Shown piece by piece: positions 1 to 64,000 of a DNA stretch of 64,000 bases. Within the stretch, counting starts at the first letter, position 1. The number at the start of each line of letters is the position of its first letter. Source of the stretch: Bacteroidota bacterium (lineage in GTDB: Bacteria; Bacteroidota; Bacteroidia; B-17B0; Aurantibacillaceae); assembly GCA_017303905.1 (NCBI GenBank), contig JAFLBH010000001.1, positions 124,001 to 188,000 on the forward strand, in the 5' to 3' direction. The translations under genes were made by a program, and so were the position numbers. The notes under the pieces are model-generated. The model did no database searches and was not told where the DNA came from. It saw nothing but the letters and a program-made list of their open reading frames with translations.

Positions 1-1530
1 AGATGTTGTTTGTACTGATTTTACGAATGCTTTTCCCGGCATAGAATTCCAGGTTACAGCAAATGTTGGGTAACCTTGTCCGTAATACCACTGATTAAAA
101 AACTGAGTGAAGTTCATTCCGGTGAATGTTTGTGCGTAGTTCTTGAAATCAACAGTGGATGCTACAGAGTTTTTATAGGTATTTTGAAAGCCACGCAACA
201 TTGGGAACCAAACAGAATCATTATTTACTTCAAACTGTAAAGTACGTACAATGGCGCCTCCTTTATCATAAGTTAATCGTCCGCTGAAAATGCGGTTAGT
301 ATTCATTGTATCTGAATTAGTAAAATAAACACTTCCACCGTTTTGCGTCATTACATTATTATGCGCCGAATTCAGGCTTGTCATGAATGCAGATGGATTT
401 AAATATTGATTGCATAAATGCTCGGTATAGGAAGCGAAGCCTTCATTGATCCATATATCACTCCAACTTTTACAAGTGACATTATCTCCCCACCACTGAT
501 GTCCTAATTCATGGGCATCAATTTCAAAATCGAAAAATCCCATGCTCGACATAGTTTGATGTTCCATTCCTCCGCTAAAAGGGGCCATGCAATGTCCATA
601 CTTCTCCTTATAATAAGGATACATACCATACTGGTTGCAAAGAAACTCCATGGTTTGCTTTATACGATCGAGCTGAACTTTTTGTCCTGAAATCCAGGTT
701 GGATTATTAATTGCTCCATCGTAAATATAATTTTGAATAAATATAGAATCGCCTGCAAGATAAGTTGGCTTAGCATACATGTTGTATTCCTTATAACGTG
801 CAACTGCTACAGAAATCAAATAGTAGTCAATCATTGAACGCGATTTCCATTCATATCGTTTTTTATTTCCAACGGTTACTACATTTTTCAGAATTCCATT
901 AGAACCAACTTTGTTCGTAGAATCTGTAGTAACATAAACCCAACTTGAATCAATCTTATCAGTTAGCTCTTGTTTACATGGCCACCAATGATAGGCCACA
1001 AAACTTTCACTTAAACTCCATGTAGCTTGATTTCCCCAGCTTCCTGATGTACCTGTACTGTAACCGCTTCCGATTGCCGAACCACCGGTTGGAGCTGTTC
1101 CCTTATAATAAACAATGGTTGTAAATGTTTGTCCGCTTGTTAAAGTAGATGCCGTTTTCACTTTCACAATACTATCCTTACGAACAAATGATCGTTTAGC
1201 GCTATTGATGTAAATTGAATCAATCGTAAATGCCTGGTGTAATAAGCAGGCGAATGTATCGAGTGTTGCTAACGTAACTGTTTGAACACTTTTCACATTT
1301 CCACTAATGTATTTTGTGTTTCGCTCACAATTTAAGTTTAAGTGAACAAACTTCACATCATAAGCGCGTTCATGCGAAATCCAGGCTGTAGGCGCGCTCG
1401 CTTTATGTGCATTTTGTACTGCTAATTGATGATTGAGTGATTTTATTTTGCCTTCGGCGCAATAATGAGTTTTTTGAGCCGATGCAGAAACGCCTGCAAA
1501 TAAGGCTAAAGAAAGTAAAAGCTTTTTCAT
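1..1530 (-). CDS. M1 family zinc metallopeptidase, exported, C-terminus cut by window edge
   Basis: Reading the minus strand from the ATG at 1530 gives at least 510 residues without a stop, and the frame runs off base 1. Residues 1-20 form a signal peptide (MKKLLLSLALFAGVSASAQ). The zinc site is HELGH at residues 340-344, with the third ligand in NEGF (E363), the gluzincin spacing HExxH-18-E. GGMEH at 320-324 takes the place of the GAMEN substrate-binding motif. M1 enzymes remove N-terminal residues from peptides; the signal peptide places this one in the periplasm or outside the cell. Proteins of this type in Bacteroidota often end in a T9SS sorting domain, but the C-terminus is not visible here. 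The family call is firm; the substrate is unknown. Confidence 0.93.
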   Translation of the reverse strand, partial: MKKLLLSLALFAGVSASAQKTHYCAEGKIKSLNHQLAVQNAHKASAPTAWISHERAYDVKFVHLNLNCERNTKYISGNVKSVQTVTLATLDTFACLLHQAFTIDSIYINSAKRSFVRKDSIVKVKTASTLTSGQTFTTIVYYKGTAPTGGSAIGSGYSTGTSGSWGNQATWSLSESFVAYHWWPCKQELTDKIDSSWVYVTTDSTNKVGSNGILKNVVTVGNKKRYEWKSRSMIDYYLISVAVARYKEYNMYAKPTYLAGDSIFIQNYIYDGAINNPTWISGQKVQLDRIKQTMEFLCNQYGMYPYYKEKYGHCMAPFSGGMEHQTMSSMGFFDFEIDAHELGHQWWGDNVTCKSWSDIWINEGFASYTEHLCNQYLNPSAFMTSLNSAHNNVMTQNGGSVYFTNSDTMNTNRIFSGRLTYDKGGAIVRTLQFEVNNDSVWFPMLRGFQNTYKNSVASTVDFKNYAQTFTGMNFTQFFNQWYYGQGYPTFAVTWNSMPGKAFVKSVQTTS

Positions 1531-1621
1531 GTGTGTTTTAAGGATTATAAAGATATCATTCTGAACATGAAAAGCAAATGCCGCTTATCCAATTTATGCT
1601 GCCATTTATCTAATTAATGAG

Positions 1622-1629
1622 TAAATTTG
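1622..1629 (+). promoter_or_regulatory. TAnnTTTG -7 box for hemE
   Basis: TAAATTTG lies 9 bases before the hemE ATG. This matches the Bacteroidota sigma-70 -7 consensus. A transcript starting about 5-7 bases later would have almost no leader. I see no convincing -33 element. Confidence 0.55.
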
Positions 1630-1638
1630 CTCCCGAAT

Positions 1639-2661
1639 ATGTTAAAAAACGATCTTATCTTAAAAGCTGCTCGTGGCGAAAAAACCGAAAGAGTTCCTGT
1701 TTGGTTAATGCGTCAGGCGGGTCGCGTTTTACCGGAATACCGTGCAACACGCAGCCGTGCAAAAAATTTTGTGGAGTTTGTAAAAAATCCTGAGCTCGCC
1801 TGTGAAGTTACCATCCAGCCGGTTGATATTTTAGGTGTAGATGCAGCCATTATATTTTCTGATATTCTTGTCATTCCTGAAGCAATGGGCTTGCCTTATC
1901 AAATGATTGAAGCTAAAGGTCCGTGGTTTGAAAAAACAATTAAAACGAAAGGTGATGTCGATGCTTTACACATTGCTAATGCAGGAGATTTAGATTATGT
2001 GATGCAGGCATTAAAATTGACTAAACAAAATTTAAATAATCGCGTGCCACTTATTGGTTTTGCGGGTGCACCTTGGACCATCTTTGCCTACATGATTGAA
2101 GGTAGCGGAAGCAAAACTTTCAGCAAGGCTAAACAATTTTTATATACGCAACCGGAGTTGTCGCATTTGTTATTGGATAAAATAACGCAAAGCACTATTA
2201 ACTATTTAAAAGGACAAGTAGCGAGCGGAGCGGATATGATTCAATTATTTGATTCGTGGGCAGGAGTTTTAAGTCCGGATCATTTCTATGAATTTTCTTT
2301 AAAATACATTTCTAAAATTTGTGATGCTATTCAGCCTTTAGTGCCTGTTACTGTTTTTGCGAAAGACGCGCATTACGCCGTGAATCGTATTTCTCAAATT
2401 AATTGCAACACGATTGGTTTAGATTGGACCATTAATCCGGTTGAAGCAAGAAAAGCTGCAAGCGGTAAAACTTTACAAGGAAACGCAGATCCTTGTTTAT
2501 TGTATGCTGATGAAAAAACCATAGTGGCGGAAGCAAGTAAAATGCTGGATGCATTCGGTAAACAAAATTACATCGCTAATTTAGGTCATGGTTTATACCC
2601 TGATTTAGATAAGGAAAAAGTTAAGTTTTTTGTAGAGTTTATAAAGAGCTATAAAGCCTAA
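1639..2661 (+). CDS. hemE: uroporphyrinogen decarboxylase
   Basis: This cytoplasmic haem-pathway enzyme of 340 residues decarboxylates the four acetate side chains of uroporphyrinogen III to give coproporphyrinogen III. The family signature WLMRQAGR is at residues 22-29 and supplies the substrate-binding arginines. FSDI at about 73-76 holds the catalytic aspartate, and a second signature, GFAGAPWT, lies near 145. Length is normal for the family. I chose the ATG at 1639 because the only earlier in-frame start is a TTG at 1627 inside the promoter box. The stop shares a CTAA tetranucleotide with the convergent lipoprotein gene. No other haem gene is nearby. Confidence 0.97.
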
Positions 2662-3497
2662 TACGTTTCAACCACTTTTTTACGAAGCTCGGAGATGTTT
2701 TCGGAGACAAGCTTTATGTTTTCGATGGTTAACTCGTTTTTCACGTTGGCAACTTCCAACTCATCCTGAATTTTTTTTAATCCATCAATAACATATTTTG
2801 CTTCTTCATTTAAGCCGGAAGCGTTTGTCATTATAATTAAATGTTTAAGCGACTCTTGTTGTTTTAAAATTGTTTTAATCGTGTTCTCCGACTTAATCTG
2901 ATCGGCGATTCTACAGGAAACATACATACCTTCAATCCATGCACCACATAAAATCAAAGCTGAAGTACCCGGACGACCATTTTGTTTTAAGTAATCATCG
3001 GCCTTACGGAAAGATGAAGCAATAATTTCCAGAGTAGAATCACGGTTTTCTTTATGCGCTTCCATTCTGTCCATCATTCGCTGATCGAAAGCCGTACTAA
3101 CGCCTAGGTTCTTAGCAAGAATATTCACACATTTTAAAAACAACATACTTTCTTGTGTTTGATCGAAAGCGCCTGTTACACTTAAATCCGCTCCGAATAT
3201 TCCCAAATTTAATGCGCGTGAGTTTTCAAGCGCATATTTAGCAGCCATATCAGGGTTATTTAAAAAATCAGGGTTGTACTCTAATTTGTCTTGACTAATA
3301 AGATTGATGATATCAGCGCGCGCAGGAATAGAATTAAATACATTTTGCGCGCTAATTTGTTCGTTATCGGTTACAGAAGTTATCCCTGTAGCAACATCTT
3401 CCTCGCTATCCTCTGCTTTTTCGGTGTTTTTACAAGCAGAAAAAAATAACACCAGGGAAGAAACAAGTACAAAAGAAAATGAGGCAATACGGTTCAT
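2658..3497 (-). CDS. putative lipoprotein of unknown function
   Basis: This 279-residue protein starts [14 protein letters not shown] and has a lipobox (FFSAC), so it is probably a lipidated envelope protein. The rest is helical and charged with no domain I recognise. The C-terminal part (from about 200) is rich in E, K, I and L and may form a coiled coil. An in-frame ATG 18 bases upstream (3515) is possible. I prefer 3497 because it gives a clean signal peptide and a TATATTTA box precedes it. The gene lies 19 bases downstream of the MORN-repeat gene on the same strand, so the two are probably co-transcribed and may act together. Confidence 0.75.
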
Positions 3498-3516
3498 AAC
3501 GTAGTAAATATACATA

Positions 3517-5247
3517 TTATTTTTTAACTCCGTTTACATAGTTAATACGGCTTAATTCTTTTCCGTTTTTATCGTAAAAAATCCATTCTCCGTCAGCAAC
3601 GCTTTGCACTTTACCCTTCCGGCGTTCTTTTACTATTTTATAGCTGCTTACGCTCTGTAGTTTAGAATTACTATAATAAGAATAAGCCTTGCCTGTTAAT
3701 CGTCCTTTACTAAAATTTTGCTCCTTTAGCAATCCGCCCGTCTCATAATAATACTTCCAGGTACCTTCCTGATGACCTTTACGGTATTTACCCTGAGTAT
3801 CAATAAAACTTCCTCTTTCGTGGTACAACACATATTTACCGTGCTTAATTCCGTTTACATAAGCACATTGTTCGCGCGGATTTCCTTTATCGTACCAATA
3901 ATCCCAGGTGCCTGATTTCTTTCCCTTTGAATTATAATTCCCACTGTAATTAGCCTTGCCATTTGGGAACCATCCTTCCCATTTCCCCGTAAGTAATCCG
4001 TTCGTAAAATTGCCTTGATCCTTTAATTTACCATTATCCCACCAACTTTGCCATAGACCATTTTCTTTACCATTTACATAGGGACCTTCCTGCAATTTTT
4101 TCCCATTCTCGAACCAAGTCGTCCAAACCCCTGTTTTAATCCCATTCTCATAATTACCTTGTTTCCATTTTTCGCCGGTGCGATAAAAATATTCCCAGGT
4201 ACCATTTTGTTTATCATTTACAAACGTCCCTTCCGATTCTTTTTTACCATTGGAATAGTAGTAAGTCCAAACACCATCCCGTATTCCATCTTTTAAAGGG
4301 CCATGCATTTCGGGTTTACCATCTTCGGTATAAAACTTCCACATGCCGTTTTTCTTACCGTTAATAAAAGCGCCTTCACTTTTAATGTTGTGATTAACGT
4401 AATAGGAAGAATAGTATCCGTTTAGTATGCCTTCGCGATAATTCGCCTCATAGTCTAGCTCACCATTAGGATGAAAGAAACGCCAGATGCTATCTTGAAG
4501 TCCACCTTTATAACGACCGGTTGCTCTTAAAAAACCGTTATCATAATATACATAAATAAATCCATTTCCATTGGTAACTACTTGCTTGCCCTTGGCATCC
4601 CACATACTATACAAATAGAGGGTGCTGTCTTTATATTCTTTCTCAAACTTATTCGTTCCGTTTTCGTAATACTCCTGCCACTTTCCGCAAGGCTTTCCAT
4701 TGCAATACTGCCCTACTACCGATGTTTTTCCCGACTTATAATAGCTGGTAACTTCGCCATCCTTTTTATCCTTTACAAATTGTCCTTTGCTCTCTACTTG
4801 TCCGTTCTCATGATAATAAATCCACTCCCCTTCTTTTTTACCGTTTACAAAACTCTCGGTGCTTTTTACTTTTCCGGATTCATGGTAGGAAGTCCACACA
4901 CTATCAGCTAAATCATTCGTGAATTTGGTGATTTGCGCCAACTTTCCACTTTTGAAATAATACTTATTGGTTCCATATTTCTTGCCTCTGAAAAAACGTT
5001 CAACGGCCTTTATATTTCCATCATCAAAATAAAAAGTCCAAACACTGTCTTCCTTTCCATAATGATAAAAACCCTTACGTAAAAATTTTCCGTTTTTATA
5101 GTACTCAAAATAAGGGCCATGCGGCATGCCCTTGTAATAATCGGTTTCGCTTTTTACCTGGGTTTGTTCGGCATCATAATATTCTTTTTTAAGCTGAGAA
5201 AAGGTAACTGCCGGAATAAGTAAGATAAGAAGATATAAAAAACGCAT
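3517..5247 (-). CDS. large exported MORN-repeat protein (YwqK-like)
   Basis: This protein of about 576 residues has a signal peptide (MRFLYLLILLIPAVTFSQ) followed by about 22 tandem units of roughly 23 residues. Each unit has the pattern Y-Y-x-N-G-K, a few residues, G-x-Y/F, then G-x-W-x-x-Y. These are MORN/YwqK-type repeats, which fold as a beta-hairpin ladder. Database entries often label such proteins 'YwqK family antitoxin', but no toxin gene is adjacent and a secreted scaffold or adhesive role fits better. An upstream ATG at 5274 is open, but the TAAATTTG box at 5258-5251 sits between the two starts, which favours 5247. Function is unknown. Confidence 0.85.
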   Translation of the reverse strand: MRFLYLLILLIPAVTFSQLKKEYYDAEQTQVKSETDYYKGMPHGPYFEYYKNGKFLRKGFYHYGKEDSVWTFYFDDGNIKAVERFFRGKKYGTNKYYFKSGKLAQITKFTNDLADSVWTSYHESGKVKSTESFVNGKKEGEWIYYHENGQVESKGQFVKDKKDGEVTSYYKSGKTSVVGQYCNGKPCGKWQEYYENGTNKFEKEYKDSTLYLYSMWDAKGKQVVTNGNGFIYVYYDNGFLRATGRYKGGLQDSIWRFFHPNGELDYEANYREGILNGYYSSYYVNHNIKSEGAFINGKKNGMWKFYTEDGKPEMHGPLKDGIRDGVWTYYYSNGKKESEGTFVNDKQNGTWEYFYRTGEKWKQGNYENGIKTGVWTTWFENGKKLQEGPYVNGKENGLWQSWWDNGKLKDQGNFTNGLLTGKWEGWFPNGKANYSGNYNSKGKKSGTWDYWYDKGNPREQCAYVNGIKHGKYVLYHERGSFIDTQGKYRKGHQEGTWKYYYETGGLLKEQNFSKGRLTGKAYSYYSNSKLQSVSSYKIVKERRKGKVQSVADGEWIFYDKNGKELSRINYVNGVKK

Positions 5248-5250
5248 AGC

Positions 5251-5258
5251 CAAATTTA
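5251..5258 (-). promoter_or_regulatory. TAnnTTTG -7 box for the MORN/lipoprotein pair
   Basis: On the minus strand TAAATTTG ends three bases before the ATG at 5247. This placement implies a leaderless transcript and supports the shorter MORN start. Confidence 0.5.
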
Positions 5259-5398
5259 ATAAAGCATAACGCAAAGCGGTCTATTGGGTTACAGTACTTG
5301 TAAACATTAAAAAGTTGATTGAATTATCCCTCTCATTAACCGTTCATAACAACCTATATCCATTGCCATAATTCCGCCTTAAGAATCAAAAATTTAGG

Positions 5399-5406
5399 TA
5401 ATTTTG
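5399..5406 (+). promoter_or_regulatory. TAnnTTTG -7 box for the TolC-family gene
   Basis: TAATTTTG ends 7 bases before the ATG at 5414, again a very short or absent leader. The gap 5259-5398 between the divergent boxes has no other feature I can support. Confidence 0.5.
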
Positions 5407-5413
5407 AGTCCTG

Positions 5414-6826
5414 ATGATTAAAAAGAGTCTATATTTTGCTTTCTTGTTACTGGCAAATTCTGTGTTTTCTCAAAATGAATGGAACTTGCAGCAATGCGTT
5501 GATTATGCCTTGAAACATAACATTCTTTTAAAGCAGGCTGAGTTAAATAATCAAATACAAAAAAATAACACCTTACAATCTAAGGCCAATGTGCTTCCCA
5601 CTATCAATGGAGGCGCTGCACACACATATAACTTTGGTAGAACCATCGACCGATTCACGAATACGTTTGCAAATACGCAAGTTTTATCTCAAAACTTATT
5701 TCTCTCAAGCAATTTGGTACTATGGTCAGGACTATCGCAATTGAATAATATTAAAGCAAATGAATACGCTTATAAAGCCGGCGCTGAAAATATAAAACAA
5801 CAGCAATATGATTTATCACTGAATGTTGCAACTGCTTATATCAATGTAATTTACTCAGATGAATTACTTGGTATTGCTAAAAACCAATTCGACATTACTA
5901 AGCAACAATACGAACGTACTTTAAAATTAGCGGAGGCCGGTACTGTGGCCAAAAGCATGGTCTTTGATATCAAAGCACAGTTAGCGAATGAAGAAGTAAA
6001 TGTTACTACAGCCGACAACAACTATCAACTCGCCATGTTAACGTTGATGCAATTCATGAATCTGGATAGTTTAAATAATTTCAAAATCAGCAAGCCGGAT
6101 GTGGAAGTTCAGGGAGAAAATCTGTTGACAAACAGCGTACAAAACATATATGAAACAGCATTAAAAAATCAACCCTCCATTAAAAGTGCAGAGTATAATT
6201 TAAAAATGGCTGAAAAATCTTTAGCAGCAGCCAAAGGAAGAATTAGTCCAACAATTAGTTTAAACGGGTCGATTGGTACCGGTTACTCCGGATTAGCAAA
6301 AGAAGTTACAGGAATTAATGTAACCGGCTACGATACAACTGCTGTAACAACCGGCGGTGATTTTGTATTGAGTCCAACTTATATCCCTACTACTCGTGAT
6401 ATACCTTTTGCTGATCAATATAAAGACAATGTGAATAGAAGTATTGGTTTGACTTTAAGTGTTCCTATATTTAATGGCCTGCAAACACACACCGCTGTTA
6501 AGAATGCGAAAATAAATGCTTTAAATGCGAAATACAGTCAGGATTTAGCTGAACAAACACTTTACAAAAACATTGCGCAAGCATTTGCGAATGCCAGAGC
6601 CGCGCTTAATAAGTATGTAGCGTCTAAAGCCTCGGTTGAAGCATCACAAGAATCATTTAATTACGCGCAACAAAAATTTAATTTGGGGGCCATCAGCGCC
6701 TTTGATTTTAACTCTGCAAAATCTCGTTTAGCTAATGCGCAGAGCAATTTACTTCAAGCAAAGTTTGATTATCTTTTCAAATTAAAGGTGCTCGATTTTT
6801 ATATGGGCAAACCATTAACTTTCTAA
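5414..6826 (+). CDS. TolC-family outer-membrane efflux porin
   Basis: This 470-residue protein has a signal peptide (ending SVFSQ, about residue 20) followed by WNLQQCVDYALKHN, the usual start of OEP/TolC proteins. The two long alpha-helical repeats are recognisable by their A/N/Q/L-rich heptads; the second (about 350-460) contains the typical QQKFNLGAIS-F-F stretch. TolC proteins form trimeric outer-membrane exit ducts for RND pumps or type I secretion. No periplasmic adaptor or inner-membrane pump gene is adjacent, so this is an orphan porin that may partner with a pump elsewhere. Substrate unknown. Confidence 0.9.
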   Translation: MIKKSLYFAFLLLANSVFSQNEWNLQQCVDYALKHNILLKQAELNNQIQKNNTLQSKANVLPTINGGAAHTYNFGRTIDRFTNTFANTQVLSQNLFLSSNLVLWSGLSQLNNIKANEYAYKAGAENIKQQQYDLSLNVATAYINVIYSDELLGIAKNQFDITKQQYERTLKLAEAGTVAKSMVFDIKAQLANEEVNVTTADNNYQLAMLTLMQFMNLDSLNNFKISKPDVEVQGENLLTNSVQNIYETALKNQPSIKSAEYNLKMAEKSLAAAKGRISPTISLNGSIGTGYSGLAKEVTGINVTGYDTTAVTTGGDFVLSPTYIPTTRDIPFADQYKDNVNRSIGLTLSVPIFNGLQTHTAVKNAKINALNAKYSQDLAEQTLYKNIAQAFANARAALNKYVASKASVEASQESFNYAQQKFNLGAISAFDFNSAKSRLANAQSNLLQAKFDYLFKLKVLDFYMGKPLTF

Positions 6827-6907
6827 ATTTTTCCTTCTTTTTTCCGCTTTTAATCCATTTTGTTTTGCGAAATTCCGTAAAAGACACATCTCTTTTGCAA
6901 AAAACAA

Positions 6908-6936
6908 TAATAAGGGGCTCTACCCTTTTATTTTAA
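6908..6936 (+). terminator. possible terminator after the TolC gene
   Basis: AAGGG (6912-6916) can pair with CCCTT (6923-6927), flanked by AATA and TATT that extend the stem with a bulge. A TTTTATTTT run follows. It lies about 85 bases after the tolC stop. The stem is short, so this is tentative. Confidence 0.35.
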
Positions 6937-7013
6937 CCCCACTCCTCCGCGTTTAATATAAGTCCCTTAAAAGTCGCCGTGCTTTTCAATTTAAGTGGCG
7001 GCGCATCGTCGTC

Positions 7014-7021
7014 TACTTTTG
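7014..7021 (+). promoter_or_regulatory. TAnnTTTG -7 box for the small-peptide/TonB cluster
   Basis: TACTTTTG matches the consensus 26 bases before the ATG at 7048. It is the only good box between tolC and the TonB receptor, so it may drive all four genes from 7048 to 10265. Confidence 0.5.
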
Positions 7022-7047
7022 TCTCAGAACATTAGAAAACAAAAACG

Positions 7048-7263
7048 ATGAAAAAATTAAGCCTTATTACAATCGCTCTTATCTGTGTAGCCGTTGCAGT
7101 GAGCAATACAGGTAACTATGAAAAAGTAAACGAAATGCCATTTGATACAACGCAAAAAGAAATGCTATGGCCGGTTCATAAAAGAACCGAACATACAGGT
7201 GTAATTAAAGGCAGTCTCAATTTCCAGCCCGACAATAATGAGTTTTCATTAATCATGAATTAA
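7048..7263 (+). CDS. small exported peptide, unknown function
   Basis: This 71-residue protein begins MKKLSLITIALICVAVAVSN, a hydrophobic export signal, leaving a mature peptide of about 50 polar residues ending NNEFSLIMN. It has no cysteine in the mature part and no family I recognise. It is preceded by a good promoter box, followed 10 bases later by a lipoprotein gene, and is the first member of a run of small exported proteins ending in a TonB-dependent receptor. The good signal sequence, start and placement make it likely to be real, but nothing in it gives a function. Confidence 0.6.
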   Translation: MKKLSLITIALICVAVAVSNTGNYEKVNEMPFDTTQKEMLWPVHKRTEHTGVIKGSLNFQPDNNEFSLIMN

Positions 7264-7273
7264 ACCCTTAACC

Positions 7274-7501
7274 ATGAAAAAAATTTTCTTTTTAACCTTA
7301 CTAATTTTCACTTTAGCGTCCTGCGAAAAAACCAAAAAACACGCTTGCTTTTGCACCCATCGCTCAATTGGCATGTTTGGAGGCGAATGTGTAAACACCA
7401 CCACCCTTTCGATTCAGGATACAAAACGAAAAGCGATTCAAGAGTGCAATGATTTGTCGGGTGGCGACATGTGGCACAACATCGAATGTGCGATTAAATA
7501 A
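7274..7501 (+). CDS. small cysteine-rich lipoprotein (copy A)
   Basis: This 75-residue protein has the lipoprotein signal MKKIFFLTLLIFTLASC, with a lipobox ending at C17. The mature part is short and carries CFC, MFGG, TKRKA followed by a cysteine, and MWHNIEC near the C-terminus. It is clearly a paralogue of the next gene (7527-7769), which keeps the CEK start, a C-x-C, FG, TKRKA-x-x-x-C, W and a near-terminal C. The conserved cysteines could form two disulfides. I do not recognise the family. It is probably anchored in the periplasmic or outer face of the envelope and co-transcribed with the TonB receptor. Confidence 0.72.
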   Translation: MKKIFFLTLLIFTLASCEKTKKHACFCTHRSIGMFGGECVNTTTLSIQDTKRKAIQECNDLSGGDMWHNIECAIK

Positions 7502-7526
7502 TTACCTACATAAAAAACCAAACATC

Positions 7527-7769
7527 ATGAAAACAACACCATTAACGCTATTTGCATTTATTATCGTCTTGATTTTTTCTTCCTGTGAGAAAAAAAATTA
7601 CACCTGCGCATGTACAATTACCGAAAAAAGTCTATTTGGCAGCAACAGCACAACACATACTCAATTATATACTGTTTATGGGACAAAAAGAAAAGCAGAG
7701 AAAAAATGCCGTGATTACGAGCCGTCTGGTGTTCAGATTTGGACAAGTACTTCTTGTACGCTACGTTAA
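7527..7769 (+). CDS. small cysteine-rich lipoprotein (copy B)
   Basis: This 80-residue protein starts at the ATG at 7527. A longer frame exists upstream but overlaps copy A and lacks a signal. The signal is MKTTPLTLFAFIIVLIFSSC. The mature part reads CEKKN, CAC, SLFGS, TKRKAEKKC and STSC, matching copy A feature for feature; the region between FG and TKRKA is about as long but differs in sequence. This looks like a tandem duplication followed by divergence. The gene ends 33 bases before the TonB receptor start. Function unknown. Confidence 0.72.
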   Translation: MKTTPLTLFAFIIVLIFSSCEKKNYTCACTITEKSLFGSNSTTHTQLYTVYGTKRKAEKKCRDYEPSGVQIWTSTSCTLR

Positions 7770-7802
7770 AATGAAATATTTAAAATTTTACTATTATTGT
7801 AT

Positions 7803-10265
7803 ATGAAAAAATGTTTAGTGATTTTAAACCTGCTTTTCTGCAGTACTTTTTTACATTCGCAAAATTATTTCCAAAACGTAAAAGGTAAGGTAACCGATAA
7901 AGCTACAGGCATTGGTCTGCCCGGAGTAGTCGTTAAAATGCTGAACGATAGCTCCAAAAAAATCAACGCCATTACTGATGGTAATGGTTTTTATAAACTT
8001 ACCAAAGTTCCGATTGGTCGCCGAGATTTTGTTTTTGCTCTAATGGGTTACAAAACAGTTCCGGCTAATGATATAATTATCACAAGTGGAAAAGAATATA
8101 TACTGGATGTTGAACTGGAAGAATCACTAGTTGAAATGGCCGAAGTGGAAGTAAGTGCAGAAAACAGTAAAGATGTAATTGCCGATATGCAAGCCGTAAA
8201 CATGAAAGCTTTTACACTTGAAGAAATTGAACGCTATCCGGGTTCGCGACAAGATCCTGCACGTATGGCACAAAATTTTGCGGGTGTACAAGGAACTAAC
8301 GACAGCAGAAACGATATTGTAGTTCGTGGTAATTCACCGGCAGGTTTATTATGGCGTATGGAAGAAGTAGATATTCCGAATCCGAATCACTTTGCTATTG
8401 CAGGAAGCGCCGGCGGACCTCAATCTATCATTAATAACAAATATTTAGCGAACTCCGAATTTTTCACAGGAGCCTTTCCTTCTAATTACGGTAATGCTTT
8501 AGGCGGTGTGTTTGATTTAAAAATGCGTAATGGTAATAACGAAAAACACGAACGCACTATTCAGCTTGGTATCCTAGGAACTGAAGCGGCTATTGAAGGT
8601 CCGCTCAGTAAAAAAAGTGGGGCGAGTTATTTAATTACGTATCGCTACTCTACACTTGCTTTATTTCAGGCATTTAAAATTCCAATTAGTTTTGGAACGA
8701 GCGCCATTCCTGAATATCAGGATGGAGGATTCAGATTTAATTTTCCAACCAAAAATGCCGGCGTGTTTAGCTTTAGCGGAATTGGAGGTTTAAGCAGTAT
8801 TGATATCGAATTAAGTAAAGTAAGGGAAAAGCCGAAAGAACTATATGGCGATCAAACACGTGATCAATATTTCAGAAGTAACATGGGCGTATGTATGTTG
8901 AATCATACTTATTCATTTAATACACGCACGCTGATGAAAACAACATTAGCATTTAGCTCTCAGCAAATTTTCTCCGATCATTATTTAATTCTTCGTGATG
9001 CTAATTATGTTCCTGATTCAATTACACCACATATTCTAAACTATAATCAACGCGAAAATAAAACCACTTTAAGTTGGTTTGTTAAACGCAAAGTAAATGC
9101 GGCGAATAGTTTTAAAACCGGATTCTTTGTGAATGAATTTAATGTGAAATATTTTGACAGAGCTAAAATCAATTCATTGTACGATACACTACCCGGTGAC
9201 ATCATGTCAAAACCATGGAAGCAACGATTAGGAAACATTAATGATTACTTCCTGATTCAGCCTTATATTAATTTTTCGCATCGCTTCAACGAAAAATGGA
9301 GTGCAAACATCGGATTGCACGGACAATATCTTACTTTGAATAACAAATGGACCATTGAACCGCGCGCTAATTTACGTTATCAATTCAAAGACAATCAAAC
9401 CTTGAGTTTAGCATACGGCATGCACAGTCAAATGCAACCCGGTTATATTTATTATGCCATTCCCGATAGTTTAATTCGTGACGGTGTGATAACTGCGAAC
9501 ACGGAGCGCGTGATGGATAATAAAAATCTTGATTTTAGTAAATCGCATCACGTAGTATTAGGATATGATTTGCAGGTGAGTAAATACTTCCGCGTAAAAA
9601 CAGAAGCTTATTATCAATATTTGTGGAATATTCCGGTTTACGCAAAACCTTCCGGTATTTCATTAATTAATCGTGGCGCAACCTTTACCCGTTTCTTCCC
9701 GCTTTATACTATGGAAAATAAAGGAACGGGTTATAATTACGGTTTAGAATTAACCCTCGAAAAATTATTTCACAAACATTATTTCGTGATGTATAGCGCG
9801 AGTATTTATGACAGTAAATACACAGCGAGCAACGGAAAAACTTACGATAGTGATTTCAACGGTAACTATATGATGAATTTATTAGCCGGTGTTGAATACG
9901 GATTAGGTAAGAGTAAGAAAAACAGCATCAATGTTTCTACTAAATTCACTTATGGCGGAGGTAAACGCTATTCACCTGTTAACTTAGCGGCAAGTAATGC
10001 CATTATGGATGTTGTGCCGGATGAAAACGCTATTAACTCCAGGCAATTCGATCCGTACAATCGTCTCGATTTTAGAATTGCATATAAAATCAATGCAAAG
10101 AAATCGAGCTGGGAAATTGCATTTGACTTAGTAAACGTAATGGGCACTAAAAATGTATTAGCTCTAAGTTATGCTCCCGATCCGGCTAATTTTAATGCCG
10201 ATCCATTGATAAAAAATTATCAGTTAGGATTCCTTCCTTTATTCTATGTGAAAGTTGATTTTTAA
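7803..10265 (+). CDS. TonB-dependent receptor with carboxypeptidase-like N-terminal domain
   Basis: This 820-residue outer-membrane receptor has a signal peptide (ending LHSQ, about residue 20). A CarboxypepD_reg-like beta-sandwich at about 27-110 (KGKVTDKATGIGLPGVVV) is followed by a TonB plug with IVVRGNSPAGLLWRMEEVDI at about 170-190. A long 22-strand type barrel follows, ending in the aromatic FYVKVDF expected for outer-membrane insertion. These receptors import large ligands such as siderophores, oligosaccharides or peptides using TonB energy. There is no SusD partner, so a glycan-utilisation locus is unlikely. The neighbouring small exported peptides may be accessory factors or ligands (inference). 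Start is the ATG at 7803. The stop overlaps the next convergent gene by TTAA. Confidence 0.92.
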   Translation: MKKCLVILNLLFCSTFLHSQNYFQNVKGKVTDKATGIGLPGVVVKMLNDSSKKINAITDGNGFYKLTKVPIGRRDFVFALMGYKTVPANDIIITSGKEYILDVELEESLVEMAEVEVSAENSKDVIADMQAVNMKAFTLEEIERYPGSRQDPARMAQNFAGVQGTNDSRNDIVVRGNSPAGLLWRMEEVDIPNPNHFAIAGSAGGPQSIINNKYLANSEFFTGAFPSNYGNALGGVFDLKMRNGNNEKHERTIQLGILGTEAAIEGPLSKKSGASYLITYRYSTLALFQAFKIPISFGTSAIPEYQDGGFRFNFPTKNAGVFSFSGIGGLSSIDIELSKVREKPKELYGDQTRDQYFRSNMGVCMLNHTYSFNTRTLMKTTLAFSSQQIFSDHYLILRDANYVPDSITPHILNYNQRENKTTLSWFVKRKVNAANSFKTGFFVNEFNVKYFDRAKINSLYDTLPGDIMSKPWKQRLGNINDYFLIQPYINFSHRFNEKWSANIGLHGQYLTLNNKWTIEPRANLRYQFKDNQTLSLAYGMHSQMQPGYIYYAIPDSLIRDGVITANTERVMDNKNLDFSKSHHVVLGYDLQVSKYFRVKTEAYYQYLWNIPVYAKPSGISLINRGATFTRFFPLYTMENKGTGYNYGLELTLEKLFHKHYFVMYSASIYDSKYTASNGKTYDSDFNGNYMMNLLAGVEYGLGKSKKNSINVSTKFTYGGGKRYSPVNLAASNAIMDVVPDENAINSRQFDPYNRLDFRIAYKINAKKSSWEIAFDLVNVMGTKNVLALSYAPDPANFNADPLIKNYQLGFLPLFYVKVDF

Positions 10266-12217
10266 ATTCGAATGCCGATGATACAAACATCATCAATTTG
10301 TTCGAGCTGACCTTTCCAGTTATTGAAAGCATCAGATAAAATTTGTCTTTGCTCAATTAAAGGCTTTTGCCAATTAGCAAGCAATATATCTTCGAGTTGT
10401 TTATACTTAAACTTTTTGCCTTTTGGTCCGCCGAACTGATCGGCAAATCCATCTGTAAACATCACGATCATATCTCCCTTCTTCAACTTTACTTCTTTAT
10501 TAGCAAACATAAATCCGTCGTTATCTACCATGGCGCTTACCGCATGTTTCTGTGCTTTTATCACATGTAAAACATCATCTGTGATATGATAAATAGAATT
10601 ATTGGCCCCACTCACTTTCAAATTCAAATTAGCACGATCAATTTCACAAATACTCACATCCATGCCATCTTTAATTTGCTCACCGCGCGTTTCGTTTTTA
10701 AACACCTTGGGCATTTCTTCATTAACGTAATTCAAGATATCTGCAGGCGTTCTGGTATTATCCCCTTCTTCCGATTTTGTAAGTAAAGAATAACCCAATA
10801 AACTCATGAACGCACCCGGAACGCCATGTCCGGTTGAATCACAGCAAGCCATGATAAATTTTCCGTTTTCCCTTTTTGTTGCCCAATAAAAATCACCACT
10901 CACAATATCCTTTGATTGATAATAAACAAAATGTTCGCCGGCCTTTTCAACTAATTCTTCATGACTCGGAAGAATTCCGTCTTGTATCCGTTTGCTATAA
11001 TTGATACTGTCAAGGATTTCTTTCTTCTGCTGGTTGATCTCTGTGTTTTGCTTCTCAAGGATTGTGTTGGCGTTTTTCTTATCTCTAAACAACTTGTAAA
11101 CAAAACCTAATCCGACAATCGTTAAACAAATTATAACCAATCCCAGTATTATAGTTATCTTATTTCGCTTAAGCTTTAAAGTATTATTTGCATTCGAAAG
11201 CTTCGCGATTTCCAATTCCTTTTCAGTTTTCATACTTGCATACTTATTCTCCTGTTCGCTATTTAATCTTATTTTTTCCGAATTAGTTAAACTATCATCG
11301 TAAGCTTGATAACTTTGTAAAGCAGCATAAGCGCCTTTATAATCCTTTAGATTCTGGTAGCAAGTATGTAATCCATTATAGTTTCTGCGAAGTTCCTGAA
11401 AATCTTCAGGTGAAATCAGCTTTAAATTTTCTTCGTATAGCTTTGCTCCTTTTGCGTATTCACCCACGCTTGTATAATAATGCGCCGTAAAATAATTGGA
11501 AGATTGCCTATGATCATTTATAGTGTCGAGTTTGATATACTCATACATTTTCTGCAATTGTTCGTAAGCCTTTTTATAATCCTTCACCTTTAGATAACAT
11601 TCCATTTTATTCCCCATTAACGAGGGTAGAAAATCATTCATGTTAATTTCCTTTGCAATATTTTCTGAAATCCCTAAAAAATGCAGAGCAAGAACTGAAT
11701 TATCCATGTTAATATAATCTACTGCCAAATTATTTGCGGCTGAGAACTGCAATCTTTTTCTATTCAGTTTTACGCCTATATCATAGCATTTACGGAAATA
11801 ATAAATTGCACGTTTACTGTTGTTTTGATTGGAAGCTATAATACCTAAATTATTATACACGTTCGATTGAGCTTGTAAATGCCCAATTTCCTCTGACAAG
11901 GCTAAAGACTTATAATAATATGGCATGGCCGCATCATATCTTGAAAATTGAAAATAAACAGCACCTGAAAGAAAATAGGCATTCACCATCAACCTCGGAT
12001 TGTTTGATTTTGTAGCCAAATCCATCAATTTAACACTCCACTCACGTTTTAACTCAAATGGAGCGTCTTCAGACAAAACAATATTCGCAAGTCGAAGAAA
12101 TTTAGAAGTATCCGGTAAAGTCATTTTATAAATGATATCAAGGCTGTCGATCTGTGCTTTTTGCACAAAGGAGATTAACAGAAATGATATAATTGCAAAG
12201 ACTTTTTTCACCGACAT
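10262..12217 (-). CDS. TPR sensor with SpoIIE-type PP2C phosphatase
   Basis: This 651-residue protein has a signal peptide (to about 22), a tetratricopeptide array (about 60-320), one membrane helix (about 355-378, ITIILGLVIICLTIVGLGF) and a coiled coil containing QKKEILDSINYSKRIQDGIL. A SpoIIE/PP2C serine phosphatase domain (about 430-651) follows, with metal ligands in VSGDFYW, CDSTGHGVPGAFMS and TDGFADQFGG. The TPRs lie outside the membrane and the phosphatase in the cytoplasm. SpoIIE enzymes dephosphorylate anti-sigma antagonists or similar proteins; the target here is unknown. The C-terminal half closely matches that of 16524-19667. Confidence 0.93.
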   Translation of the reverse strand: MSVKKVFAIISFLLISFVQKAQIDSLDIIYKMTLPDTSKFLRLANIVLSEDAPFELKREWSVKLMDLATKSNNPRLMVNAYFLSGAVYFQFSRYDAAMPYYYKSLALSEEIGHLQAQSNVYNNLGIIASNQNNSKRAIYYFRKCYDIGVKLNRKRLQFSAANNLAVDYINMDNSVLALHFLGISENIAKEINMNDFLPSLMGNKMECYLKVKDYKKAYEQLQKMYEYIKLDTINDHRQSSNYFTAHYYTSVGEYAKGAKLYEENLKLISPEDFQELRRNYNGLHTCYQNLKDYKGAYAALQSYQAYDDSLTNSEKIRLNSEQENKYASMKTEKELEIAKLSNANNTLKLKRNKITIILGLVIICLTIVGLGFVYKLFRDKKNANTILEKQNTEINQQKKEILDSINYSKRIQDGILPSHEELVEKAGEHFVYYQSKDIVSGDFYWATKRENGKFIMACCDSTGHGVPGAFMSLLGYSLLTKSEEGDNTRTPADILNYVNEEMPKVFKNETRGEQIKDGMDVSICEIDRANLNLKVSGANNSIYHITDDVLHVIKAQKHAVSAMVDNDGFMFANKEVKLKKGDMIVMFTDGFADQFGGPKGKKFKYKQLEDILLANWQKPLIEQRQILSDAFNNWKGQLEQIDDVCIIGIRI

Positions 12218-12291
12218 TAAAACTAACTATTTTTTAGCTAATGTTTCAGCTTTTTAAGCCTTTTAACTTTAAAAAATCTACGATAAATAAC

Positions 12292-12299
12292 TATCTTTG
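12292..12299 (+). promoter_or_regulatory. TAnnTTTG -7 box for gltX
   Basis: TATCTTTG ends 6 bases before the gltX ATG at 12306. If used, the mRNA would begin at or next to the start codon. Confidence 0.55.
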
Positions 12300-12305
12300 C
12301 CCCCT

Positions 12306-13826
12306 ATGGAAAAACGTGTAAGAGTACGATTTGCCCCAAGCCCAACCGGTGGATTACACATGGGCGGTGTGCGTACAGCATTATTTAATTATTTATTTGC
12401 CAAAAAACATGGCGGCGATTTTATTTTACGTATCGAGGATACTGATCAAACCCGCTATGTAAACGGTGCTGAAGAATATATTGTTAACGCTCTTAAATGG
12501 TGCGGTATTGAGCCTAATGAAGGCGTAGGATTTGGTGATGGTCCGCACAACCCTTACCGTCAAAGCGAACGTAAAGCACTTGGTATATATAAAAAATACG
12601 CCGACCAATTAATTGCCGGCGGACATGCCTATTATGCATTTGATACGGAAGAAGAATTAGATGCAATGCGCAAACGTTTGGAGGCTGCTAAAGTGGTGGC
12701 TCCTCAATATAATTCAGTAAGCAGACAAACCATGCGCAATTCGCTTACATTAAGCGAAGATGAAGTGAAAAAACTTTTGGATGCCGGAACACCACACGTA
12801 GTTAGGTTGAAAGTGCCACGTAACGAAGAAATCCGTTTTCATGATATCATTCGCGGATGGGTAGTAGTAAATTCATCGCAAGTAGATGATAAAGTATTAT
12901 TGAAAAGTGATGGAATGCCTACTTATCATCTAGCACATATTGTGGATGATATTGAAATGCAAATTTCGCATGCGGTGCGTGGTGAAGAATGGTTACCAAG
13001 TGCTCCTGCACACATTCTAATTTATCGCTATTTAGGCTTGGAGAATGATATGCCGAAGTTGGCGCATTTACCATTGATCTTGCGTCCGGATGGACAAGGT
13101 AAATTATCGAAACGCGATAAATCAGGATTACCGATGTTTCCTTTAAATTGGTTTGACGAGCGTACAGGCGAAAGTTATGTTGGCTATAGAGAGTCAGGAT
13201 TTTATCCGGAAGCGTTTATTAATATGCTGGCCCTGCTTGGCTGGAACCCCGGCGATAACCGCGAAATCATGACGAAAGCTGAAATCATTAAAGCTTTCAC
13301 ATTTGAACGCGTAAACAAGTCAGGCGCAAAATTTGATCCGGAAAAAACGAAATGGTTCAATCAACAATATTTACGTCAGCGTAATGACAATGAACTGGCT
13401 GCTGAATTAATGCCAATCTTAGAGAGCAAAGGCGTTAAAGCAGACTTAAAATTCGTTACAGAATTCTGTCGACTGATTAAAGAAAAAGCACATTTCATTA
13501 ATGAGTTTTACGACTTAGGTGTTTACTTTTTTACCGCACCTACCAGCTTTGATGAAAAAGTATTGGCGAAAAAATGGAATGAAAATTCAAAAGCAACTTA
13601 CTCTAAACTACGTGATAAATTAAACGCAGAGAACAACTGGACTGCCGATAATCTACATCATGTATTTGAAGCAGCATCTGCCGACTTAGGTAAAATTGAT
13701 ATGCAACTGGTGCGCGTTTTGGTGAGTGGCGTTGCGGGCGGACCTCAGTTATTTGATATGCTGGCCTTATTAGGCAAAGAAGAAATAATGAAGCGTTTAG
13801 ATTATGCTTTATCACAAATGAAATAA
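12306..13826 (+). CDS. gltX: glutamyl-tRNA synthetase
   Basis: This 506-residue class Ic synthetase charges tRNA-Glu. PSPTGGLHMGG near residues 10-20 contains the HIGH-like motif, LSKRDK near 258 is the KMSKS loop, and GEEWLPSAPAHI precedes it as in the family. The anticodon-binding helical domain fills the last third. Length is normal. I take the ATG at 12306; the track's earlier TTG lies inside the promoter box. It is a single-gene unit with its own promoter box and a strong terminator. Confidence 0.98.
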   Translation: MEKRVRVRFAPSPTGGLHMGGVRTALFNYLFAKKHGGDFILRIEDTDQTRYVNGAEEYIVNALKWCGIEPNEGVGFGDGPHNPYRQSERKALGIYKKYADQLIAGGHAYYAFDTEEELDAMRKRLEAAKVVAPQYNSVSRQTMRNSLTLSEDEVKKLLDAGTPHVVRLKVPRNEEIRFHDIIRGWVVVNSSQVDDKVLLKSDGMPTYHLAHIVDDIEMQISHAVRGEEWLPSAPAHILIYRYLGLENDMPKLAHLPLILRPDGQGKLSKRDKSGLPMFPLNWFDERTGESYVGYRESGFYPEAFINMLALLGWNPGDNREIMTKAEIIKAFTFERVNKSGAKFDPEKTKWFNQQYLRQRNDNELAAELMPILESKGVKADLKFVTEFCRLIKEKAHFINEFYDLGVYFFTAPTSFDEKVLAKKWNENSKATYSKLRDKLNAENNWTADNLHHVFEAASADLGKIDMQLVRVLVSGVAGGPQLFDMLALLGKEEIMKRLDYALSQMK

Positions 13827-13843
13827 AAGAATATCCCCCAATG

Positions 13844-13878
13844 AAAAATCCCGCCTTTTGAGCGGGATTTTTGTTTTT
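13844..13878 (+). terminator. rho-independent terminator of gltX
   Basis: AAAAATCCCGC (13844-13854) pairs perfectly with GCGGGATTTTT (13862-13872) around a 7-base loop and runs into a T-rich tail. It lies 18 bases after the gltX stop. Confidence 0.9.
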
Positions 13879-14142
13879 CACGCGGTTCACGCGACTTTAA
13901 AGCCAGGGGCTCTCTTTAAAGGCGGCGATTTAAAAATAATGTCAGATACAATTGCATTTATCCTCACATTATGCCTAAAAATGCCGCTAATAACACAATA
14001 AAAAATATGACTTTCTTGTAGGTCATGTAATTAATTTATTGAATTATACGGCATGCTGCTCATAAGGGTTTCATACATCGTTAAAAAAACATGTATTCTT
14101 CTGTAAAAAGACTAAATCTCTTCCTAGATTCAATTATTTTTA
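13879..14142. other. intergenic region between gltX terminator and caspase-gene promoter
   Basis: No gene is visible here. TTTAAAG (13896-13902) and CTTTAAA (13914-13920) form a hairpin with an inner AGCC/GGCT pairing; there is no T-run after it, so it is not an obvious terminator. A weaker ATGAC/GTCAT inverted repeat lies near 14010-14030. Confidence 0.4.
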
Positions 14143-14150
14143 TATTTTTG
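14143..14150 (+). promoter_or_regulatory. TAnnTTTG -7 box for the caspase/SpoIIE operon
   Basis: TATTTTTG matches the consensus 32 bases before the ATG at 14183, giving an ordinary leader of roughly 25 bases. Confidence 0.45.
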
Positions 14151-14182
14151 TTACATTAATCAATATTTAATAAGAAGTTATC

Positions 14183-16519
14183 ATGAGGCGTTGGCTAATT
14201 TCGTTTTTTATTTTAATCATTTCATTATCCTCCGTTCAATCACAATCGGCTAAAAAGTATTATGCAGCTGCCGAAAAATTTGAACAGGCTAATAATCTCA
14301 AAGATGCAATTCTCAATTATGGGGAGGCCATAAAACTTGACCCTAATTATGAAAAAGCTTATGCCGCAAGGGCACTTTGTTATGAAAAAAACAATCAGGC
14401 CGCCGAAGCTGTTGAGGATTATAAAAAGCTACAGGTATTCGACCCTAAAAACAAGGAATTATACTACAATGCAGGCCGACTGCTTTTTGATCTAAAAAAA
14501 TATCAAGATGCGGATCAAATGTTCCGTAAAGCACTTGAACGGGATAAAGAATATCAGGAAGTAATTGATCTTGAAATTAAAACACTTTATACCATTCGGG
14601 ATTATACATACGGATTAACAGTAACGCAATACGCTTTGGATCTTAAAAAAACCGCTGTTAATTACTATCATCACGCTGTTATGTTCGACAGCCTTAAAAA
14701 TTATGTTGAAGCTGAAAAAGAATACAAAAACTCTAAGTATTATGACTCTAAATACATACCTGCTTATGTAGGCCTTGCCATGGTGCAGCTGAAACTAAAT
14801 AAACTTAACGATGCTGCTGCTACCTGTGAAACCGCTATCTCTAAAGACGCAAACAATACGGATATATATTGGGCAAGAAGCTATCTTTATGCTGCTAAAA
14901 ACGATTATCAAAACGCTTTAAATGATATTACTAAAGTCATCTTGAAGAGCCCTACCATTTTAAACTTTCAATTCAGGGCTCATGTGTATTCTAAATTAGG
15001 ACAACATCAAAACGCTGCCAATGATTATACACAGGCTCTCAATCTTGATAAAAATAACATTGCCTCGTATTTAAACCGTGCTGCCGCCTATGAAGCCGCT
15101 GGCAACTATAAATCTGCCATTGCAGATTATAATACCGCCGCAAAACTCGGAACAGGAGATGCTAAAATTGAGGGTATCATAAAAGAAGCGCGAAAGAAAA
15201 TATTTGATTTAAGCCGTGAAAATAACAAACCTGAGATTTTTGTAACAGGCCCATCTGTTCCCTCCGGAAACGTTATAAAAATCATTGCTGATAAAGATGA
15301 AGCAAACATTAAAGGGTATATTAAAGATGTTAGTCAGATCAAATCCATTAGTGTAAATTCAATCGCTGCCGAATTCCCAAAAGATTCACTCAATCCCGAA
15401 TTTAACGTAAAGATCAATGGCCTATTAAAGACCAACGAAATCATTTTACTCGCAACAGATGTTTATGAAAACACTCAAAACCTGGTTTTAAAAATTGAAC
15501 GAACCGAAGCTAATAAACCTGTTATAGCACTTGAAACACCCGCTGCCTCTTTTGATAATGAAATCTTTTTGGAGAATAACTCGCCTGATTTATACATTCA
15601 GGGTAAAGTAAAAGATGAAAGTTTGATTTCGTCAATAAAAATTGACGGAGTGGCTGCATCCTATTCTGTAACCTCACTTAACCCTACTTTCAGCTCACAA
15701 ATAAGCATAGCCAACAAAAACAAAATAACTGTTACAGTTGTCGACGCAAATGGAAATGAAACTGTGCAGGAATTCACTCTTAACAGAAGCGGTGCCGAAT
15801 CATCCTCCAGCCCTATGGGAAACACTTGGGTAATATTTATTGAAAATAGCAAATACCAACACTTTGCTAGTCTTGATGGCCCGGCAAAAGACATTATGTT
15901 AATGAAGTCGGCGTTGGCCGGTTATAAAATCACAAAAATTCTTCATAAAAAAGATATGACTAAATATGACATGGAAAAGTTTTTCAGTATTGAACTGCGT
16001 GACCAAGTCAAAAACGCCAATATAAATTCTATTATGATATGGTATGCCGGACATGGAAAGTTCGTCAGTCCGACAGGCTACTGGGTTCCCGTTGACGGAA
16101 AAATTGATGACGAGTTTAGTTACTTCGGCATTAATAATTTAAAAGCAGCAATGCAATCTTATTCTTCCAAGCTGTTGCATACTTTAGTTATTACTGATGC
16201 ATGTGAATCTGGACCAACATTTTTATTAGCAATGCGCGGCACTGATGACGATATTCGTTGTGAAAAATCAGAATTACTGAAATCGAAGTCGGCTCAAGTA
16301 TTAACTTCTGCCGGTTATGAATTAGCCTCCGACAATTCACAGTTTACTAAAACATTTTCATCCTCGCTAATCAACAACACTGATGCTTGTATATCTATCG
16401 ATAAGATAGCCAAAAAGGTTACAGCCGCAGTTAAGGAAGCAGGGAATCAGGCTCCTAAGTTCGGTAAAATTAAAGACCTTGAAGACGAAGGTGGCACTTT
16501 CTTCTTCATCAAGAAATAA
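14183..16519 (+). CDS. exported TPR protein with C-terminal caspase-like (C14) protease domain
   Basis: This 778-residue protein has a signal peptide (ending SSVQSQ), then about eight TPR units (residues 24-330) such as AILNYGEAIKLDPNYEKAYA. Two Ig-like repeats (about 350-535) each contain a 'SLNP-F' turn. A caspase-fold domain (about 543-778) follows. The catalytic dyad is intact: H624 in YAGHG and C674 in TDACESG, at the usual spacing. Bacterial caspase-like proteases cleave after basic or acidic residues and often act in stress or cell-death pathways. Here the signal peptide suggests activity outside the cytoplasm. It is followed after 4 bases by a SpoIIE sensor gene, so the two are almost certainly co-expressed. 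Substrate unknown. Confidence 0.9.
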   Translation: MRRWLISFFILIISLSSVQSQSAKKYYAAAEKFEQANNLKDAILNYGEAIKLDPNYEKAYAARALCYEKNNQAAEAVEDYKKLQVFDPKNKELYYNAGRLLFDLKKYQDADQMFRKALERDKEYQEVIDLEIKTLYTIRDYTYGLTVTQYALDLKKTAVNYYHHAVMFDSLKNYVEAEKEYKNSKYYDSKYIPAYVGLAMVQLKLNKLNDAAATCETAISKDANNTDIYWARSYLYAAKNDYQNALNDITKVILKSPTILNFQFRAHVYSKLGQHQNAANDYTQALNLDKNNIASYLNRAAAYEAAGNYKSAIADYNTAAKLGTGDAKIEGIIKEARKKIFDLSRENNKPEIFVTGPSVPSGNVIKIIADKDEANIKGYIKDVSQIKSISVNSIAAEFPKDSLNPEFNVKINGLLKTNEIILLATDVYENTQNLVLKIERTEANKPVIALETPAASFDNEIFLENNSPDLYIQGKVKDESLISSIKIDGVAASYSVTSLNPTFSSQISIANKNKITVTVVDANGNETVQEFTLNRSGAESSSSPMGNTWVIFIENSKYQHFASLDGPAKDIMLMKSALAGYKITKILHKKDMTKYDMEKFFSIELRDQVKNANINSIMIWYAGHGKFVSPTGYWVPVDGKIDDEFSYFGINNLKAAMQSYSSKLLHTLVITDACESGPTFLLAMRGTDDDIRCEKSELLKSKSAQVLTSAGYELASDNSQFTKTFSSSLINNTDACISIDKIAKKVTAAVKEAGNQAPKFGKIKDLEDEGGTFFFIKK

Positions 16520-16523
16520 GCAC

Positions 16524-19500
16524 ATGAAAAAAACAATAGCCATACTTCTTTGGTTACTTTTTCCATGTGTTATTACTTCCCAAACCTATTATTTTGAAAG
16601 CTATGGCGTTCGTCACGGCTTAGCGCAGTCAAACGTAGCCGCAACAGTTCAAGATGCCAATGGTTATTATTGGCTTGCTACTGAAAGTGGTCTTTCAAAA
16701 TTTGATGGCAAAAATTTCACTAACTATACAACAGAAAATGGGCTTGCCGACAATAACATTACCGGACTTCTGATCGATAAAAACAAAACGCTATGGTTAA
16801 CTCATGACAACGGTTTGTTAACTTCATACAATAACAATCAATTTAAAACGCACAACGTAAAAGAAATTGGAACCGGTAAAAAAATTTATTGCGTCACGCA
16901 AGATAGCAAAGGTCATTTATGGTTAGGCACGAACAATGGGGCTTTTGAAATTCCCGACCCGGGAAATCTAAATAAAGTAAAATCCTTTTCCGCTTCCGAA
17001 GGTTTAAGCCCTATTGTGTTTTCGATTCAGGAAAACGCAAATGGAGATATATGGTTCTTAACCGATATCGGGCTCAAAAAACTTGATAAACAAAATGGAA
17101 AAATAGAATTTGTAAAATTCTCTGACATTCCTCCTGTACAAATTACAGCTTTTCAATTTCTTAAATCCGGTGATGTTGTAATTGGCACTTCCACCGGAAG
17201 TATTTATAAAGCATTTGCAAACAGTAAGGCTCCTGAATTATTGTTTGACATTCGTTCCCATGGATTCATCGGCTCCTTTGCCTCTAACTTTATTTACACA
17301 ATCTACGAAGACAGTAAATCCAACATTTGGGCATCGGTCTTTAATTCGGGTGTATGCAAAATTGACAACAATCAAAAAGTTTTACTTTTTACTGTAAGTA
17401 ATGGCTTACCGGTTAACAAAATAAAATCCATAAATGAAGATAGAGAGGGAAATATACTATTAGGAACAGTAGGAGAAGGCTTACAGGTTTTTAAAGGTGC
17501 GCAATTTGTTTCTTACTCTAAAAACAATGGCATGTCAAACTCTCAGGTTTATGGCATTTGTACTGATAACAATGGTGAAGTTTGGCTGGCAACTAACGAA
17601 GGAATTAGTGTTATAAATAGTGAAGGTAAAATTGATAATATTTCCGAATTTCCCTTTTCACCCGTTACAAACACCAGAGCACTTACAAAAGACAAATCAG
17701 GCAACATCTATGTTGCCTTATGGGGTGGTAAAGTGGCAAAATTTAATACCGGAAGCAAAAAAGCGACTCCGCTTGCCGAAGTGTTTGAATTGATAAACCC
17801 TTTTGTTAGCGCCTTGATGATAGACCACAACAATGTTTTGTGGATAGGAACCATTGACGGGCTCACTACCTACAATTGCAGCACAGGCGAAACAAAAAGC
17901 TTAAGAACTGTTGATGGTTTAAGCGGAAATGATATTGCATGTTTATTTGAAGACTCGAAAAAAAGAGTATGGGTTGGCACTAAGCAGAAAGGAATAACGC
18001 TCATTGAAGGAAATAAATTTACAATTCTTAATAAAGAAAAAGGCATCTCAAACAATGTTACATCCGTGAACGAAAGTCAGGATGGAACCATATGGATCGG
18101 AACAGAAAACAATGGTATTTACGCATATAAAAATGGCGCTTTTAACAATGTAACTTTAAAAGACGGACTAATATCTAACTATATTACTTTGTTGCAGCCT
18201 TCACGCTCGCAGGAATTATGGATAGGAACTAATAAAGGACTTTGTAAGTTTAATATTACCAACTCAAAAATCACTCCGTACTTAAAAAGCGATGGCTTCA
18301 CAGGAATTGAAACGCGACCGAATTCAGTCTTTATCGATAGAGAATCCAATGTTTGGTTTGGAACCGTTGATGGCGCGTTTAAATATTCAGCTACACACGA
18401 TAACCATACACAGGTTGAACCGTTATTGCATATTACTTCTCTAAAGGTAAATCTAAGAGAGGTTTCGTTAAAAGAAAATCTGCAGTTATCTTATAAAGAA
18501 AATTCATTGCTTTTTGAATTTACAGCAATAACACTTAAACATCCTGAAGAAATTAGTTACAAAATAAAACTAGAAGGATATGATTCCGACTGGCGTCCGG
18601 CAACCAGAGAAAACTACGTGTCCTTTTCGAATCTACCTGCAGGACATTATAGTTTCAAAATACAGGCGTGTGTTGGGAATAATTGTACTCAGCAAAATCT
18701 AAATTATACTTTTATCATTGCTCCTCCCTTCTGGAAGACCTGGTGGTTTTATGTAATTGTTGTTGTTTCAATTACAGCGTTACTTTTCGCTTATATTAAA
18801 ATTCGAGAACGTCAACTAAAGAAAGAAAATAAGATACTTGAAGAAAAGGTTAAAGAAAGAACTGCTGAGGTAGTACAGAAAAATATTGAGTTAGATGAAA
18901 AAAATAAAGATATTACTGCGAGTATACGTTACGCTAAACGCATACAAGATGCCATTTTACCACCAGATTTTTTTGTAAGAAACTACCTTCCCAAAACATT
19001 CATTTTGTTTAAGCCTAAAGACATTGTAAGTGGCGATTTCTATTGGCTTTATGATAAGAAGGATATGGTATTATTTGCTGCCGTAGATTGCACAGGCCAT
19101 GGAGTACCCGGTGCTTTTATGAGCATCGTAGGGCACAGTAAACTTGACCAGATTGTTGCCGAACATGGCATAACTAAGCCATCCGAAATTTTAAATGAGC
19201 TAAACAAAAATGTAAGCGACACATTACGCCAGTCATATTTAGAAGACAATCAGGTTAGAGACGGTATGGATATTGCATTATGTGCCTTTAACAGAAAGAC
19301 GAATGTCCTAGAATATGCCGGAGCATTTAATCCATTATGGCTGATAAGAAATGGCGAATTAACCGAGATAAAAGCTGACAAATTTCCAATAGGAAATTTG
19401 AAGTCAGGCGAGAATAAAAAATTTACAAATCATTCTATTCAACTAATTGCCGGTGATACGCTTTATATTTATTCCGACGGATTTGCGGATCAGTTTGGCG

Positions 19501-19667
19501 GCCCCGACGGAAAAAAATTCAAGTATAGCGCCTTTAAAAAATTGCTGCTGGATACACAACATCTCAGCATGGAGGAACAGGGCGAATTACTCTACAAAAC
19601 CATTGAAGAATGGAAAGGTGAACTGGAACAAGTTGACGACATTCTGGTTATTGGAACAAGACTCTAA
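16524..19667 (+). CDS. beta-propeller sensor with SpoIIE-type phosphatase output
   Basis: This 1047-residue protein has a signal peptide (to about 19), then about 14 Reg_prop blades (about 25-640) with repeated W-L/I-G-T-x-x-G-L motifs, as in hybrid two-component sensors. A Y_Y_Y domain (about 670-735), one membrane helix (about 745-768, WWFYVIVVVSITALLFAYI) and a coiled coil follow, then a SpoIIE phosphatase (about 830-1047). The phosphatase carries VSGDFYW, DCTGHGVPGAFMS and SDGFADQFGG. The propeller would sense a periplasmic ligand and control the cytoplasmic phosphatase. It replaces the histidine kinase usually found after this sensor module. Start is the ATG at 16524, four bases after the caspase gene. 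Confidence 0.92.
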   Translation: MKKTIAILLWLLFPCVITSQTYYFESYGVRHGLAQSNVAATVQDANGYYWLATESGLSKFDGKNFTNYTTENGLADNNITGLLIDKNKTLWLTHDNGLLTSYNNNQFKTHNVKEIGTGKKIYCVTQDSKGHLWLGTNNGAFEIPDPGNLNKVKSFSASEGLSPIVFSIQENANGDIWFLTDIGLKKLDKQNGKIEFVKFSDIPPVQITAFQFLKSGDVVIGTSTGSIYKAFANSKAPELLFDIRSHGFIGSFASNFIYTIYEDSKSNIWASVFNSGVCKIDNNQKVLLFTVSNGLPVNKIKSINEDREGNILLGTVGEGLQVFKGAQFVSYSKNNGMSNSQVYGICTDNNGEVWLATNEGISVINSEGKIDNISEFPFSPVTNTRALTKDKSGNIYVALWGGKVAKFNTGSKKATPLAEVFELINPFVSALMIDHNNVLWIGTIDGLTTYNCSTGETKSLRTVDGLSGNDIACLFEDSKKRVWVGTKQKGITLIEGNKFTILNKEKGISNNVTSVNESQDGTIWIGTENNGIYAYKNGAFNNVTLKDGLISNYITLLQPSRSQELWIGTNKGLCKFNITNSKITPYLKSDGFTGIETRPNSVFIDRESNVWFGTVDGAFKYSATHDNHTQVEPLLHITSLKVNLREVSLKENLQLSYKENSLLFEFTAITLKHPEEISYKIKLEGYDSDWRPATRENYVSFSNLPAGHYSFKIQACVGNNCTQQNLNYTFIIAPPFWKTWWFYVIVVVSITALLFAYIKIRERQLKKENKILEEKVKERTAEVVQKNIELDEKNKDITASIRYAKRIQDAILPPDFFVRNYLPKTFILFKPKDIVSGDFYWLYDKKDMVLFAAVDCTGHGVPGAFMSIVGHSKLDQIVAEHGITKPSEILNELNKNVSDTLRQSYLEDNQVRDGMDIALCAFNRKTNVLEYAGAFNPLWLIRNGELTEIKADKFPIGNLKSGENKKFTNHSIQLIAGDTLYIYSDGFADQFGGPDGKKFKYSAFKKLLLDTQHLSMEEQGELLYKTIEEWKGELEQVDDILVIGTRL

Positions 19668-19730
19668 TTTTTGTAACAGTAATTACTAAAAGTGTTAATA
19701 AAATACTTCTTCTCTCCCCTATTATAATTC

Positions 19731-19738
19731 TAAATTTG
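19731..19738 (+). promoter_or_regulatory. TAnnTTTG -7 box for tex
   Basis: TAAATTTG lies 20 bases before the tex ATG and would give a short leader of about 13-15 bases. Confidence 0.5.
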
Positions 19739-19758
19739 CTTGTAACGAAATTGAAATT

Positions 19759-22002
19759 ATGAGTGAAGTAAAATTGTATTTTAAAATTGCCGACGATTTA
19801 AAAATTGATTCGAAACAGGTTAAGGCAACTGTTGATTTATTGGATGAAGGTGCTACCGTTCCATTCATTTCACGTTACCGTAAGGAAGTAACCGGTAGTT
19901 TGGATGAAGTACAGGTATTAGCCATCAAAACTGAAATCGAACGTTTGCGCCAATTGGAACAGCGCCGTGAGAGTATTTTAAAATCCATTGAAGGACAAGG
20001 AAAACTCACAGAGGATTTAAAAGAAAAAATTCTGGCAGCCGATACTTTATCTAAGCTGGAAGATTTATATCTGCCATATAAACCTAAACGCCGCACCAAA
20101 GCTACTATTGCACGCGAAAAAGGATTAGAGCCATTAGCTCAGCTGATTCTTGAACAAAAGAATAATGATGTTTTTGCGGCAGCTCTCGAATATGTAAACA
20201 AAGAAAAAGAAGGTGAAAATCCTGAAGAAGCTTTACAAGGTGCTCGTGATATCATTTCCGAAATCATCAGCGAAGATGCCATTGTGCGTGAAGGTTTACG
20301 TAAATTGTTTAAAGAAACAGCCATCATTAAAAGCCGCGTGATAAAAGGCAAAGAAGAAGAAGGTGAAAAATTTGAAGACTACTTTGAATGGGAAGAAAAA
20401 CTATCGAATTGTCCTTCGCACCGAATGTTGGCTATGCGTCGTGGTGAAAAAGAAGATTTTCTAATTCTGGATATTACAATTGATGAAGAAGCGGCTCACG
20501 ATTTATTAAAAAAACAATTCGTTATAAGCCGAGGTGAATGCGCGCAACAAATTCAACTGGCAATTGAAGACGGATACAAACGACTATTGGCACCAAGCAT
20601 TGAAGCTGAAATTCGCTTATTCACTAAACAATTAGCCGACGAAAAAGCGATTCAGGTTTTTGCGGATAATTTACGTGAGTTATTATTAGCTTCTCCACTC
20701 GGACAAAAACGAATTTTAGGTGTTGACCCCGGATTTAGAACAGGATGCAAAGTGGTGGCTTTAAATGCACAGGGAAAATTACTGGAAGAAACCGTTATTT
20801 ATCCTCACGAACCTCAACGCAGAACTACAGAAGCAGAAAATGTTATTCTGGCGTTTTGCGCTAAACATGATATTGAAGCAATTGCTATTGGTAATGGAAC
20901 TGCTTCTCGCGAAACAGAACAATTTATCCGAAACATTGATGTGCTTCCAAAAAACATTCCAATTATAGTGGTGAGTGAAGCCGGTGCGTCTGTTTATTCT
21001 GCGAGTGAAGTGGCGCGTGAAGAATTTCCTGATAAAGATCTTACTGTACGTGGCGCTGTTTCGATTGGTCGCCGATTAGCTGATCCTTTAGCTGAATTGG
21101 TAAAAATTGATCCTAAATCCATTGGAGTTGGACAGTACCAACACGATGTTGATCAGAGTGCGCTAAAGAATAAATTGGATGATGTGGTAATGAGTTGTGT
21201 AAATGGTGTTGGTGTTGAATTAAACACTGCTTCCAAACAATTACTCTCCTATGTGTCTGGTATTGGCGAAACATTAGCAAAAAACATTGTTGAATATAGA
21301 AATGAAAACGGACCGTTCCGTGCGCGTAAAGATTTATTGAAAGTACCGCGTATGGGGGAAAAAGTATTTGAGCAATGTTCAGGCTTCCTTCGTATTCGTG
21401 ATGGCGTGCATCCTTTAGATAAAAGCGCGGTGCATCCTGAAAGTTATCACATCGTAGAAAAAATGGCGAAGGATTTAAACTGCGGGATTGATGAATTGAT
21501 GAACGATAAAGAACTCCGCAAAAAAATAAACTTAAATAATTACGTAACCGATACGATTGGTTTGCCTACTCTAAAAGATATTATGGCGGAGTTAGAAAAA
21601 CCAGGGCGTGACCCACGTAAATCATTTGAAGTATTTAGTTTTGATGAGAACGTACATGAGATTTCTGATTTAAGAGAAGGCATGCGCTTACCTGGTATTG
21701 TTACTAACGTTACTAATTTCGGCGCTTTTGTGGATGTGGGTGTACATCAAGACGGATTAGTACACATTTCTCAATTGAGCGATACCTTTGTAGATGATCC
21801 GAATACTATCGTAAAAGTTGGACAAAAAGTGTGGGTGAATGTGACAGAAGTTGATGTAAAGCGAAAACGCATTGCATTAAGCATGAAAGGTGAAGGAATG
21901 GTTTCATCCAAAAAATCTTCTCCTAAAAAAGAAGAAACGTCTTACGATCCAAACGATATGAAATCTGCTCTGGCAGCATTAAAAGGCAAATTCGGCAAAT
22001 AA
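19759..22002 (+). CDS. tex: Tex-family RNA-binding transcription accessory protein
   Basis: This 747-residue cytoplasmic nucleic-acid-binding protein has the full Tex/Spt6-like architecture: an N-terminal HTH-like region (VPFISRYRKEVTGSLDE), a YqgF/RNase H-like fold near 325-450 (ILGVDPGFRTGCKVVA), helix-hairpin-helix motifs near 500-570 (SGIGETLAKNIVEYR) and a C-terminal S1 domain near 635-710 (GIVTNVTNFGAFVDVGVHQDG). It ends with a lysine-rich tail. Tex proteins associate with RNA polymerase and affect transcription and RNA turnover. A zinc-ribbon membrane protein follows after one base and is probably co-transcribed. Confidence 0.95.
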   Translation: MSEVKLYFKIADDLKIDSKQVKATVDLLDEGATVPFISRYRKEVTGSLDEVQVLAIKTEIERLRQLEQRRESILKSIEGQGKLTEDLKEKILAADTLSKLEDLYLPYKPKRRTKATIAREKGLEPLAQLILEQKNNDVFAAALEYVNKEKEGENPEEALQGARDIISEIISEDAIVREGLRKLFKETAIIKSRVIKGKEEEGEKFEDYFEWEEKLSNCPSHRMLAMRRGEKEDFLILDITIDEEAAHDLLKKQFVISRGECAQQIQLAIEDGYKRLLAPSIEAEIRLFTKQLADEKAIQVFADNLRELLLASPLGQKRILGVDPGFRTGCKVVALNAQGKLLEETVIYPHEPQRRTTEAENVILAFCAKHDIEAIAIGNGTASRETEQFIRNIDVLPKNIPIIVVSEAGASVYSASEVAREEFPDKDLTVRGAVSIGRRLADPLAELVKIDPKSIGVGQYQHDVDQSALKNKLDDVVMSCVNGVGVELNTASKQLLSYVSGIGETLAKNIVEYRNENGPFRARKDLLKVPRMGEKVFEQCSGFLRIRDGVHPLDKSAVHPESYHIVEKMAKDLNCGIDELMNDKELRKKINLNNYVTDTIGLPTLKDIMAELEKPGRDPRKSFEVFSFDENVHEISDLREGMRLPGIVTNVTNFGAFVDVGVHQDGLVHISQLSDTFVDDPNTIVKVGQKVWVNVTEVDVKRKRIALSMKGEGMVSSKKSSPKKEETSYDPNDMKSALAALKGKFGK

Positions 22003-22003
22003 T

Positions 22004-23278
22004 TTGGCAACTGTAAAACAAATACAATGTCCGGCTTGTGGTGCAAACAGCACTTATAAAACCGTACATGGTAATTATATGTGCAATTACTGTCAGAGTA
22101 CTTTTGAAGTTACAGCTACAGCCAACAAACCAACCCCTGTTTCGTTCGGCACTACTAATGCCAAACCAATAAATCCTGTTGCAGGAAAAATCATTGCTTT
22201 TGTTTTCATAGGAGTGTTTGTGGCTATGATGGGAGTTGGTGTTTCTGTATTCTTGTTTACAAAAAATAACGCCACTAATCCTGTTGAACAAATTTTTTCG
22301 GAATGGCAGAAACCATACATTCATCATTACGAATGTTTCGTTGGCAGTAAAGGACCGGTTGCCTGGACGGTTATGCAACAAACCCGTAACCGATTGGACA
22401 GCGTAAAGTATAAAATCAACATTATAGATCCATCTTCAAAGAAAGTGCGTGCCGAAAAAGATTATCTACCGCAAATGACCTGGAAAGAATCGTTTAACGT
22501 TAGCAAAAAAATAGATAATGAGTTCGTTTTAATAAATGACTTAGCCTACAATTCCTCCGAGGAAAATTTAATATGCGCTTTTGATATTTACACTTTTGAG
22601 AAAAAAGAAGACGCTGAAACTATCAAGAAAAAATTTCCCGAGTTGTCATCCGGTATTTCTAAAACAGAGCTCATTCGTTATAAAAACGCTTTTAAACTGA
22701 CAACCAACGATGGTGACGAATTTGTTTATTATCCGGCCCGCAATATTCTGAGAAAACAAAAAGAAGATGACATGAGTTATCGAACAGATACATCAACAGT
22801 TTATCAAATTTATTTACGTGAAAATGAAAATCACAAACAGTTATGGCTGATAAAACACATCATTGATGCGAGCCGTAATGAAATGGATGTTTATGGTTAT
22901 GGCTTGGAAGAAATTGCGAAAGGAAAAAATAGTAGAGGACCCGTTAAATCTGCAAAACAAATCAGCGAAAAGAAATTTTTTAAAGCGCAAGGCTTAACAA
23001 GATTCAAGAACAATTATATACTGGTGTACGCCGAAAATTTGTCAAAAAAAGCAAAAGTAATTTTAGAAAGCTTTAATTCAGAAGGCAAAAGCAATTGGCA
23101 ACTTATCCATCCCGATTTACAAATATTAATTGAGAGTCCGTTTCAAACACTTAATTGTGATTACAGCACAAACGGAAAAACACTTGTGATTAATATCAAT
23201 GGCGCCAATCGCAAAAGCGTATGCTTTGATTTAGAAAGCGGCAAATATCTTTGGACGTTCTCGCCTTCTGTAGATTAA
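22004..23278 (+). CDS. zinc-ribbon membrane protein of unknown function
   Basis: This 424-residue protein begins at a TTG one base after the tex stop. The next ATG would cut off half of the zinc ribbon CPAC...CNYC (residues about 9-35), so TTG is the real start. One membrane helix at about 64-88 (IIAFVFIGVFVAMMGVGVSVFLF) places the ribbon in the cytoplasm and about 330 residues outside. The outer part has repeated beta-strand segments reminiscent of a propeller (for example FDLESGKYLWTFSPS at the end), but I recognise no family. The stop overlaps the convergent J-domain-like gene by TTAA. Confidence 0.75.
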   Translation: MATVKQIQCPACGANSTYKTVHGNYMCNYCQSTFEVTATANKPTPVSFGTTNAKPINPVAGKIIAFVFIGVFVAMMGVGVSVFLFTKNNATNPVEQIFSEWQKPYIHHYECFVGSKGPVAWTVMQQTRNRLDSVKYKINIIDPSSKKVRAEKDYLPQMTWKESFNVSKKIDNEFVLINDLAYNSSEENLICAFDIYTFEKKEDAETIKKKFPELSSGISKTELIRYKNAFKLTTNDGDEFVYYPARNILRKQKEDDMSYRTDTSTVYQIYLRENENHKQLWLIKHIIDASRNEMDVYGYGLEEIAKGKNSRGPVKSAKQISEKKFFKAQGLTRFKNNYILVYAENLSKKAKVILESFNSEGKSNWQLIHPDLQILIESPFQTLNCDYSTNGKTLVININGANRKSVCFDLESGKYLWTFSPSVD

Positions 23279-24126
23279 TGAAACAAACTCACTGATATAA
23301 CATGGCAGTATTTTTCATGCAGTTTGTTTTCGGGAACATAATTTATGATCAACTTAATCGCTGAAGAACCATTAATTAACGTATAATTTTCATAAGCGCG
23401 CAATACATCATCAATTTGATAATGTCCTCGTTCCAATTGCAATCTATATCCTCTTATCATCATTCTCACAATAGACGTATCTTTTTTAATATTTCTGAGA
23501 TGAGAATTCTGCATTTCCTTACTACCTACATAAGCAATGTCTTTTGGCGACATTTTAAAATCATTCCCTAATTCAAAAACAGATACGCTTACATTAAATC
23601 CATCTTTTAACTCTGAGTAGTAATTTTTATTCCGCTTAATATAATTTAATAAATAAGGGGGCAATGGATTGATTAGAGTATCAGGCTCAGAAGGCAACAT
23701 CACATAAAATGAATCACCCAAATAATTCGTACGCCATTTAGGAAATTCATTTAAATCTTTGGTACCGGCCCCGCTTAAATAATAAAGAAATATTAAGGCG
23801 AATATTATTACCAAAGAAAAGAACCATTTTGTGTGCTGTTTGTTCTTGATGTATTGGCCTTCGTTTGCATTTAATAGCTTGGCCTCATAGCTTCGATGTA
23901 TTCTGTCTCGCTCCAACTTTTCATTATACTCCTTTCGTAAATCAACATTCATCAGGATAGTATATGCAATCCAGGTTTCAGGATTTCTGTTTTTTAGTTC
24001 TTCATCCGACAAATTTACGCCCGGACTAAATGAACGAATTGTATTCTTGTAAGTTTCGAATGAAATTGCAATCTCATCTTGAGACGCATTCAGGGATAGT
24101 TTTAATGCTTCGTAATAATTTGACAT
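23275..24126 (-). CDS. J-domain-like membrane protein
   Basis: This 283-residue protein has an N-terminal segment (about 1-75) shaped like a DnaJ domain: NYYEALKLSLNASQDEI at the start and YTILMNVDLRKEYNEKL at the end. The HPD tripeptide that stimulates DnaK is missing. One membrane helix lies at about 100-120 (WFFSLVIIFALIFLYYLSG), followed by about 160 extracytoplasmic residues with no recognised domain. Without HPD it is unlikely to be a working DnaK co-chaperone and may instead use the fold for binding. Convergent with the zinc-ribbon membrane protein. Confidence 0.75.
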   Translation of the reverse strand: MSNYYEALKLSLNASQDEIAISFETYKNTIRSFSPGVNLSDEELKNRNPETWIAYTILMNVDLRKEYNEKLERDRIHRSYEAKLLNANEGQYIKNKQHTKWFFSLVIIFALIFLYYLSGAGTKDLNEFPKWRTNYLGDSFYVMLPSEPDTLINPLPPYLLNYIKRNKNYYSELKDGFNVSVSVFELGNDFKMSPKDIAYVGSKEMQNSHLRNIKKDTSIVRMMIRGYRLQLERGHYQIDDVLRAYENYTLINGSSAIKLIINYVPENKLHEKYCHVISVSLFH

Positions 24127-24139
24127 TCTAACTTTTCCC

Positions 24140-24147
24140 CAAATATA
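24140..24147 (-). promoter_or_regulatory. TAnnTTTG -7 box for the J-domain-like gene
   Basis: On the minus strand TATATTTG ends 13 bases before the ATG at 24126. Confidence 0.5.
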
Positions 24148-24237
24148 GATATCGTATCAATTCATTATTGATATGCGATTTTTTTATTTGTTTTAACAAG
24201 ACTTTTTGAACTACTATCACGCAAGGGTGTACATTAT

Positions 24238-25527
24238 CTAATACCCCTTCCACTCCATCAAATCTTTTCCAATATCGCGACGGTAATATTTTTTATCGTA
24301 AGTGATTTTTTCAGCGTTAGAAAAACTTGTTGTAACAGCCTCTTTAATTGAATTTCCAAATGAAGTTACGGCAAATACACGACCACCGGATGTAACGACC
24401 TTGTCACCATCTTGTTTTGTACCGGCATGAAACACATGAGAACCATCCACTTTTTCCAATCCTGATACCACTTTGCCTTTTTCATAGTCTTCAGGATATC
24501 CTCCGGATACTAATACTACGGTGGTAGCTGTTTGCGATGTCACCGCAAAGCGCTTTTTATCTAAAGTTTGTGTGGCAACTCCATCTAACAAATCCAATAA
24601 GTCAGATTCAATGCGTGGAATTACTACTTCCGTTTCCGGATCACCCATTCGGCAATTATATTCAATGACGCTAGGCTCTCCCTTGTTATTCATTAATCCG
24701 ATAAAAATAAATCCACGGTAATCAATACCATCTTTAACTAAACCATTGATGGTTGGCTTCACTACTTTTTCCTCTACCTTTTTAATAAAAGCTTCGTCGG
24801 CAAATGGTACAGGACTAACTGCTCCCATCCCCCCCGTATTTAAACCAGTATCGCCTTCACCAATTCGTTTATAATCCTTAGCTGCCGGCAAAATTTTATA
24901 CGACTTGCCATCCGTTAATACAAAAACAGACAACTCTATTCCGTGCAAAAATTCTTCGATAACAACTGTTGCCGATGCATCACCGAATTTTGCATTCAAC
25001 AACATGTTTTCTAATTCAGCTTTTGCCTCCTTAATGTTATCTATAATTAATACTCCTTTCCCCGCTGCGAGTCCACTTGCTTTTAAAACAAATGGTGGCT
25101 CTAATGTTTCCAAAAACTTTTTACCCTCTTCACATGTATCTTTTGTAAAACTATGATAACGTGCCGTAGGAACGCCATGACGCATCATAAATTGCTTGCT
25201 GAAATCTTTACTGCCTTCTAATTGCGCGCCATCTTTTTTTGGCCCTATTACAGGTATGTCTTTTAATACATCGTCTTGCAAAAAATAATCATGAATTCCT
25301 TTTACCAAAGGATCTTCGGGTCCAACCAGCACCATGTCAATTCCCTTTTCCCATACCAGTTTTTTAACGGCTTCGAAATCGGTAGCACTGATGTTTACAT
25401 TGGTACCACAGTGCGCGGTGCCGGCATTACCGGGCGCGATGTATAAATTTTCGAGCTGTTTGCTTTGCGCAATTTTCCATGCAAATGCATGCTCTCTCCC
25501 TCCTGATCCAAGAATTAATACGTTCAT
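24238..25527 (-). CDS. purD: phosphoribosylamine-glycine ligase (GAR synthetase)
   Basis: This 429-residue ATP-grasp enzyme joins glycine to phosphoribosylamine in the second step of purine synthesis. It starts MNVLILGSGGREHAFAWKI, the standard PurD N-terminus, and carries LKASGLAAGKGV and EYNCRMGDPETEVV, the ATP-grasp and PurD signature segments. Length is normal. It stands apart from other purine genes. Its promoter box overlaps the T-tract of the terminator of the gene upstream on the same strand. Confidence 0.97.
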   Translation of the reverse strand: MNVLILGSGGREHAFAWKIAQSKQLENLYIAPGNAGTAHCGTNVNISATDFEAVKKLVWEKGIDMVLVGPEDPLVKGIHDYFLQDDVLKDIPVIGPKKDGAQLEGSKDFSKQFMMRHGVPTARYHSFTKDTCEEGKKFLETLEPPFVLKASGLAAGKGVLIIDNIKEAKAELENMLLNAKFGDASATVVIEEFLHGIELSVFVLTDGKSYKILPAAKDYKRIGEGDTGLNTGGMGAVSPVPFADEAFIKKVEEKVVKPTINGLVKDGIDYRGFIFIGLMNNKGEPSVIEYNCRMGDPETEVVIPRIESDLLDLLDGVATQTLDKKRFAVTSQTATTVVLVSGGYPEDYEKGKVVSGLEKVDGSHVFHAGTKQDGDKVVTSGGRVFAVTSFGNSIKEAVTTSFSNAEKITYDKKYYRRDIGKDLMEWKGY

Positions 25528-25541
25528 AAAATTGATTTGTG

Positions 25542-25549
25542 CAAAATTA
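25542..25549 (-). promoter_or_regulatory. TAnnTTTG -7 box for purD, overlapping an upstream terminator
   Basis: On the minus strand TAATTTTG lies 14 bases before the purD ATG. It is embedded directly in the T-tract that follows the hairpin at 25575-25552. Confidence 0.5.
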
Positions 25550-25575
25550 AAAAATCCCGCCTGATTGCGGGATTT
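25548..25575 (-). terminator. terminator of the basic exported protein gene
   Basis: On the minus strand AAATCCCGC (25575-25567) and GCGGGATTT (25560-25552) form a perfect 9-bp stem with a 6-base loop, followed by a T-rich tract. It lies a few bases after the stop at 25581. Confidence 0.85.
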
Positions 25576-25580
25576 AAATA

Positions 25581-25955
25581 TTAAAAGTATTTACTCTTAT
25601 GGAAAGTGGCGTTACCTCTTACGCGGCGTTTAACTCTCTCTCGGTTAATTCGCGCCTGTAAACCATCTTTGTACTTACGATTATTTGTGCGAGTACGTGA
25701 AAACAAATGTGGCTGCTCGCGGTTTTGTTTTTTACCCGGACGAGTTGGTTTATATACCCAGCCACCAACAACCTTAGAGCCTTTGCCCTTCTTCTTTGTT
25801 GAACCGCCGTATGCAAATGAATTAGTCTTTTTAATGTGTGCTCTGGAGCTTCCGCCACGACGTTGATTCTTGTGCTCACGACGACGCTGCGCTAAAAGAG
25901 GCGTAGTAATCCCAAATGCGAAAAGCAGAATAAATATGACAAGTACCCTTTTCAA
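25581..25955 (-). CDS. small, extremely basic exported protein
   Basis: This 124-residue protein starts at a TTG; there is no in-frame ATG near the start. The signal peptide is MKRVLVIFILLFAFGITTPLLAQ. The mature part of about 100 residues is packed with K, R, G, N and H (for example RRREHKNQRRGG and INRERVKRRVRGN), with few hydrophobics and no cysteine. It has its own strong terminator, so it is a separate unit. The composition suggests binding to an anionic polymer such as nucleic acid, LPS or polysaccharide outside the cytoplasm; this is inference. Family not recognised. Overlapping frames on both strands are an effect of the arginine-rich sequence. Confidence 0.72.
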   Translation of the reverse strand: MKRVLVIFILLFAFGITTPLLAQRRREHKNQRRGGSSRAHIKKTNSFAYGGSTKKKGKGSKVVGGWVYKPTRPGKKQNREQPHLFSRTRTNNRKYKDGLQARINRERVKRRVRGNATFHKSKYF

Positions 25956-26075
25956 AAAGTTGTAATTACAATATTAATTAAAAATTGTTACAATTTCCAG
26001 TATTTTTAGATGAATAGCAAATTGTTATAAGGGAGATTTTAACAAATACGCTCTAATAAGTCGCGCCCATTCAGG

Positions 26076-26107
26076 CACTCAGTAATTTGCCATTCAGCAA
26101 ATGAGTG
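26076..26107 (+). promoter_or_regulatory. hairpin in the selU-selD leader
   Basis: CACTC (26076-26080) pairs with GAGTG (26103-26107), and inside that ATTTGC (26085-26090) pairs with GCAAAT (26097-26102) around a CATTCA loop, with a 4-base bulge on one side. It lies about 75 bases before selU. No + strand gene ends just upstream, so it is more likely a leader structure or operator than a terminator. The rest of 25956-26180 shows no gene. Confidence 0.4.
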
Positions 26108-26180
26108 AGACCCCTTTTTGAGAGAGCTAAATATTTAGATTTTTACTGATTTTTAAATAGTAAATTTACCTTCTTATCCA

Positions 26181-27215
26181 ATGAAAGCCGAGTCGCTCAC
26201 AGTAACAGAATTTCTTAGCCGGTCAAAAGGCAATACCCTCATTGATGTGAGAGCGCCTATTGAGTTTAAGAAAGGACATCTGCCGGGCGCTATTAATATT
26301 CCACTTTTTGATGACTTGGAAAGAGCTGAAATTGGCACTTTATACAAGGCGAAAGGAAGAGAAGATGCCGTTATGCGCGGACTGCAAATTGTATCGCCAA
26401 AACTGACTGATTTTATTAAAGAGGCAAAAAATAAGAGTGGCAACAACAAAGTATTTATTTATTGCTTTAGAGGTGGGATGAGAAGTAATTCGTTTGGATG
26501 GCTGTTGAACACGGCTGGATTAGAATCCAGGATTATGGAGGGTGGCTATAAAGCTTACCGAAATCATGTGCTAAATCACTTTAAAAATCGTTATAACCTG
26601 GTTTTATTGGGTGGAGCTACAGGTTCAGGTAAAACAGAAATCTTGCACCATTTGAAAGATAATATTCAGATTTTAGACCTTGAAAAAATTGCTCATCACA
26701 AAGGTTCTGCTTTTGGAAGTATTAACGAGTTGCCTCAAAATCCTCAACAGCTTTTCGAGAATAATTTATATGACGCTTTAGTTAACTTATCGTATGAAAA
26801 ACCGATTTTGGTAGAAGATGAATCCATGTCTATCGGCTATAATAAAATTCCTTATACATTTTGGCTCCAGATGAAAGAAGCACCCATCATAAAAGTAATG
26901 GTGCCGTTTGAATTAAGGGTAAATCGCTTAGTGAAAGATTATGGTATGGCAGACAAAAATCTTTTAGCAAAGTGTATCCGGAATATTTCGCAGCAATTAG
27001 GTCCTAACAATGTAAAAGATTGCATGCAGTACTTAGAAGAAGGGAATTTAGCCGATGTGGCAACCATTACTTTGCGTTACTACGATAAAGCTTATGAATA
27101 CAATCATGTTAAGCGTGAGATAAAAAAGATCATTCTCGTAGAAACCGACACAGATGATGCCGCAATAAATGCATTAAAGGTAAAAGAGGTATTTGAAAAT
27201 TATGGAAACCTATAA
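26181..27215 (+). CDS. selU: tRNA 2-selenouridine synthase
   Basis: This 344-residue protein (also called MnmH or YbbB) replaces the sulfur of 2-thiouridine at the wobble base of tRNA-Lys, -Glu and -Gln with selenium, using selenophosphate. The N-terminal rhodanese domain has its active cysteine at C95 (YCFRGGMRS). The C-terminal half has a P-loop (GATGSGKT, 145-152) that binds the geranyl/selenyl intermediate machinery. It overlaps the selenophosphate synthetase gene by 14 bases, which supplies the selenium donor, so the pair forms a complete pathway step. Confidence 0.95.
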   Translation: MKAESLTVTEFLSRSKGNTLIDVRAPIEFKKGHLPGAINIPLFDDLERAEIGTLYKAKGREDAVMRGLQIVSPKLTDFIKEAKNKSGNNKVFIYCFRGGMRSNSFGWLLNTAGLESRIMEGGYKAYRNHVLNHFKNRYNLVLLGGATGSGKTEILHHLKDNIQILDLEKIAHHKGSAFGSINELPQNPQQLFENNLYDALVNLSYEKPILVEDESMSIGYNKIPYTFWLQMKEAPIIKVMVPFELRVNRLVKDYGMADKNLLAKCIRNISQQLGPNNVKDCMQYLEEGNLADVATITLRYYDKAYEYNHVKREIKKIILVETDTDDAAINALKVKEVFENYGNL

Positions 27216-28230
27216 ACTCACACAATTTAGTAAAGCTTCCGGGTGCGGTTGCAAAATTGCACCTGCTGTATTGCAGGAAATTTTGAAAAACAATGATGAT
27301 TTTGAATGTAAAGAATTGCTGGTTGGAAATCACACTAACGACGATGCAGCAGTATATGATTTAGGAAATAATTCATGTTTAATAAGCACCACTGATTTTT
27401 TTATGCCCATTGTAGATTCGGCCTTTGATTTCGGTCGAGTTTCAGCCGCCAATGCCATTAGTGATGTTTATGCTATGGGAGGAAAACCATTATTAGCTGT
27501 GGCCATTTTAGCCTGGCCAACCGAAAAATTAGGAACTGAATCTGCACGTGAAGTTTTGAATGGTGCGCGCGCTATTTGTAAGCAAGCAGGTATTCCATTG
27601 GCAGGCGGACACAGCGTTGAAAGTTTGGAACCCATTTTCGGATTGGCGGTTAACGGACTCGTTGATAAAAACAATTTAAAGCAAAATCATACAATTGAAG
27701 AGGGAAACATAATTTATCTAAGCAAAAAATTAGGTACCGGCATTTACAGCACGGCTCTCAAACGTGGAAAACTAGAGGAGCAGGACTATAAAGAACTACT
27801 TGAATCGATGACCGAATTAAATAATTTTGGTTATGAATTAGGAAAACTTCCCTATGTAACAGCACTTACGGATGTGACCGGGTTTGGTTTACTTGGTCAT
27901 CTCAGTGAAATGATGGGAACAAAAAAACTGACAGCCCTAATCACAAAAAACAAAATCAGAACTTTTAAAAATATTTCACATTACACCTCGCAATTTATCT
28001 ATCCGGATAACACTACACGTAACTTCAACGCCTATGAAATACAAATCAATGGCATGGTAGATATGGATTTTCTTACGTTTTGTGATCCTCAAACATCAGG
28101 CGGTTTATTGTTTACCATTCGGAAAGAACATCAAAAAGAATTTGAGTCGTGGAAATCAAAAAATAATTTTGATGCAGTGGCTATTGGAGAAATAACCTCC
28201 CGTAAAGAAAAAATGATTGAATTGATTTAA
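27202..28230 (+). CDS. selD: selenophosphate synthetase, cysteine form
   Basis: This 342-residue enzyme makes selenophosphate from selenide and ATP. The N-terminal active loop is SGCGCK with C15 and K18, the positions of Cys17 and Lys20 in E. coli SelD. The codon is TGC, so it is not itself a selenoprotein. GGHSVESLEP, TDVTGFGLLGH and CDPQTSGGLL are family motifs. I start at the ATG at 27202 rather than the TTG at 27193. Because it is fused by overlap to selU and no selA, selB or selC is present here, its visible job is tRNA selenation rather than selenocysteine insertion. Confidence 0.96.
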   Translation: METYKLTQFSKASGCGCKIAPAVLQEILKNNDDFECKELLVGNHTNDDAAVYDLGNNSCLISTTDFFMPIVDSAFDFGRVSAANAISDVYAMGGKPLLAVAILAWPTEKLGTESAREVLNGARAICKQAGIPLAGGHSVESLEPIFGLAVNGLVDKNNLKQNHTIEEGNIIYLSKKLGTGIYSTALKRGKLEEQDYKELLESMTELNNFGYELGKLPYVTALTDVTGFGLLGHLSEMMGTKKLTALITKNKIRTFKNISHYTSQFIYPDNTTRNFNAYEIQINGMVDMDFLTFCDPQTSGGLLFTIRKEHQKEFESWKSKNNFDAVAIGEITSRKEKMIELI

Positions 28231-28667
28231 TCCGCACGATCAACAACCAAGCTCTTACAAACAAATTTATTTACAGTATCGCGAAAAGCCTGTTTATTTG
28301 AAGAACGAATTCCGAAAGTAGATATCGGCTCTATTTCATCATCATTGTACGTGATGTTAAACCCTTTCTTATTTACCTCTCCTACGCTTTTAATATCGAT
28401 AAAATACCAAAACTTATTACTGAAAATAGAACGTTTGATTTCAAACTTATCTTCATAAATAACTGCATACGGATTCAACATTAACCATAATGTTTGAAAA
28501 GCGAAAATTACCGCCGGCACCGCCAAAACAAATGACAAAGGATGTACAATTATAAAATAAGAATATGTGAAATAGGAAAAAGTGGCGGTAATTGCCATAA
28601 ATACCGCTACAACAAGCAGATTACGCTCAAAATAATGCACAGGAATATCTTCTTTTTGCTTTTTCAC
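28227..28667 (-). CDS. small membrane protein with PH-like domain
   Basis: This 146-residue protein starts at a GTG just behind a TAACTTTG box. Two membrane helices fill about 14-65 (LLVVAVFMAITATFSYFTYSY and a second one through AVPAVIFAFQTLW). A cytoplasmic beta-rich segment follows (YAVIYEDKFEIKRSIFSNKFWYF and on), resembling bacterial PH/YdbT-type domains. No function is known for most such proteins. The stop overlaps selD by TTAA. Confidence 0.65.
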   Translation of the reverse strand: MKKQKEDIPVHYFERNLLVVAVFMAITATFSYFTYSYFIIVHPLSFVLAVPAVIFAFQTLWLMLNPYAVIYEDKFEIKRSIFSNKFWYFIDIKSVGEVNKKGFNITYNDDEIEPISTFGIRSSNKQAFRDTVNKFVCKSLVVDRAD

Positions 28668-28671
28668 ATCT

Positions 28672-28679
28672 CAAAGTTA
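28672..28679 (-). promoter_or_regulatory. TAnnTTTG -7 box directly before a GTG start
   Basis: On the minus strand TAACTTTG is followed by AGAT and then the GTG at 28667, a 4-base gap. This predicts a leaderless mRNA starting at the GTG. Confidence 0.5.
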
Positions 28680-28817
28680 AAAATTAATATTCTTTAACGA
28701 GGACTTTCTTCCTTCTTTTTTTATACTTGTTAATTGGAAAAACGCTTTTTATTTAATAACTATGTAACTTGTTCTTGTTTTTAGCGTAATACTAAATGCG
28801 GAGAACTTACTAAACTG

Positions 28818-30308
28818 ATGAAGAATTTAAAACACATAGCCATCTTCGTTTTTACGGCATTATTTGGAATTACTAAATCCCAAATACTAACGCCCGACGA
28901 TCCTATTGCCGCTATGTTGGATAGTTTAGAAAACAAAAAAGTGCTGGAGATGGCTTTTACCAAGCCTGTACATCCTAAAAACAAATTTAATTACGCTTAC
29001 GACAGCATTCCTAAGTTTGACGATTTCATTTATGAAGCGCGTCTCGCAAAATTGGATGCCGCTTCTCCATTTGATTTAGTGTACAATTCTCACGTTCGCG
29101 GTTTTATCGATTTGTACCTTAATCGTAAACGTGAACTCATGAGCCGTATGCTCGGCATTTCACAACTTTATTATCCAATGTTTGAGCAAGTACTTGACCG
29201 TTATAATATTCCACTTGAATTAAAGCATTTGGCTGTTATTGAATCAGCCTTAAACCCAAATGCCCGCTCACATGCCGGCGCACAAGGCTTATGGCAATTC
29301 ATGTATCCTACAGGAAAAATGTACGGCTTAAATGTTACTTCCTATGTTGATCAACGCAGCGATCCATACAAAGCAACCGTTGCCGCAGCAGAGTATTTAA
29401 AAGCATTGTATGATTTGTTTAATGATTGGCAAATGGTTTTGGCAGCTTACAATGCCGGTCCTGGCACTATCAGTAAAGCCATTCGTCGCTCCGGCGGAAA
29501 GAAAACTTATTGGGAGATCCGTCCGTTTTTACCACGGGAAACTCAAGGATACGTGCCTGCTTTTATTGCAGCTAATTATGCCATGACTTATTATGCCGAG
29601 CACAACATTTATCCTGCAGTTCCTAAAAAAACTTACTTTGAAGTAGACACTGTTGTTCTTAAAGAACAAATGACTTTCTCACAAATCAGTTTGTCGCTGG
29701 ATATTCCTTATGACGAAATAAAATATTTTAATCCGCAGTACCGAAAAGACATCATTCCTGCAGGCGGAAACGCGCTTTGTTTACCAAAAAGTAAAATTGG
29801 GTTTTTCCTAACCAATGAACAGGAAATTTATGCAGCTATTAAAGCGCAACACCAAACAGAAGTAGAAACAACTGTAAAAGAAGTTCAACTTACACATGTA
29901 GTTAAATCAGGGCAACGCTTAAGTGATATTGCGCGTAAATATGGTGTTACTGTTGGAGATATCAAAACCTGGAATTACATTGGTAAAAAAGGAATTCGTC
30001 CCGGAAAGAAATTAGTTATTTATGTGCCGAAAAAAGATGATGGCAAGGTAGATAATCTGGCTGTGACTAAATCTGAATCAGCTTCTGACACCACTGACAA
30101 TAAAAAATTAGCCGTTAATTCCTCTCCTGCTAAAACTGCGGTGAAAAGTACAACATCGAAAAACGCAACAACACATAAAGTGAAAAGCGGGGAAAGTTTA
30201 TACAGTATCTCCAAAAAATACGGAGTAAGTGTAGATGAATTAATGAAGCTAAATAAGCTAAACAAAAATTCAAAGTTAGCGATCGGACAAACTCTAAAAG
30301 TCCGTTAA
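28818..30308 (+). CDS. MltD-like lytic murein transglycosylase with two LysM domains
   Basis: This 496-residue exported enzyme cuts the glycan strands of peptidoglycan. Residues 1-22 are a signal peptide (ending TKSQ). The SLT domain lies at about 120-240, with catalytic glutamate E142 in AVIESALNP, then AGAQGLWQFM and AAYNAGPG. Two LysM peptidoglycan-binding domains follow near 356-400 (HVVKSGQRLSDIARKYGV) and 450-495 (HKVKSGESLYSISKKYGV), joined by a Ser/Thr/Lys-rich linker. Architecture is the normal one for MltD in Bacteroidota. The stop overlaps the convergent arsC-like gene by TTAA. Confidence 0.95.
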   Translation: MKNLKHIAIFVFTALFGITKSQILTPDDPIAAMLDSLENKKVLEMAFTKPVHPKNKFNYAYDSIPKFDDFIYEARLAKLDAASPFDLVYNSHVRGFIDLYLNRKRELMSRMLGISQLYYPMFEQVLDRYNIPLELKHLAVIESALNPNARSHAGAQGLWQFMYPTGKMYGLNVTSYVDQRSDPYKATVAAAEYLKALYDLFNDWQMVLAAYNAGPGTISKAIRRSGGKKTYWEIRPFLPRETQGYVPAFIAANYAMTYYAEHNIYPAVPKKTYFEVDTVVLKEQMTFSQISLSLDIPYDEIKYFNPQYRKDIIPAGGNALCLPKSKIGFFLTNEQEIYAAIKAQHQTEVETTVKEVQLTHVVKSGQRLSDIARKYGVTVGDIKTWNYIGKKGIRPGKKLVIYVPKKDDGKVDNLAVTKSESASDTTDNKKLAVNSSPAKTAVKSTTSKNATTHKVKSGESLYSISKKYGVSVDELMKLNKLNKNSKLAIGQTLKVR

Positions 30309-30658
30309 GCTTTTTTTCTCTTTATTAAATCTATAACTAATTCGGTAGGGCGACCAATTACAGCTTTGTATCCATCAATCACTATCGGGCGTTCTATTAA
30401 TACCGGATGCTCTGTCAAAATCTGTATCCATTCTGAATCCGTAAACTTTTTATTCGCAAACTTCTTAATAAAAATTTCTTCTTTCTTGCGAATAATATCA
30501 AAAGGCTTACATCCCAATTTAGCAAGAAGCTCTTTTAATTCTTTTTTAGTCGGAGGCTGCTTTAAATATTCGCGAATCTCAACCGCGCATTTATTTTTAT
30601 TCAACAAGTCGAGTACTTCTCTGCTCTTCGAGCAACGTGTATTATGATATATAATCAT
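30305..30658 (-). CDS. arsC: ArsC-family reductase
   Basis: This 117-residue protein has a thioredoxin-like ArsC/Spx fold. HNTRCSKS places the reactive cysteine at C9, and ERPIVID and GRP supply the conserved arginines of glutaredoxin-dependent arsenate reductases. Members reduce arsenate to arsenite; some relatives (YffB) have other roles, so arsenate as the true substrate is an inference. There is no arsenite pump or ArsR nearby. The start codon overlaps the stop of the upstream hydrolase gene (ATGA), so they form an operon. Confidence 0.88.
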   Translation of the reverse strand: MIIYHNTRCSKSREVLDLLNKNKCAVEIREYLKQPPTKKELKELLAKLGCKPFDIIRKKEEIFIKKFANKKFTDSEWIQILTEHPVLIERPIVIDGYKAVIGRPTELVIDLIKRKKA

Positions 30659-31299
30659 ACAATAATTTGATTTAAAAGATGATTTATTTCAGTGGACTTA
30701 TTAATTATCATAGCGTGATTACCGCCTTTAATTGTGTAATCAGCCTTTACACTGCTATAGGTTAACAGCTTATCGGCATCACCATGTATGTGAATAATAT
30801 CGGGACGATGACAATTATGTTGTTTCCAATTAACTATACAATGTATGCTGTTCTTGATATATCCGGGCTTCATCGAATTTACCATACTTAAAAATTCGGG
30901 CATGAATTTCTTCTCGAATCCTAAAATCCATCGCGAATTTTTAGTCATACGCTTCAGCATTTTGTCATTCATTAAACTGTATAAAGGAAGTTGACGAAAC
31001 AATTTAAGCATCGGTGCCAGTTCTTTACTGCACTTACAACTTGAAATTAAAATAGTTTTCTCGGGCTTTATAAATAATGAGATTTCGGAACAAAGCATAC
31101 CTCCAAATGAAACACCCAATAAATAAAAAGGATGTGATGTTTCAATTTGATCGAGAAATTTCTTAGCGTATGACTGCAGAGTATCCCGACTTGTTATCTC
31201 CGGCCAACTCAACACTTTTAAACGCGCATTACTTAAATGCGTAAACTGAAACAACTCTTCTGTTGTAGCTAAACCGGGAATGGCATAAACTGTTTTCAC
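30655..31299 (-). CDS. alpha/beta hydrolase
   Basis: This 214-residue protein starts at GTG, four bases behind a TAAATTTA box. It has a nucleophile elbow GVSFGG (S64), an acid in HGDADKLL (about 175) and a histidine in GGNHAM (about 196), so the triad is complete. It lacks a signal peptide and is cytoplasmic. The fold does not reveal the substrate. The GTG start and the 4-base ATGA overlap with the arsC-like gene suggest translational coupling. Confidence 0.85.
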   Translation of the reverse strand: MKTVYAIPGLATTEELFQFTHLSNARLKVLSWPEITSRDTLQSYAKKFLDQIETSHPFYLLGVSFGGMLCSEISLFIKPEKTILISSCKCSKELAPMLKLFRQLPLYSLMNDKMLKRMTKNSRWILGFEKKFMPEFLSMVNSMKPGYIKNSIHCIVNWKQHNCHRPDIIHIHGDADKLLTYSSVKADYTIKGGNHAMIINKSTEINHLLNQIIV

Positions 31300-31357
31300 A
31301 ACATAAATTTAGCACATCCCCGGTAGAAATTTGTGATATAAACTTTTAAAAGATCTT

Positions 31358-33037
31358 CTAGCCTTTTAACCTGATAGTTACGTTTGACAATGGCACTTCC
31401 TTTTGAGTGGGGTCCATGGCAATTATATCCTCAATAAATATTTTACTCCCTGATTTTAACTTGCCAATGGCTTTTTTAGCATCTTCAGATAGATTATTTC
31501 CGGCGCACTTAAATTCATTAATAGTACCATTATTCAATACACTTACAACAAACGACTTCACTTTAAATTTGGCATTTAAATCAAAACCCGGAATATCGGC
31601 TGCAATTGCAACCAGCGAAGTCGCTTCTAATTTTTTCATATCGAATGTTCCAAACACATATTTACCGTTAATTTTTACAAATGGTACAGGCAAGGATTTG
31701 ATTCGGAATTTCGAAGGCGCGCCTTGTGATTTAAGAGAACCATCGGCTTCCTTTGAATAAACTGCAACTTCACATGTGCCCGTTGTAACAGGTGTAATAG
31801 TGTACTTGCCATTTCCTGCTGGAATTAATGGCGCTGTATTCCCGTTCATTTTTGCAACTAAATTGGTGGGCGCCACACCGGCTGCACTGATAGTAATAGG
31901 ATTCGATAAACCTGCATATAACACATTCATATTGTCGGCGGAAACAGCAGCTGCAGGAGCGGCTACCATATAATTTTCTTCGAATGGAAAATATTCAATT
32001 TCACCCTTTCCATTTTTAAATTTTATTACTCCGGATAAATTTTGTTGTCCTTGTCCGCTTGTTTTTAAATCCACTTTTCCCATGCCTCCAACTAAAGGCA
32101 ATGGTGTACCCGGCTCAATCAAACTTTTTGTTACAGGATCATACTTTGCGCCCATTAATATTTGCATATTATCATCTTTAAAATCGCTGGAAGAAGCAGA
32201 CAAAATAATATCTGCGGTAAAATTTTCACCACTTCTGATGTACTTTGATGGTGCCACGACTTTAGCGGCAAACTTATCAAACTTCACGACTAGTTTACCG
32301 GAAGCCGCTGCCAGTTGATTAATCATTTCCGTTTCTACATTCTTAATATCGGATTGAATTTTACTAAGATTTGTAACAACCGCTGCTAAAGGCAAATGGT
32401 AAAAATTTTGAATCTCCCAGGTTACTTTAATATCGTCCTCCATTTCATTGGTGTCAACCGGCTTAATAATTCCGATTTTTGTTTTAAGCGCTTCGTAATC
32501 TTTTTTTGGGAGAAGTGTAGATTTGTTTTTATTCATTCCTTCTATTAACGCCAATAATTCTGAATGCAAATGGCTTAGTTTCCCTCTGAGTTCTTTTGCG
32601 GAAAATGCACCCTCACTTGGCTTTGTTTCATCCGAACCAATCAATTGATACGTTGGAATGTCGTAATCATCCATTTTCTCAACAAAGCGCAATCGCATTG
32701 TATCCGCGATATTCTTATCTACTTTCTCGGTGACTTCAATTAATTTTTTCTTCATTTCCTCGATGTAAGCGATAACTGCAGCGGTTTTCTTTTGACTTTC
32801 AATAGCTTTTTCATAATAAGCTTTTGCTGATTTATTTTGTTTTGCTGCTTCTTCAAATGCACTCAACATTTGTTCGTTGCTAAGTTGCATGGATTGGTTT
32901 GTTTTTTCCAGACTTTCGTTTACTGTAACAAAACCTTTTAAAATGTCTTTGGAAACATTTAGCGCTAACAAACAGGTTAACACTAAATACATCATGCCAA
33001 TCATTTTCTGACGTGGGGATTCTTTTGCGCCGGCCAT
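31358..33037 (-). CDS. gldM: GldM/PorM-type protein of the gliding/type IX secretion machinery
   Basis: This 559-residue protein begins MAGAKESPRQKMIGMMYLVL, the hallmark N-terminus of GldM, with one membrane helix at about 15-33 (MMYLVLTCLLALNVS). A long helical region (about 35-220) is followed by several beta domains (about 230-559), as in known GldM structures. GldM spans the periplasm and, with GldL, forms the proton-driven motor of T9SS. In most genomes it sits in gldKLMN, but here its neighbours are prfB and a hydrolase. It may be a lone or second copy. The family call is strong; whether it is the main motor subunit is uncertain. Confidence 0.9.
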   Translation of the reverse strand: MAGAKESPRQKMIGMMYLVLTCLLALNVSKDILKGFVTVNESLEKTNQSMQLSNEQMLSAFEEAAKQNKSAKAYYEKAIESQKKTAAVIAYIEEMKKKLIEVTEKVDKNIADTMRLRFVEKMDDYDIPTYQLIGSDETKPSEGAFSAKELRGKLSHLHSELLALIEGMNKNKSTLLPKKDYEALKTKIGIIKPVDTNEMEDDIKVTWEIQNFYHLPLAAVVTNLSKIQSDIKNVETEMINQLAAASGKLVVKFDKFAAKVVAPSKYIRSGENFTADIILSASSSDFKDDNMQILMGAKYDPVTKSLIEPGTPLPLVGGMGKVDLKTSGQGQQNLSGVIKFKNGKGEIEYFPFEENYMVAAPAAAVSADNMNVLYAGLSNPITISAAGVAPTNLVAKMNGNTAPLIPAGNGKYTITPVTTGTCEVAVYSKEADGSLKSQGAPSKFRIKSLPVPFVKINGKYVFGTFDMKKLEATSLVAIAADIPGFDLNAKFKVKSFVVSVLNNGTINEFKCAGNNLSEDAKKAIGKLKSGSKIFIEDIIAMDPTQKEVPLSNVTIRLKG

Positions 33038-33143
33038 GGTAATAAAATTTAGGGGTTATGCCCTATATAATGGGTCAGCAAAATAAAATGTTACAGACTG
33101 TAACTATATTTTTTTTGTACGTTATTAAAAAGGAATAGTGCGT

Positions 33144-34233
33144 TTACTTACTACCGTATTGCATCAGATAAGCCTTTATCAACTCATCCAATTCCCCATC
33201 CAGCACTGATTCTGCATCTGTAATCTTCAATTCAGTTCGCACATCATTCACCATTTTGTAAGGATGTAAAACATAAGAACGAATTTGAGAACCCCATTCA
33301 ATCTTCATTTTACCCTCTTCGATAGCGGCTTTCGATTCATTGCGCTTACGCATTTCCAATTCATACAACTGTGATTTCAACATCTGCATAGCGCGTTCAC
33401 GGTTTGCTAATTGAGAACGCTCAACCTGACATACAACAACAATTCCCGTAGGCTTATGTAATATCTGAACTTTGGTCTCTACTTTATTTACGTTTTGTCC
33501 ACCCGCGCCACCACTTCTCGCCGTGCTCATTTCAATATCATTCGGATGAATATTTATTTCGATGCTATCATCCACTACAGGATAAACATATACGGAAGCA
33601 AATGAAGTATGGCGTTTTGCATTAGAATCAAACGGACTGATACGCACCAAACGATGTACACCATTCTCCCCTTTCAAATAGCCATAGGCGAAATCACCGT
33701 CTATTTGAATGGAAACAGATTTAATCCCTGCCACATCACCTTCATTATAATCCAATTGAGTGATTTTGTAACCATGCTTTTCAGCCCACATTGCGTACAT
33801 GCGTAACAACATACTAGCCCAATCACAACTTTCAGTTCCACCGGCACCGGCGTTAATTTGAAGCACACAACTTAATGCGTCTTCTTCTCCGCGCAACATA
33901 TTCTTAAATTCAATGTTCTCTAATAATTTTAAAGCCGCGTTAAATTGCGCTTGAGTTTCCTCTTCCGTAGCGTCGCCCGATTTATAGAATTCATACAGCG
34001 TATTAGTATCGTCTACTGCACGCGTTAATTCATCGTACGAACTTGTCCAGTTCTTTTTGAGTTTTGTTTCCTTTAAAATCTGTTCGGCTTTCTTTGGATC
34101 ATTCCAGAAATTGGGATCCGCAGCTTTTTCTTCGAGTTCTTCTATCTCTCGTAATTTACGATCGTAGTCAAAGATACCCCCTTAAGGCACCATGGCGATC
34201 ATTCAGGTCTTTTAATTGGTCGGATGTAAACAT
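33144..34233 (-). CDS. prfB: peptide chain release factor 2 with programmed +1 frameshift
   Basis: The gene starts at ATG 34233 ([21 protein letters not shown]) and meets an in-frame TGA at codon 22 (34170-34168). The sequence before it, AGG GGG TAT CTT TGA C, is the classic prfB shift site. Reading +1 from GAC at 34169 gives [16 protein letters not shown] and continues without a break to 33144, a 362-residue protein. It has the catalytic GGQ (in [11 protein letters not shown]) and the usual RF2 domains. RF2 terminates translation at UGA and UAA. When RF2 is scarce the ribosome pauses at UGA and shifts, so the protein regulates its own level. This is a functional gene, not a pseudogene. Confidence 0.97.
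34166..34185 (-). promoter_or_regulatory. prfB programmed frameshift site
   Basis: The internal Shine-Dalgarno-like AGGGGG is followed at the standard short spacing by CTT TGA C, the slippery codon, stop and context found in most prfB genes. It is notable because the host hardly uses Shine-Dalgarno sequences for initiation. Confidence 0.95.
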
Positions 34234-34254
34234 GAGGCGAAGATAGTAATAATA

Positions 34255-35091
34255 TCAAGATGTAAAAACTCTTTGTTCTTTTGAATCAAACGGCACATAA
34301 AAAATCGCGTACGCAATTATCATTACCAACCCAAAAGTCGGTAAACCCATTGCTATTCCAATAAAAGCGTGTTGAATGATTCCCAATAATAAAAACCACT
34401 TTTTGATTTTTTGATTCCACACCAAAATTGAGAATAGAAGCTGATAAGCAAGAACCGTATAATTCAGAAATACACCTAAACCACCTAAACCACTATAATA
34501 AATAGGCAAACTGTAATCATGAATCATTAATGAATCGTTAATTGCATCGCCGCTCATCCAATCTGCATCCAGTATTTTGGCAAAGCCCGCATAAAAATAA
34601 ACGATGCACAACTGGATTCGCAATGCGAGTACACCCGTATTATGCAAGGCTTTATCCCAATCGGCGTTAACACGTTCTGAACTCAGGAAAGCTGCAAAAA
34701 ATAAAAAATGCTGAAACAAAATATCCCCACCGGTGAGCGTGGAAAACACCTTATTATGGATGTTAGTTATACTAAACCATAGAATGAAAAATAAGATTCT
34801 TTTGAATTTACTTCCGAATAAAATCAAGATCGCACACGCGCAACTAATAATTATAAATGCCAGAGACAAATTATCCGACAAAGAATTATAGAGTAAGAAT
34901 GCCGGTCTGCGCCACAGCGACAAATCCACTTGTCGATAATACACCAGAGAGTTTTCGCTAAAAAGAAGTGTGAAGTTAAATAGCCAATACACAGATTTAT
35001 ACAATATATACAGAGCTAAAAGACGTTGCGTCCACTTAGCTTCGTTGATTGCTCTGTAATCCCCGAATAAATATGTGATTACTTTATTCAA
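34255..35091 (-). CDS. HTTM-type polytopic membrane protein
   Basis: This 278-residue protein starts at a TTG that lies directly after an in-frame stop, so it is the first usable start. It has about six or seven membrane helices and the HTTM (vitamin-K gamma-carboxylase-like) motif YFYAGFAKILDADWMSGDA near 165. Bacterial HTTM proteins are mostly uncharacterised. It overlaps the upstream gene 35084-35578 by 8 bases and ends 21 bases before the prfB start. The two genes probably encode partners. Confidence 0.8.
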   Translation of the reverse strand: MNKVITYLFGDYRAINEAKWTQRLLALYILYKSVYWLFNFTLLFSENSLVYYRQVDLSLWRRPAFLLYNSLSDNLSLAFIIISCACAILILFGSKFKRILFFILWFSITNIHNKVFSTLTGGDILFQHFLFFAAFLSSERVNADWDKALHNTGVLALRIQLCIVYFYAGFAKILDADWMSGDAINDSLMIHDYSLPIYYSGLGGLGVFLNYTVLAYQLLFSILVWNQKIKKWFLLLGIIQHAFIGIAMGLPTFGLVMIIAYAIFYVPFDSKEQRVFTS

Positions 35092-35578
35092 TTACTCCTT
35101 TATAATAATGTGCAAAATTTACTTCGCTGTTTGCATATTTAATTTGAATAATGATATCCATGCCTTCCGGCCATTTTTTATTTTGTGATATTAAATAACC
35201 ATTTATAATTTTCTTTACCACCTCAAAATTTATATTTGATCTATCATTTGGCATTATTCCTGATTTCTCTTCCTTTATTGCTGAAGAATAAAATCGTAGT
35301 GCGCTAGACAAAGCCAGTAAAGTGGCTTCATTTCCCCCAAATCGATTCGCTTGATGTTTTGAGTTTATAACGTAAATAATATCTTTCCAGTCTTCACCTT
35401 TAATCTTAACATACACATTAAAATTTTGCGTTGGAACCGGGACAAACATACTCCAGTTTTGATGAAAATAGGGATAGATGTAGGGAAAGACATAAAACTT
35501 CAACCTATGTTCCTCCTTGCCCGGAAACGCATAGGCTAAAACCGCTATAAAATGCAAAAATAAATAGCCGATTAGCAA
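35084..35578 (-). CDS. partner of the HTTM protein, unknown function
   Basis: This 164-residue protein has one N-terminal membrane helix (LIGYLFLHFIAVLAYAF) and a soluble part outside containing FPYIYPYFHQNWSMFVPVP. The start is uncertain: TTG at 35578 is possible, but an in-frame ATT about 33 bases earlier would add a basic segment (KGKYK) before the helix. There is no ATG. WSMF-P motifs of this kind are common in proteins encoded next to HTTM genes. The 8-base overlap with the HTTM gene supports a shared function. Confidence 0.65.
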   Translation of the reverse strand: MLIGYLFLHFIAVLAYAFPGKEEHRLKFYVFPYIYPYFHQNWSMFVPVPTQNFNVYVKIKGEDWKDIIYVINSKHQANRFGGNEATLLALSSALRFYSSAIKEEKSGIMPNDRSNINFEVVKKIINGYLISQNKKWPEGMDIIIQIKYANSEVNFAHYYKGVIE

Positions 35579-35634
35579 GGATGAGATAACTATTTTATAC
35601 TTACCTTTAATGCTCTAATTTAAACTTAAAAATT

Positions 35635-37773
35635 ATGATAAAAAAGGCATTTACTCTGCTTTTCGCAATCCTCAGTTTCAATTTTACAGTTGCGCAAAAC
35701 AAGTTGCTTACCATTCAGGACGCAGTTTTAAAAGGCCGCTCTGTACTTGCGCCTAAGCGTTTACAAAATTTACAATTTGTAACCGGTGCCGATAAATTCA
35801 GTTATATCGATAATAATGTACTCAAAATTGGAGATAATGCTTCCGCTAAAATTTCAGATTTAGTGAGTGCTGGTGAATTAAATAAACTTTTTAAAGCGGC
35901 CGGTAAAGACACCTTAAAAGGACTTGGCTTTATTGAATGGAAAAACGCGAATGAACTTTTTATTAATAACGGTAAGTCGGAGTTTATTTACAACACTTCC
36001 TCTAAATCTATCAGTGAATCAACTCGTAAAAATGAAAATAAAAGTTTAGAATCCTATGACGCATTTAATGAGGAAACTTTTGCTTTTACCAAAGAAAATA
36101 ATCTGTTTATTAATGTAAAAGGGAAAGAAGTTCAGATAACAAACGACGGCTCTTACAACATTGTTTATGGAAAGTCTGTACACCGTGATGAGTTTGGAAT
36201 TCATAAAGGAACTTATTGGAGTCCAAAAGGAAATTACCTCGCCTTTTACCGTATGGACCAAACAGATGTTACGGATTACCCTATCATTGACTGGACAACA
36301 TATCCTGCTGAGAATAAAAACATGAAATACCCAATGGCGGGCAACAAAAGTCATTATGTAACGGTTGGTATTTATGAAATTTCTACCGGCAAAACCTGGT
36401 ACATTAAAAATGGCGGTCCGCGTGATCAATATTATACCAATATTGCATGGAGTCCGAATGAGAAAAATATTTATGTAGCGCTATTGAACCGCGAACAAAA
36501 TGACATGTGGCTTAATGAGTACGATGTTACAAGTGGTGATTTTATAAAATCCCTTTTTAATGAGAAGGATGAAAAATATACAGAACCATTACACCCCATG
36601 TTTTTTATTGGAGATGGCAAGCAATTCATCTGGATGAGCCGCAGGGATGGTTACCGTCATGCTTATCTTTATAGTATCGATGGAAAATTAATTAAACAAT
36701 TAACAAAAGGTAAGTGGGAAATAAAAGATGTTTCCGGATTTGACGAAAAATTTACACGCTTCTTTTTCCACGCTAACGAGCAAGGGCCAATCAATCAGGA
36801 TTTCTATAGTGTAGAAATTGCCAGTGGAAAATTAAACCGATTAACCAGTGGCGACGGTTTCCATGGCGCGATGATAGACAAAAAAGGAAATTACATTATT
36901 GATAATTTTACTTCTTGCTATACACCACGTGAGTATTATGTTGTAAATACAAAATCAAAAAAAGCAGTTAACATATTCAAAGCAGATAATCCATTGAAAG
37001 ATTACAAAACCGGTAAATGGAATTTATTTACGATCAAAAACAAGGAAGGCACTGATTTATATTGCCGCATCTTCAAACCGGTTGATTTTGACAGCACGAA
37101 AAAATATCCGGTGCTGGTTTATCTTTATAACGGTCCGCACTCACAGTTGGTTACTAATTCCTGGATGGCGGGAGGTGAAGTATGGTATCAATACATGGCG
37201 CAAAAAGGATATATCGTATTTACCTTAGACGGACGAGGTACTTCTTATCGTGGAAAAGATTTTGAACAGGCCATATTCCGTCAGTTGGGAACCAAAGAAA
37301 TGGAAGACCAACTAAAAGGCGTAGACTATTTAAAATCTCTGCCTTATGTTGATGCAAATCGTTTAGGTGTACATGGCTGGAGCTATGGCGGTTTTATGAC
37401 AACGAGCTTGATGACACGAAAACCAGGTGTGTTTAAAGTTGGTGCTGCCGGCGGACCCGTAATTGATTGGAGTTATTATGAAATTATGTACGGAGAACGT
37501 TATATGGATACTCCAGAAGAAAATAAAGATGGCTATGAGAAAAATAATCTGTTAAATTATGTCGATAATTTGAAAGGAAAATTATTAATGATTCACGGCG
37601 CTCAAGATAATGTGGTTGTTTGGCAACACAGTATCTTATATCAGAAAAAAGCAGTGGATAAAGGTGTACAGTTGGATTATTATGTTTATCCGGGACATGA
37701 ACATAATGTGTTAGGGAAAGATCGCGCGCATTTAATGGAAAAAATATGTAATTATTTTATTGAAAATTTATAA
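35635..37773 (+). CDS. dipeptidyl peptidase IV (S9B family)
   Basis: This 712-residue exported serine peptidase removes X-Pro or X-Ala dipeptides from peptide N-termini. The signal peptide is at 1-20 (ending FTVAQ). An eight-bladed propeller (about 80-470) is followed by an alpha/beta-hydrolase domain. The triad is S583 in GWSYGGFM, D658 in HGAQDNVV and H690 in GHEHN. Length fits the family. It is followed with a 1-base overlap (TAATG) by a CHAP-like gene, so the pair may process peptides or cell-wall fragments. It sits divergently from the HTTM pair. Confidence 0.95.
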   Translation: MIKKAFTLLFAILSFNFTVAQNKLLTIQDAVLKGRSVLAPKRLQNLQFVTGADKFSYIDNNVLKIGDNASAKISDLVSAGELNKLFKAAGKDTLKGLGFIEWKNANELFINNGKSEFIYNTSSKSISESTRKNENKSLESYDAFNEETFAFTKENNLFINVKGKEVQITNDGSYNIVYGKSVHRDEFGIHKGTYWSPKGNYLAFYRMDQTDVTDYPIIDWTTYPAENKNMKYPMAGNKSHYVTVGIYEISTGKTWYIKNGGPRDQYYTNIAWSPNEKNIYVALLNREQNDMWLNEYDVTSGDFIKSLFNEKDEKYTEPLHPMFFIGDGKQFIWMSRRDGYRHAYLYSIDGKLIKQLTKGKWEIKDVSGFDEKFTRFFFHANEQGPINQDFYSVEIASGKLNRLTSGDGFHGAMIDKKGNYIIDNFTSCYTPREYYVVNTKSKKAVNIFKADNPLKDYKTGKWNLFTIKNKEGTDLYCRIFKPVDFDSTKKYPVLVYLYNGPHSQLVTNSWMAGGEVWYQYMAQKGYIVFTLDGRGTSYRGKDFEQAIFRQLGTKEMEDQLKGVDYLKSLPYVDANRLGVHGWSYGGFMTTSLMTRKPGVFKVGAAGGPVIDWSYYEIMYGERYMDTPEENKDGYEKNNLLNYVDNLKGKLLMIHGAQDNVVVWQHSILYQKKAVDKGVQLDYYVYPGHEHNVLGKDRAHLMEKICNYFIENL

Positions 37774-38222
37774 TGCGAAAACTTTTATCCATACTTCTCT
37801 TTTGCATGAGCCTATTTGGTGTTAGTCAAACGACTGCTGATAAAGTTATGGATTTTGCCAAAAAGAATATGGGTAAAAAAATAGATCGAGGCGAATGCTG
37901 GGACTTAGCCAACGCCGCATTAAATAATGCCAATGCCCAATGGGAATCTCCGTTTAACTTTGGCGACAAATTAGATTACAAAAAACTAGGATTAAAGCCC
38001 GGTGATGTTTTACAATTTACAAACGTGAAATTCATTTTTCCGAATGGCTCTGCGTCATTTCCAAAACACACCGCCATCGTTTATGCTGCAAACAAAAACA
38101 AAGTAACGATGATTCATCAAAACTTCAACAATAAAAGATATGTTGATACACTGACTGTAGATTTTGATAAAATCAAAAACGGAAAAATTGAAGCATTTCG
38201 TCCTAAAGCTAAAATCAATTAA
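37773..38222 (+). CDS. exported CHAP/NlpC-like cysteine amidase domain protein
   Basis: This 149-residue protein has a signal peptide (ending FGVSQ, about residue 19) and a small papain-like domain. RGECWDLANAAL holds a candidate nucleophile, C42, and KHTAIVY holds a candidate histidine, H99. That order and spacing fit CHAP/NlpC/P60 peptidoglycan or peptide amidases. The start overlaps the DPP-IV stop (TAATG). No cell-wall binding module is attached. The substrate is not predictable from the sequence. Confidence 0.75.
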   Translation: MRKLLSILLFCMSLFGVSQTTADKVMDFAKKNMGKKIDRGECWDLANAALNNANAQWESPFNFGDKLDYKKLGLKPGDVLQFTNVKFIFPNGSASFPKHTAIVYAANKNKVTMIHQNFNNKRYVDTLTVDFDKIKNGKIEAFRPKAKIN

Positions 38223-38608
38223 ATTGATTTTAGCCAATGAAGCGCTTTTTCCTTTGAGTTAAATAGTTTGGACGGTCGCTTTTTATTTACGATTCCCAAA
38301 TAAAAATTACCTAAAATTCTTTGAGCCAAGGAATCAATCACAATAGCGTCCGCTATTGTATAACGATGTGCCTCATCCGTTTTCATATATTGAGTAGCTT
38401 CAGATGTCATGGATGAATATTCTCCGGCAATAATAAGATTCTTGAACATCTTCCCCCCACCTAATTTGCCGGCTGTTAAAACCATTTCCTTAACATCCGT
38501 TAAGTCTACCTCACAACCCTCCTTAACGGCAAATTCAATAATATCCTCACCAATCAAACTTACTCGGCAAGTTTTTAGATCCCTGGTAATTGCTTTTTCT
38601 TTCAGCAT
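38219..38608 (-). CDS. STAS/SEC14-like domain protein (DUF7793-type)
   Basis: This 129-residue protein is a single small alpha/beta domain. Its pattern (CEVDLTDVKEMV, then GNFYLGIVNKKRPSKLFNSKEKALHWLKSI at the end, cited here only in part) matches SpoIIAA/STAS-like stand-alone proteins of Bacteroidota. There is no clear phosphorylatable serine in the canonical STAS position. It lies 3 bases after the pyruvate kinase gene and is probably co-transcribed. A link to the two SpoIIE phosphatases in this window is tempting but not supported by position. Confidence 0.65.
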   Translation of the reverse strand: MLKEKAITRDLKTCRVSLIGEDIIEFAVKEGCEVDLTDVKEMVLTAGKLGGGKMFKNLIIAGEYSSMTSEATQYMKTDEAHRYTIADAIVIDSLAQRILGNFYLGIVNKKRPSKLFNSKEKALHWLKSI

Positions 38609-38611
38609 GCA

Positions 38612-40042
38612 TTAAATAATATAACTTAGCTTCATCATATTCGTACGGCCACGTTCTTTCATTGGCATACTGGCAATGTTTACTACTAAATCATCACTCT
38701 TAACAAAGCCTTCACGCTTGATATAATCTTTCAAATCTGAAATAGTTTGATCAGTACTTTCATACTTATCATAGTAATATCCGCGTACGCCCCACACTAA
38801 ACTTAACGTTGTAAGTAAAGAAAGATTATCTGTAAAAATTAAAATGTTTGCTTTAGGGCGGTGACTCGCTAATTTAAAAGCTGTATAACCACTATTCGTC
38901 ATACTAATAATAGCTTTTACACCCGCATGATGCGCTAAGGAACAAGCGTTAAAACAAATGGTATCAGTAATAAAAGTAATTGTTTTTCCTTCCGGCGCAT
39001 GTTCGCGATAATAGATACTATCTAAAGCCTCTACTTGAGTTATAACACGGCGCATAATTTCAATCACTTTCACAGGATATTTTCCTACTGAAGTTTCTGC
39101 GCTCAACATAACAGCATCCGCTCCATCCATTACCGCATTAGCAACGTCGTTAACCTCTGCACGTGTTGGTGTATAACTGGTAATCATACTTTCCATCATT
39201 TGGGTTGCAATAATTACCGGCTTAGAAGCTTGTATACATTTCTGTACGATCATCTTTTGCAAAAGTGGCACTTGCTCCATTGGTAATTCAACACCTAAAT
39301 CTCCACGCGCTACCATGATTCCATCCGTTACATCAATGATGTTATCAATTTCACGTATAGCTTCCGGTTTTTCAATCTTCGCAATAACACGAGAGCGCTT
39401 GCCCTTATTACGAATGATGTCTTTTAAATCAACTATGTCGGTAACCGAACGAACGAAGGATAAACCAATCCAATCAAAATCCAACTCCAATGCCACTTCC
39501 AAATCACGAATATCCTTTATGGTTAAACAAGGTAAAGAGATTTTTGTATTCGGAAGATTAACACCTTTCTTTGATGACAAGTCGCCGCCCACTAAAATCG
39601 TGCAGCGTACTTCATCTTTTCCATTTGTATCGTTTACCTTTAAATGAATTTTACCGTCATCAATCAATACGGTTTCACCCACTTTCACATCCTGTGGAAA
39701 CTGCGGATAGGTGATGTAAATTTTATGCTCATCGCCTTCACACTCCTTTGTTGTAATAACAATCTCTTTGCCTTGGATAAGCGTCGCTTTATTATCTTTC
39801 ATGACGCCAATACGAAGCTTAGGGCCTTGCAAGTCACCCAAAATACCCACGTGACGAGAAAGTTTCTTATTTAACTCACGTATATTTTGCACCGTCTTTT
39901 TAATGGCTTCATAGTCACCATGCGAAAAGTTGATGCGACAAATGTCGAGTCCTTCTAAAAACATTTGTTCTAAAACAGCAATGTCTTGCGTAGCCGGACC
40001 CATGGTAGCTACAATTTTGGTTTTATTGAAAAAAGCGCTCAT
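38612..40042 (-). CDS. pyk: pyruvate kinase
   Basis: This 476-residue cytoplasmic enzyme converts phosphoenolpyruvate and ADP to pyruvate and ATP, the last step of glycolysis. It starts KTKIVATMGPA, has CRINFSHG near 35 and the signature IAKIEKPEAIREID, and carries MVARGDLGVELP for metal binding. Length is normal. The neighbouring trmB is divergent. Confidence 0.97.
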   Translation of the reverse strand: MSAFFNKTKIVATMGPATQDIAVLEQMFLEGLDICRINFSHGDYEAIKKTVQNIRELNKKLSRHVGILGDLQGPKLRIGVMKDNKATLIQGKEIVITTKECEGDEHKIYITYPQFPQDVKVGETVLIDDGKIHLKVNDTNGKDEVRCTILVGGDLSSKKGVNLPNTKISLPCLTIKDIRDLEVALELDFDWIGLSFVRSVTDIVDLKDIIRNKGKRSRVIAKIEKPEAIREIDNIIDVTDGIMVARGDLGVELPMEQVPLLQKMIVQKCIQASKPVIIATQMMESMITSYTPTRAEVNDVANAVMDGADAVMLSAETSVGKYPVKVIEIMRRVITQVEALDSIYYREHAPEGKTITFITDTICFNACSLAHHAGVKAIISMTNSGYTAFKLASHRPKANILIFTDNLSLLTTLSLVWGVRGYYYDKYESTDQTISDLKDYIKREGFVKSDDLVVNIASMPMKERGRTNMMKLSYII

Positions 40043-40082
40043 AATAAAGCCCTAATTTACTAAATAGATTGCAACATTAATT

Positions 40083-40090
40083 TAACTTTG
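40083..40090 (+). promoter_or_regulatory. TAnnTTTG -7 box for trmB
   Basis: TAACTTTG lies 22 bases before the trmB ATG at 40113 in the divergent region between pyk and trmB. Confidence 0.5.
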
Positions 40091-40112
40091 CATTATTTAA
40101 TTGATATATCCA

Positions 40113-40781
40113 ATGCCTGGTAAACTAGAAAAATTTGCCGATTTTAACTGCTTTAAGAACTGCTTTACTCTGTATTTTGAGAATATTAAGGAAGGTTTAT
40201 CTCTAAAAGGCAAATGGCATTCAGAATATTTCAAAAATCAAAACCCTATTGTTCTAGAGCTGGGCTGTGGCAAGGGCGAATACTCGGTTGGTCTTGCCAA
40301 AAATAATCCGGACAAAAATTACATTGGCGTTGACATAAAAGGTAACCGCATTTGGACAGGAGCCAAAGAGGCATTAGACAACAACCTTTCAAACGTTGCT
40401 TTTGTTCGCACACGCATCGACTTTATTGAACATTGTTTTGAACCGGGAGAAGTAAGTGAAATTTGGATTACATTTCCGGATCCACAACCGCAAAAAACGC
40501 GCGAACGTAAACGCTTAACTAATATGAGATTTATTGAACGTTATCGGAAATTTTTAAAACCAGGTGGACTGGTTCATTTGAAAACCGATAGCACAAGTTT
40601 GTACGAATATACCATGGAGGTGATTAAAGAAAATAATCTAAAAATTTTGTTTCACACTAATAACCTCTATGAGAATTGTCCGGCCGATAGAAAAGAACTT
40701 ACTGAAATAAAAACACACTACGAAAAATTATTTACGGCAAGAGGAGAAGACATTAAATACATTTGTTATCAAATTAATTAA
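40113..40781 (+). CDS. trmB: tRNA (guanine-46-N7)-methyltransferase
   Basis: This 222-residue SAM-dependent enzyme methylates G46 in the variable loop of tRNAs. The SAM site is LELGCGKGEYSVGLA (near 47-61), and WITFPDPQPQKTR (near 115) is the family signature. I start at ATG 40113 instead of the upstream TTG. It overlaps the next small membrane gene by one base (TAATG). Confidence 0.95.
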   Translation: MPGKLEKFADFNCFKNCFTLYFENIKEGLSLKGKWHSEYFKNQNPIVLELGCGKGEYSVGLAKNNPDKNYIGVDIKGNRIWTGAKEALDNNLSNVAFVRTRIDFIEHCFEPGEVSEIWITFPDPQPQKTRERKRLTNMRFIERYRKFLKPGGLVHLKTDSTSLYEYTMEVIKENNLKILFHTNNLYENCPADRKELTEIKTHYEKLFTARGEDIKYICYQIN

Positions 40782-41125
40782 TGAATAAAAGCAGATATAA
40801 AAATTTACCGCATCGCGCACATTATTTAAATCGCGTAGTTAAAAATATAATCGCCGCCATGGTAATTTTAATCGCTTCTCTGTTGATTGGAATAGCCGGC
40901 TACATGTATTATTTTGATTTGAATTGGATTGATGCTTTATTGAATTCAAGTATGATCTTAACAGGAATGGGGCCGGTAGATACAGCTAGAACAGATGGTG
41001 CTAAAATTTTCGCTTCGTTTTATGCCATCTATAGCGGCGTGGCGTTTTTAACCAGTGTGGCCGTTATTTTTGCACCGGTATTACACCGCTTTTTACATCG
41101 TTTCCATCTCGACACAGAAGAATAA
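40781..41125 (+). CDS. small two-helix membrane protein, channel-like
   Basis: This 114-residue protein has a basic N-terminus and two membrane helices (about 22-46 and 88-108). Between them LLNSSMILTGMGPV resembles the re-entrant pore loop of two-helix ion channels, though the selectivity motif TVGYG is not present. It is therefore only channel-like. It is translationally coupled to trmB by a TAATG overlap, an unexpected partner for a tRNA methyltransferase. Function unknown. Confidence 0.6.
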   Translation: MNKSRYKNLPHRAHYLNRVVKNIIAAMVILIASLLIGIAGYMYYFDLNWIDALLNSSMILTGMGPVDTARTDGAKIFASFYAIYSGVAFLTSVAVIFAPVLHRFLHRFHLDTEE

Positions 41126-41159
41126 CTGACCATTATCATTTTATTTATTACTCAAAAAA

Positions 41160-41243
41160 CACAACTTTGTAGTGTTGTGAAAATTTACACGCATCAATAC
41201 GTAATGCCTATCAGGAATAAAATCATTATTCCGCCTTTCTGAT
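41160..41243 (+). promoter_or_regulatory. structured leader upstream of tryptophanase
   Basis: CACAAC (41160-41165) pairs with GTTGTG (41174-41179). Further down, GGAATAA (41214-41220) pairs perfectly with TTATTCC (41226-41232) and is nested between ATCAG and CTGAT (41239-41243). No short Trp-containing leader ORF like E. coli tnaC is evident. The structures may be regulatory or part of an operator. Confidence 0.4.
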
Positions 41244-41298
41244 GTTTATCTGCATCATTAACTAATTTTTTATTTTACTCACCTTAATTCTATAAGCT

Positions 41299-42678
41299 AT
41301 GGAAGGCTTTAAAACTATATTTGAACCATTCAAAATAAAAATGGTAGAACCAATTGACGTAACTACCAAAGAACAACGCGAACTTTATTTAAAAGAAGCG
41401 CATTTCAATCCATTCTTACTTCATTCCGACAAGGTGATGATTGATTTTCTTACAGATTCAGGAACCTCAGCCATGAGTTCAAATCAATGGGCAGGAATGA
41501 TGAATGGTGATGAATCGTACGCAGGTGCCCGCAGCTGGATAAAAATGCGTGATGCCATAAAAAATTTAACCGGACATGAGCACGTGTTACCAACTCATCA
41601 AGGCCGGGCAGCTGAACGTATCTTGTATGGCTACCTTGGCGGAAAAGGAAAAACATTTATCAGCAATACGCACTTTGACACAACGCGCGCCAATATTGAA
41701 TTTTCGGGTGCAGAAGCTATTGATATTGTTATTGAAGAAGGAAAACGTCCCGATGTATATCATTCTTTCAAAGGAAACATGGATGTTGTAAAACTAGATC
41801 AGCTCATTCGTGAAAAAGGCGCGGCGAATATTGGAGGAGTGATACTCACCGTTACCAATAACAGTGGTGGGGGGCAACCCGTAAGCATGGAAAACGCTAA
41901 GTCGGTGGCGGAAATTTGCAAGAAGCACAAGGTATATTTTTTCCTGGATTGTTGTCGCGTTGCCGAAAACGCCTACTTCATAAAACACCGTGAAGAAGGT
42001 TATCAAAATAAAACTTACAAAGAAATTGCACAGGAAATGTTTGCCCTCACAGATGGATCCGTGATGAGTGCAAAAAAAGATGCGCTCGTAAATATGGGTG
42101 GATTTTTATCCCTAAAGAATGAAGAATTGGCAAATGCCTGCAAAAATCTTTTAATCATAACAGAAGGCTTTGCTACTTATGGAGGTTTATCCGGACGAGA
42201 TATGGAGGCCATTGCGATTGGTTTGGAAGAAGTATTTGATGAGGATTATTTGCATTACAGAATAAGAAGCACCGCCTTTTTGGGAGAGCGCTTAAAAAAT
42301 ATGGGTGTGCCGGTTATGTGGCCAATTGGCGGACATGCAGTATACATTGATGCAAAAGCTTTGTATCCAAACATTCCGGTAAATCAATATCCGGGACAAG
42401 CATTAGTTTGTGAATTGTACCGCTTAGGTGGAATACGCTGTGTGGAGATCGGCTCTGTCATGTTTGGGAAGTACGATGAGAATGGGAAGTTGATTCCTTC
42501 ACCAATGGAATTAGTGCGTTTAGCGATTCCGCGCCGCGTATACACACAAAGTCATATTGAATTTGTAATTGAAGTTTTTGAAAAAGTGTTGCAAAACAAA
42601 CATAATGCCCGCGGATTAAAAATAGTTGAAGAGCCTCAATTCTTGAGACACTTTACCTGTAAATTTCAGGAATTGTAA
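41299..42678 (+). CDS. tnaA: tryptophanase
   Basis: This 459-residue PLP enzyme splits L-tryptophan into indole, pyruvate and ammonia. The PLP lysine is K260 in MSAKKDAL. Three positions separate it from tyrosine phenol-lyase: D127 in THFDTTR (Thr in TPL), I384 in VEIGS (Arg in TPL, MERG) and H451 in LRHFT (Phe in TPL). All are the tryptophanase residue. No tryptophan transporter (tnaB/mtr) follows, so it stands alone. Product indole could serve in signalling (inference). Confidence 0.93.
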   Translation: MEGFKTIFEPFKIKMVEPIDVTTKEQRELYLKEAHFNPFLLHSDKVMIDFLTDSGTSAMSSNQWAGMMNGDESYAGARSWIKMRDAIKNLTGHEHVLPTHQGRAAERILYGYLGGKGKTFISNTHFDTTRANIEFSGAEAIDIVIEEGKRPDVYHSFKGNMDVVKLDQLIREKGAANIGGVILTVTNNSGGGQPVSMENAKSVAEICKKHKVYFFLDCCRVAENAYFIKHREEGYQNKTYKEIAQEMFALTDGSVMSAKKDALVNMGGFLSLKNEELANACKNLLIITEGFATYGGLSGRDMEAIAIGLEEVFDEDYLHYRIRSTAFLGERLKNMGVPVMWPIGGHAVYIDAKALYPNIPVNQYPGQALVCELYRLGGIRCVEIGSVMFGKYDENGKLIPSPMELVRLAIPRRVYTQSHIEFVIEVFEKVLQNKHNARGLKIVEEPQFLRHFTCKFQEL

Positions 42679-42702
42679 TTATTAAAATAAGGTGCTAAAT
42701 AG

Positions 42703-42710
42703 TATATTTG
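42703..42710 (+). promoter_or_regulatory. TAnnTTTG -7 box before a GTG start
   Basis: TATATTTG is followed by TTTA and the GTG at 42715, a 4-base gap. This is the same arrangement as at 28679-28667. Confidence 0.5.
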
Positions 42711-42714
42711 TTTA

Positions 42715-43800
42715 GTGCCTAAAGTTTTGGTCATATCTGATCACCGACGGTATCGCTCACCTAGTCAGCGTTACCGTTATGAGCAATACATTTCCTATTT
42801 GGAAACAAAGGGATTTGAATTTACTTTTTCTCCTGTAATTAATGAAAATGATGATGAAACCTTTTACGGAAAAGGTAAAATAGTTTCAAAAGCATTCATT
42901 ACACTTAAATCTTTTTTTATCCGATTTAAAGATTGGATGAGATACAATCAATTTGATATTATATTTATTCAGCGTGAAGCTTTATTTGTAGGTTCAACAT
43001 TTTTCGAACGTAAAGCATTTCGCAGTAAAGCAAAAGTGATTTTTGATTTCGATGACAGTATTTGGTTAATGGACACTTCTCCTGAAAATAAAAAGTTTGA
43101 ATTCCTCAAAAATCCGGACAAAACCAAAACTAATATTAAAAATGCGCATTTAGTAATTGCCGGTAATTCTTATTTAGCGAACTATAGTCTACAATTTAAT
43201 TCGAATACAATTATTATTCCAACTACTGTTGATTGCAACCTGCATAAACCGATGCCTGAATTAAGAGGCGAGGAAACTATTGTTATAGGCTGGAGCGGAA
43301 GTATCAGTACCGTAAAGCATTTTGAAGCTTTTGTACCTACACTAAAAAAACTGAAAACTAAATACGGAAATAAAATAAGATTCAAATTATTAGGAGAGCC
43401 GAATTACATCAACGGCGAACTTGACATTAAAGGTGAACAATGGACAGTCGATTCAGAAGTGATTGAGTTAAACAAAATGGATATCGGTATAATGCCATTG
43501 CCTAATGACAAGTGGGCCAACGGTAAATGCGGATTGAAAGGGTTAACTTATATGGCTTGTGGTGTAGCTACAGTAATAAGTCCGGTTGGTGTGAACAAAG
43601 AAATTATTGAGCACGGCAAAAACGGATTTCTTGCCGATTCGGAAGAAGAATGGTTAAACTGCTTATCCTTATTAATTGAAGATAAAGCTCTAAGAAATAA
43701 ACTAGGAGAAGAAGGTAGAAAAACTGTATTAGAAAAGTATTCGGTAGAAGCAAATAAAGAAAAATATTTAAAAGTATTTCAATCGGTGTTAGATGCTTAA
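42715..43800 (+). CDS. glycosyltransferase, GT-B fold (family 4-like)
   Basis: This 361-residue cytoplasmic enzyme starts at GTG 42715; an in-frame stop lies just upstream and no ATG is available. GWSGSISTVKHF (about 183-194) opens the C-terminal donor-binding domain and EIIEHGKNGFLADSEEEW (about 302-319) is the GT4-type nucleotide-sugar loop. Such enzymes build surface polysaccharides or glycolipids. No other glycan genes are adjacent, so acceptor and sugar are unknown. The stop overlaps the next gene by 8 bases. Confidence 0.88.
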   Translation: MPKVLVISDHRRYRSPSQRYRYEQYISYLETKGFEFTFSPVINENDDETFYGKGKIVSKAFITLKSFFIRFKDWMRYNQFDIIFIQREALFVGSTFFERKAFRSKAKVIFDFDDSIWLMDTSPENKKFEFLKNPDKTKTNIKNAHLVIAGNSYLANYSLQFNSNTIIIPTTVDCNLHKPMPELRGEETIVIGWSGSISTVKHFEAFVPTLKKLKTKYGNKIRFKLLGEPNYINGELDIKGEQWTVDSEVIELNKMDIGIMPLPNDKWANGKCGLKGLTYMACGVATVISPVGVNKEIIEHGKNGFLADSEEEWLNCLSLLIEDKALRNKLGEEGRKTVLEKYSVEANKEKYLKVFQSVLDA

Positions 43801-44131
43801 CCCACTCGAAAATTATTTTTTACAGCAACCTGAACCCTTACAAGGGTGCATGCTCTATCTGCGTGATTGGCTTAAAGCACAAGGCTTAGAGGAAGTTTAC
43901 AAATTTTCGACTACATTTTATCTCTATAAAGGCAAAATGTTTTGTTACATGAGTGTTCGCGCCAAAGACAAACAATTTTATTTGGGATTTGTGAAGGGTT
44001 ATAAAATGAAACACCCTTCTTTAAAAAAAGAAGGGCGTAAACAAATTAAAGTATTTTATATAAATCCTTCTGAAGATGTGCCCTTAAAAGACTTAAAGCA
44101 AATACTGTCAGAAGCGAAAAAATTATACTAA
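43793..44131 (+). CDS. DUF1801/YdhG-like small protein
   Basis: This 112-residue cytoplasmic protein has the DUF1801-type layout: LRDWLKAQG, then VYKFSTTFYLYKGKMFCYM, then YLGFVKGYKM. The function of the family is not established. The start overlaps the glycosyltransferase by 8 bases and the stop overlaps the convergent agmatinase gene by CTAA. Confidence 0.75.
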   Translation: MLNPLENYFLQQPEPLQGCMLYLRDWLKAQGLEEVYKFSTTFYLYKGKMFCYMSVRAKDKQFYLGFVKGYKMKHPSLKKEGRKQIKVFYINPSEDVPLKDLKQILSEAKKLY

Positions 44132-45189
44132 GCCTTTTTTCCGTTACTTAAAGCCACCAAATTTGCGATACGGTATAACAAACGCGCTGCCACATTTTCA
44201 TTCCAATCATTTCCGCGTGCAGGCGCAACTTCGTTAATATCGAACGCAATGATTCGCTTTCCGGATTTAACCACTTTCTCAATTAAGAACAGAACCTGCT
44301 CTGCTTCCATTCCTCCTGCAACCGGAGTTCCTGTATTCGGACATAATTTTGGATCCAAAGCATCAATATCAAAACTCAAATAAATCTTATCCGGCAATTC
44401 CTTTACAATACGATTACACACTCTGTCCCAAGAATCACCACGGTACATGGCGTGCTTCATATCACGATCAAAAAATGTAACTACACGTCCTTTTTCATTC
44501 TTTATTACATCTAATTCTTCCTGACAAAAGTCGCGAATGCCTACTTGAATTAATTTATTAACTTCTTTAATTTTTAATGCATTGTACATGATGGAGGCAT
44601 GCGAGAATTCAAAACCCTCATAGGCAATTCTCAAATCGGCATGCGCGTCTAATTGTAATACGCCAAATTTTCCAAACTTATCCGCTAAAGCCTGCATCAT
44701 GCCTAATGGTGTTGAATGATCGCCACCAATTAAACCCACAATTTTCTTTTGATTGAGAAAATGTGTCACGCGTTCTTTTACGGTTTTATTCAACCATAAA
44801 CAACCTTCCTTAATTTCCTTGGCCGATTTTTGATGCGTTTTGTTCTTACTGATATCTTTACCGGATGCCATTGCATCAATCATAGCCTCTGCTTTCTTGC
44901 GAAGCGTAGTGCTTTTTGTACGAATGGTTTTATTTTCCTTATCCATTCCTATGCCTAACTTCCACGCATCTTTTATATTCGGATCATACAAGTCTACTTG
45001 ATAAGAAGCTTCGTGAATAGCTTTTGGTCCGTTTACCGTTCCTCCTCCGTAACTAACGGTTACCTCCCAAGGTACAGGAATTAATACTGTTTCGCATTCT
45101 TCTATCGTAAATGGTAAGCCAAACATGCCGGCAGTTGTATCGCCGATACTGTTCGGATCGAATGATTTTATTTTTTGTTCTTTTGTCAT
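44128..45189 (-). CDS. agmatinase/arginase-family ureohydrolase
   Basis: This 353-residue Mn-dependent enzyme has all metal-binding motifs: GGDHSTPLG, LDAHADLR and SFDIDALDP. The ureohydrolase family includes agmatinase, arginase, guanidinobutyrase and formiminoglutamase; the extended N-terminal half (PWEVTVSYGGGTVNGP) fits the agmatinase-like branch common in Bacteroidota. Exact substrate cannot be settled here. I use the ATG at 45189 rather than the TTG 15 bases upstream. Confidence 0.85.
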   Translation of the reverse strand: MTKEQKIKSFDPNSIGDTTAGMFGLPFTIEECETVLIPVPWEVTVSYGGGTVNGPKAIHEASYQVDLYDPNIKDAWKLGIGMDKENKTIRTKSTTLRKKAEAMIDAMASGKDISKNKTHQKSAKEIKEGCLWLNKTVKERVTHFLNQKKIVGLIGGDHSTPLGMMQALADKFGKFGVLQLDAHADLRIAYEGFEFSHASIMYNALKIKEVNKLIQVGIRDFCQEELDVIKNEKGRVVTFFDRDMKHAMYRGDSWDRVCNRIVKELPDKIYLSFDIDALDPKLCPNTGTPVAGGMEAEQVLFLIEKVVKSGKRIIAFDINEVAPARGNDWNENVAARLLYRIANLVALSNGKKA

Positions 45190-45210
45190 AATATTTTTAT
45201 TCAACGGTTA

Positions 45211-45264
45211 TTTCTCGACTTCGCTCGAAATGACAATTATATTTAAAAGTCAGACTGAGCGACG
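45211..45264. repeat. REP-like palindromic repeat
   Basis: TTTCTCGACTTCGCTCGAAA (45211-45230) contains TCGA-CTTCGC-TCGA, a short hairpin, and CAGACTGAGCGACG follows at 45250-45263. Sequences of this kind recur as intergenic repeats in many Bacteroidota. Only this one copy was noticed in the window. Confidence 0.4.
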
Positions 45265-45270
45265 TTTATG

Positions 45271-45918
45271 TTAAGGTGCTAATCTAGAAATTTTCCAGAG
45301 ATTATTTTCTTTGGTATAAATAATTCGGTCGTGCAAACGGCTTTTTCGTCCTTGCCAGAATTCATAATAATCTGCAGTCAAAACCCAACCGCCCCAAAAA
45401 TCAGGACGAGGAACTTCTTTGCCTTCAAATTTCTTGGTGTATTCTGCTACTAAATTCTCCAGCTCTTCTCGTGATTTTAGCTCTGAGCTTTGATTAGAGC
45501 TCCATGAACCAATTTTAGATTCGCGCGGACGGTTATTAAAATAATTATCACTGAAAGAAGAATCGCATTTTACAACCTTACCTTCAATTCGGATTTGCCT
45601 TTCTAAATCCGGCCAAAAGAAACTCAAACTCACGTTTGGATTCGTTTCCATATTTTTTGCCTTACGGGAATTATAGTTTCCGTAAAACCAAAATTGATTA
45701 TTCTCAAACTCGCGCAAATACACAATGCGCGATGCCGGTTTATTTTCCGGTGAAATCGTACACAAAGTCATAGCCTGTACTTCCGAAACTTTCGACTCAA
45801 CAGCTTGTCCGAGCCATAATTCAAATTGCTTGAAGGGATCGGGATTCACCTCCGATTCCAAAAGATGACCCTTTACAAAGTCCTCTCTCAATTTTTTTAT
45901 TTCGTCACGTAAACTCAT
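45271..45918 (-). CDS. pdxH: pyridoxamine 5'-phosphate oxidase
   Basis: This 215-residue FMN enzyme makes pyridoxal 5'-phosphate, the cofactor used by the tryptophanase in this window. Family motifs are SRIVYLREF, FYGNYNSRKA, FFWPDLERQIRIEG and the C-terminal WQGRKSRLHDR that contacts PLP and FMN. Length is normal. It is separated from the next gene on the strand by the REP-like repeat. Confidence 0.96.
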   Translation of the reverse strand: MSLRDEIKKLREDFVKGHLLESEVNPDPFKQFELWLGQAVESKVSEVQAMTLCTISPENKPASRIVYLREFENNQFWFYGNYNSRKAKNMETNPNVSLSFFWPDLERQIRIEGKVVKCDSSFSDNYFNNRPRESKIGSWSSNQSSELKSREELENLVAEYTKKFEGKEVPRPDFWGGWVLTADYYEFWQGRKSRLHDRIIYTKENNLWKISRLAP

Positions 45919-45932
45919 AAAAATAGTTTTAT

Positions 45933-45940
45933 CAAAGGTA
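45933..45940 (-). promoter_or_regulatory. TAnnTTTG -7 box for pdxH
   Basis: On the minus strand TACCTTTG lies 14 bases before the pdxH ATG. Confidence 0.5.
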
Positions 45941-46010
45941 CATTTATTGATGTAATCTTTTTGTGAATAATATCATTTCGAACCGAATTTATTTTAATTA
46001 ATTTAGCAGT

Positions 46011-46550
46011 ATGCAGGGTGATTTTTTAATAGCGCATCCCATGTTGCAAGACGGCTATTTTAAGCGTGCCGTTATTTATCTTACTGAAGATAATGAAGAG
46101 GGGTCACTTGGATTTGTTTTAAATTTTAAAACAGACATGATGCTTCGTGATGTATTTCCTCATATTAAAAATGGCAATTTTCCTATTTACGAAGGCGGAC
46201 CGGTTTCAAAAAATCAATTGTATTACATACACAATTTAGGCAACGACCTAAGCGAAAGCATAAAAATAAATGATGGTTTATATTGGGGCGGTAATTTTTT
46301 TGAATTAGCTCATATGATCGATCACGGAAAGGTAAAAACCCATAATGTTCGTTTTTTTGTAGGCTATGCTGGTTGGACTCCCGGACAATTAAAAGAAGAG
46401 CTCATTCAAAAAGCATGGTTTATTGGAGAAGCGGATAATTATACCGTTTTAAATAATAATCCTAAAAATTTATGGGGTGATGAATTAGGAAAAATTAAAG
46501 AGTCTTATAAAGTATTTTCAGACATTGCCTTTGACCCCAATCTGAATTAA
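46011..46550 (+). CDS. YqgE/AlgH family protein
   Basis: This 179-residue protein has the family pattern: GDFLIAHPMLQDGYFKRAVI at the start, GSLGFVLN near 40, and GYAGWTPGQLKEEL near 120. AlgH was first linked to alginate regulation in Pseudomonas; its molecular role is still unclear. It is followed by a clean bidirectional terminator. Confidence 0.93.
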   Translation: MQGDFLIAHPMLQDGYFKRAVIYLTEDNEEGSLGFVLNFKTDMMLRDVFPHIKNGNFPIYEGGPVSKNQLYYIHNLGNDLSESIKINDGLYWGGNFFELAHMIDHGKVKTHNVRFFVGYAGWTPGQLKEELIQKAWFIGEADNYTVLNNNPKNLWGDELGKIKESYKVFSDIAFDPNLN

Positions 46551-46565
46551 TTCATTCTGTTTTCT

Positions 46566-46638
46566 GTAAACTTCAAGTGCCTTAATATAAAAAAACCCGA
46601 CAATGTCGGGTTTTCTTTTATCTGTGCGGATGAAGGGA
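46566..46638. repeat. duplicated tRNA-Leu 3' flank, copy 1
   Basis: This 73-base stretch is copied at 46729-46801, 163 bases away and without gaps. It contains the terminator hairpin, TATCTGTG and the last 14 bases of the tRNA-Leu gene (minus strand). From 46590 to 46638 the copies differ at only two positions; the first part is more diverged. After GGATGAAGGGA, copy 1 no longer resembles a tRNA. Confidence 0.75.
46590..46618 (+). terminator. terminator after the algH-like gene
   Basis: AAAACCCGAC (46592-46601) and GTCGGGTTTT (46605-46614) pair perfectly around an AAT loop, followed by CTTTTA. It works in both directions. Confidence 0.85.
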
Positions 46639-46728
46639 TTGCCCTGAGGCCGTCCCTGTTTCATGCAAGATTGCAAATGAAAACCCTATTGCTACGCAAC
46701 AGCTTTTTTGTTTCTTCGACGCTTTGAA

Positions 46729-46801
46729 GTAAACTTCACGCGTCTCATAAACAAAAAACCCGACGATGTCGGGTTTTCATTTATCTGTGCGGATGAAGGG
46801 A
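46729..46801. repeat. duplicated tRNA-Leu 3' flank, copy 2 (intact)
   Basis: Partner of 46566-46638; this copy runs into the intact tRNA-Leu gene and its terminator. Confidence 0.75.
46753..46781 (-). terminator. terminator of tRNA-Leu
   Basis: On the minus strand AAAACCCGAC, an ATC loop and GTCGGGTTTT form a 10-bp stem followed by TT and GTTT. It starts 11 bases beyond the tRNA 3' end. Confidence 0.85.
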
Positions 46802-46869
46802 CTCGAACCCCCACGCCTCGCGGCGCCAGATCCTAAGTCTGGTGCGGCTACCAATTACGCCACATCCGC
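46788..46869 (-). tRNA. tRNA-Leu (anticodon UAG)
   Basis: The 82-base minus-strand sequence has a 7-bp acceptor stem (GCGGATG/CATCCGC), a D arm with AATTGGTAG, an anticodon stem CCAGA/TCTGG around loop CTTAGGA (anticodon TAG), a long class II variable arm (CGCCGCGAGGCG) and a T loop TTCGAGT. CCA is not encoded. It reads CUN leucine codons, best CUA. Confidence 0.96.
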
Positions 46870-46932
46870 ATCTTTGTACTCTTAGGAGGACTGCAAATGT
46901 AACAATTTTTTTAAAATGGATGCAAAAAAAGC

Positions 46933-47361
46933 TTATTTGAGCCACATGGCCACATAGGCCTCCGGCACCGGTAAAGATCCTGTGCAGTAGTTCACTTTAG
47001 CTACAATTTCCTTTGGGTATTGACGCACCTGTTCGAAACCCAAACGCTTAAAATAGTCCGGAATAATCGTTACAGCATAAAGCGGTTTCGAACTTTTTTC
47101 CTTCAAGGCTTGTGAAATTTGAGTGCCAACGCCCTTATAACGGTAATCTTGAACAACCCCCAAAGAACATAATTCCTGACACGTTTCGTAGGTTCTTAGG
47201 CGACCGAAACCTATCAGTTCAGCCCCCGTTTTAGCCACAATAAATTGAGAAGCATTTAAGTCATTATTGTCTAATTGCATTTCCTCAATTAACTTGACAA
47301 CGCTCGTAAAATCATCATCGCTACAACTACTAAGTTTATAATTGCTGATGGTATGGGGCAT
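46933..47361 (-). CDS. GNAT-family acetyltransferase
   Basis: This 142-residue protein has the GNAT core: an acetyl-CoA motif around SLGVVQDYRYKGVGTQIS (Q/R-x-x-G-x-G/A pattern) and the late FKRLGFEQV. It transfers acetyl groups to an unknown substrate. The ATG overlaps the stop of the T9SS protein gene by one base (TAATG), making it the last gene of a four-gene operon. Confidence 0.85.
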   Translation of the reverse strand: MPHTISNYKLSSCSDDDFTSVVKLIEEMQLDNNDLNASQFIVAKTGAELIGFGRLRTYETCQELCSLGVVQDYRYKGVGTQISQALKEKSSKPLYAVTIIPDYFKRLGFEQVRQYPKEIVAKVNYCTGSLPVPEAYVAMWLK

Positions 47362-49472
47362 TATTTTACCAGAATTAATTTTTGAGTGCGGCTACTTTCT
47401 CCGTCACTTAACTGAATGAAATAGGAGCCGTTTTCTAGTCCGTAAAGATTAAGTTGAAGTAAGCCAAATCGCATATTGGTTGAACTTGTATAAACCTCCT
47501 TACCCGTAATGTCGATGATTTTAATTTTAACCTCATTTCTAAAACTTCCTTCCGGAATTAAAACATGTGTTAAGCCTGAAGAAGGATTTGGATACAATTG
47601 AAAATTAGCTTGAGATTTGAGTTCTTTTACCGAAACCATTTCACTACCGATTGTAATCTTTTCCTGGAAACAATTTAAAACTGTACGTTTATTTTTATTG
47701 ACATCGTATTCGGTAACAAAAGCAACAATGTACATGTTATCCGGATTATATCGGAATACGCCACCTGCCGCTAAAGGAACTGTATACGTATAGGCTTTGC
47801 CGAACGCTTGATTTTGTGTACCGCCATTTACAGGAATAATTCCTGCTGCGCCAAATGAACCATCTAAAGCTGTATCCAAAACATTTTGATGTTTGTATTC
47901 GTAAGCTTTAAGAACATATCCGCCGGCAGAAGCCAAATAATATCCTTTTTGATAATAAGGCGAGAAAGGAACATTGTACATAAAACTTAACTGATTCCAG
48001 CCATTGTAGGTGGTATCACTTCCTAATCCGAATACATTGTTTTCAGTAATGTAAGCATTGATTCTATAGTCGCCCTTTACCTCTGCATTAAAACTAGCCT
48101 GCACACTAAAAGTTAATTCACGCGTACCTGAATTATAGGATTTATTAAGTATTCCAACTGAAACAGGAACAATGGCTGCTTTACGTTGATTAATTCTTGT
48201 AGCATAGGCAGCCCTTTCAACAGGAACAGAAGAAATATCTTTAAAATAATTTCTATCAATGATTGCTGTCGTTGTTTTCCTTCTGTAAGCAGAAATGACA
48301 CCTGCAGCCGATGCGTTTTTTAACGAATCGCCGTCATGAATATTAACCGCAATAACACTGTTTGATGCAAGTGCCGCCAGCTTATCTTGTCCATCCGGGC
48401 TATATCCATCAAACGCACTTAAAAACTGCTCTGCCAATACGTTTTTTGTAGGGGCAGTCGTCATGATGCTTAATGAGGTATATAATGTATCATTAGTATT
48501 GTTTTGATCAGCGTTAACTCCATTAATGTAATTCACCCATATTTTCATTGGATAATACCCCGGAGTTGAAATGTTGTAAGGCACATTAAATGTAAAATCA
48601 TTGCTGCCGTAAATCGGGATGATTTGTGCTAAACCAAAAGCTTGCTGATAATTAGAAAGGCCTTGAATTTGATAATTCAATGAAACTGAATTGATACTTA
48701 CTTTTCCCTTATTCGTGATTCTGCATGTAATATTCCCATTTGTGTTTATTGTATTATAACGGTACACGCCTAACCCCTCTGAAATTTCAGCATCATAATC
48801 GTTTGCTACATTCTCAACTTTAATATTATCTAACCATAACTGATACATGTTTTGAGAGGTATTTTTAAATGCCACACGAATGTTTTGTCCGGCATACTGA
48901 CTTAAAGAAATACCGCGCTTAGTCCAAACATTCTTTTCTCCTGCTCCGGCGGTATTACCATCTGCCAGGTAAAATACACGATCACTTAATAAAAAACTAT
49001 TTGCATTTAAAGTTCCCGTTGTGTTGGTGGTAACATATACTTCGTATCCCTCAGGAAAATTTGCATCTGGCGACATAGCTTCCCATGATAAAACAGAGCT
49101 GGAAGTAATGTTATTTATTACCGGGGTAACAACAAATCGCTTAACTGCAACCGAAGTATCCAACCAGGATGTACTTACCAAAAAAGTATCGTTCTCAATA
49201 TTGTTATAAAGCACGGCCCAACCGGTTGTTTTTAGTGAAGCCACGTTAAACGGACGATTAGGACTATTAGCTGTTCCAATATTGTTTTTATATCCATCAT
49301 CAATTAACGTGTAAGCGGAGGCAGTCGTATATGTGGTAGAAATAGTTTTGCTTCCTATTACCTGCACATCGTTTTGCAAGCTCAACGTACTAAAGTCGTC
49401 AGAATATAAAACTTGTGCCTTTAAGAAAACGAAAGGCGTTAATAGGAGCAGATAGATAAATTTAAATTTCAT
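47361..49472 (-). CDS. T9SS-exported Omp28-like protein with sorting domain
   Basis: This 703-residue protein has a signal peptide (ending FLKAQ, about residue 20), a jelly-roll adhesin-like domain (about 25-220; LSWEAMSPDANFPEGYEVYV), a linker, an Omp28-like region (about 345-610; LAEQFLSAFDGYSPDGQDKL) and a C-terminal type A T9SS sorting domain of about 75 residues (YPNPSSG... GSYFIQLSDGE...LILVK). T9SS substrates are carried across the outer membrane and attached to the surface or released. I use the ATG at 49472. It is one base behind the cupin gene. Confidence 0.9.
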   Translation of the reverse strand: MKFKFIYLLLLTPFVFLKAQVLYSDDFSTLSLQNDVQVIGSKTISTTYTTASAYTLIDDGYKNNIGTANSPNRPFNVASLKTTGWAVLYNNIENDTFLVSTSWLDTSVAVKRFVVTPVINNITSSSVLSWEAMSPDANFPEGYEVYVTTNTTGTLNANSFLLSDRVFYLADGNTAGAGEKNVWTKRGISLSQYAGQNIRVAFKNTSQNMYQLWLDNIKVENVANDYDAEISEGLGVYRYNTINTNGNITCRITNKGKVSINSVSLNYQIQGLSNYQQAFGLAQIIPIYGSNDFTFNVPYNISTPGYYPMKIWVNYINGVNADQNNTNDTLYTSLSIMTTAPTKNVLAEQFLSAFDGYSPDGQDKLAALASNSVIAVNIHDGDSLKNASAAGVISAYRRKTTTAIIDRNYFKDISSVPVERAAYATRINQRKAAIVPVSVGILNKSYNSGTRELTFSVQASFNAEVKGDYRINAYITENNVFGLGSDTTYNGWNQLSFMYNVPFSPYYQKGYYLASAGGYVLKAYEYKHQNVLDTALDGSFGAAGIIPVNGGTQNQAFGKAYTYTVPLAAGGVFRYNPDNMYIVAFVTEYDVNKNKRTVLNCFQEKITIGSEMVSVKELKSQANFQLYPNPSSGLTHVLIPEGSFRNEVKIKIIDITGKEVYTSSTNMRFGLLQLNLYGLENGSYFIQLSDGESSRTQKLILVK

Positions 49473-49473
49473 G

Positions 49474-49878
49474 TTATTCAATCATTACACGGTCTTTCCC
49501 GTCAAAATAAGGAGCCTGAATGCTTAATACTTTCAATGCTTCCTTTGAGTTTACTTTTACAGAATGAGGTGTGTTTTTGGGGATAAAAACAACATCACCC
49601 TTTTTAATTTCAATTTGTTTATCGCCCAACTTCATGGTGCCGTTTCCGGCTAACACAACCACATGTTCTGAGTGGTTAAGATGTTTGTGCAGTTTAACTT
49701 CTTTTTTTATTACAATCACAAAAGAAGAAGCTAAACTATCTCCAAAAAGCGGCGAGTTGTAAATATTGTCACTAACGGTCTTAAGCCCTACTGTATCGGT
49801 GTTCAAATAATTTTGAGCCATTATTCGATCAACACATCCCCACCCGGCCAATACAAGTATTACAAAAAACCTCAACAT
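49474..49878 (-). CDS. exported cupin-domain protein
   Basis: This 134-residue protein has an N-terminal export signal (MLRFFVILVLAGWGC) and a single cupin barrel. Metal-binding motif 1 is HKHLNHSEHVVVLAGNG and motif 2 is GDVVFIPKNTPHSVK. Cupins bind metals and small molecules; the sequence does not reveal a reaction. It lies one base after the TMTC-like gene and one base before the T9SS gene. Confidence 0.85.
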   Translation of the reverse strand: MLRFFVILVLAGWGCVDRIMAQNYLNTDTVGLKTVSDNIYNSPLFGDSLASSFVIVIKKEVKLHKHLNHSEHVVVLAGNGTMKLGDKQIEIKKGDVVFIPKNTPHSVKVNSKEALKVLSIQAPYFDGKDRVMIE

Positions 49879-49879
49879 C

Positions 49880-52426
49880 CTAATTCTTCACAGGTACAGC
49901 CGATGCGACAGGAGCCTCTCCTAACATTTGCGGTGTAATGTTTTTCATTAACTGCAATGAATTGGCGTGATTAGGATTTAACTTTAAAGCTTCCTGTAAG
50001 CACTCTTTCGATTTGCGATACTGCCCTAAATTAAAATAAGCACCACCTAAGTTGTACCATCCTTCCGGATTATAACGGTCAAGCACCACTGCCTTGTTTA
50101 ACTCGTAAGCCGCGCTGTCTGAACGTCCGCGCTGCGCTTTTTGATAACCGCGTTGTAATAACTCATTATAATATACAATGTAGTAGTTCTTTAAATAAGG
50201 ATTGTTAGGATATAAACGCTCTGCATGTTTCCAGAAGTAAAGCGCTTCACGATCGCGTTTTAATTTGTAATACGCCAATCCTAAATTTAAATATCCGTTT
50301 ACGTAACGAGGGTGTAAGCTGGTTGCGTGTTTCAAATAGCTAATCCCTTTATACAAACTACGCTGACGCATTGTTAAATTTTGTTCCTTAAATTTCTTCT
50401 CCTCGTAAGGAAGTATAATTTTCTTTTTGTTTACTCCACTCACAAATTCACTGTCATTCACAACGAAATCCAACATTTCATCTTTATAAGTACTAAATGG
50501 GAGATTCGCTTCTTCGCCCGGTTTTTTATTAAACCATTTGGTATCTGCTAAGTCGATCCAACGCGCACCGGCGTTACCTAACACCAATACAGAGTTTGGC
50601 ATTGTATTCGCATCTTTGATAAACAAGGTGATATCACTCTTCCAGTCCCAGTTACGCTCCCAAGCTTTGCAACCATACAAGAACACAACGGCAGCAAGGA
50701 ATCCAATCAAGGCTGTTTTGCGAATACTAATGCTGATGTTTTGTGCTTTTTCCAATCCTTGCAAGATGAGCCAAGCCAGGAAAATACAGAAACCTATGGA
50801 CGAGTGGAACATCAAACGTTCACCCATGGTTGCACCAATATCCATTAGAATGTTACCAATCATTAATAAGAAGGCAATGTAAACTGCAATTGCAAAACCT
50901 AATACATGCTTCTTAATAATTAAACGATACGCCGCATACACTAAACCTAAATGTAAAATAATTGACACAATAAAATCCCAGTCGGTAAAATGACGGTAAG
51001 CAATCGTGTTATAAGAATAATCAGAAGATAAAGGGTGTGGGAACCACATTAATGTGAAATACTTTAATAGTACATAAGCCTTCGTACAAAAACGTTCTTG
51101 TCCGTCGGCTAATAAATATGGATTATTTAAGATTTCAGTATCAGGTACGCCCGGCTTTAATTTTACAGCCACTAAACGCATTGCCAAATAGAATAACGTA
51201 ACAAAATAATACCAGCTCATTAAAGTATGGAAGTTCTTCTGACCATTCGTTTTTCCGACAAAGAAAATCCCTACACCTGCATATAAGAATGGGAATAACC
51301 AGAAACTTTTATCCGGCTTATCACCCGGTTTAGCATGAATGTCGAAGTTATACTTGATGTATAACATAATCACTGCCGATACCATGAAAATAAAAAACAC
51401 AACGAATATATTTTTGTATTCCTTGTATGTTTTATAGAAAAAATAAGCTCCGCCACCTGCAACAACTAAACCAACAATACGCGCAATGTTAGCTGTATTC
51501 GGACTCATGCCCGAAGCTTTCATCGCAATGATACCTCCCATGCCTACTGCCCCAAATCCTGCTAATGGCTCTAAGAATTTTTGTAAATCGAAATCGTTCT
51601 TAGTGAAAATATAAACGGCAATTGGAATTAATCCCAGTAATACTAACGCATACTCTTTTGAGAGTAAGGCTAACAAGAACATGAAACAAGCCCAGAACAA
51701 TGTAACAGGCTTTTTATCTTCGAGATATCTGAATGAATATAAGAAAGTGAGCGAGATGAAAATTAAAGAGAAAATTTCGTCGCGACTTTTTACGTTAGCA
51801 ATAGCCTCTGTATGCATTGGGTGTGTCAGGAAGATTAAAGCCGATAAAAACGCCATATCCAGATTATCACGAAACATGTAATTTCTGAAAACCAAATACA
51901 AGAATATACAACCTAAAACATAGGTCCACATATTGTTAAAGTGGCGCATGAAGGCACCCTTCACCTGGCAATCTACTTCGTTAAATACACCATCAGCATT
52001 TAAATCTTCTTCCGGATCATCCACATTGTTTTTATTCAAATCCCAACACCGCTGAGGGTACAATCCGTCTTTTGGATAAGCACCGATAAATTGTTGTTCA
52101 ATAGCAAAACTCACTACTGATAAAGGACGATAACGACCACCCGCTAATTGATCGGTAGCGTTCATACGACGGTAGAAGCTTTCGTAAGCGTCTTTAGTTA
52201 AAATATCTTTTATCCCCTTAAAACCTTTGATTACGTGATCATTTTGATGGATGATAATCCCGTCATCGAGTGCATACTCGTTATACAAAGAGGTGCTATA
52301 GAAAATCAGACCAATTAAAGCGAGAACTATAATAGGTTGCTTTTGATTAAGAAAAGGGAAAAACTTAAATGTGTTTTTAAGTTCTTTAAATTGAGGCTGT
52401 TTACTTGCTGTACTTTGCTTTGCCAT
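49880..52426 (-). CDS. TMTC-like glycosyltransferase with C-terminal TPRs
   Basis: This 848-residue integral membrane protein has about 12 membrane helices and the TMTC-type loop LTHPMHTEAIANVKSRDEI near 200, a family of GT-C protein O-mannosyltransferases. TPR units follow at about 690-840 (YVNGYLNLGLAYYKL and YNPEGWYNLGGAYFNL). GT-C enzymes use lipid-linked sugars to modify proteins on the outer side of the membrane. Being the first gene of an operon with a T9SS-exported protein suggests surface protein glycosylation (inference). Confidence 0.85.
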   Translation of the reverse strand: MAKQSTASKQPQFKELKNTFKFFPFLNQKQPIIVLALIGLIFYSTSLYNEYALDDGIIIHQNDHVIKGFKGIKDILTKDAYESFYRRMNATDQLAGGRYRPLSVVSFAIEQQFIGAYPKDGLYPQRCWDLNKNNVDDPEEDLNADGVFNEVDCQVKGAFMRHFNNMWTYVLGCIFLYLVFRNYMFRDNLDMAFLSALIFLTHPMHTEAIANVKSRDEIFSLIFISLTFLYSFRYLEDKKPVTLFWACFMFLLALLSKEYALVLLGLIPIAVYIFTKNDFDLQKFLEPLAGFGAVGMGGIIAMKASGMSPNTANIARIVGLVVAGGGAYFFYKTYKEYKNIFVVFFIFMVSAVIMLYIKYNFDIHAKPGDKPDKSFWLFPFLYAGVGIFFVGKTNGQKNFHTLMSWYYFVTLFYLAMRLVAVKLKPGVPDTEILNNPYLLADGQERFCTKAYVLLKYFTLMWFPHPLSSDYSYNTIAYRHFTDWDFIVSIILHLGLVYAAYRLIIKKHVLGFAIAVYIAFLLMIGNILMDIGATMGERLMFHSSIGFCIFLAWLILQGLEKAQNISISIRKTALIGFLAAVVFLYGCKAWERNWDWKSDITLFIKDANTMPNSVLVLGNAGARWIDLADTKWFNKKPGEEANLPFSTYKDEMLDFVVNDSEFVSGVNKKKIILPYEEKKFKEQNLTMRQRSLYKGISYLKHATSLHPRYVNGYLNLGLAYYKLKRDREALYFWKHAERLYPNNPYLKNYYIVYYNELLQRGYQKAQRGRSDSAAYELNKAVVLDRYNPEGWYNLGGAYFNLGQYRKSKECLQEALKLNPNHANSLQLMKNITPQMLGEAPVASAVPVKN

Positions 52427-52448
52427 ATGCTTGTTTTAAAACGAATTA

Positions 52449-52456
52449 CAAATATA
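52449..52456 (-). promoter_or_regulatory. TAnnTTTG -7 box for the TMTC-like operon
   Basis: On the minus strand TATATTTG lies 22 bases before the ATG at 52426 and probably drives the four genes to 46933. Confidence 0.5.
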
Positions 52457-52542
52457 ATTAATTAAAGAAAACTACCTAAATAAGGGAGTAATTTAAGCCC
52501 CTGCTTACCTTGCTGATAATGAGGGTATAAATAACAATTACC

Positions 52543-52758
52543 TTATTTGTATTCAAATATGTAGGTGTTAGTGTGCTGTGAACCTGTTGCCATTACTCGC
52601 CAAGGCTCTTCTAGCAAACTATCCACCAAGATTTGCAGCGAATCAGAGGTTCGGTTGGCAATTTTATCCATGTGAGCTCTGCTTTCAGTAGGTTTTCCGC
52701 AGGCTAATAATGCAAATGTTAAAACAATACCTGCATTAGAAATCAAATTTATTTTCAT
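52543..52758 (-). CDS. small putative lipoprotein
   Basis: This 71-residue protein has the signal MKINLISNAGIVLTFALLAC with a good lipobox. The mature part is about 50 residues, helical and then TNTYIFEYK. No family is recognised. It starts one base after the stop of the 135-residue gene, so it is the third gene of the sigma factor operon. Confidence 0.6.
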   Translation of the reverse strand: MKINLISNAGIVLTFALLACGKPTESRAHMDKIANRTSDSLQILVDSLLEEPWRVMATGSQHTNTYIFEYK

Positions 52759-52759
52759 G

Positions 52760-53167
52760 CTAATTTTTCGCTACAAATGTGATGATACTGGTTAATACCG
52801 TTGAGCTTTTTACCGATGACTCATTAAGGGTATGCTGGGTAAGTCCGGCTAAAACTGTTGAACTGTTAATAGACGAATTAGCGGGATAGGTTTTCTCCCC
52901 CAATGTTCTTTCGGGAGAATACTTTTGCCGCGAATAATAAAGCACCATTATTGTGATAAGTAAAGCGGCGAAGGCAGCTTGATAAACTGATATTTCCATT
53001 CGGAAGAAACCTGAAAACATTTGATTGCTATTCGAAGCTAGAGGCTTTCTCTTAGCTATTTTTTCGCGTGCAGCGTTTACCAATTCAAAATTTGGCTCCG
53101 GCATTTCCGAGAGCTCTTCTTCAAAATGATGTTTAAATAACTGATTCATATTTTCCTTCATAATCAT
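52760..53167 (-). CDS. putative anti-sigma factor, membrane-anchored
   Basis: This 135-residue protein has an acidic N-terminal cytoplasmic part (HHFEEELSEMPEPNFE), one membrane helix at about 60-78 (AAFAALLITIMVLYY) and a Ser/Thr-rich outer part. That layout and its position 4 bases after an ECF sigma gene suggest an anti-sigma factor. It has no recognisable zinc-finger or FecR-type domain. Start could be 53167 or 53161 (MIM). Confidence 0.55.
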   Translation of the reverse strand: MIMKENMNQLFKHHFEEELSEMPEPNFELVNAAREKIAKRKPLASNSNQMFSGFFRMEISVYQAAFAALLITIMVLYYSRQKYSPERTLGEKTYPANSSINSSTVLAGLTQHTLNESSVKSSTVLTSIITFVAKN

Positions 53168-53171
53168 CTGT

Positions 53172-53756
53172 TTATGGTTTAAAATGTTGTAGTTTTTCTT
53201 CCAGTATTTTTACCGTATAATGCAAGCGCGATTTAACGCTTCCTTCGGGGCAATTCTGTATTTGCGCGATTTCCTGAATACTTCTGTCTTCCTGATACCG
53301 CAATATAAATGCTTCCTTTCGCTCGGGAGCTAATTCATCCAGCACCTGATCCAAAGCCTGCCTGAACGTAAATCCATCCAATTTTTGCGCGGCGAATTTT
53401 GTTTCAAAATCATCCGATATACAGGCAGTATACGCCAGTTCATGCTTACTGTTGCGAACCACTTCCTCGTGACGGTAAACGTTTTTACAATAATTAGAAG
53501 CGATACTAAAAATCCATGTTTTAAAAGAACGGGAGCCATCAAAACTATCAGGCCTTTCCGCGATTTTCATGAATGTATCCTGAAGCGCATCCTCCGCAAT
53601 TGATTTATCGTAATTCAGCATTCGCATAAAATAACTTAATAAGCGTTTACCATATCTCTTATAGATTTCGTCAAACGCAAGGGTTTCTCCATGGCATATA
53701 TGCAGCATGAGCTCTTCATCACTTAAGTCGGAAAACTTATTCTTTTTAAACAGCAT
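53172..53756 (-). CDS. ECF-type RNA polymerase sigma factor
   Basis: This 194-residue protein carries region 2 (DALQDTFMKIAERPDSFDGS, with the TWIFSIASNYCKN helix) and region 4 (QEIAQIQNCPEGSVKSRLHY), with no region 1 or 3. It directs RNA polymerase to a small set of promoters, most likely in response to envelope stress, given the membrane protein downstream. Target promoters are unknown. Confidence 0.93.
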   Translation of the reverse strand: MLFKKNKFSDLSDEELMLHICHGETLAFDEIYKRYGKRLLSYFMRMLNYDKSIAEDALQDTFMKIAERPDSFDGSRSFKTWIFSIASNYCKNVYRHEEVVRNSKHELAYTACISDDFETKFAAQKLDGFTFRQALDQVLDELAPERKEAFILRYQEDRSIQEIAQIQNCPEGSVKSRLHYTVKILEEKLQHFKP

Positions 53757-53947
53757 ATAATTTTAAGCGGCCATTTTGCAAGCTTATTTAACAGCCTGTA
53801 CACCTAACCCGCCTTCCGGTTCAAAAATTATGCTGAGTATTCTTAAAAAATGTGAAACTAGTCGGAAATGAGTCGACCGCTGCTTTTAATGATTTTAATT
53901 ACCGCACTTCATAATCCGATAAAATTCGCTACATTGCTTTGAGTAAA

Positions 53948-56900
53948 ATGACCGGAAAAGTTAATACAAACTTCAGTTTGATTGCGGCACTGTTTCTTAT
54001 GATTGCTGCTTCAGTTTGTTTTCATCTACAGTCGGATTCGGTCAACAACTCCGTTAACCAGGCTCAAAAAAACTTCAGCTTAAAAGAAAAGCGCGTAACC
54101 GAATCCATGAGTTGGCTGGAAACTCAATTAGCGCAGAATGCTCTCGGTTTTAACGAAAACTTATTGGGCGAAAGCAATTATTTAGATAAAGAAGAAATTG
54201 TTTTGTTGGCTTACCGTAATGACTCTTTAAAATTCTGGACATCCAACTTAGCGCCGGTTGACCAAAGCTTGCGTGATCTAACAGATAGGGAAGGTATGTT
54301 GCACCTCAGAAACGGCTGGTATTATTATCAATTAAGGCAAATCAAAAATATTAAACTATTTGGGTTACTTTTCATTTCCAAAGAATACGACGTTCAAAAC
54401 AGTTATTTCAAAAACGGATTTGTAAGATGGTTGAATCTAAGTGAAGGCTGTAAGCTAAACCCGAATACAAAAACGGAACACACTCTCGCAACTGCGAACA
54501 AAAAAGCATTATTCAGTATAGATAAAAGTGAAAATAATTTAGCGTCCACATCTTCATTACCTTGCTTGCTGTTTTTTGCCGGAATTTTATTATTAAGCTT
54601 AAGCCTCATTCAGTATAGTTTTAAAAACAAAATCAGCATCAAACAATTAGTAGTGGGTACTCTTTTACTCTTGGTTTTAAGAAGTTTGATGGTCTATTTT
54701 GAATTTCCTTCTCATTTATACACGTCTTCTTTATATGATGTAGGAGTTTATGGTATTACTGATTCGTTTTACAACCGCTACCTCGGAGATATTATCATTA
54801 ACATTAGTGTATTCTTTGTTTGGTCGGTTATCTTTCTCCGGCATTTCAATCCGAAAATTAACAGCGGCGCTATTAAATGGGGCGGACTCAGCGTCTATTT
54901 GCTTGTATTGATATTTTTATCTCTTCAATTAAATTCTACCGTAAAAAATCTCGTTTTCAACTCCACAATTCCCCTCGATTTCTTGGGGATCTTCAACCTT
55001 TCGCCACTTAGCTTTCTTTGCTTAGCTATTGTTTTTGTAAATGGATTTACAATTATGTTGCTAATTGAGAAATTAGTGAAATTACTATTTGAGGAAAATA
55101 AAAAAGACGGACTACTGGCGCTTACCGTTTCCTTGTTATTATACAGTATTGCATACGCTGTTATCGCAAAGCAAAACCTTAGTGCTGTAGAGTGGTTTTG
55201 GCTACCCTTATTGATTTTCATATCTATTGCTTTCAGAAAATACAATTACACAGAGAGTATTTTGAGTGCGGGATTCAGGGTTTTAGCTTTTGCAATTATT
55301 ACAGCCTGGATTTTTGGCGAATATAATACCACCAATGAAAAACAAAGTCTGAATCACTTATCAGAAAAATTAAGCGACAGACAAGATGCGTTTTTGGAAA
55401 GTGAGTTTTTGAAAGTGGCAGCAAAAATTAAAAAAGATTCTTCCTTACACAAAGCCATTCGCCGTTTACCTTTACAAAACAACGAAACTGAGCAAGTTCT
55501 CAGACAACTATACTTTACGAAATACTTCGAGAAATACAACATTGAACTTAGTGTATTCGATTCGCTCTGCATGCCTTATTTGAAAAATACGGATTACCAA
55601 TTAAACAATCACGATTACTTTGATGAACAAATAAAAACCGGTGAACCAACGATTTGTGAAGACCTTTATTTTATTCCCGAGTATAAAAAGAATTCGCGTT
55701 ACATTGGTAAAATTGATTTAAGATACAATGTACCCGGCGGTAGAGCCGCTTATTCCATCTATGTTCAGCTTGAACCAAAACAATTTACAAGCGGTGGCAG
55801 TTTTTCTGAATTACTCTTAGATGAGCCGCAGCAAAAACAAAGTCGCTATAAACAATTCTCCTATGCCATTTATAAAAACGGCATTCTCAGCTCAGCTTAC
55901 GGAAACTATATTTATCCGCATCACTTTGGGAGAGAAGTTCTAGAACAAAACACCAAAGAATATAGTCATCAATTAACTATTCCTGATCAGGAAACTCAAC
56001 TAATCGTTAGTTATAAAAACAAAGGCTTTAATTATTATTTCACCGCCAACTCGTATTATTTTCTCTTCTATTCTTTGTTGGGAATTGTATTATTTATTTT
56101 TTATTACATATTCAGTAATAAAGAAAATGGGTTCTTTACTTTAAATCGCCGTATCCAGTTATTTGTAGTTGGATTTTTATTTTTAGCATTGTGTGCTGTT
56201 GGGGTATTTACAGTAAACTTAGTTATTAGAAAATCCGAGGACGAGCAAAGCCAGTTGTTGATTGAGAAAGCTTCACAATTACAGAACGAGTTAAACAGTG
56301 TATTGCTTTACAATAAAGCCATCGACGTAAACAGTAAGCAATTTACCGAAACAGTTTTACAAAAATACGCAGCGCTCTTTAATTCGGATATTTCGTTGTA
56401 TAATAAAAACGGATTGCTGTTCGCGTCTTCCCGTCCACAGTTATTTAATTCGGGCTTAAGCTCGGGGTTGATTAGTCCGAATGCGATTTCACATTTTAAA
56501 GAAAACAAATCGCAGTATTTTATTACGCGCGACAAAACCGGCAGTTTAAATTATCTTTCACTTTACACGGCTCTTTATGATTCCAATAAAAAACTCACAG
56601 GCTATATGAACCTTCCTTATTTCTCGCGTCAAAAAAAAATGGAAGAAGGCGTTTCTGATTATATCACTACCTTAATAAATATCTATGTTGTATTGTTTTT
56701 AGTGAGCTTGTTTGCCGGATTAATTGTATCGGCGTACGTTACCAAACCATTAAGAATTTTACAAGAACAATTAGCGAAAATTTCGTTTGGGAAGAAAAAT
56801 GAAGCCATCAATTGGCAATCCAATGATGAGATTGGAAGACTTGTTAATGAATACAACAAGATGCTATTAAAGCTCGAAGAAAGCGCAAGTTTGTTAGCGA

Positions 56901-57577
56901 AATCCGAACGTGAAGGTGCATGGCAGGAAATGGCGAAGCAAGTAGCTCATGAAATAAAAAATCCATTAACCCCAATGAAATTAAATTTACAATACCTTCA
57001 GAAAATTGTAAATGACGGTGGTGTTGATTTTAGTGAGCGCTTTAAAAAAATGTCGGATTCCATCATTGAACAAATTGACACCTTAGCGCATATTGCCAAT
57101 GAATTTTCCAATTTTGCCAAATTACCTAAAGCTAATCTGGAAGAAGTTAATTTAGCGGAGAGCATTCGTTCTACCATAGAACTATTCAAAAACAATCATG
57201 GTGCACAAATTATTTTCACTACAACTTCCGATTCAATTAAAGTACTCGCCGACAAAAATCAATGTTTACGCGTATTTAATAATTTACTAAAAAACGCGCT
57301 GCAGTCTATTCCCGACGGAAGAGAAGGAAAGATTGAAGTCACCATGGAAGAAGTAAATGATTTGGTGCGTGTAAAAATTAAAGATAACGGAACCGGAATT
57401 GCGGAAGACTTGCAACATAAAATTTTCACACCCAATTTCACAACTAAATCAACAGGTACCGGTTTAGGTTTAGCAATGGTAAAAAACATCATGCTATCAT
57501 TTAATGGCGATATAGTTTTCGAAAGTGTAGTAAATGAGGGCACTACCTTCACATTAACATTCAAGAAATTACAATAA
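53948..57577 (+). CDS. large NtrY-like sensor histidine kinase
   Basis: This 1209-residue protein has a membrane helix at about 10-28, a helix cluster at about 190-460, an extracytoplasmic region of about 250 residues, and further helices near 700, 730 and 915. A HAMP domain follows (YVTKPLRILQEQLAKISFG). The kinase core has H1001 in VAHEIKNPLTPM, N-box NNLLKNALQ, and G-boxes DNGTGIAED and TGTGLGLAM. It is a membrane histidine kinase with no receiver domain. No response regulator is next to it. I start at the ATG at 53948 rather than a TTG 9 bases earlier. Confidence 0.92.
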   Translation: MTGKVNTNFSLIAALFLMIAASVCFHLQSDSVNNSVNQAQKNFSLKEKRVTESMSWLETQLAQNALGFNENLLGESNYLDKEEIVLLAYRNDSLKFWTSNLAPVDQSLRDLTDREGMLHLRNGWYYYQLRQIKNIKLFGLLFISKEYDVQNSYFKNGFVRWLNLSEGCKLNPNTKTEHTLATANKKALFSIDKSENNLASTSSLPCLLFFAGILLLSLSLIQYSFKNKISIKQLVVGTLLLLVLRSLMVYFEFPSHLYTSSLYDVGVYGITDSFYNRYLGDIIINISVFFVWSVIFLRHFNPKINSGAIKWGGLSVYLLVLIFLSLQLNSTVKNLVFNSTIPLDFLGIFNLSPLSFLCLAIVFVNGFTIMLLIEKLVKLLFEENKKDGLLALTVSLLLYSIAYAVIAKQNLSAVEWFWLPLLIFISIAFRKYNYTESILSAGFRVLAFAIITAWIFGEYNTTNEKQSLNHLSEKLSDRQDAFLESEFLKVAAKIKKDSSLHKAIRRLPLQNNETEQVLRQLYFTKYFEKYNIELSVFDSLCMPYLKNTDYQLNNHDYFDEQIKTGEPTICEDLYFIPEYKKNSRYIGKIDLRYNVPGGRAAYSIYVQLEPKQFTSGGSFSELLLDEPQQKQSRYKQFSYAIYKNGILSSAYGNYIYPHHFGREVLEQNTKEYSHQLTIPDQETQLIVSYKNKGFNYYFTANSYYFLFYSLLGIVLFIFYYIFSNKENGFFTLNRRIQLFVVGFLFLALCAVGVFTVNLVIRKSEDEQSQLLIEKASQLQNELNSVLLYNKAIDVNSKQFTETVLQKYAALFNSDISLYNKNGLLFASSRPQLFNSGLSSGLISPNAISHFKENKSQYFITRDKTGSLNYLSLYTALYDSNKKLTGYMNLPYFSRQKKMEEGVSDYITTLINIYVVLFLVSLFAGLIVSAYVTKPLRILQEQLAKISFGKKNEAINWQSNDEIGRLVNEYNKMLLKLEESASLLAKSEREGAWQEMAKQVAHEIKNPLTPMKLNLQYLQKIVNDGGVDFSERFKKMSDSIIEQIDTLAHIANEFSNFAKLPKANLEEVNLAESIRSTIELFKNNHGAQIIFTTTSDSIKVLADKNQCLRVFNNLLKNALQSIPDGREGKIEVTMEEVNDLVRVKIKDNGTGIAEDLQHKIFTPNFTTKSTGTGLGLAMVKNIMLSFNGDIVFESVVNEGTTFTLTFKKLQ

Positions 57578-57619
57578 ACAGGGGTTAATAACTTTTTAAT
57601 CTCAATAGGCATATAGCCT

Positions 57620-57627
57620 TATATTTG
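57620..57627 (+). promoter_or_regulatory. TAnnTTTG -7 box for the enoyl-CoA hydratase gene
   Basis: TATATTTG lies 22 bases before the ATG at 57650. Confidence 0.5.
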
Positions 57628-57649
57628 TTGTAACTAAAAAAAACACAAA

Positions 57650-58438
57650 ATGATTATGACAGGAGAAAGCGTTTTAACCGAAATAAAAAACAATGTTTTG
57701 GTTATTACTATTAACAGACCCGATAAGTTAAATGCATTAAATAAAACCACCATTGAAGAGTTGCATGAAACCTTGGTGGAAGCAGAAAACCAAAAAGATA
57801 TTCGCGCAGTAATTATTACCGGCTCAGGTAATAAAGCATTTGTTGCGGGTGCGGATATTGCTGAATTTGCAAATTATTCTATTGAACAAGGAAAACAATT
57901 AAGTTCAACCGGGCATTTCAAAATATTTAATTTCATTGAAAATTATTCTAAGCCCGTAATTGCAGCCGTTAACGGATTTGCATTAGGCGGAGGTTTAGAA
58001 TTAGCTTTAGCTTGTCACATTCGTGTGGCGAGTGATAACGCAAAAATGGGTTTACCGGAAGTAAGTTTAGGTGTTATTCCCGGATACGGCGGAACACAAC
58101 GTTTAGCCCAAATCATCGGCAAAGGAAAAGCATTCGAAATGATTGTTACCGCCGATATGATTAACGCGCAAGACGCTTACAAATGGGGACTTGTAAACTA
58201 TGTGACCACACAAGAAGAATTATTGAACAAATGTTTTGATATCACTTCAAAAATTTCTTCTAAATCACCAACCGCTATTAAGACAGCCATTAAAGTTATT
58301 AATGCCGGTTACAACAATAAGCAAAATGGTTACGAAGTTGAAATTGAAGAATTCGGTAAGAGCTTCGGTACCGGCGATTTCAAAGAAGGTGTATCCGCAT
58401 TCTTAGATAAACGTAAGGCAAATTTTCAAGGTAACTAA
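57650..58438 (+). CDS. enoyl-CoA hydratase/isomerase (crotonase) family
   Basis: This 262-residue cytoplasmic enzyme has the crotonase oxyanion-hole segments AGADIAEF (about 69-76) and GFALGGGLELALA (about 110-122), with the catalytic glutamates in GLELAL and LPEVSLG. It hydrates 2-enoyl-CoA in beta-oxidation or related routes. It ends 13 bases before the ketosynthase cluster and may be its first gene or simply a neighbour. A second in-frame ATG lies at 57656. Confidence 0.93.
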   Translation: MIMTGESVLTEIKNNVLVITINRPDKLNALNKTTIEELHETLVEAENQKDIRAVIITGSGNKAFVAGADIAEFANYSIEQGKQLSSTGHFKIFNFIENYSKPVIAAVNGFALGGGLELALACHIRVASDNAKMGLPEVSLGVIPGYGGTQRLAQIIGKGKAFEMIVTADMINAQDAYKWGLVNYVTTQEELLNKCFDITSKISSKSPTAIKTAIKVINAGYNNKQNGYEVEIEEFGKSFGTGDFKEGVSAFLDKRKANFQGN

Positions 58439-58451
58439 GTGCTAAATAAAA

Positions 58452-59591
58452 TTGCCTGAAGTTTTCACTTCATATAACAACATTATTTCGCCTTTAGGGT
58501 TTACTACTAAAGACAATTACTCTGCCCTATTAAATAATCAATCGGGCATTCAAAACAAGTCGTTTGGAAAACTAAACGACTTGTTTTGTTTGGCAACTAT
58601 TCAGGAAGAAAAAATAAAAGAGTTCGCAGTCAAAGCCGGTATTGAATCCGGATTTACAAAATTAGAATCCCTAAGCATTCTTTCTATTCAGGATGTTTTA
58701 AATCAATCCGGAATTTCACTGAAGGAAAAAAATACCCTACTCATTTATTCTACCACTAAAGGAAATATTGATTTATTGGAATACAACAAGCCGCCTGTTT
58801 CCAAAGAGCGTGCATACTTGAGTAAAATGACTGAAGCGATTGGAAATTATTTTGGGGCGGCGAATACTCCTTTAGTTATTTCTAACGCTTGCATCAGCGG
58901 ACTTTTAGCGATTATTATTGCGAAGCGCATGATAGCAGAAGGGCTTTACGAAAATATCATTGTATGTGGCGGCGATTTAGTCACTGAATTTACTGTAAGC
59001 GGATTTAAATCATTCAACGCCCTCAGTACTAATTTATGCAAACCATTTGATGCCCGTCGCGACGGAATTAATTTAGGGGAGGCGGTATCAACTATTTTGA
59101 TTACAAACAACAAATCATTACTAAGCGAAAGCTCTACACACATATTAAATGGCGCATCAGCCAACGACGCGAATCACATTTCAGGACCTTCCCGTAACGG
59201 CGACGGATTATTACAAGCCATTGAAAACACATTTTCAAAACACAAGCATATTTTACCCGATACAATTAACGCCCACGGCACTGCTACTCCTTATAATGAT
59301 GAAATGGAGTCGATCGCATTTGAAAGAGCAGGCTTAACTCATGTTCCGGTAAATAGTTTAAAGGGTTACTACGGACATACACTTGGCGCTGCCGGTGTGT
59401 TAGAAACAGTCATTGCTTTAGAGGCCGCGCACCATAATCAATTAATCAAATCGGCCGGTTTTTCTGAGCATGGGGTAAGCGGTAAAATTTCGGTCATTAA
59501 CGAACACAAAAAAACAACTATAAATACTGTACTAAAAACAGCTTCAGGCTTTGGAGGATGCAATGCCGCAGCCTTATTTGCCAAATTGTAA
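58452..59591 (+). CDS. beta-ketoacyl-ACP synthase (KAS II type)
   Basis: This 379-residue condensing enzyme has the full Cys-His-His triad: C147 in NACISG, H275 in NAHGTATP and H309 in YYGHTLGAAG. It adds two-carbon units from malonyl-ACP to a growing acyl chain. The start is TTG; a stop lies just upstream and no ATG is available. It overlaps the next gene by one base (TAATG). The second ketosynthase at 60485 suggests a specialised polyene rather than housekeeping fatty-acid synthesis. Confidence 0.92.
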   Translation: MPEVFTSYNNIISPLGFTTKDNYSALLNNQSGIQNKSFGKLNDLFCLATIQEEKIKEFAVKAGIESGFTKLESLSILSIQDVLNQSGISLKEKNTLLIYSTTKGNIDLLEYNKPPVSKERAYLSKMTEAIGNYFGAANTPLVISNACISGLLAIIIAKRMIAEGLYENIIVCGGDLVTEFTVSGFKSFNALSTNLCKPFDARRDGINLGEAVSTILITNNKSLLSESSTHILNGASANDANHISGPSRNGDGLLQAIENTFSKHKHILPDTINAHGTATPYNDEMESIAFERAGLTHVPVNSLKGYYGHTLGAAGVLETVIALEAAHHNQLIKSAGFSEHGVSGKISVINEHKKTTINTVLKTASGFGGCNAAALFAKL

Positions 59592-60223
59592 TGGAAATTG
59601 TAATCAGTTCATATTGCCGCATTAAAAACAACGCTTTGATCGTTAACGGAAAATCTATTCAGTTAGCTAAACAAGATTCGGCTGCATTTTTTCTGGCAGA
59701 GACTTACAAAATTTTAGGGCTCAATTATCCTAAGTTTCACAAAATGGACGGCCTATGTAAGTTAGGCTTGTTAGCGACAGAAGCTGTCCTGCAAAACTCA
59801 GGCTTTTTAGAGAGACATGCCCTTGATAAAATCGGTATTTTGATGGCCAATAAAGCCTCCAGTTTGGAAACCGACCGTGTTCATCAACTAAGTATATCAG
59901 ATAAAGAAAAGTATCTTCCTTCGCCTTCGGTATTTGTATATACACTTCCAAATATCGTGATTGGTGAAATTGCCATCAAACACAAAATTACCGGGGAGAA
60001 TGCTTTTTTCGTTGAGCCTTCATTCAATACAAACCTAATGTTACAACAAAACAACCTCATGCTTAAACAAAGCGAGGTTTCGGCTGTTATTTCGGGATGG
60101 GTTGATTTTGATAACGGTCACGTGGATGCCCTCATTTATTTAGCCGAAATAGCTGACGATTCAATAAAAAAACTTAATTTTAAGCCACTTAACAAGGAAC
60201 TACTTAAACAACTTTATCAATAA
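59591..60223 (+). CDS. ketosynthase-like N-terminal domain protein, non-catalytic
   Basis: This 210-residue protein resembles the N-terminal half of ketosynthases (family of stand-alone 'beta-ketoacyl synthase N-terminal' proteins seen in aryl-polyene clusters). LPNIVIGEIAIKHKITGEN fits the KAS core, but no active-site Cys or His is present. It may act as a partner for the adjacent ketosynthase or ACP. Its start overlaps the first KAS gene. Confidence 0.75.
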   Translation: MEIVISSYCRIKNNALIVNGKSIQLAKQDSAAFFLAETYKILGLNYPKFHKMDGLCKLGLLATEAVLQNSGFLERHALDKIGILMANKASSLETDRVHQLSISDKEKYLPSPSVFVYTLPNIVIGEIAIKHKITGENAFFVEPSFNTNLMLQQNNLMLKQSEVSAVISGWVDFDNGHVDALIYLAEIADDSIKKLNFKPLNKELLKQLYQ

Positions 60224-60226
60224 ATT

Positions 60227-60484
60227 ATGGACGCATTAATAGAAAAATTAAAAGTGCAGATTATCGAACAGCTGAATTTAGCTGAAGTAAAACCCGAAGA
60301 CATTAATCCTGATTCACCATTATTTGGTGACGGACTAGGTTTGGATTCTATCGATGCCTTGGAATTAATCGTATTACTTGAAAAGCATTATGCGATTAAG
60401 ATTCAAAATCCTGCCGATGGCAAAAAGATTTTCGAATCAGTTCGTACAATGGCAGAATTTATTAAATCGCAAGGTAAAGCTTAA
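60227..60484 (+). CDS. acyl carrier protein
   Basis: This 85-residue helical protein has the phosphopantetheine site GLDSIDALEL, with S41 as the attachment residue. It is cluster-specific, lying between two ketosynthases, and is not the housekeeping acpP (no fabF/fabD neighbours). It would carry the growing chain. Confidence 0.95.
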   Translation: MDALIEKLKVQIIEQLNLAEVKPEDINPDSPLFGDGLGLDSIDALELIVLLEKHYAIKIQNPADGKKIFESVRTMAEFIKSQGKA

Positions 60485-61678
60485 TTGTCGTCACCGATTT
60501 TTATAAGCGGACTTGGCATGATTTCGGCCATTGGCAACAATGTGCAGGAAGCTTATGCAAACTTATCTAATGCTAAAAGCGGTATTGGGAAAATCCACCA
60601 TTTGAACACACGTTACAAAGATGAATTTGTAGCAGGTGAAATAAAACTTTCCAATAACGATTTAATGGATTACATCCGTTTTAAATCTCCTGCTCTCAAT
60701 CGTACCTCCATGCTTGGCATTGCTGCGGCAAGTGAAGCTTTAAAACATTCAGGTATTGATTTAAATGACGGCATGCGTACCGGATTAATTTCATCTACTA
60801 CTGTAGCCGGAATGTGTAAAACAGAATTGTTTTACAAGGAGATGGTCGATAAGTCTTTGCATCTGGAAGTTTTAGACGCGCATGATTGCGGTGAGAGCAC
60901 AGAAGAAATTGCCGATTATTTAGGCGTAAAAGATTTTGTGACAACGATCTCTACAGCTTGCTCCTCAGCTGCCAATGCAGTGATGCTTGGAAGCAGAATG
61001 ATAAAACAAGGCATGTTGGATCGTGTGATTGTTGGAGGTGTAGATGCCTTATCAAAGTTTACTTTCAACGGTTTTAACACCTTAATGATTCTGGATAAAG
61101 AATGGTGCAAGCCTTTTGATGAAAATCGCAGAGGCTTGAATCTCGGTGAAGCCGGCGCCTTTATTGTTATCGAAAGCGAAGCTTCTCTTAAAAAGAGAAA
61201 CGGAAAAGCACTGGCAACTGTTGCCGGTTATGCTAACGCTAATGACGCCTATCATCAAACAGCTTCATCTCCCGACGGATTTGGCGCTACCATGGCTATA
61301 CAACAAGCATTAAAAATGAGTGGCTTATCCCCCGCGCAAATTGATTACATCAATATGCATGGTACAGGTACGCCAAACAATGATCAATCGGAAAGCAAAG
61401 CTACCATTAATGTTTTTGGTAATAATGTTCCTAAATTCAGTTCTACAAAAGCTTATACCGGACATACCTTAGCGCCTGCCGCAGGGGTAGAAGCCGTTAT
61501 ATCCATTTTATCGATACTGAATGATAAAATATTTCCCAACCTTAATTTCACTACACCCATTGCTGAGTTCGGACTTAGTCCGGTTACAAAGGTAACTTCG
61601 CACAGAATGAATCATGTACTTTCCAATTCATTCGGGTTTGGCGGTAATTGTTCATCTTTAATCTTTTCAAGAGTATAA
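60485..61678 (+). CDS. beta-ketoacyl-ACP synthase, second copy
   Basis: This 397-residue enzyme has C159 in STACSSAAN, H292 in NMHGTGTP and H327 in YTGHTLAPA, an intact KAS triad. The start is TTG directly after the ACP stop. With the ACP it forms a minimal chain-extension set. It overlaps the following KAS-like gene by one base (TAATG). Confidence 0.92.
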   Translation: MSSPIFISGLGMISAIGNNVQEAYANLSNAKSGIGKIHHLNTRYKDEFVAGEIKLSNNDLMDYIRFKSPALNRTSMLGIAAASEALKHSGIDLNDGMRTGLISSTTVAGMCKTELFYKEMVDKSLHLEVLDAHDCGESTEEIADYLGVKDFVTTISTACSSAANAVMLGSRMIKQGMLDRVIVGGVDALSKFTFNGFNTLMILDKEWCKPFDENRRGLNLGEAGAFIVIESEASLKKRNGKALATVAGYANANDAYHQTASSPDGFGATMAIQQALKMSGLSPAQIDYINMHGTGTPNNDQSESKATINVFGNNVPKFSSTKAYTGHTLAPAAGVEAVISILSILNDKIFPNLNFTTPIAEFGLSPVTKVTSHRMNHVLSNSFGFGGNCSSLIFSRV

Positions 61679-62736
61679 TGGCAGCCAAAGCTTATATCAT
61701 AGGAACAGGTTGCATTTCTCCACAAAACACCACGGATGAAAACTACTTTTTTGAAACCATAATTGGTCCGAATGGCGATCACTTTCCGGCAATTGAACCT
61801 TCCTATAAAGAACACATCAATCCGAATATGCTGCGCCGAATGGGACGCGCCATTAAAATGGGAGCCTCGGCTGCACGAATGGCCATGACAGAAGCGAAGT
61901 TAGAAAATGTAGATGCGATTATGTCAGGTACCGGATTAGGTTGCTTTGAAGACAGTGAAAAATTTCTACTTGCGATTTTAAATAACGACGAACAGTTCCT
62001 CACCCCTACTTCATTTATTCAATCAACACACAACACCGTTGGTTCACAAGTAGCGCTGATAATGAAATGTCACGAGTATAATTATACGTATACGCATCGT
62101 GGATTTTCATTTGAGAGCTCAGTGATGGATGCGCTGTTAAGTTTAAATGAAGGCAAGAAGAATATTTTAATTGGCGGAATAGAAGAACACACTCCTTTAT
62201 TTGTTGAACTTAACCGCCAAGCTAAAAAATTTAACACGGATACAACGCATCCTTTATTTGAAGGTAAAACCCACGGCATTCAAATGGGAGAAGGCTCTGC
62301 TTTCTTTGTAGTATCTTCCGAAAAACAAAATGCACAATCGTCTATCGACGGCATTAGTTTTTTATACAAACCAAAGTCGTCAAAAGAAGTTTTAGATAAA
62401 ATCAATCAGTTTCTTGATTCACAAAATACGGCGCTTGATAATATAGATCTCGTTTTATTTGGTTTTTCAGGTGACTCCGACTTCGATAATTATCTTCTTG
62501 AATTGCTTCCTTTAGTTTCGAATCATTCCGCAACAGCTCATTATAAACACTTATGCGGCGATTATCATACTGCCGGTGCATTTGCCACCTGGTTAGCTGA
62601 TAAAATTATTCGTAAGCAAGAGATTCCTCATACCATCCGTATCAATCATCACACCAAAACAAGCATTAAAAGCATCTTGATTATTAATGCGTATTTGGGC
62701 ATTAATTATTCTTTCACCTTATTAAGACAATGCTAA
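61678..62736 (+). CDS. degenerate ketosynthase, chain-length-factor-like
   Basis: This 352-residue protein has the ketosynthase fold (GTGCISPQN at the start, GTGLGCFEDSEKFL near 84), but the nucleophile region reads THRGFSFESS with no cysteine, and the first active histidine is replaced (LFGFSGDSD). Such inactive partners pair with an active KAS and set chain length in polyketide-like systems. It most likely pairs with the KAS at 60485 or 58452. Confidence 0.75.
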   Translation: MAAKAYIIGTGCISPQNTTDENYFFETIIGPNGDHFPAIEPSYKEHINPNMLRRMGRAIKMGASAARMAMTEAKLENVDAIMSGTGLGCFEDSEKFLLAILNNDEQFLTPTSFIQSTHNTVGSQVALIMKCHEYNYTYTHRGFSFESSVMDALLSLNEGKKNILIGGIEEHTPLFVELNRQAKKFNTDTTHPLFEGKTHGIQMGEGSAFFVVSSEKQNAQSSIDGISFLYKPKSSKEVLDKINQFLDSQNTALDNIDLVLFGFSGDSDFDNYLLELLPLVSNHSATAHYKHLCGDYHTAGAFATWLADKIIRKQEIPHTIRINHHTKTSIKSILIINAYLGINYSFTLLRQC

Positions 62737-63479
62737 ACCATCGGTTTGTAACGGCGCTATTTGCTATTTCAATCGGCTTGGTATTTTTGTTGTGCGCCAT
62801 TGGAAGCACTGCTTTTTACCTATGGCAAATCATTCTTCTACTTGCTTATTTAAGCATAGAATTTTTAGGTGCTTATTTTATTGGTTTAAACTTTCACTTG
62901 AAATCTGTTAATCATCTGGATAAAACAAAAAAACAAATTGCGTTGACCTTTGATGACGGACCGTGCACACCGCAAACGCTTGCCGTTTTAGATACGCTAA
63001 AAAAACATCAAGTAAAAGCCACCTTTTTTGTGATAGGTAAAAACATTACAGCAAATGAATCCGTCTTAAAACGCACAGTGGAAGAAGGCCATTCGATTGG
63101 CTCTCACAGTTACTCACATCATTTTTGGATTGATCTATGGAGTGCTAAAAAACTGGAAGCTGACATTCAGCAAAGCCTTGATAGCATCAAAAAAGTAACC
63201 GGTGAAGACACTAAATTATTTCGTCCGCCCTATGGCGTTACTACACCTAATTTTGCCTACGTTCTAAAAAAACTCAATTTAACATCCATTGGCTGGAATG
63301 TGCGTTCTTATGACACTTCCACTGCCGACCTTAACAAAATTTTAGAGAGAGTTTTAAGTCAAACTAAAAACGGTTCAGTAATTTTGTTACACGACCGTTT
63401 AAACATAATGCCGGAACTTTTAGATAAATTAATTCCGGCTTTAAAAGAACGTCAATTTGAATTTGTCACACTTTCATAA
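62730..63479 (+). CDS. NodB-type polysaccharide deacetylase
   Basis: This 249-residue protein has two N-terminal membrane helices (about 6-55) and a NodB deacetylase domain: TFDDGP (D75, D76), HSYSHH (H126, H130) and RPPYG. It probably removes acetyl groups from a glycan or acylated sugar at the outer side of the membrane. In aryl-polyene clusters of Bacteroidota such a gene often sits here. It overlaps the previous gene by 7 bases. Confidence 0.9.
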   Translation: MLNHRFVTALFAISIGLVFLLCAIGSTAFYLWQIILLLAYLSIEFLGAYFIGLNFHLKSVNHLDKTKKQIALTFDDGPCTPQTLAVLDTLKKHQVKATFFVIGKNITANESVLKRTVEEGHSIGSHSYSHHFWIDLWSAKKLEADIQQSLDSIKKVTGEDTKLFRPPYGVTTPNFAYVLKKLNLTSIGWNVRSYDTSTADLNKILERVLSQTKNGSVILLHDRLNIMPELLDKLIPALKERQFEFVTLS

Positions 63480-64000
63480 ATGAAAAAATTAATTCTTTTA
63501 ATATTCATTGCTCATTTTGGTTTAGCTCAAAATTTTAAAACAGTTAAAGACACTGCTGCTTTACGTTTAAAAGTGGAACAAATGAGTAAAACAGTCAACA
63601 GCATTGAAAGCGATTTTACACAAGAAAAGAATTTGAGTTTGTTGTCGGAGAAAATACTCAGCAAAGGTCATTTTGTATTTAAAAAAGAGAATTTATTACG
63701 TTGGGAATACAGCACACCCTACAAGTACTTAATTGTGATTAATAAAGATAAGATATGGATAAAGGATGAGAAAAAAACAGCTAAGTATGACATGAACAGC
63801 AACAAGGTGTTTAAAGAAATCAATGATATTATGATTTCCTGCGTACAAGGCAATATTTTTAAATCCGGAAAGTTTAAAGTGGCTTATTTTGAGAATGAAA
63901 AGTACTACAAACTCGAGCTAACCCCGCTTCAAAAAAACATGAAAGAAAGCCTTAAAAAGATAAACATGTATTTTGATAAAAGCGTAACTTCGGTGTCTAA
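63480..64000 (+). CDS. LolA-like outer-membrane lipoprotein carrier (3' end outside window)
   Basis: At least 173 residues are visible, with signal peptide MKKLILLIFIAHFGLAQ. The LolA-like beta-sheet follows: SIESDFTQEKNLSLL, then SKGHFVFKKENLLRWEY. Its start is directly after the deacetylase stop. A LolA-like protein inside a polyene cluster is typical and probably moves a lipid-like product or precursor through the periplasm. The C-terminus and the rest of the cluster lie beyond base 64000. Confidence 0.88.
   Translation, partial: MKKLILLIFIAHFGLAQNFKTVKDTAALRLKVEQMSKTVNSIESDFTQEKNLSLLSEKILSKGHFVFKKENLLRWEYSTPYKYLIVINKDKIWIKDEKKTAKYDMNSNKVFKEINDIMISCVQGNIFKSGKFKVAYFENEKYYKLELTPLQKNMKESLKKINMYFDKSVTSVS

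Follow-up and report, generated by a model that had tools for sequence, protein, structure and literature searches.

What two very small, cysteine-containing lipoproteins do in front of a TonB-dependent receptor, and whether they belong to this receptor at all, is the question raised by positions 7048-10265 of the window, a name used here for the whole analysed stretch of 64 kb (G000:C1:124001-188000, from a genome of 3.95 Mb). The initial annotation described three small exported genes running head to tail into the receptor, and all four ORFs were found in place on the plus strand, separated by gaps of 10, 25 and 33 nt. Gene A (7048-7263) encodes an exported peptide of 71 aa with a signal peptide, gene B (7274-7501) a lipoprotein of 75 aa with an LASC lipobox and the spacing C-x-C ... 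C ... C, and gene C (7527-7769; its start is placed earlier in the mechanical ORF list) a paralogous lipoprotein of 80 aa with an FSSC lipobox. The receptor (7803-10265) is 820 aa long and carries a CarboxypepD_reg domain above the Pfam cut-off and a weak Plug match below it. Gene A is preceded on the same strand by a gene (5414-6826) whose product, judged from its translation, we take to be an outer membrane protein of the TolC type. The adjacent genes that were read (MORN-type ORF, TolC-like, TPR/PP2C and GltX) included none for SusD, siderophores or heme, in agreement with the initial annotation.

The claim of a single promoter box also held. On the plus strand between 6800 and 7900, TAnnTTTG, the consensus of the Bacteroidetes-type -7 box, has its sole match at 7014-7021 (TACTTTTG), upstream of A, with none between A and the receptor. 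This is a match to the consensus only, with no -33 element recognised beside it, and across the 64-kb window the same consensus occurs 39 times on one strand and 41 times on the other. Genes A, B, C and the receptor are probably co-transcribed. Gene A is an orphan, with homologues only in the window and in the sister genome G006 (96% identical), and Rfam gave no RNA element above cut-off in the leader and gene A. The impression that this stretch is unusually conserved relative to G006 was discarded, as another stretch of the same region gave a lower value.

B and C are true paralogues inside a large unnamed family of Bacteroidota, which bears out their initially proposed relationship. A search of the own genome with C returned B (E 4.6e-8) and further places, and B and C match the family profile, whose 30 rows include both of them, with E-values of 1.9e-16 and 1.4e-17. 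The family has the framework C-KK-Y-x-C-x-C ... [ST]K-x-x-A-x-x-x-C ... C, in which the lipobox cysteine and a lysine-rich start are followed by the C-x-C, a variable hairpin, the [ST]K-x-x-A-x-x-x-C stretch, another variable loop and a final cysteine near the C terminus. The lipid cysteine, one lysine, the C-x-C, one alanine and two later cysteines are near-invariant (alignments A1-A3). Both proteins of the window have the features by which members were recognised: the lipobox cysteine, the C-x-C, the alanine and cysteine of the [ST]K-rich stretch and the last cysteine near the C terminus. The FG and tryptophan that had been listed among the preserved motifs are indeed common to B and C, but do not extend to the whole family.

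The cysteines may form two disulfides of putative pairing, as proposed initially. This number fits C exactly (lipid Cys 20, then Cys 27, 29, 61 and 77), whereas B, with five cysteines besides the lipid one, has one more than C and would leave one spare. The mature proteins comprise only 59 and 61 aa for B and C. AlphaFold2 predicted a beta-beta-alpha-beta order common to the two, with pLDDT values near 80-90 over most ordered residues and a modest pTM of 0.53-0.54, and the idea that selection has kept a common fold is supported. None of the families in the searched copies of Pfam, NCBIfam and PHROG covers B, C or the 30 members, so the family is new to these collections, as the initial annotation had supposed for B and C; above cut-off, Pfam and NCBIfam gave the pair only the lipoprotein attachment site in B. 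Foldseek and VIA-align gave no convincing solved or viral structural relative, sequence searches of the PDB gave no match to either the family or the receptor, and PurS subunits, considered as a structural relative, were rejected, their best Z of 6.2 being at the level of common arrangements.

The own genome contains 21 matches to the 30-member profile at E<=0.01, and matches at the same threshold were found in 34 of the 41 genomes searched, the own one included. Tandem arrays of 2-5 copies are common. Gene contexts were counted at about 100 loci from relatives and named genome contigs, a few places among them fetched twice under different names, and this census comprised 181 family ORFs in 103 arrays. 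Sampling across the phylum added at least two other genomes, a lower bound with at most 19 candidates scored per genome. The family is lineage-expanded and dispersed, and reaches about 20 copies in a genome of this lineage. Near a contig end of the own genome (G000:C1:1825407-1832057, L009) family copies are clustered, and two of them have an identical mature sequence 5.8 kb apart, which suggests recent duplication. The only match to the family in a viral collection lies at 5001-5168 of the IMG/VR contig L147, a candidate member in a candidate phage.

Proximity to a receptor is not a property of this family. In only 2 of the 103 arrays, those of the window and of G006, was a TonB receptor detected as the gene that follows downstream, although a very distant receptor may escape the profile used, which was built from relatives of the window receptor. 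The link to receptors, drawn initially from gene order, therefore fails at the level of the family, as its homologues are scattered with no receptor nearby, the outcome that the initial annotation had itself named as speaking against it. Seen from the receptor, the picture is similar. Its orthologue occurs in 7 of the 8 genus genomes and in other genera as well, in most cases with neither B nor C; A and B were found only in the window and G006, and C is absent from G006.

A weaker form of the idea survives, since other small lipoproteins precede the receptor in related genomes. Wherever the upstream DNA is readable in the genus, the TolC-like gene comes before the receptor, and in 5 of the 7 members with the receptor a small lipoprotein gene lies 24-82 nt upstream of it, but not the same one: G007, G002 and G004 have other, dissimilar lipoproteins at 24, 35 and 82 nt. 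In these three genomes the leaders are homologous to one another, and a TACATTTG box precedes the lipoprotein gene. Of 279 other genes sampled across the genus, none had a non-family small lipoprotein in front of it, and of 41 in the window one did; the slot before the receptor is thus unusual, with the reservation that this background came mostly from regions chosen for the family and that the genus genomes are few and related. A paralogous receptor (G000:C3:253493; L273, G000:C3:252300-254000, and L274-L280) likewise follows directly on an exported gene in 8 of 8 genus genomes; this gene encodes a protein of roughly 153 aa and stops no more than about 7 nt from where the receptor begins (under the mechanical start the two ORFs overlap in L278). 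One possible explanation is that the slot lipoprotein is a receptor-specific partner acting in gating, assembly or periplasmic hand-over of a ligand, whose sequence turns over fast while its position is kept, B and C being the present occupants. This explanation is rather doubtful: the occupants are not recognisably homologous, G001 has no lipoprotein before the receptor and G005 a 195-aa ORF instead, and no small lipoprotein precedes receptor orthologues outside the genus. Nothing in these results favours peptide import, one of the roles considered initially. The link between receptor and lipoprotein is a positional habit at the level of the genus, the meaning of which is uncertain.

Comparison with G006 shows how differently the genes of the unit have changed. 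The receptor is 99% identical (dN 0.005, dN/dS about 0.02), whereas B has 85% amino acid identity (dN 0.076, dN/dS about 0.24), a non-synonymous rate about 14 times faster; for A, dN is 0.018, dS 0.049 and dN/dS about 0.36, calculated from only five nucleotide changes, so that A is a rather tentative gene. Gene C was either gained in the lineage of the window or lost in the sister. Another explanation of the locus could be simply that B and C are passengers, mobile and duplicating copies that landed between the TolC-like gene and the receptor and have no functional tie to either. The roughly 20 copies at unrelated sites of the own genome, the presence or absence of C between sister genomes and the fast change of B beside a nearly constant receptor all agree with it. 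The dN/dS of B nevertheless indicates purifying selection, that is a function, though not a tie to the receptor, and the slot holds other lipoproteins in relatives; the passenger explanation is a serious one, if somewhat short of an even chance. Downstream of the receptor, the TPR/PP2C gene (SpoIIE-type, window 10262-12217, minus strand) is about 95% identical to G006 at the DNA level in its C-terminal part, while about 29-52% of sites per 100 nt differ in its N-terminal half (window 11050-12150), a pattern as after replacement of one half.

The fast turnover of the lipoproteins in front of a conserved receptor is also what might be expected if they shield the receptor from phages on the periplasmic side. 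Such a mechanism is described for Llp of phage T5, which binds the plug of FhuA from the periplasm and alters its outer loops (PMC9586334). The occurrence of a small cysteine-containing lipoprotein beside a TonB receptor makes this attractive in outline, and at E<=0.1 the Cor profile phrog_1119 picks up 15 of the 30 family members. The sequence support vanished on testing, however: the full-length matches are lost once the signal peptide is removed, the mature sequences giving no Cor match, and homology to Cor was rejected. Moreover, tblastn with one family member found nothing in plasmids and in 50,697 phage records, and elsewhere the family is linked to redox genes rather than receptors. A role in phage exclusion is therefore very improbable.

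The conserved genomic partner of the family is not the receptor but a membrane protein in which a MauE domain is fused to a thioredoxin-like domain. In a recurrent operon-like arrangement, one to four family copies stand directly before the gene of this protein, which follows on the same strand after 34-177 nt in 20 arrays (some of them the same place fetched twice). The protein is about 313 aa long, with a MauE domain recognised at E 8.4e-22 and a thioredoxin part that gives only a weak Thioredoxin_9 match below the Pfam cut-off. It has two conserved cysteine pairs, a C-x-C in the MauE membrane domain (Cys106 and Cys108) and a C-x-x-C in the thioredoxin-like domain (Cys218 and Cys221), these residues being kept in 17-20 of 20 copies. 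The reverse search gave the same association: a family member lies directly upstream of 30 of the 42 MauE-thioredoxin genes with readable upstream DNA (16 of 21 in one batch and 14 of 21 further genes in the next), and such cases were found in five taxonomic families (f1, f16, f69, f75 and f77).

This linkage is common in the family, not universal, and it does not include the window, where B and C are followed by the receptor. The MauE-thioredoxin gene of the own genome is located on another contig (G000:C3:456659-457594). Most arrays, the window pair among them, adjoin no recognised thioredoxin-fold gene; G021 has 17 family matches and no MauE-thioredoxin match, and in the genus g2 none of the 7 readable MauE-thioredoxin genes has a family member upstream. 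In two genomes of this genus (G023:C37:6462-9796 and G008:C49:196781-200163) the MauE-thioredoxin gene is convergent with the orthologue of the window receptor, at a distance of 35-44 nt.

Several other thioredoxin-fold proteins are encoded next to family members. The membrane proteins downstream of the arrays in L113 and L120 match the MauE-thioredoxin profile (5.5e-8 and 9.4e-6) and have a thioredoxin-like part, with a Pfam Thioredoxin_9 match in L113 only; in the own genome a Redoxin gene lies 29 nt upstream of the copy at C1:1430k. An SCO1/SenC gene is directly downstream in L132, and the downstream genes of L136 and L144 fall in the same cluster as it. C-x-C is a known soft-metal motif, and the SCO1/SenC neighbours might indicate that the four cysteines bind a metal, Cu(I) or Zn, instead of forming disulfides, and that the thioredoxin-fold neighbours are reductases related to metallochaperones. 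This is unlikely, given that SCO1 adjoins only three arrays, that no histidine or methionine is conserved in the family alignments, and that the main partner is the MauE-thioredoxin fusion, a kind of protein associated with disulfide formation.

From the repeated company with different thioredoxin-fold proteins, the most likely role of the family is in membrane disulfide exchange, as a client or electron partner on the periplasmic side. Its members would be membrane-anchored and extend into the periplasm; the thioredoxin domain of the fusion may swap disulfides with their four cysteines, and the C-x-C of the MauE domain might pass electrons further, probably to quinone. Both this coupling and the direction in which electrons move are extrapolated from known MauE and DsbB/VKOR-type proteins. 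With its gene on G000:C3, the relay would have to serve B and C in trans; these two are dispersed members of the family that have presumably come to share a transcription unit with a conserved TonB receptor. Any action on the receptor, should there be one, would most naturally involve contact from its periplasmic side. That the lipoproteins are dedicated clients or electron partners of a MauE-thioredoxin relay, serving B and C in trans, has a little better than an even chance; weighing against it are the arrays that adjoin no thioredoxin-fold gene, the exceptions in g2 and G021, the thioredoxin part below the Pfam cut-off and the modest pTM of the models. A bolder extension, in which the relay and its multiplying two-disulfide clients form a periplasmic thiol-disulfide system new in Bacteroidota, some copies being recruited to gate TonB receptors from inside, seems improbable.

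The recurrent coupling of the lipoprotein and MauE-thioredoxin genes offers a concrete and testable pair of client and enzyme for disulfide chemistry in a phylum for which, in our judgement, little is known about partners dedicated to MauE-type proteins. It also counsels caution in reading function from gene order at one locus, where the receptor next door proved not to be the general partner of the family. Searches of the literature on MauE-thioredoxin proteins, BT_3928 and small TonB-linked lipoproteins returned nothing relevant.

Among known systems, SusD-like proteins and the other surface lipoproteins that accompany Bacteroidota receptors resemble the locus in that a lipoprotein is encoded next to a TonB receptor. 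The SusD-like ones are of much greater size and are conserved together with their receptor, and B and C, at their mature size and with no SusD/RagB match above cut-off in Pfam or NCBIfam, were not assigned to them. Llp of T5 and Cor of HK022 and phi80 are like B and C in size, lipobox, cysteine content and, at this one locus, closeness to a receptor; unlike them, the family has no phage members found and its conserved partner is a redox protein. The MauE-thioredoxin protein aligns over residues 12-168 with the BT_3928 family (NCBIfam NF045576), but its 58 bits against a cut-off of 250 exclude it from membership. In organisation there is a likeness to MauE/MauD of methylamine utilisation and to DsbA/DsbB or VKOR-type relays, which likewise combine a membrane domain bearing a cysteine pair with a thioredoxin-like C-x-x-C; the partner gene of the family, like theirs, adjoins genes for cysteine-containing exported proteins. 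It differs from these systems in that its thioredoxin part matches Pfam only weakly and in that it is one fused protein, whose neighbours are tandem tiny lipoproteins in place of the small subunit of methylamine dehydrogenase.
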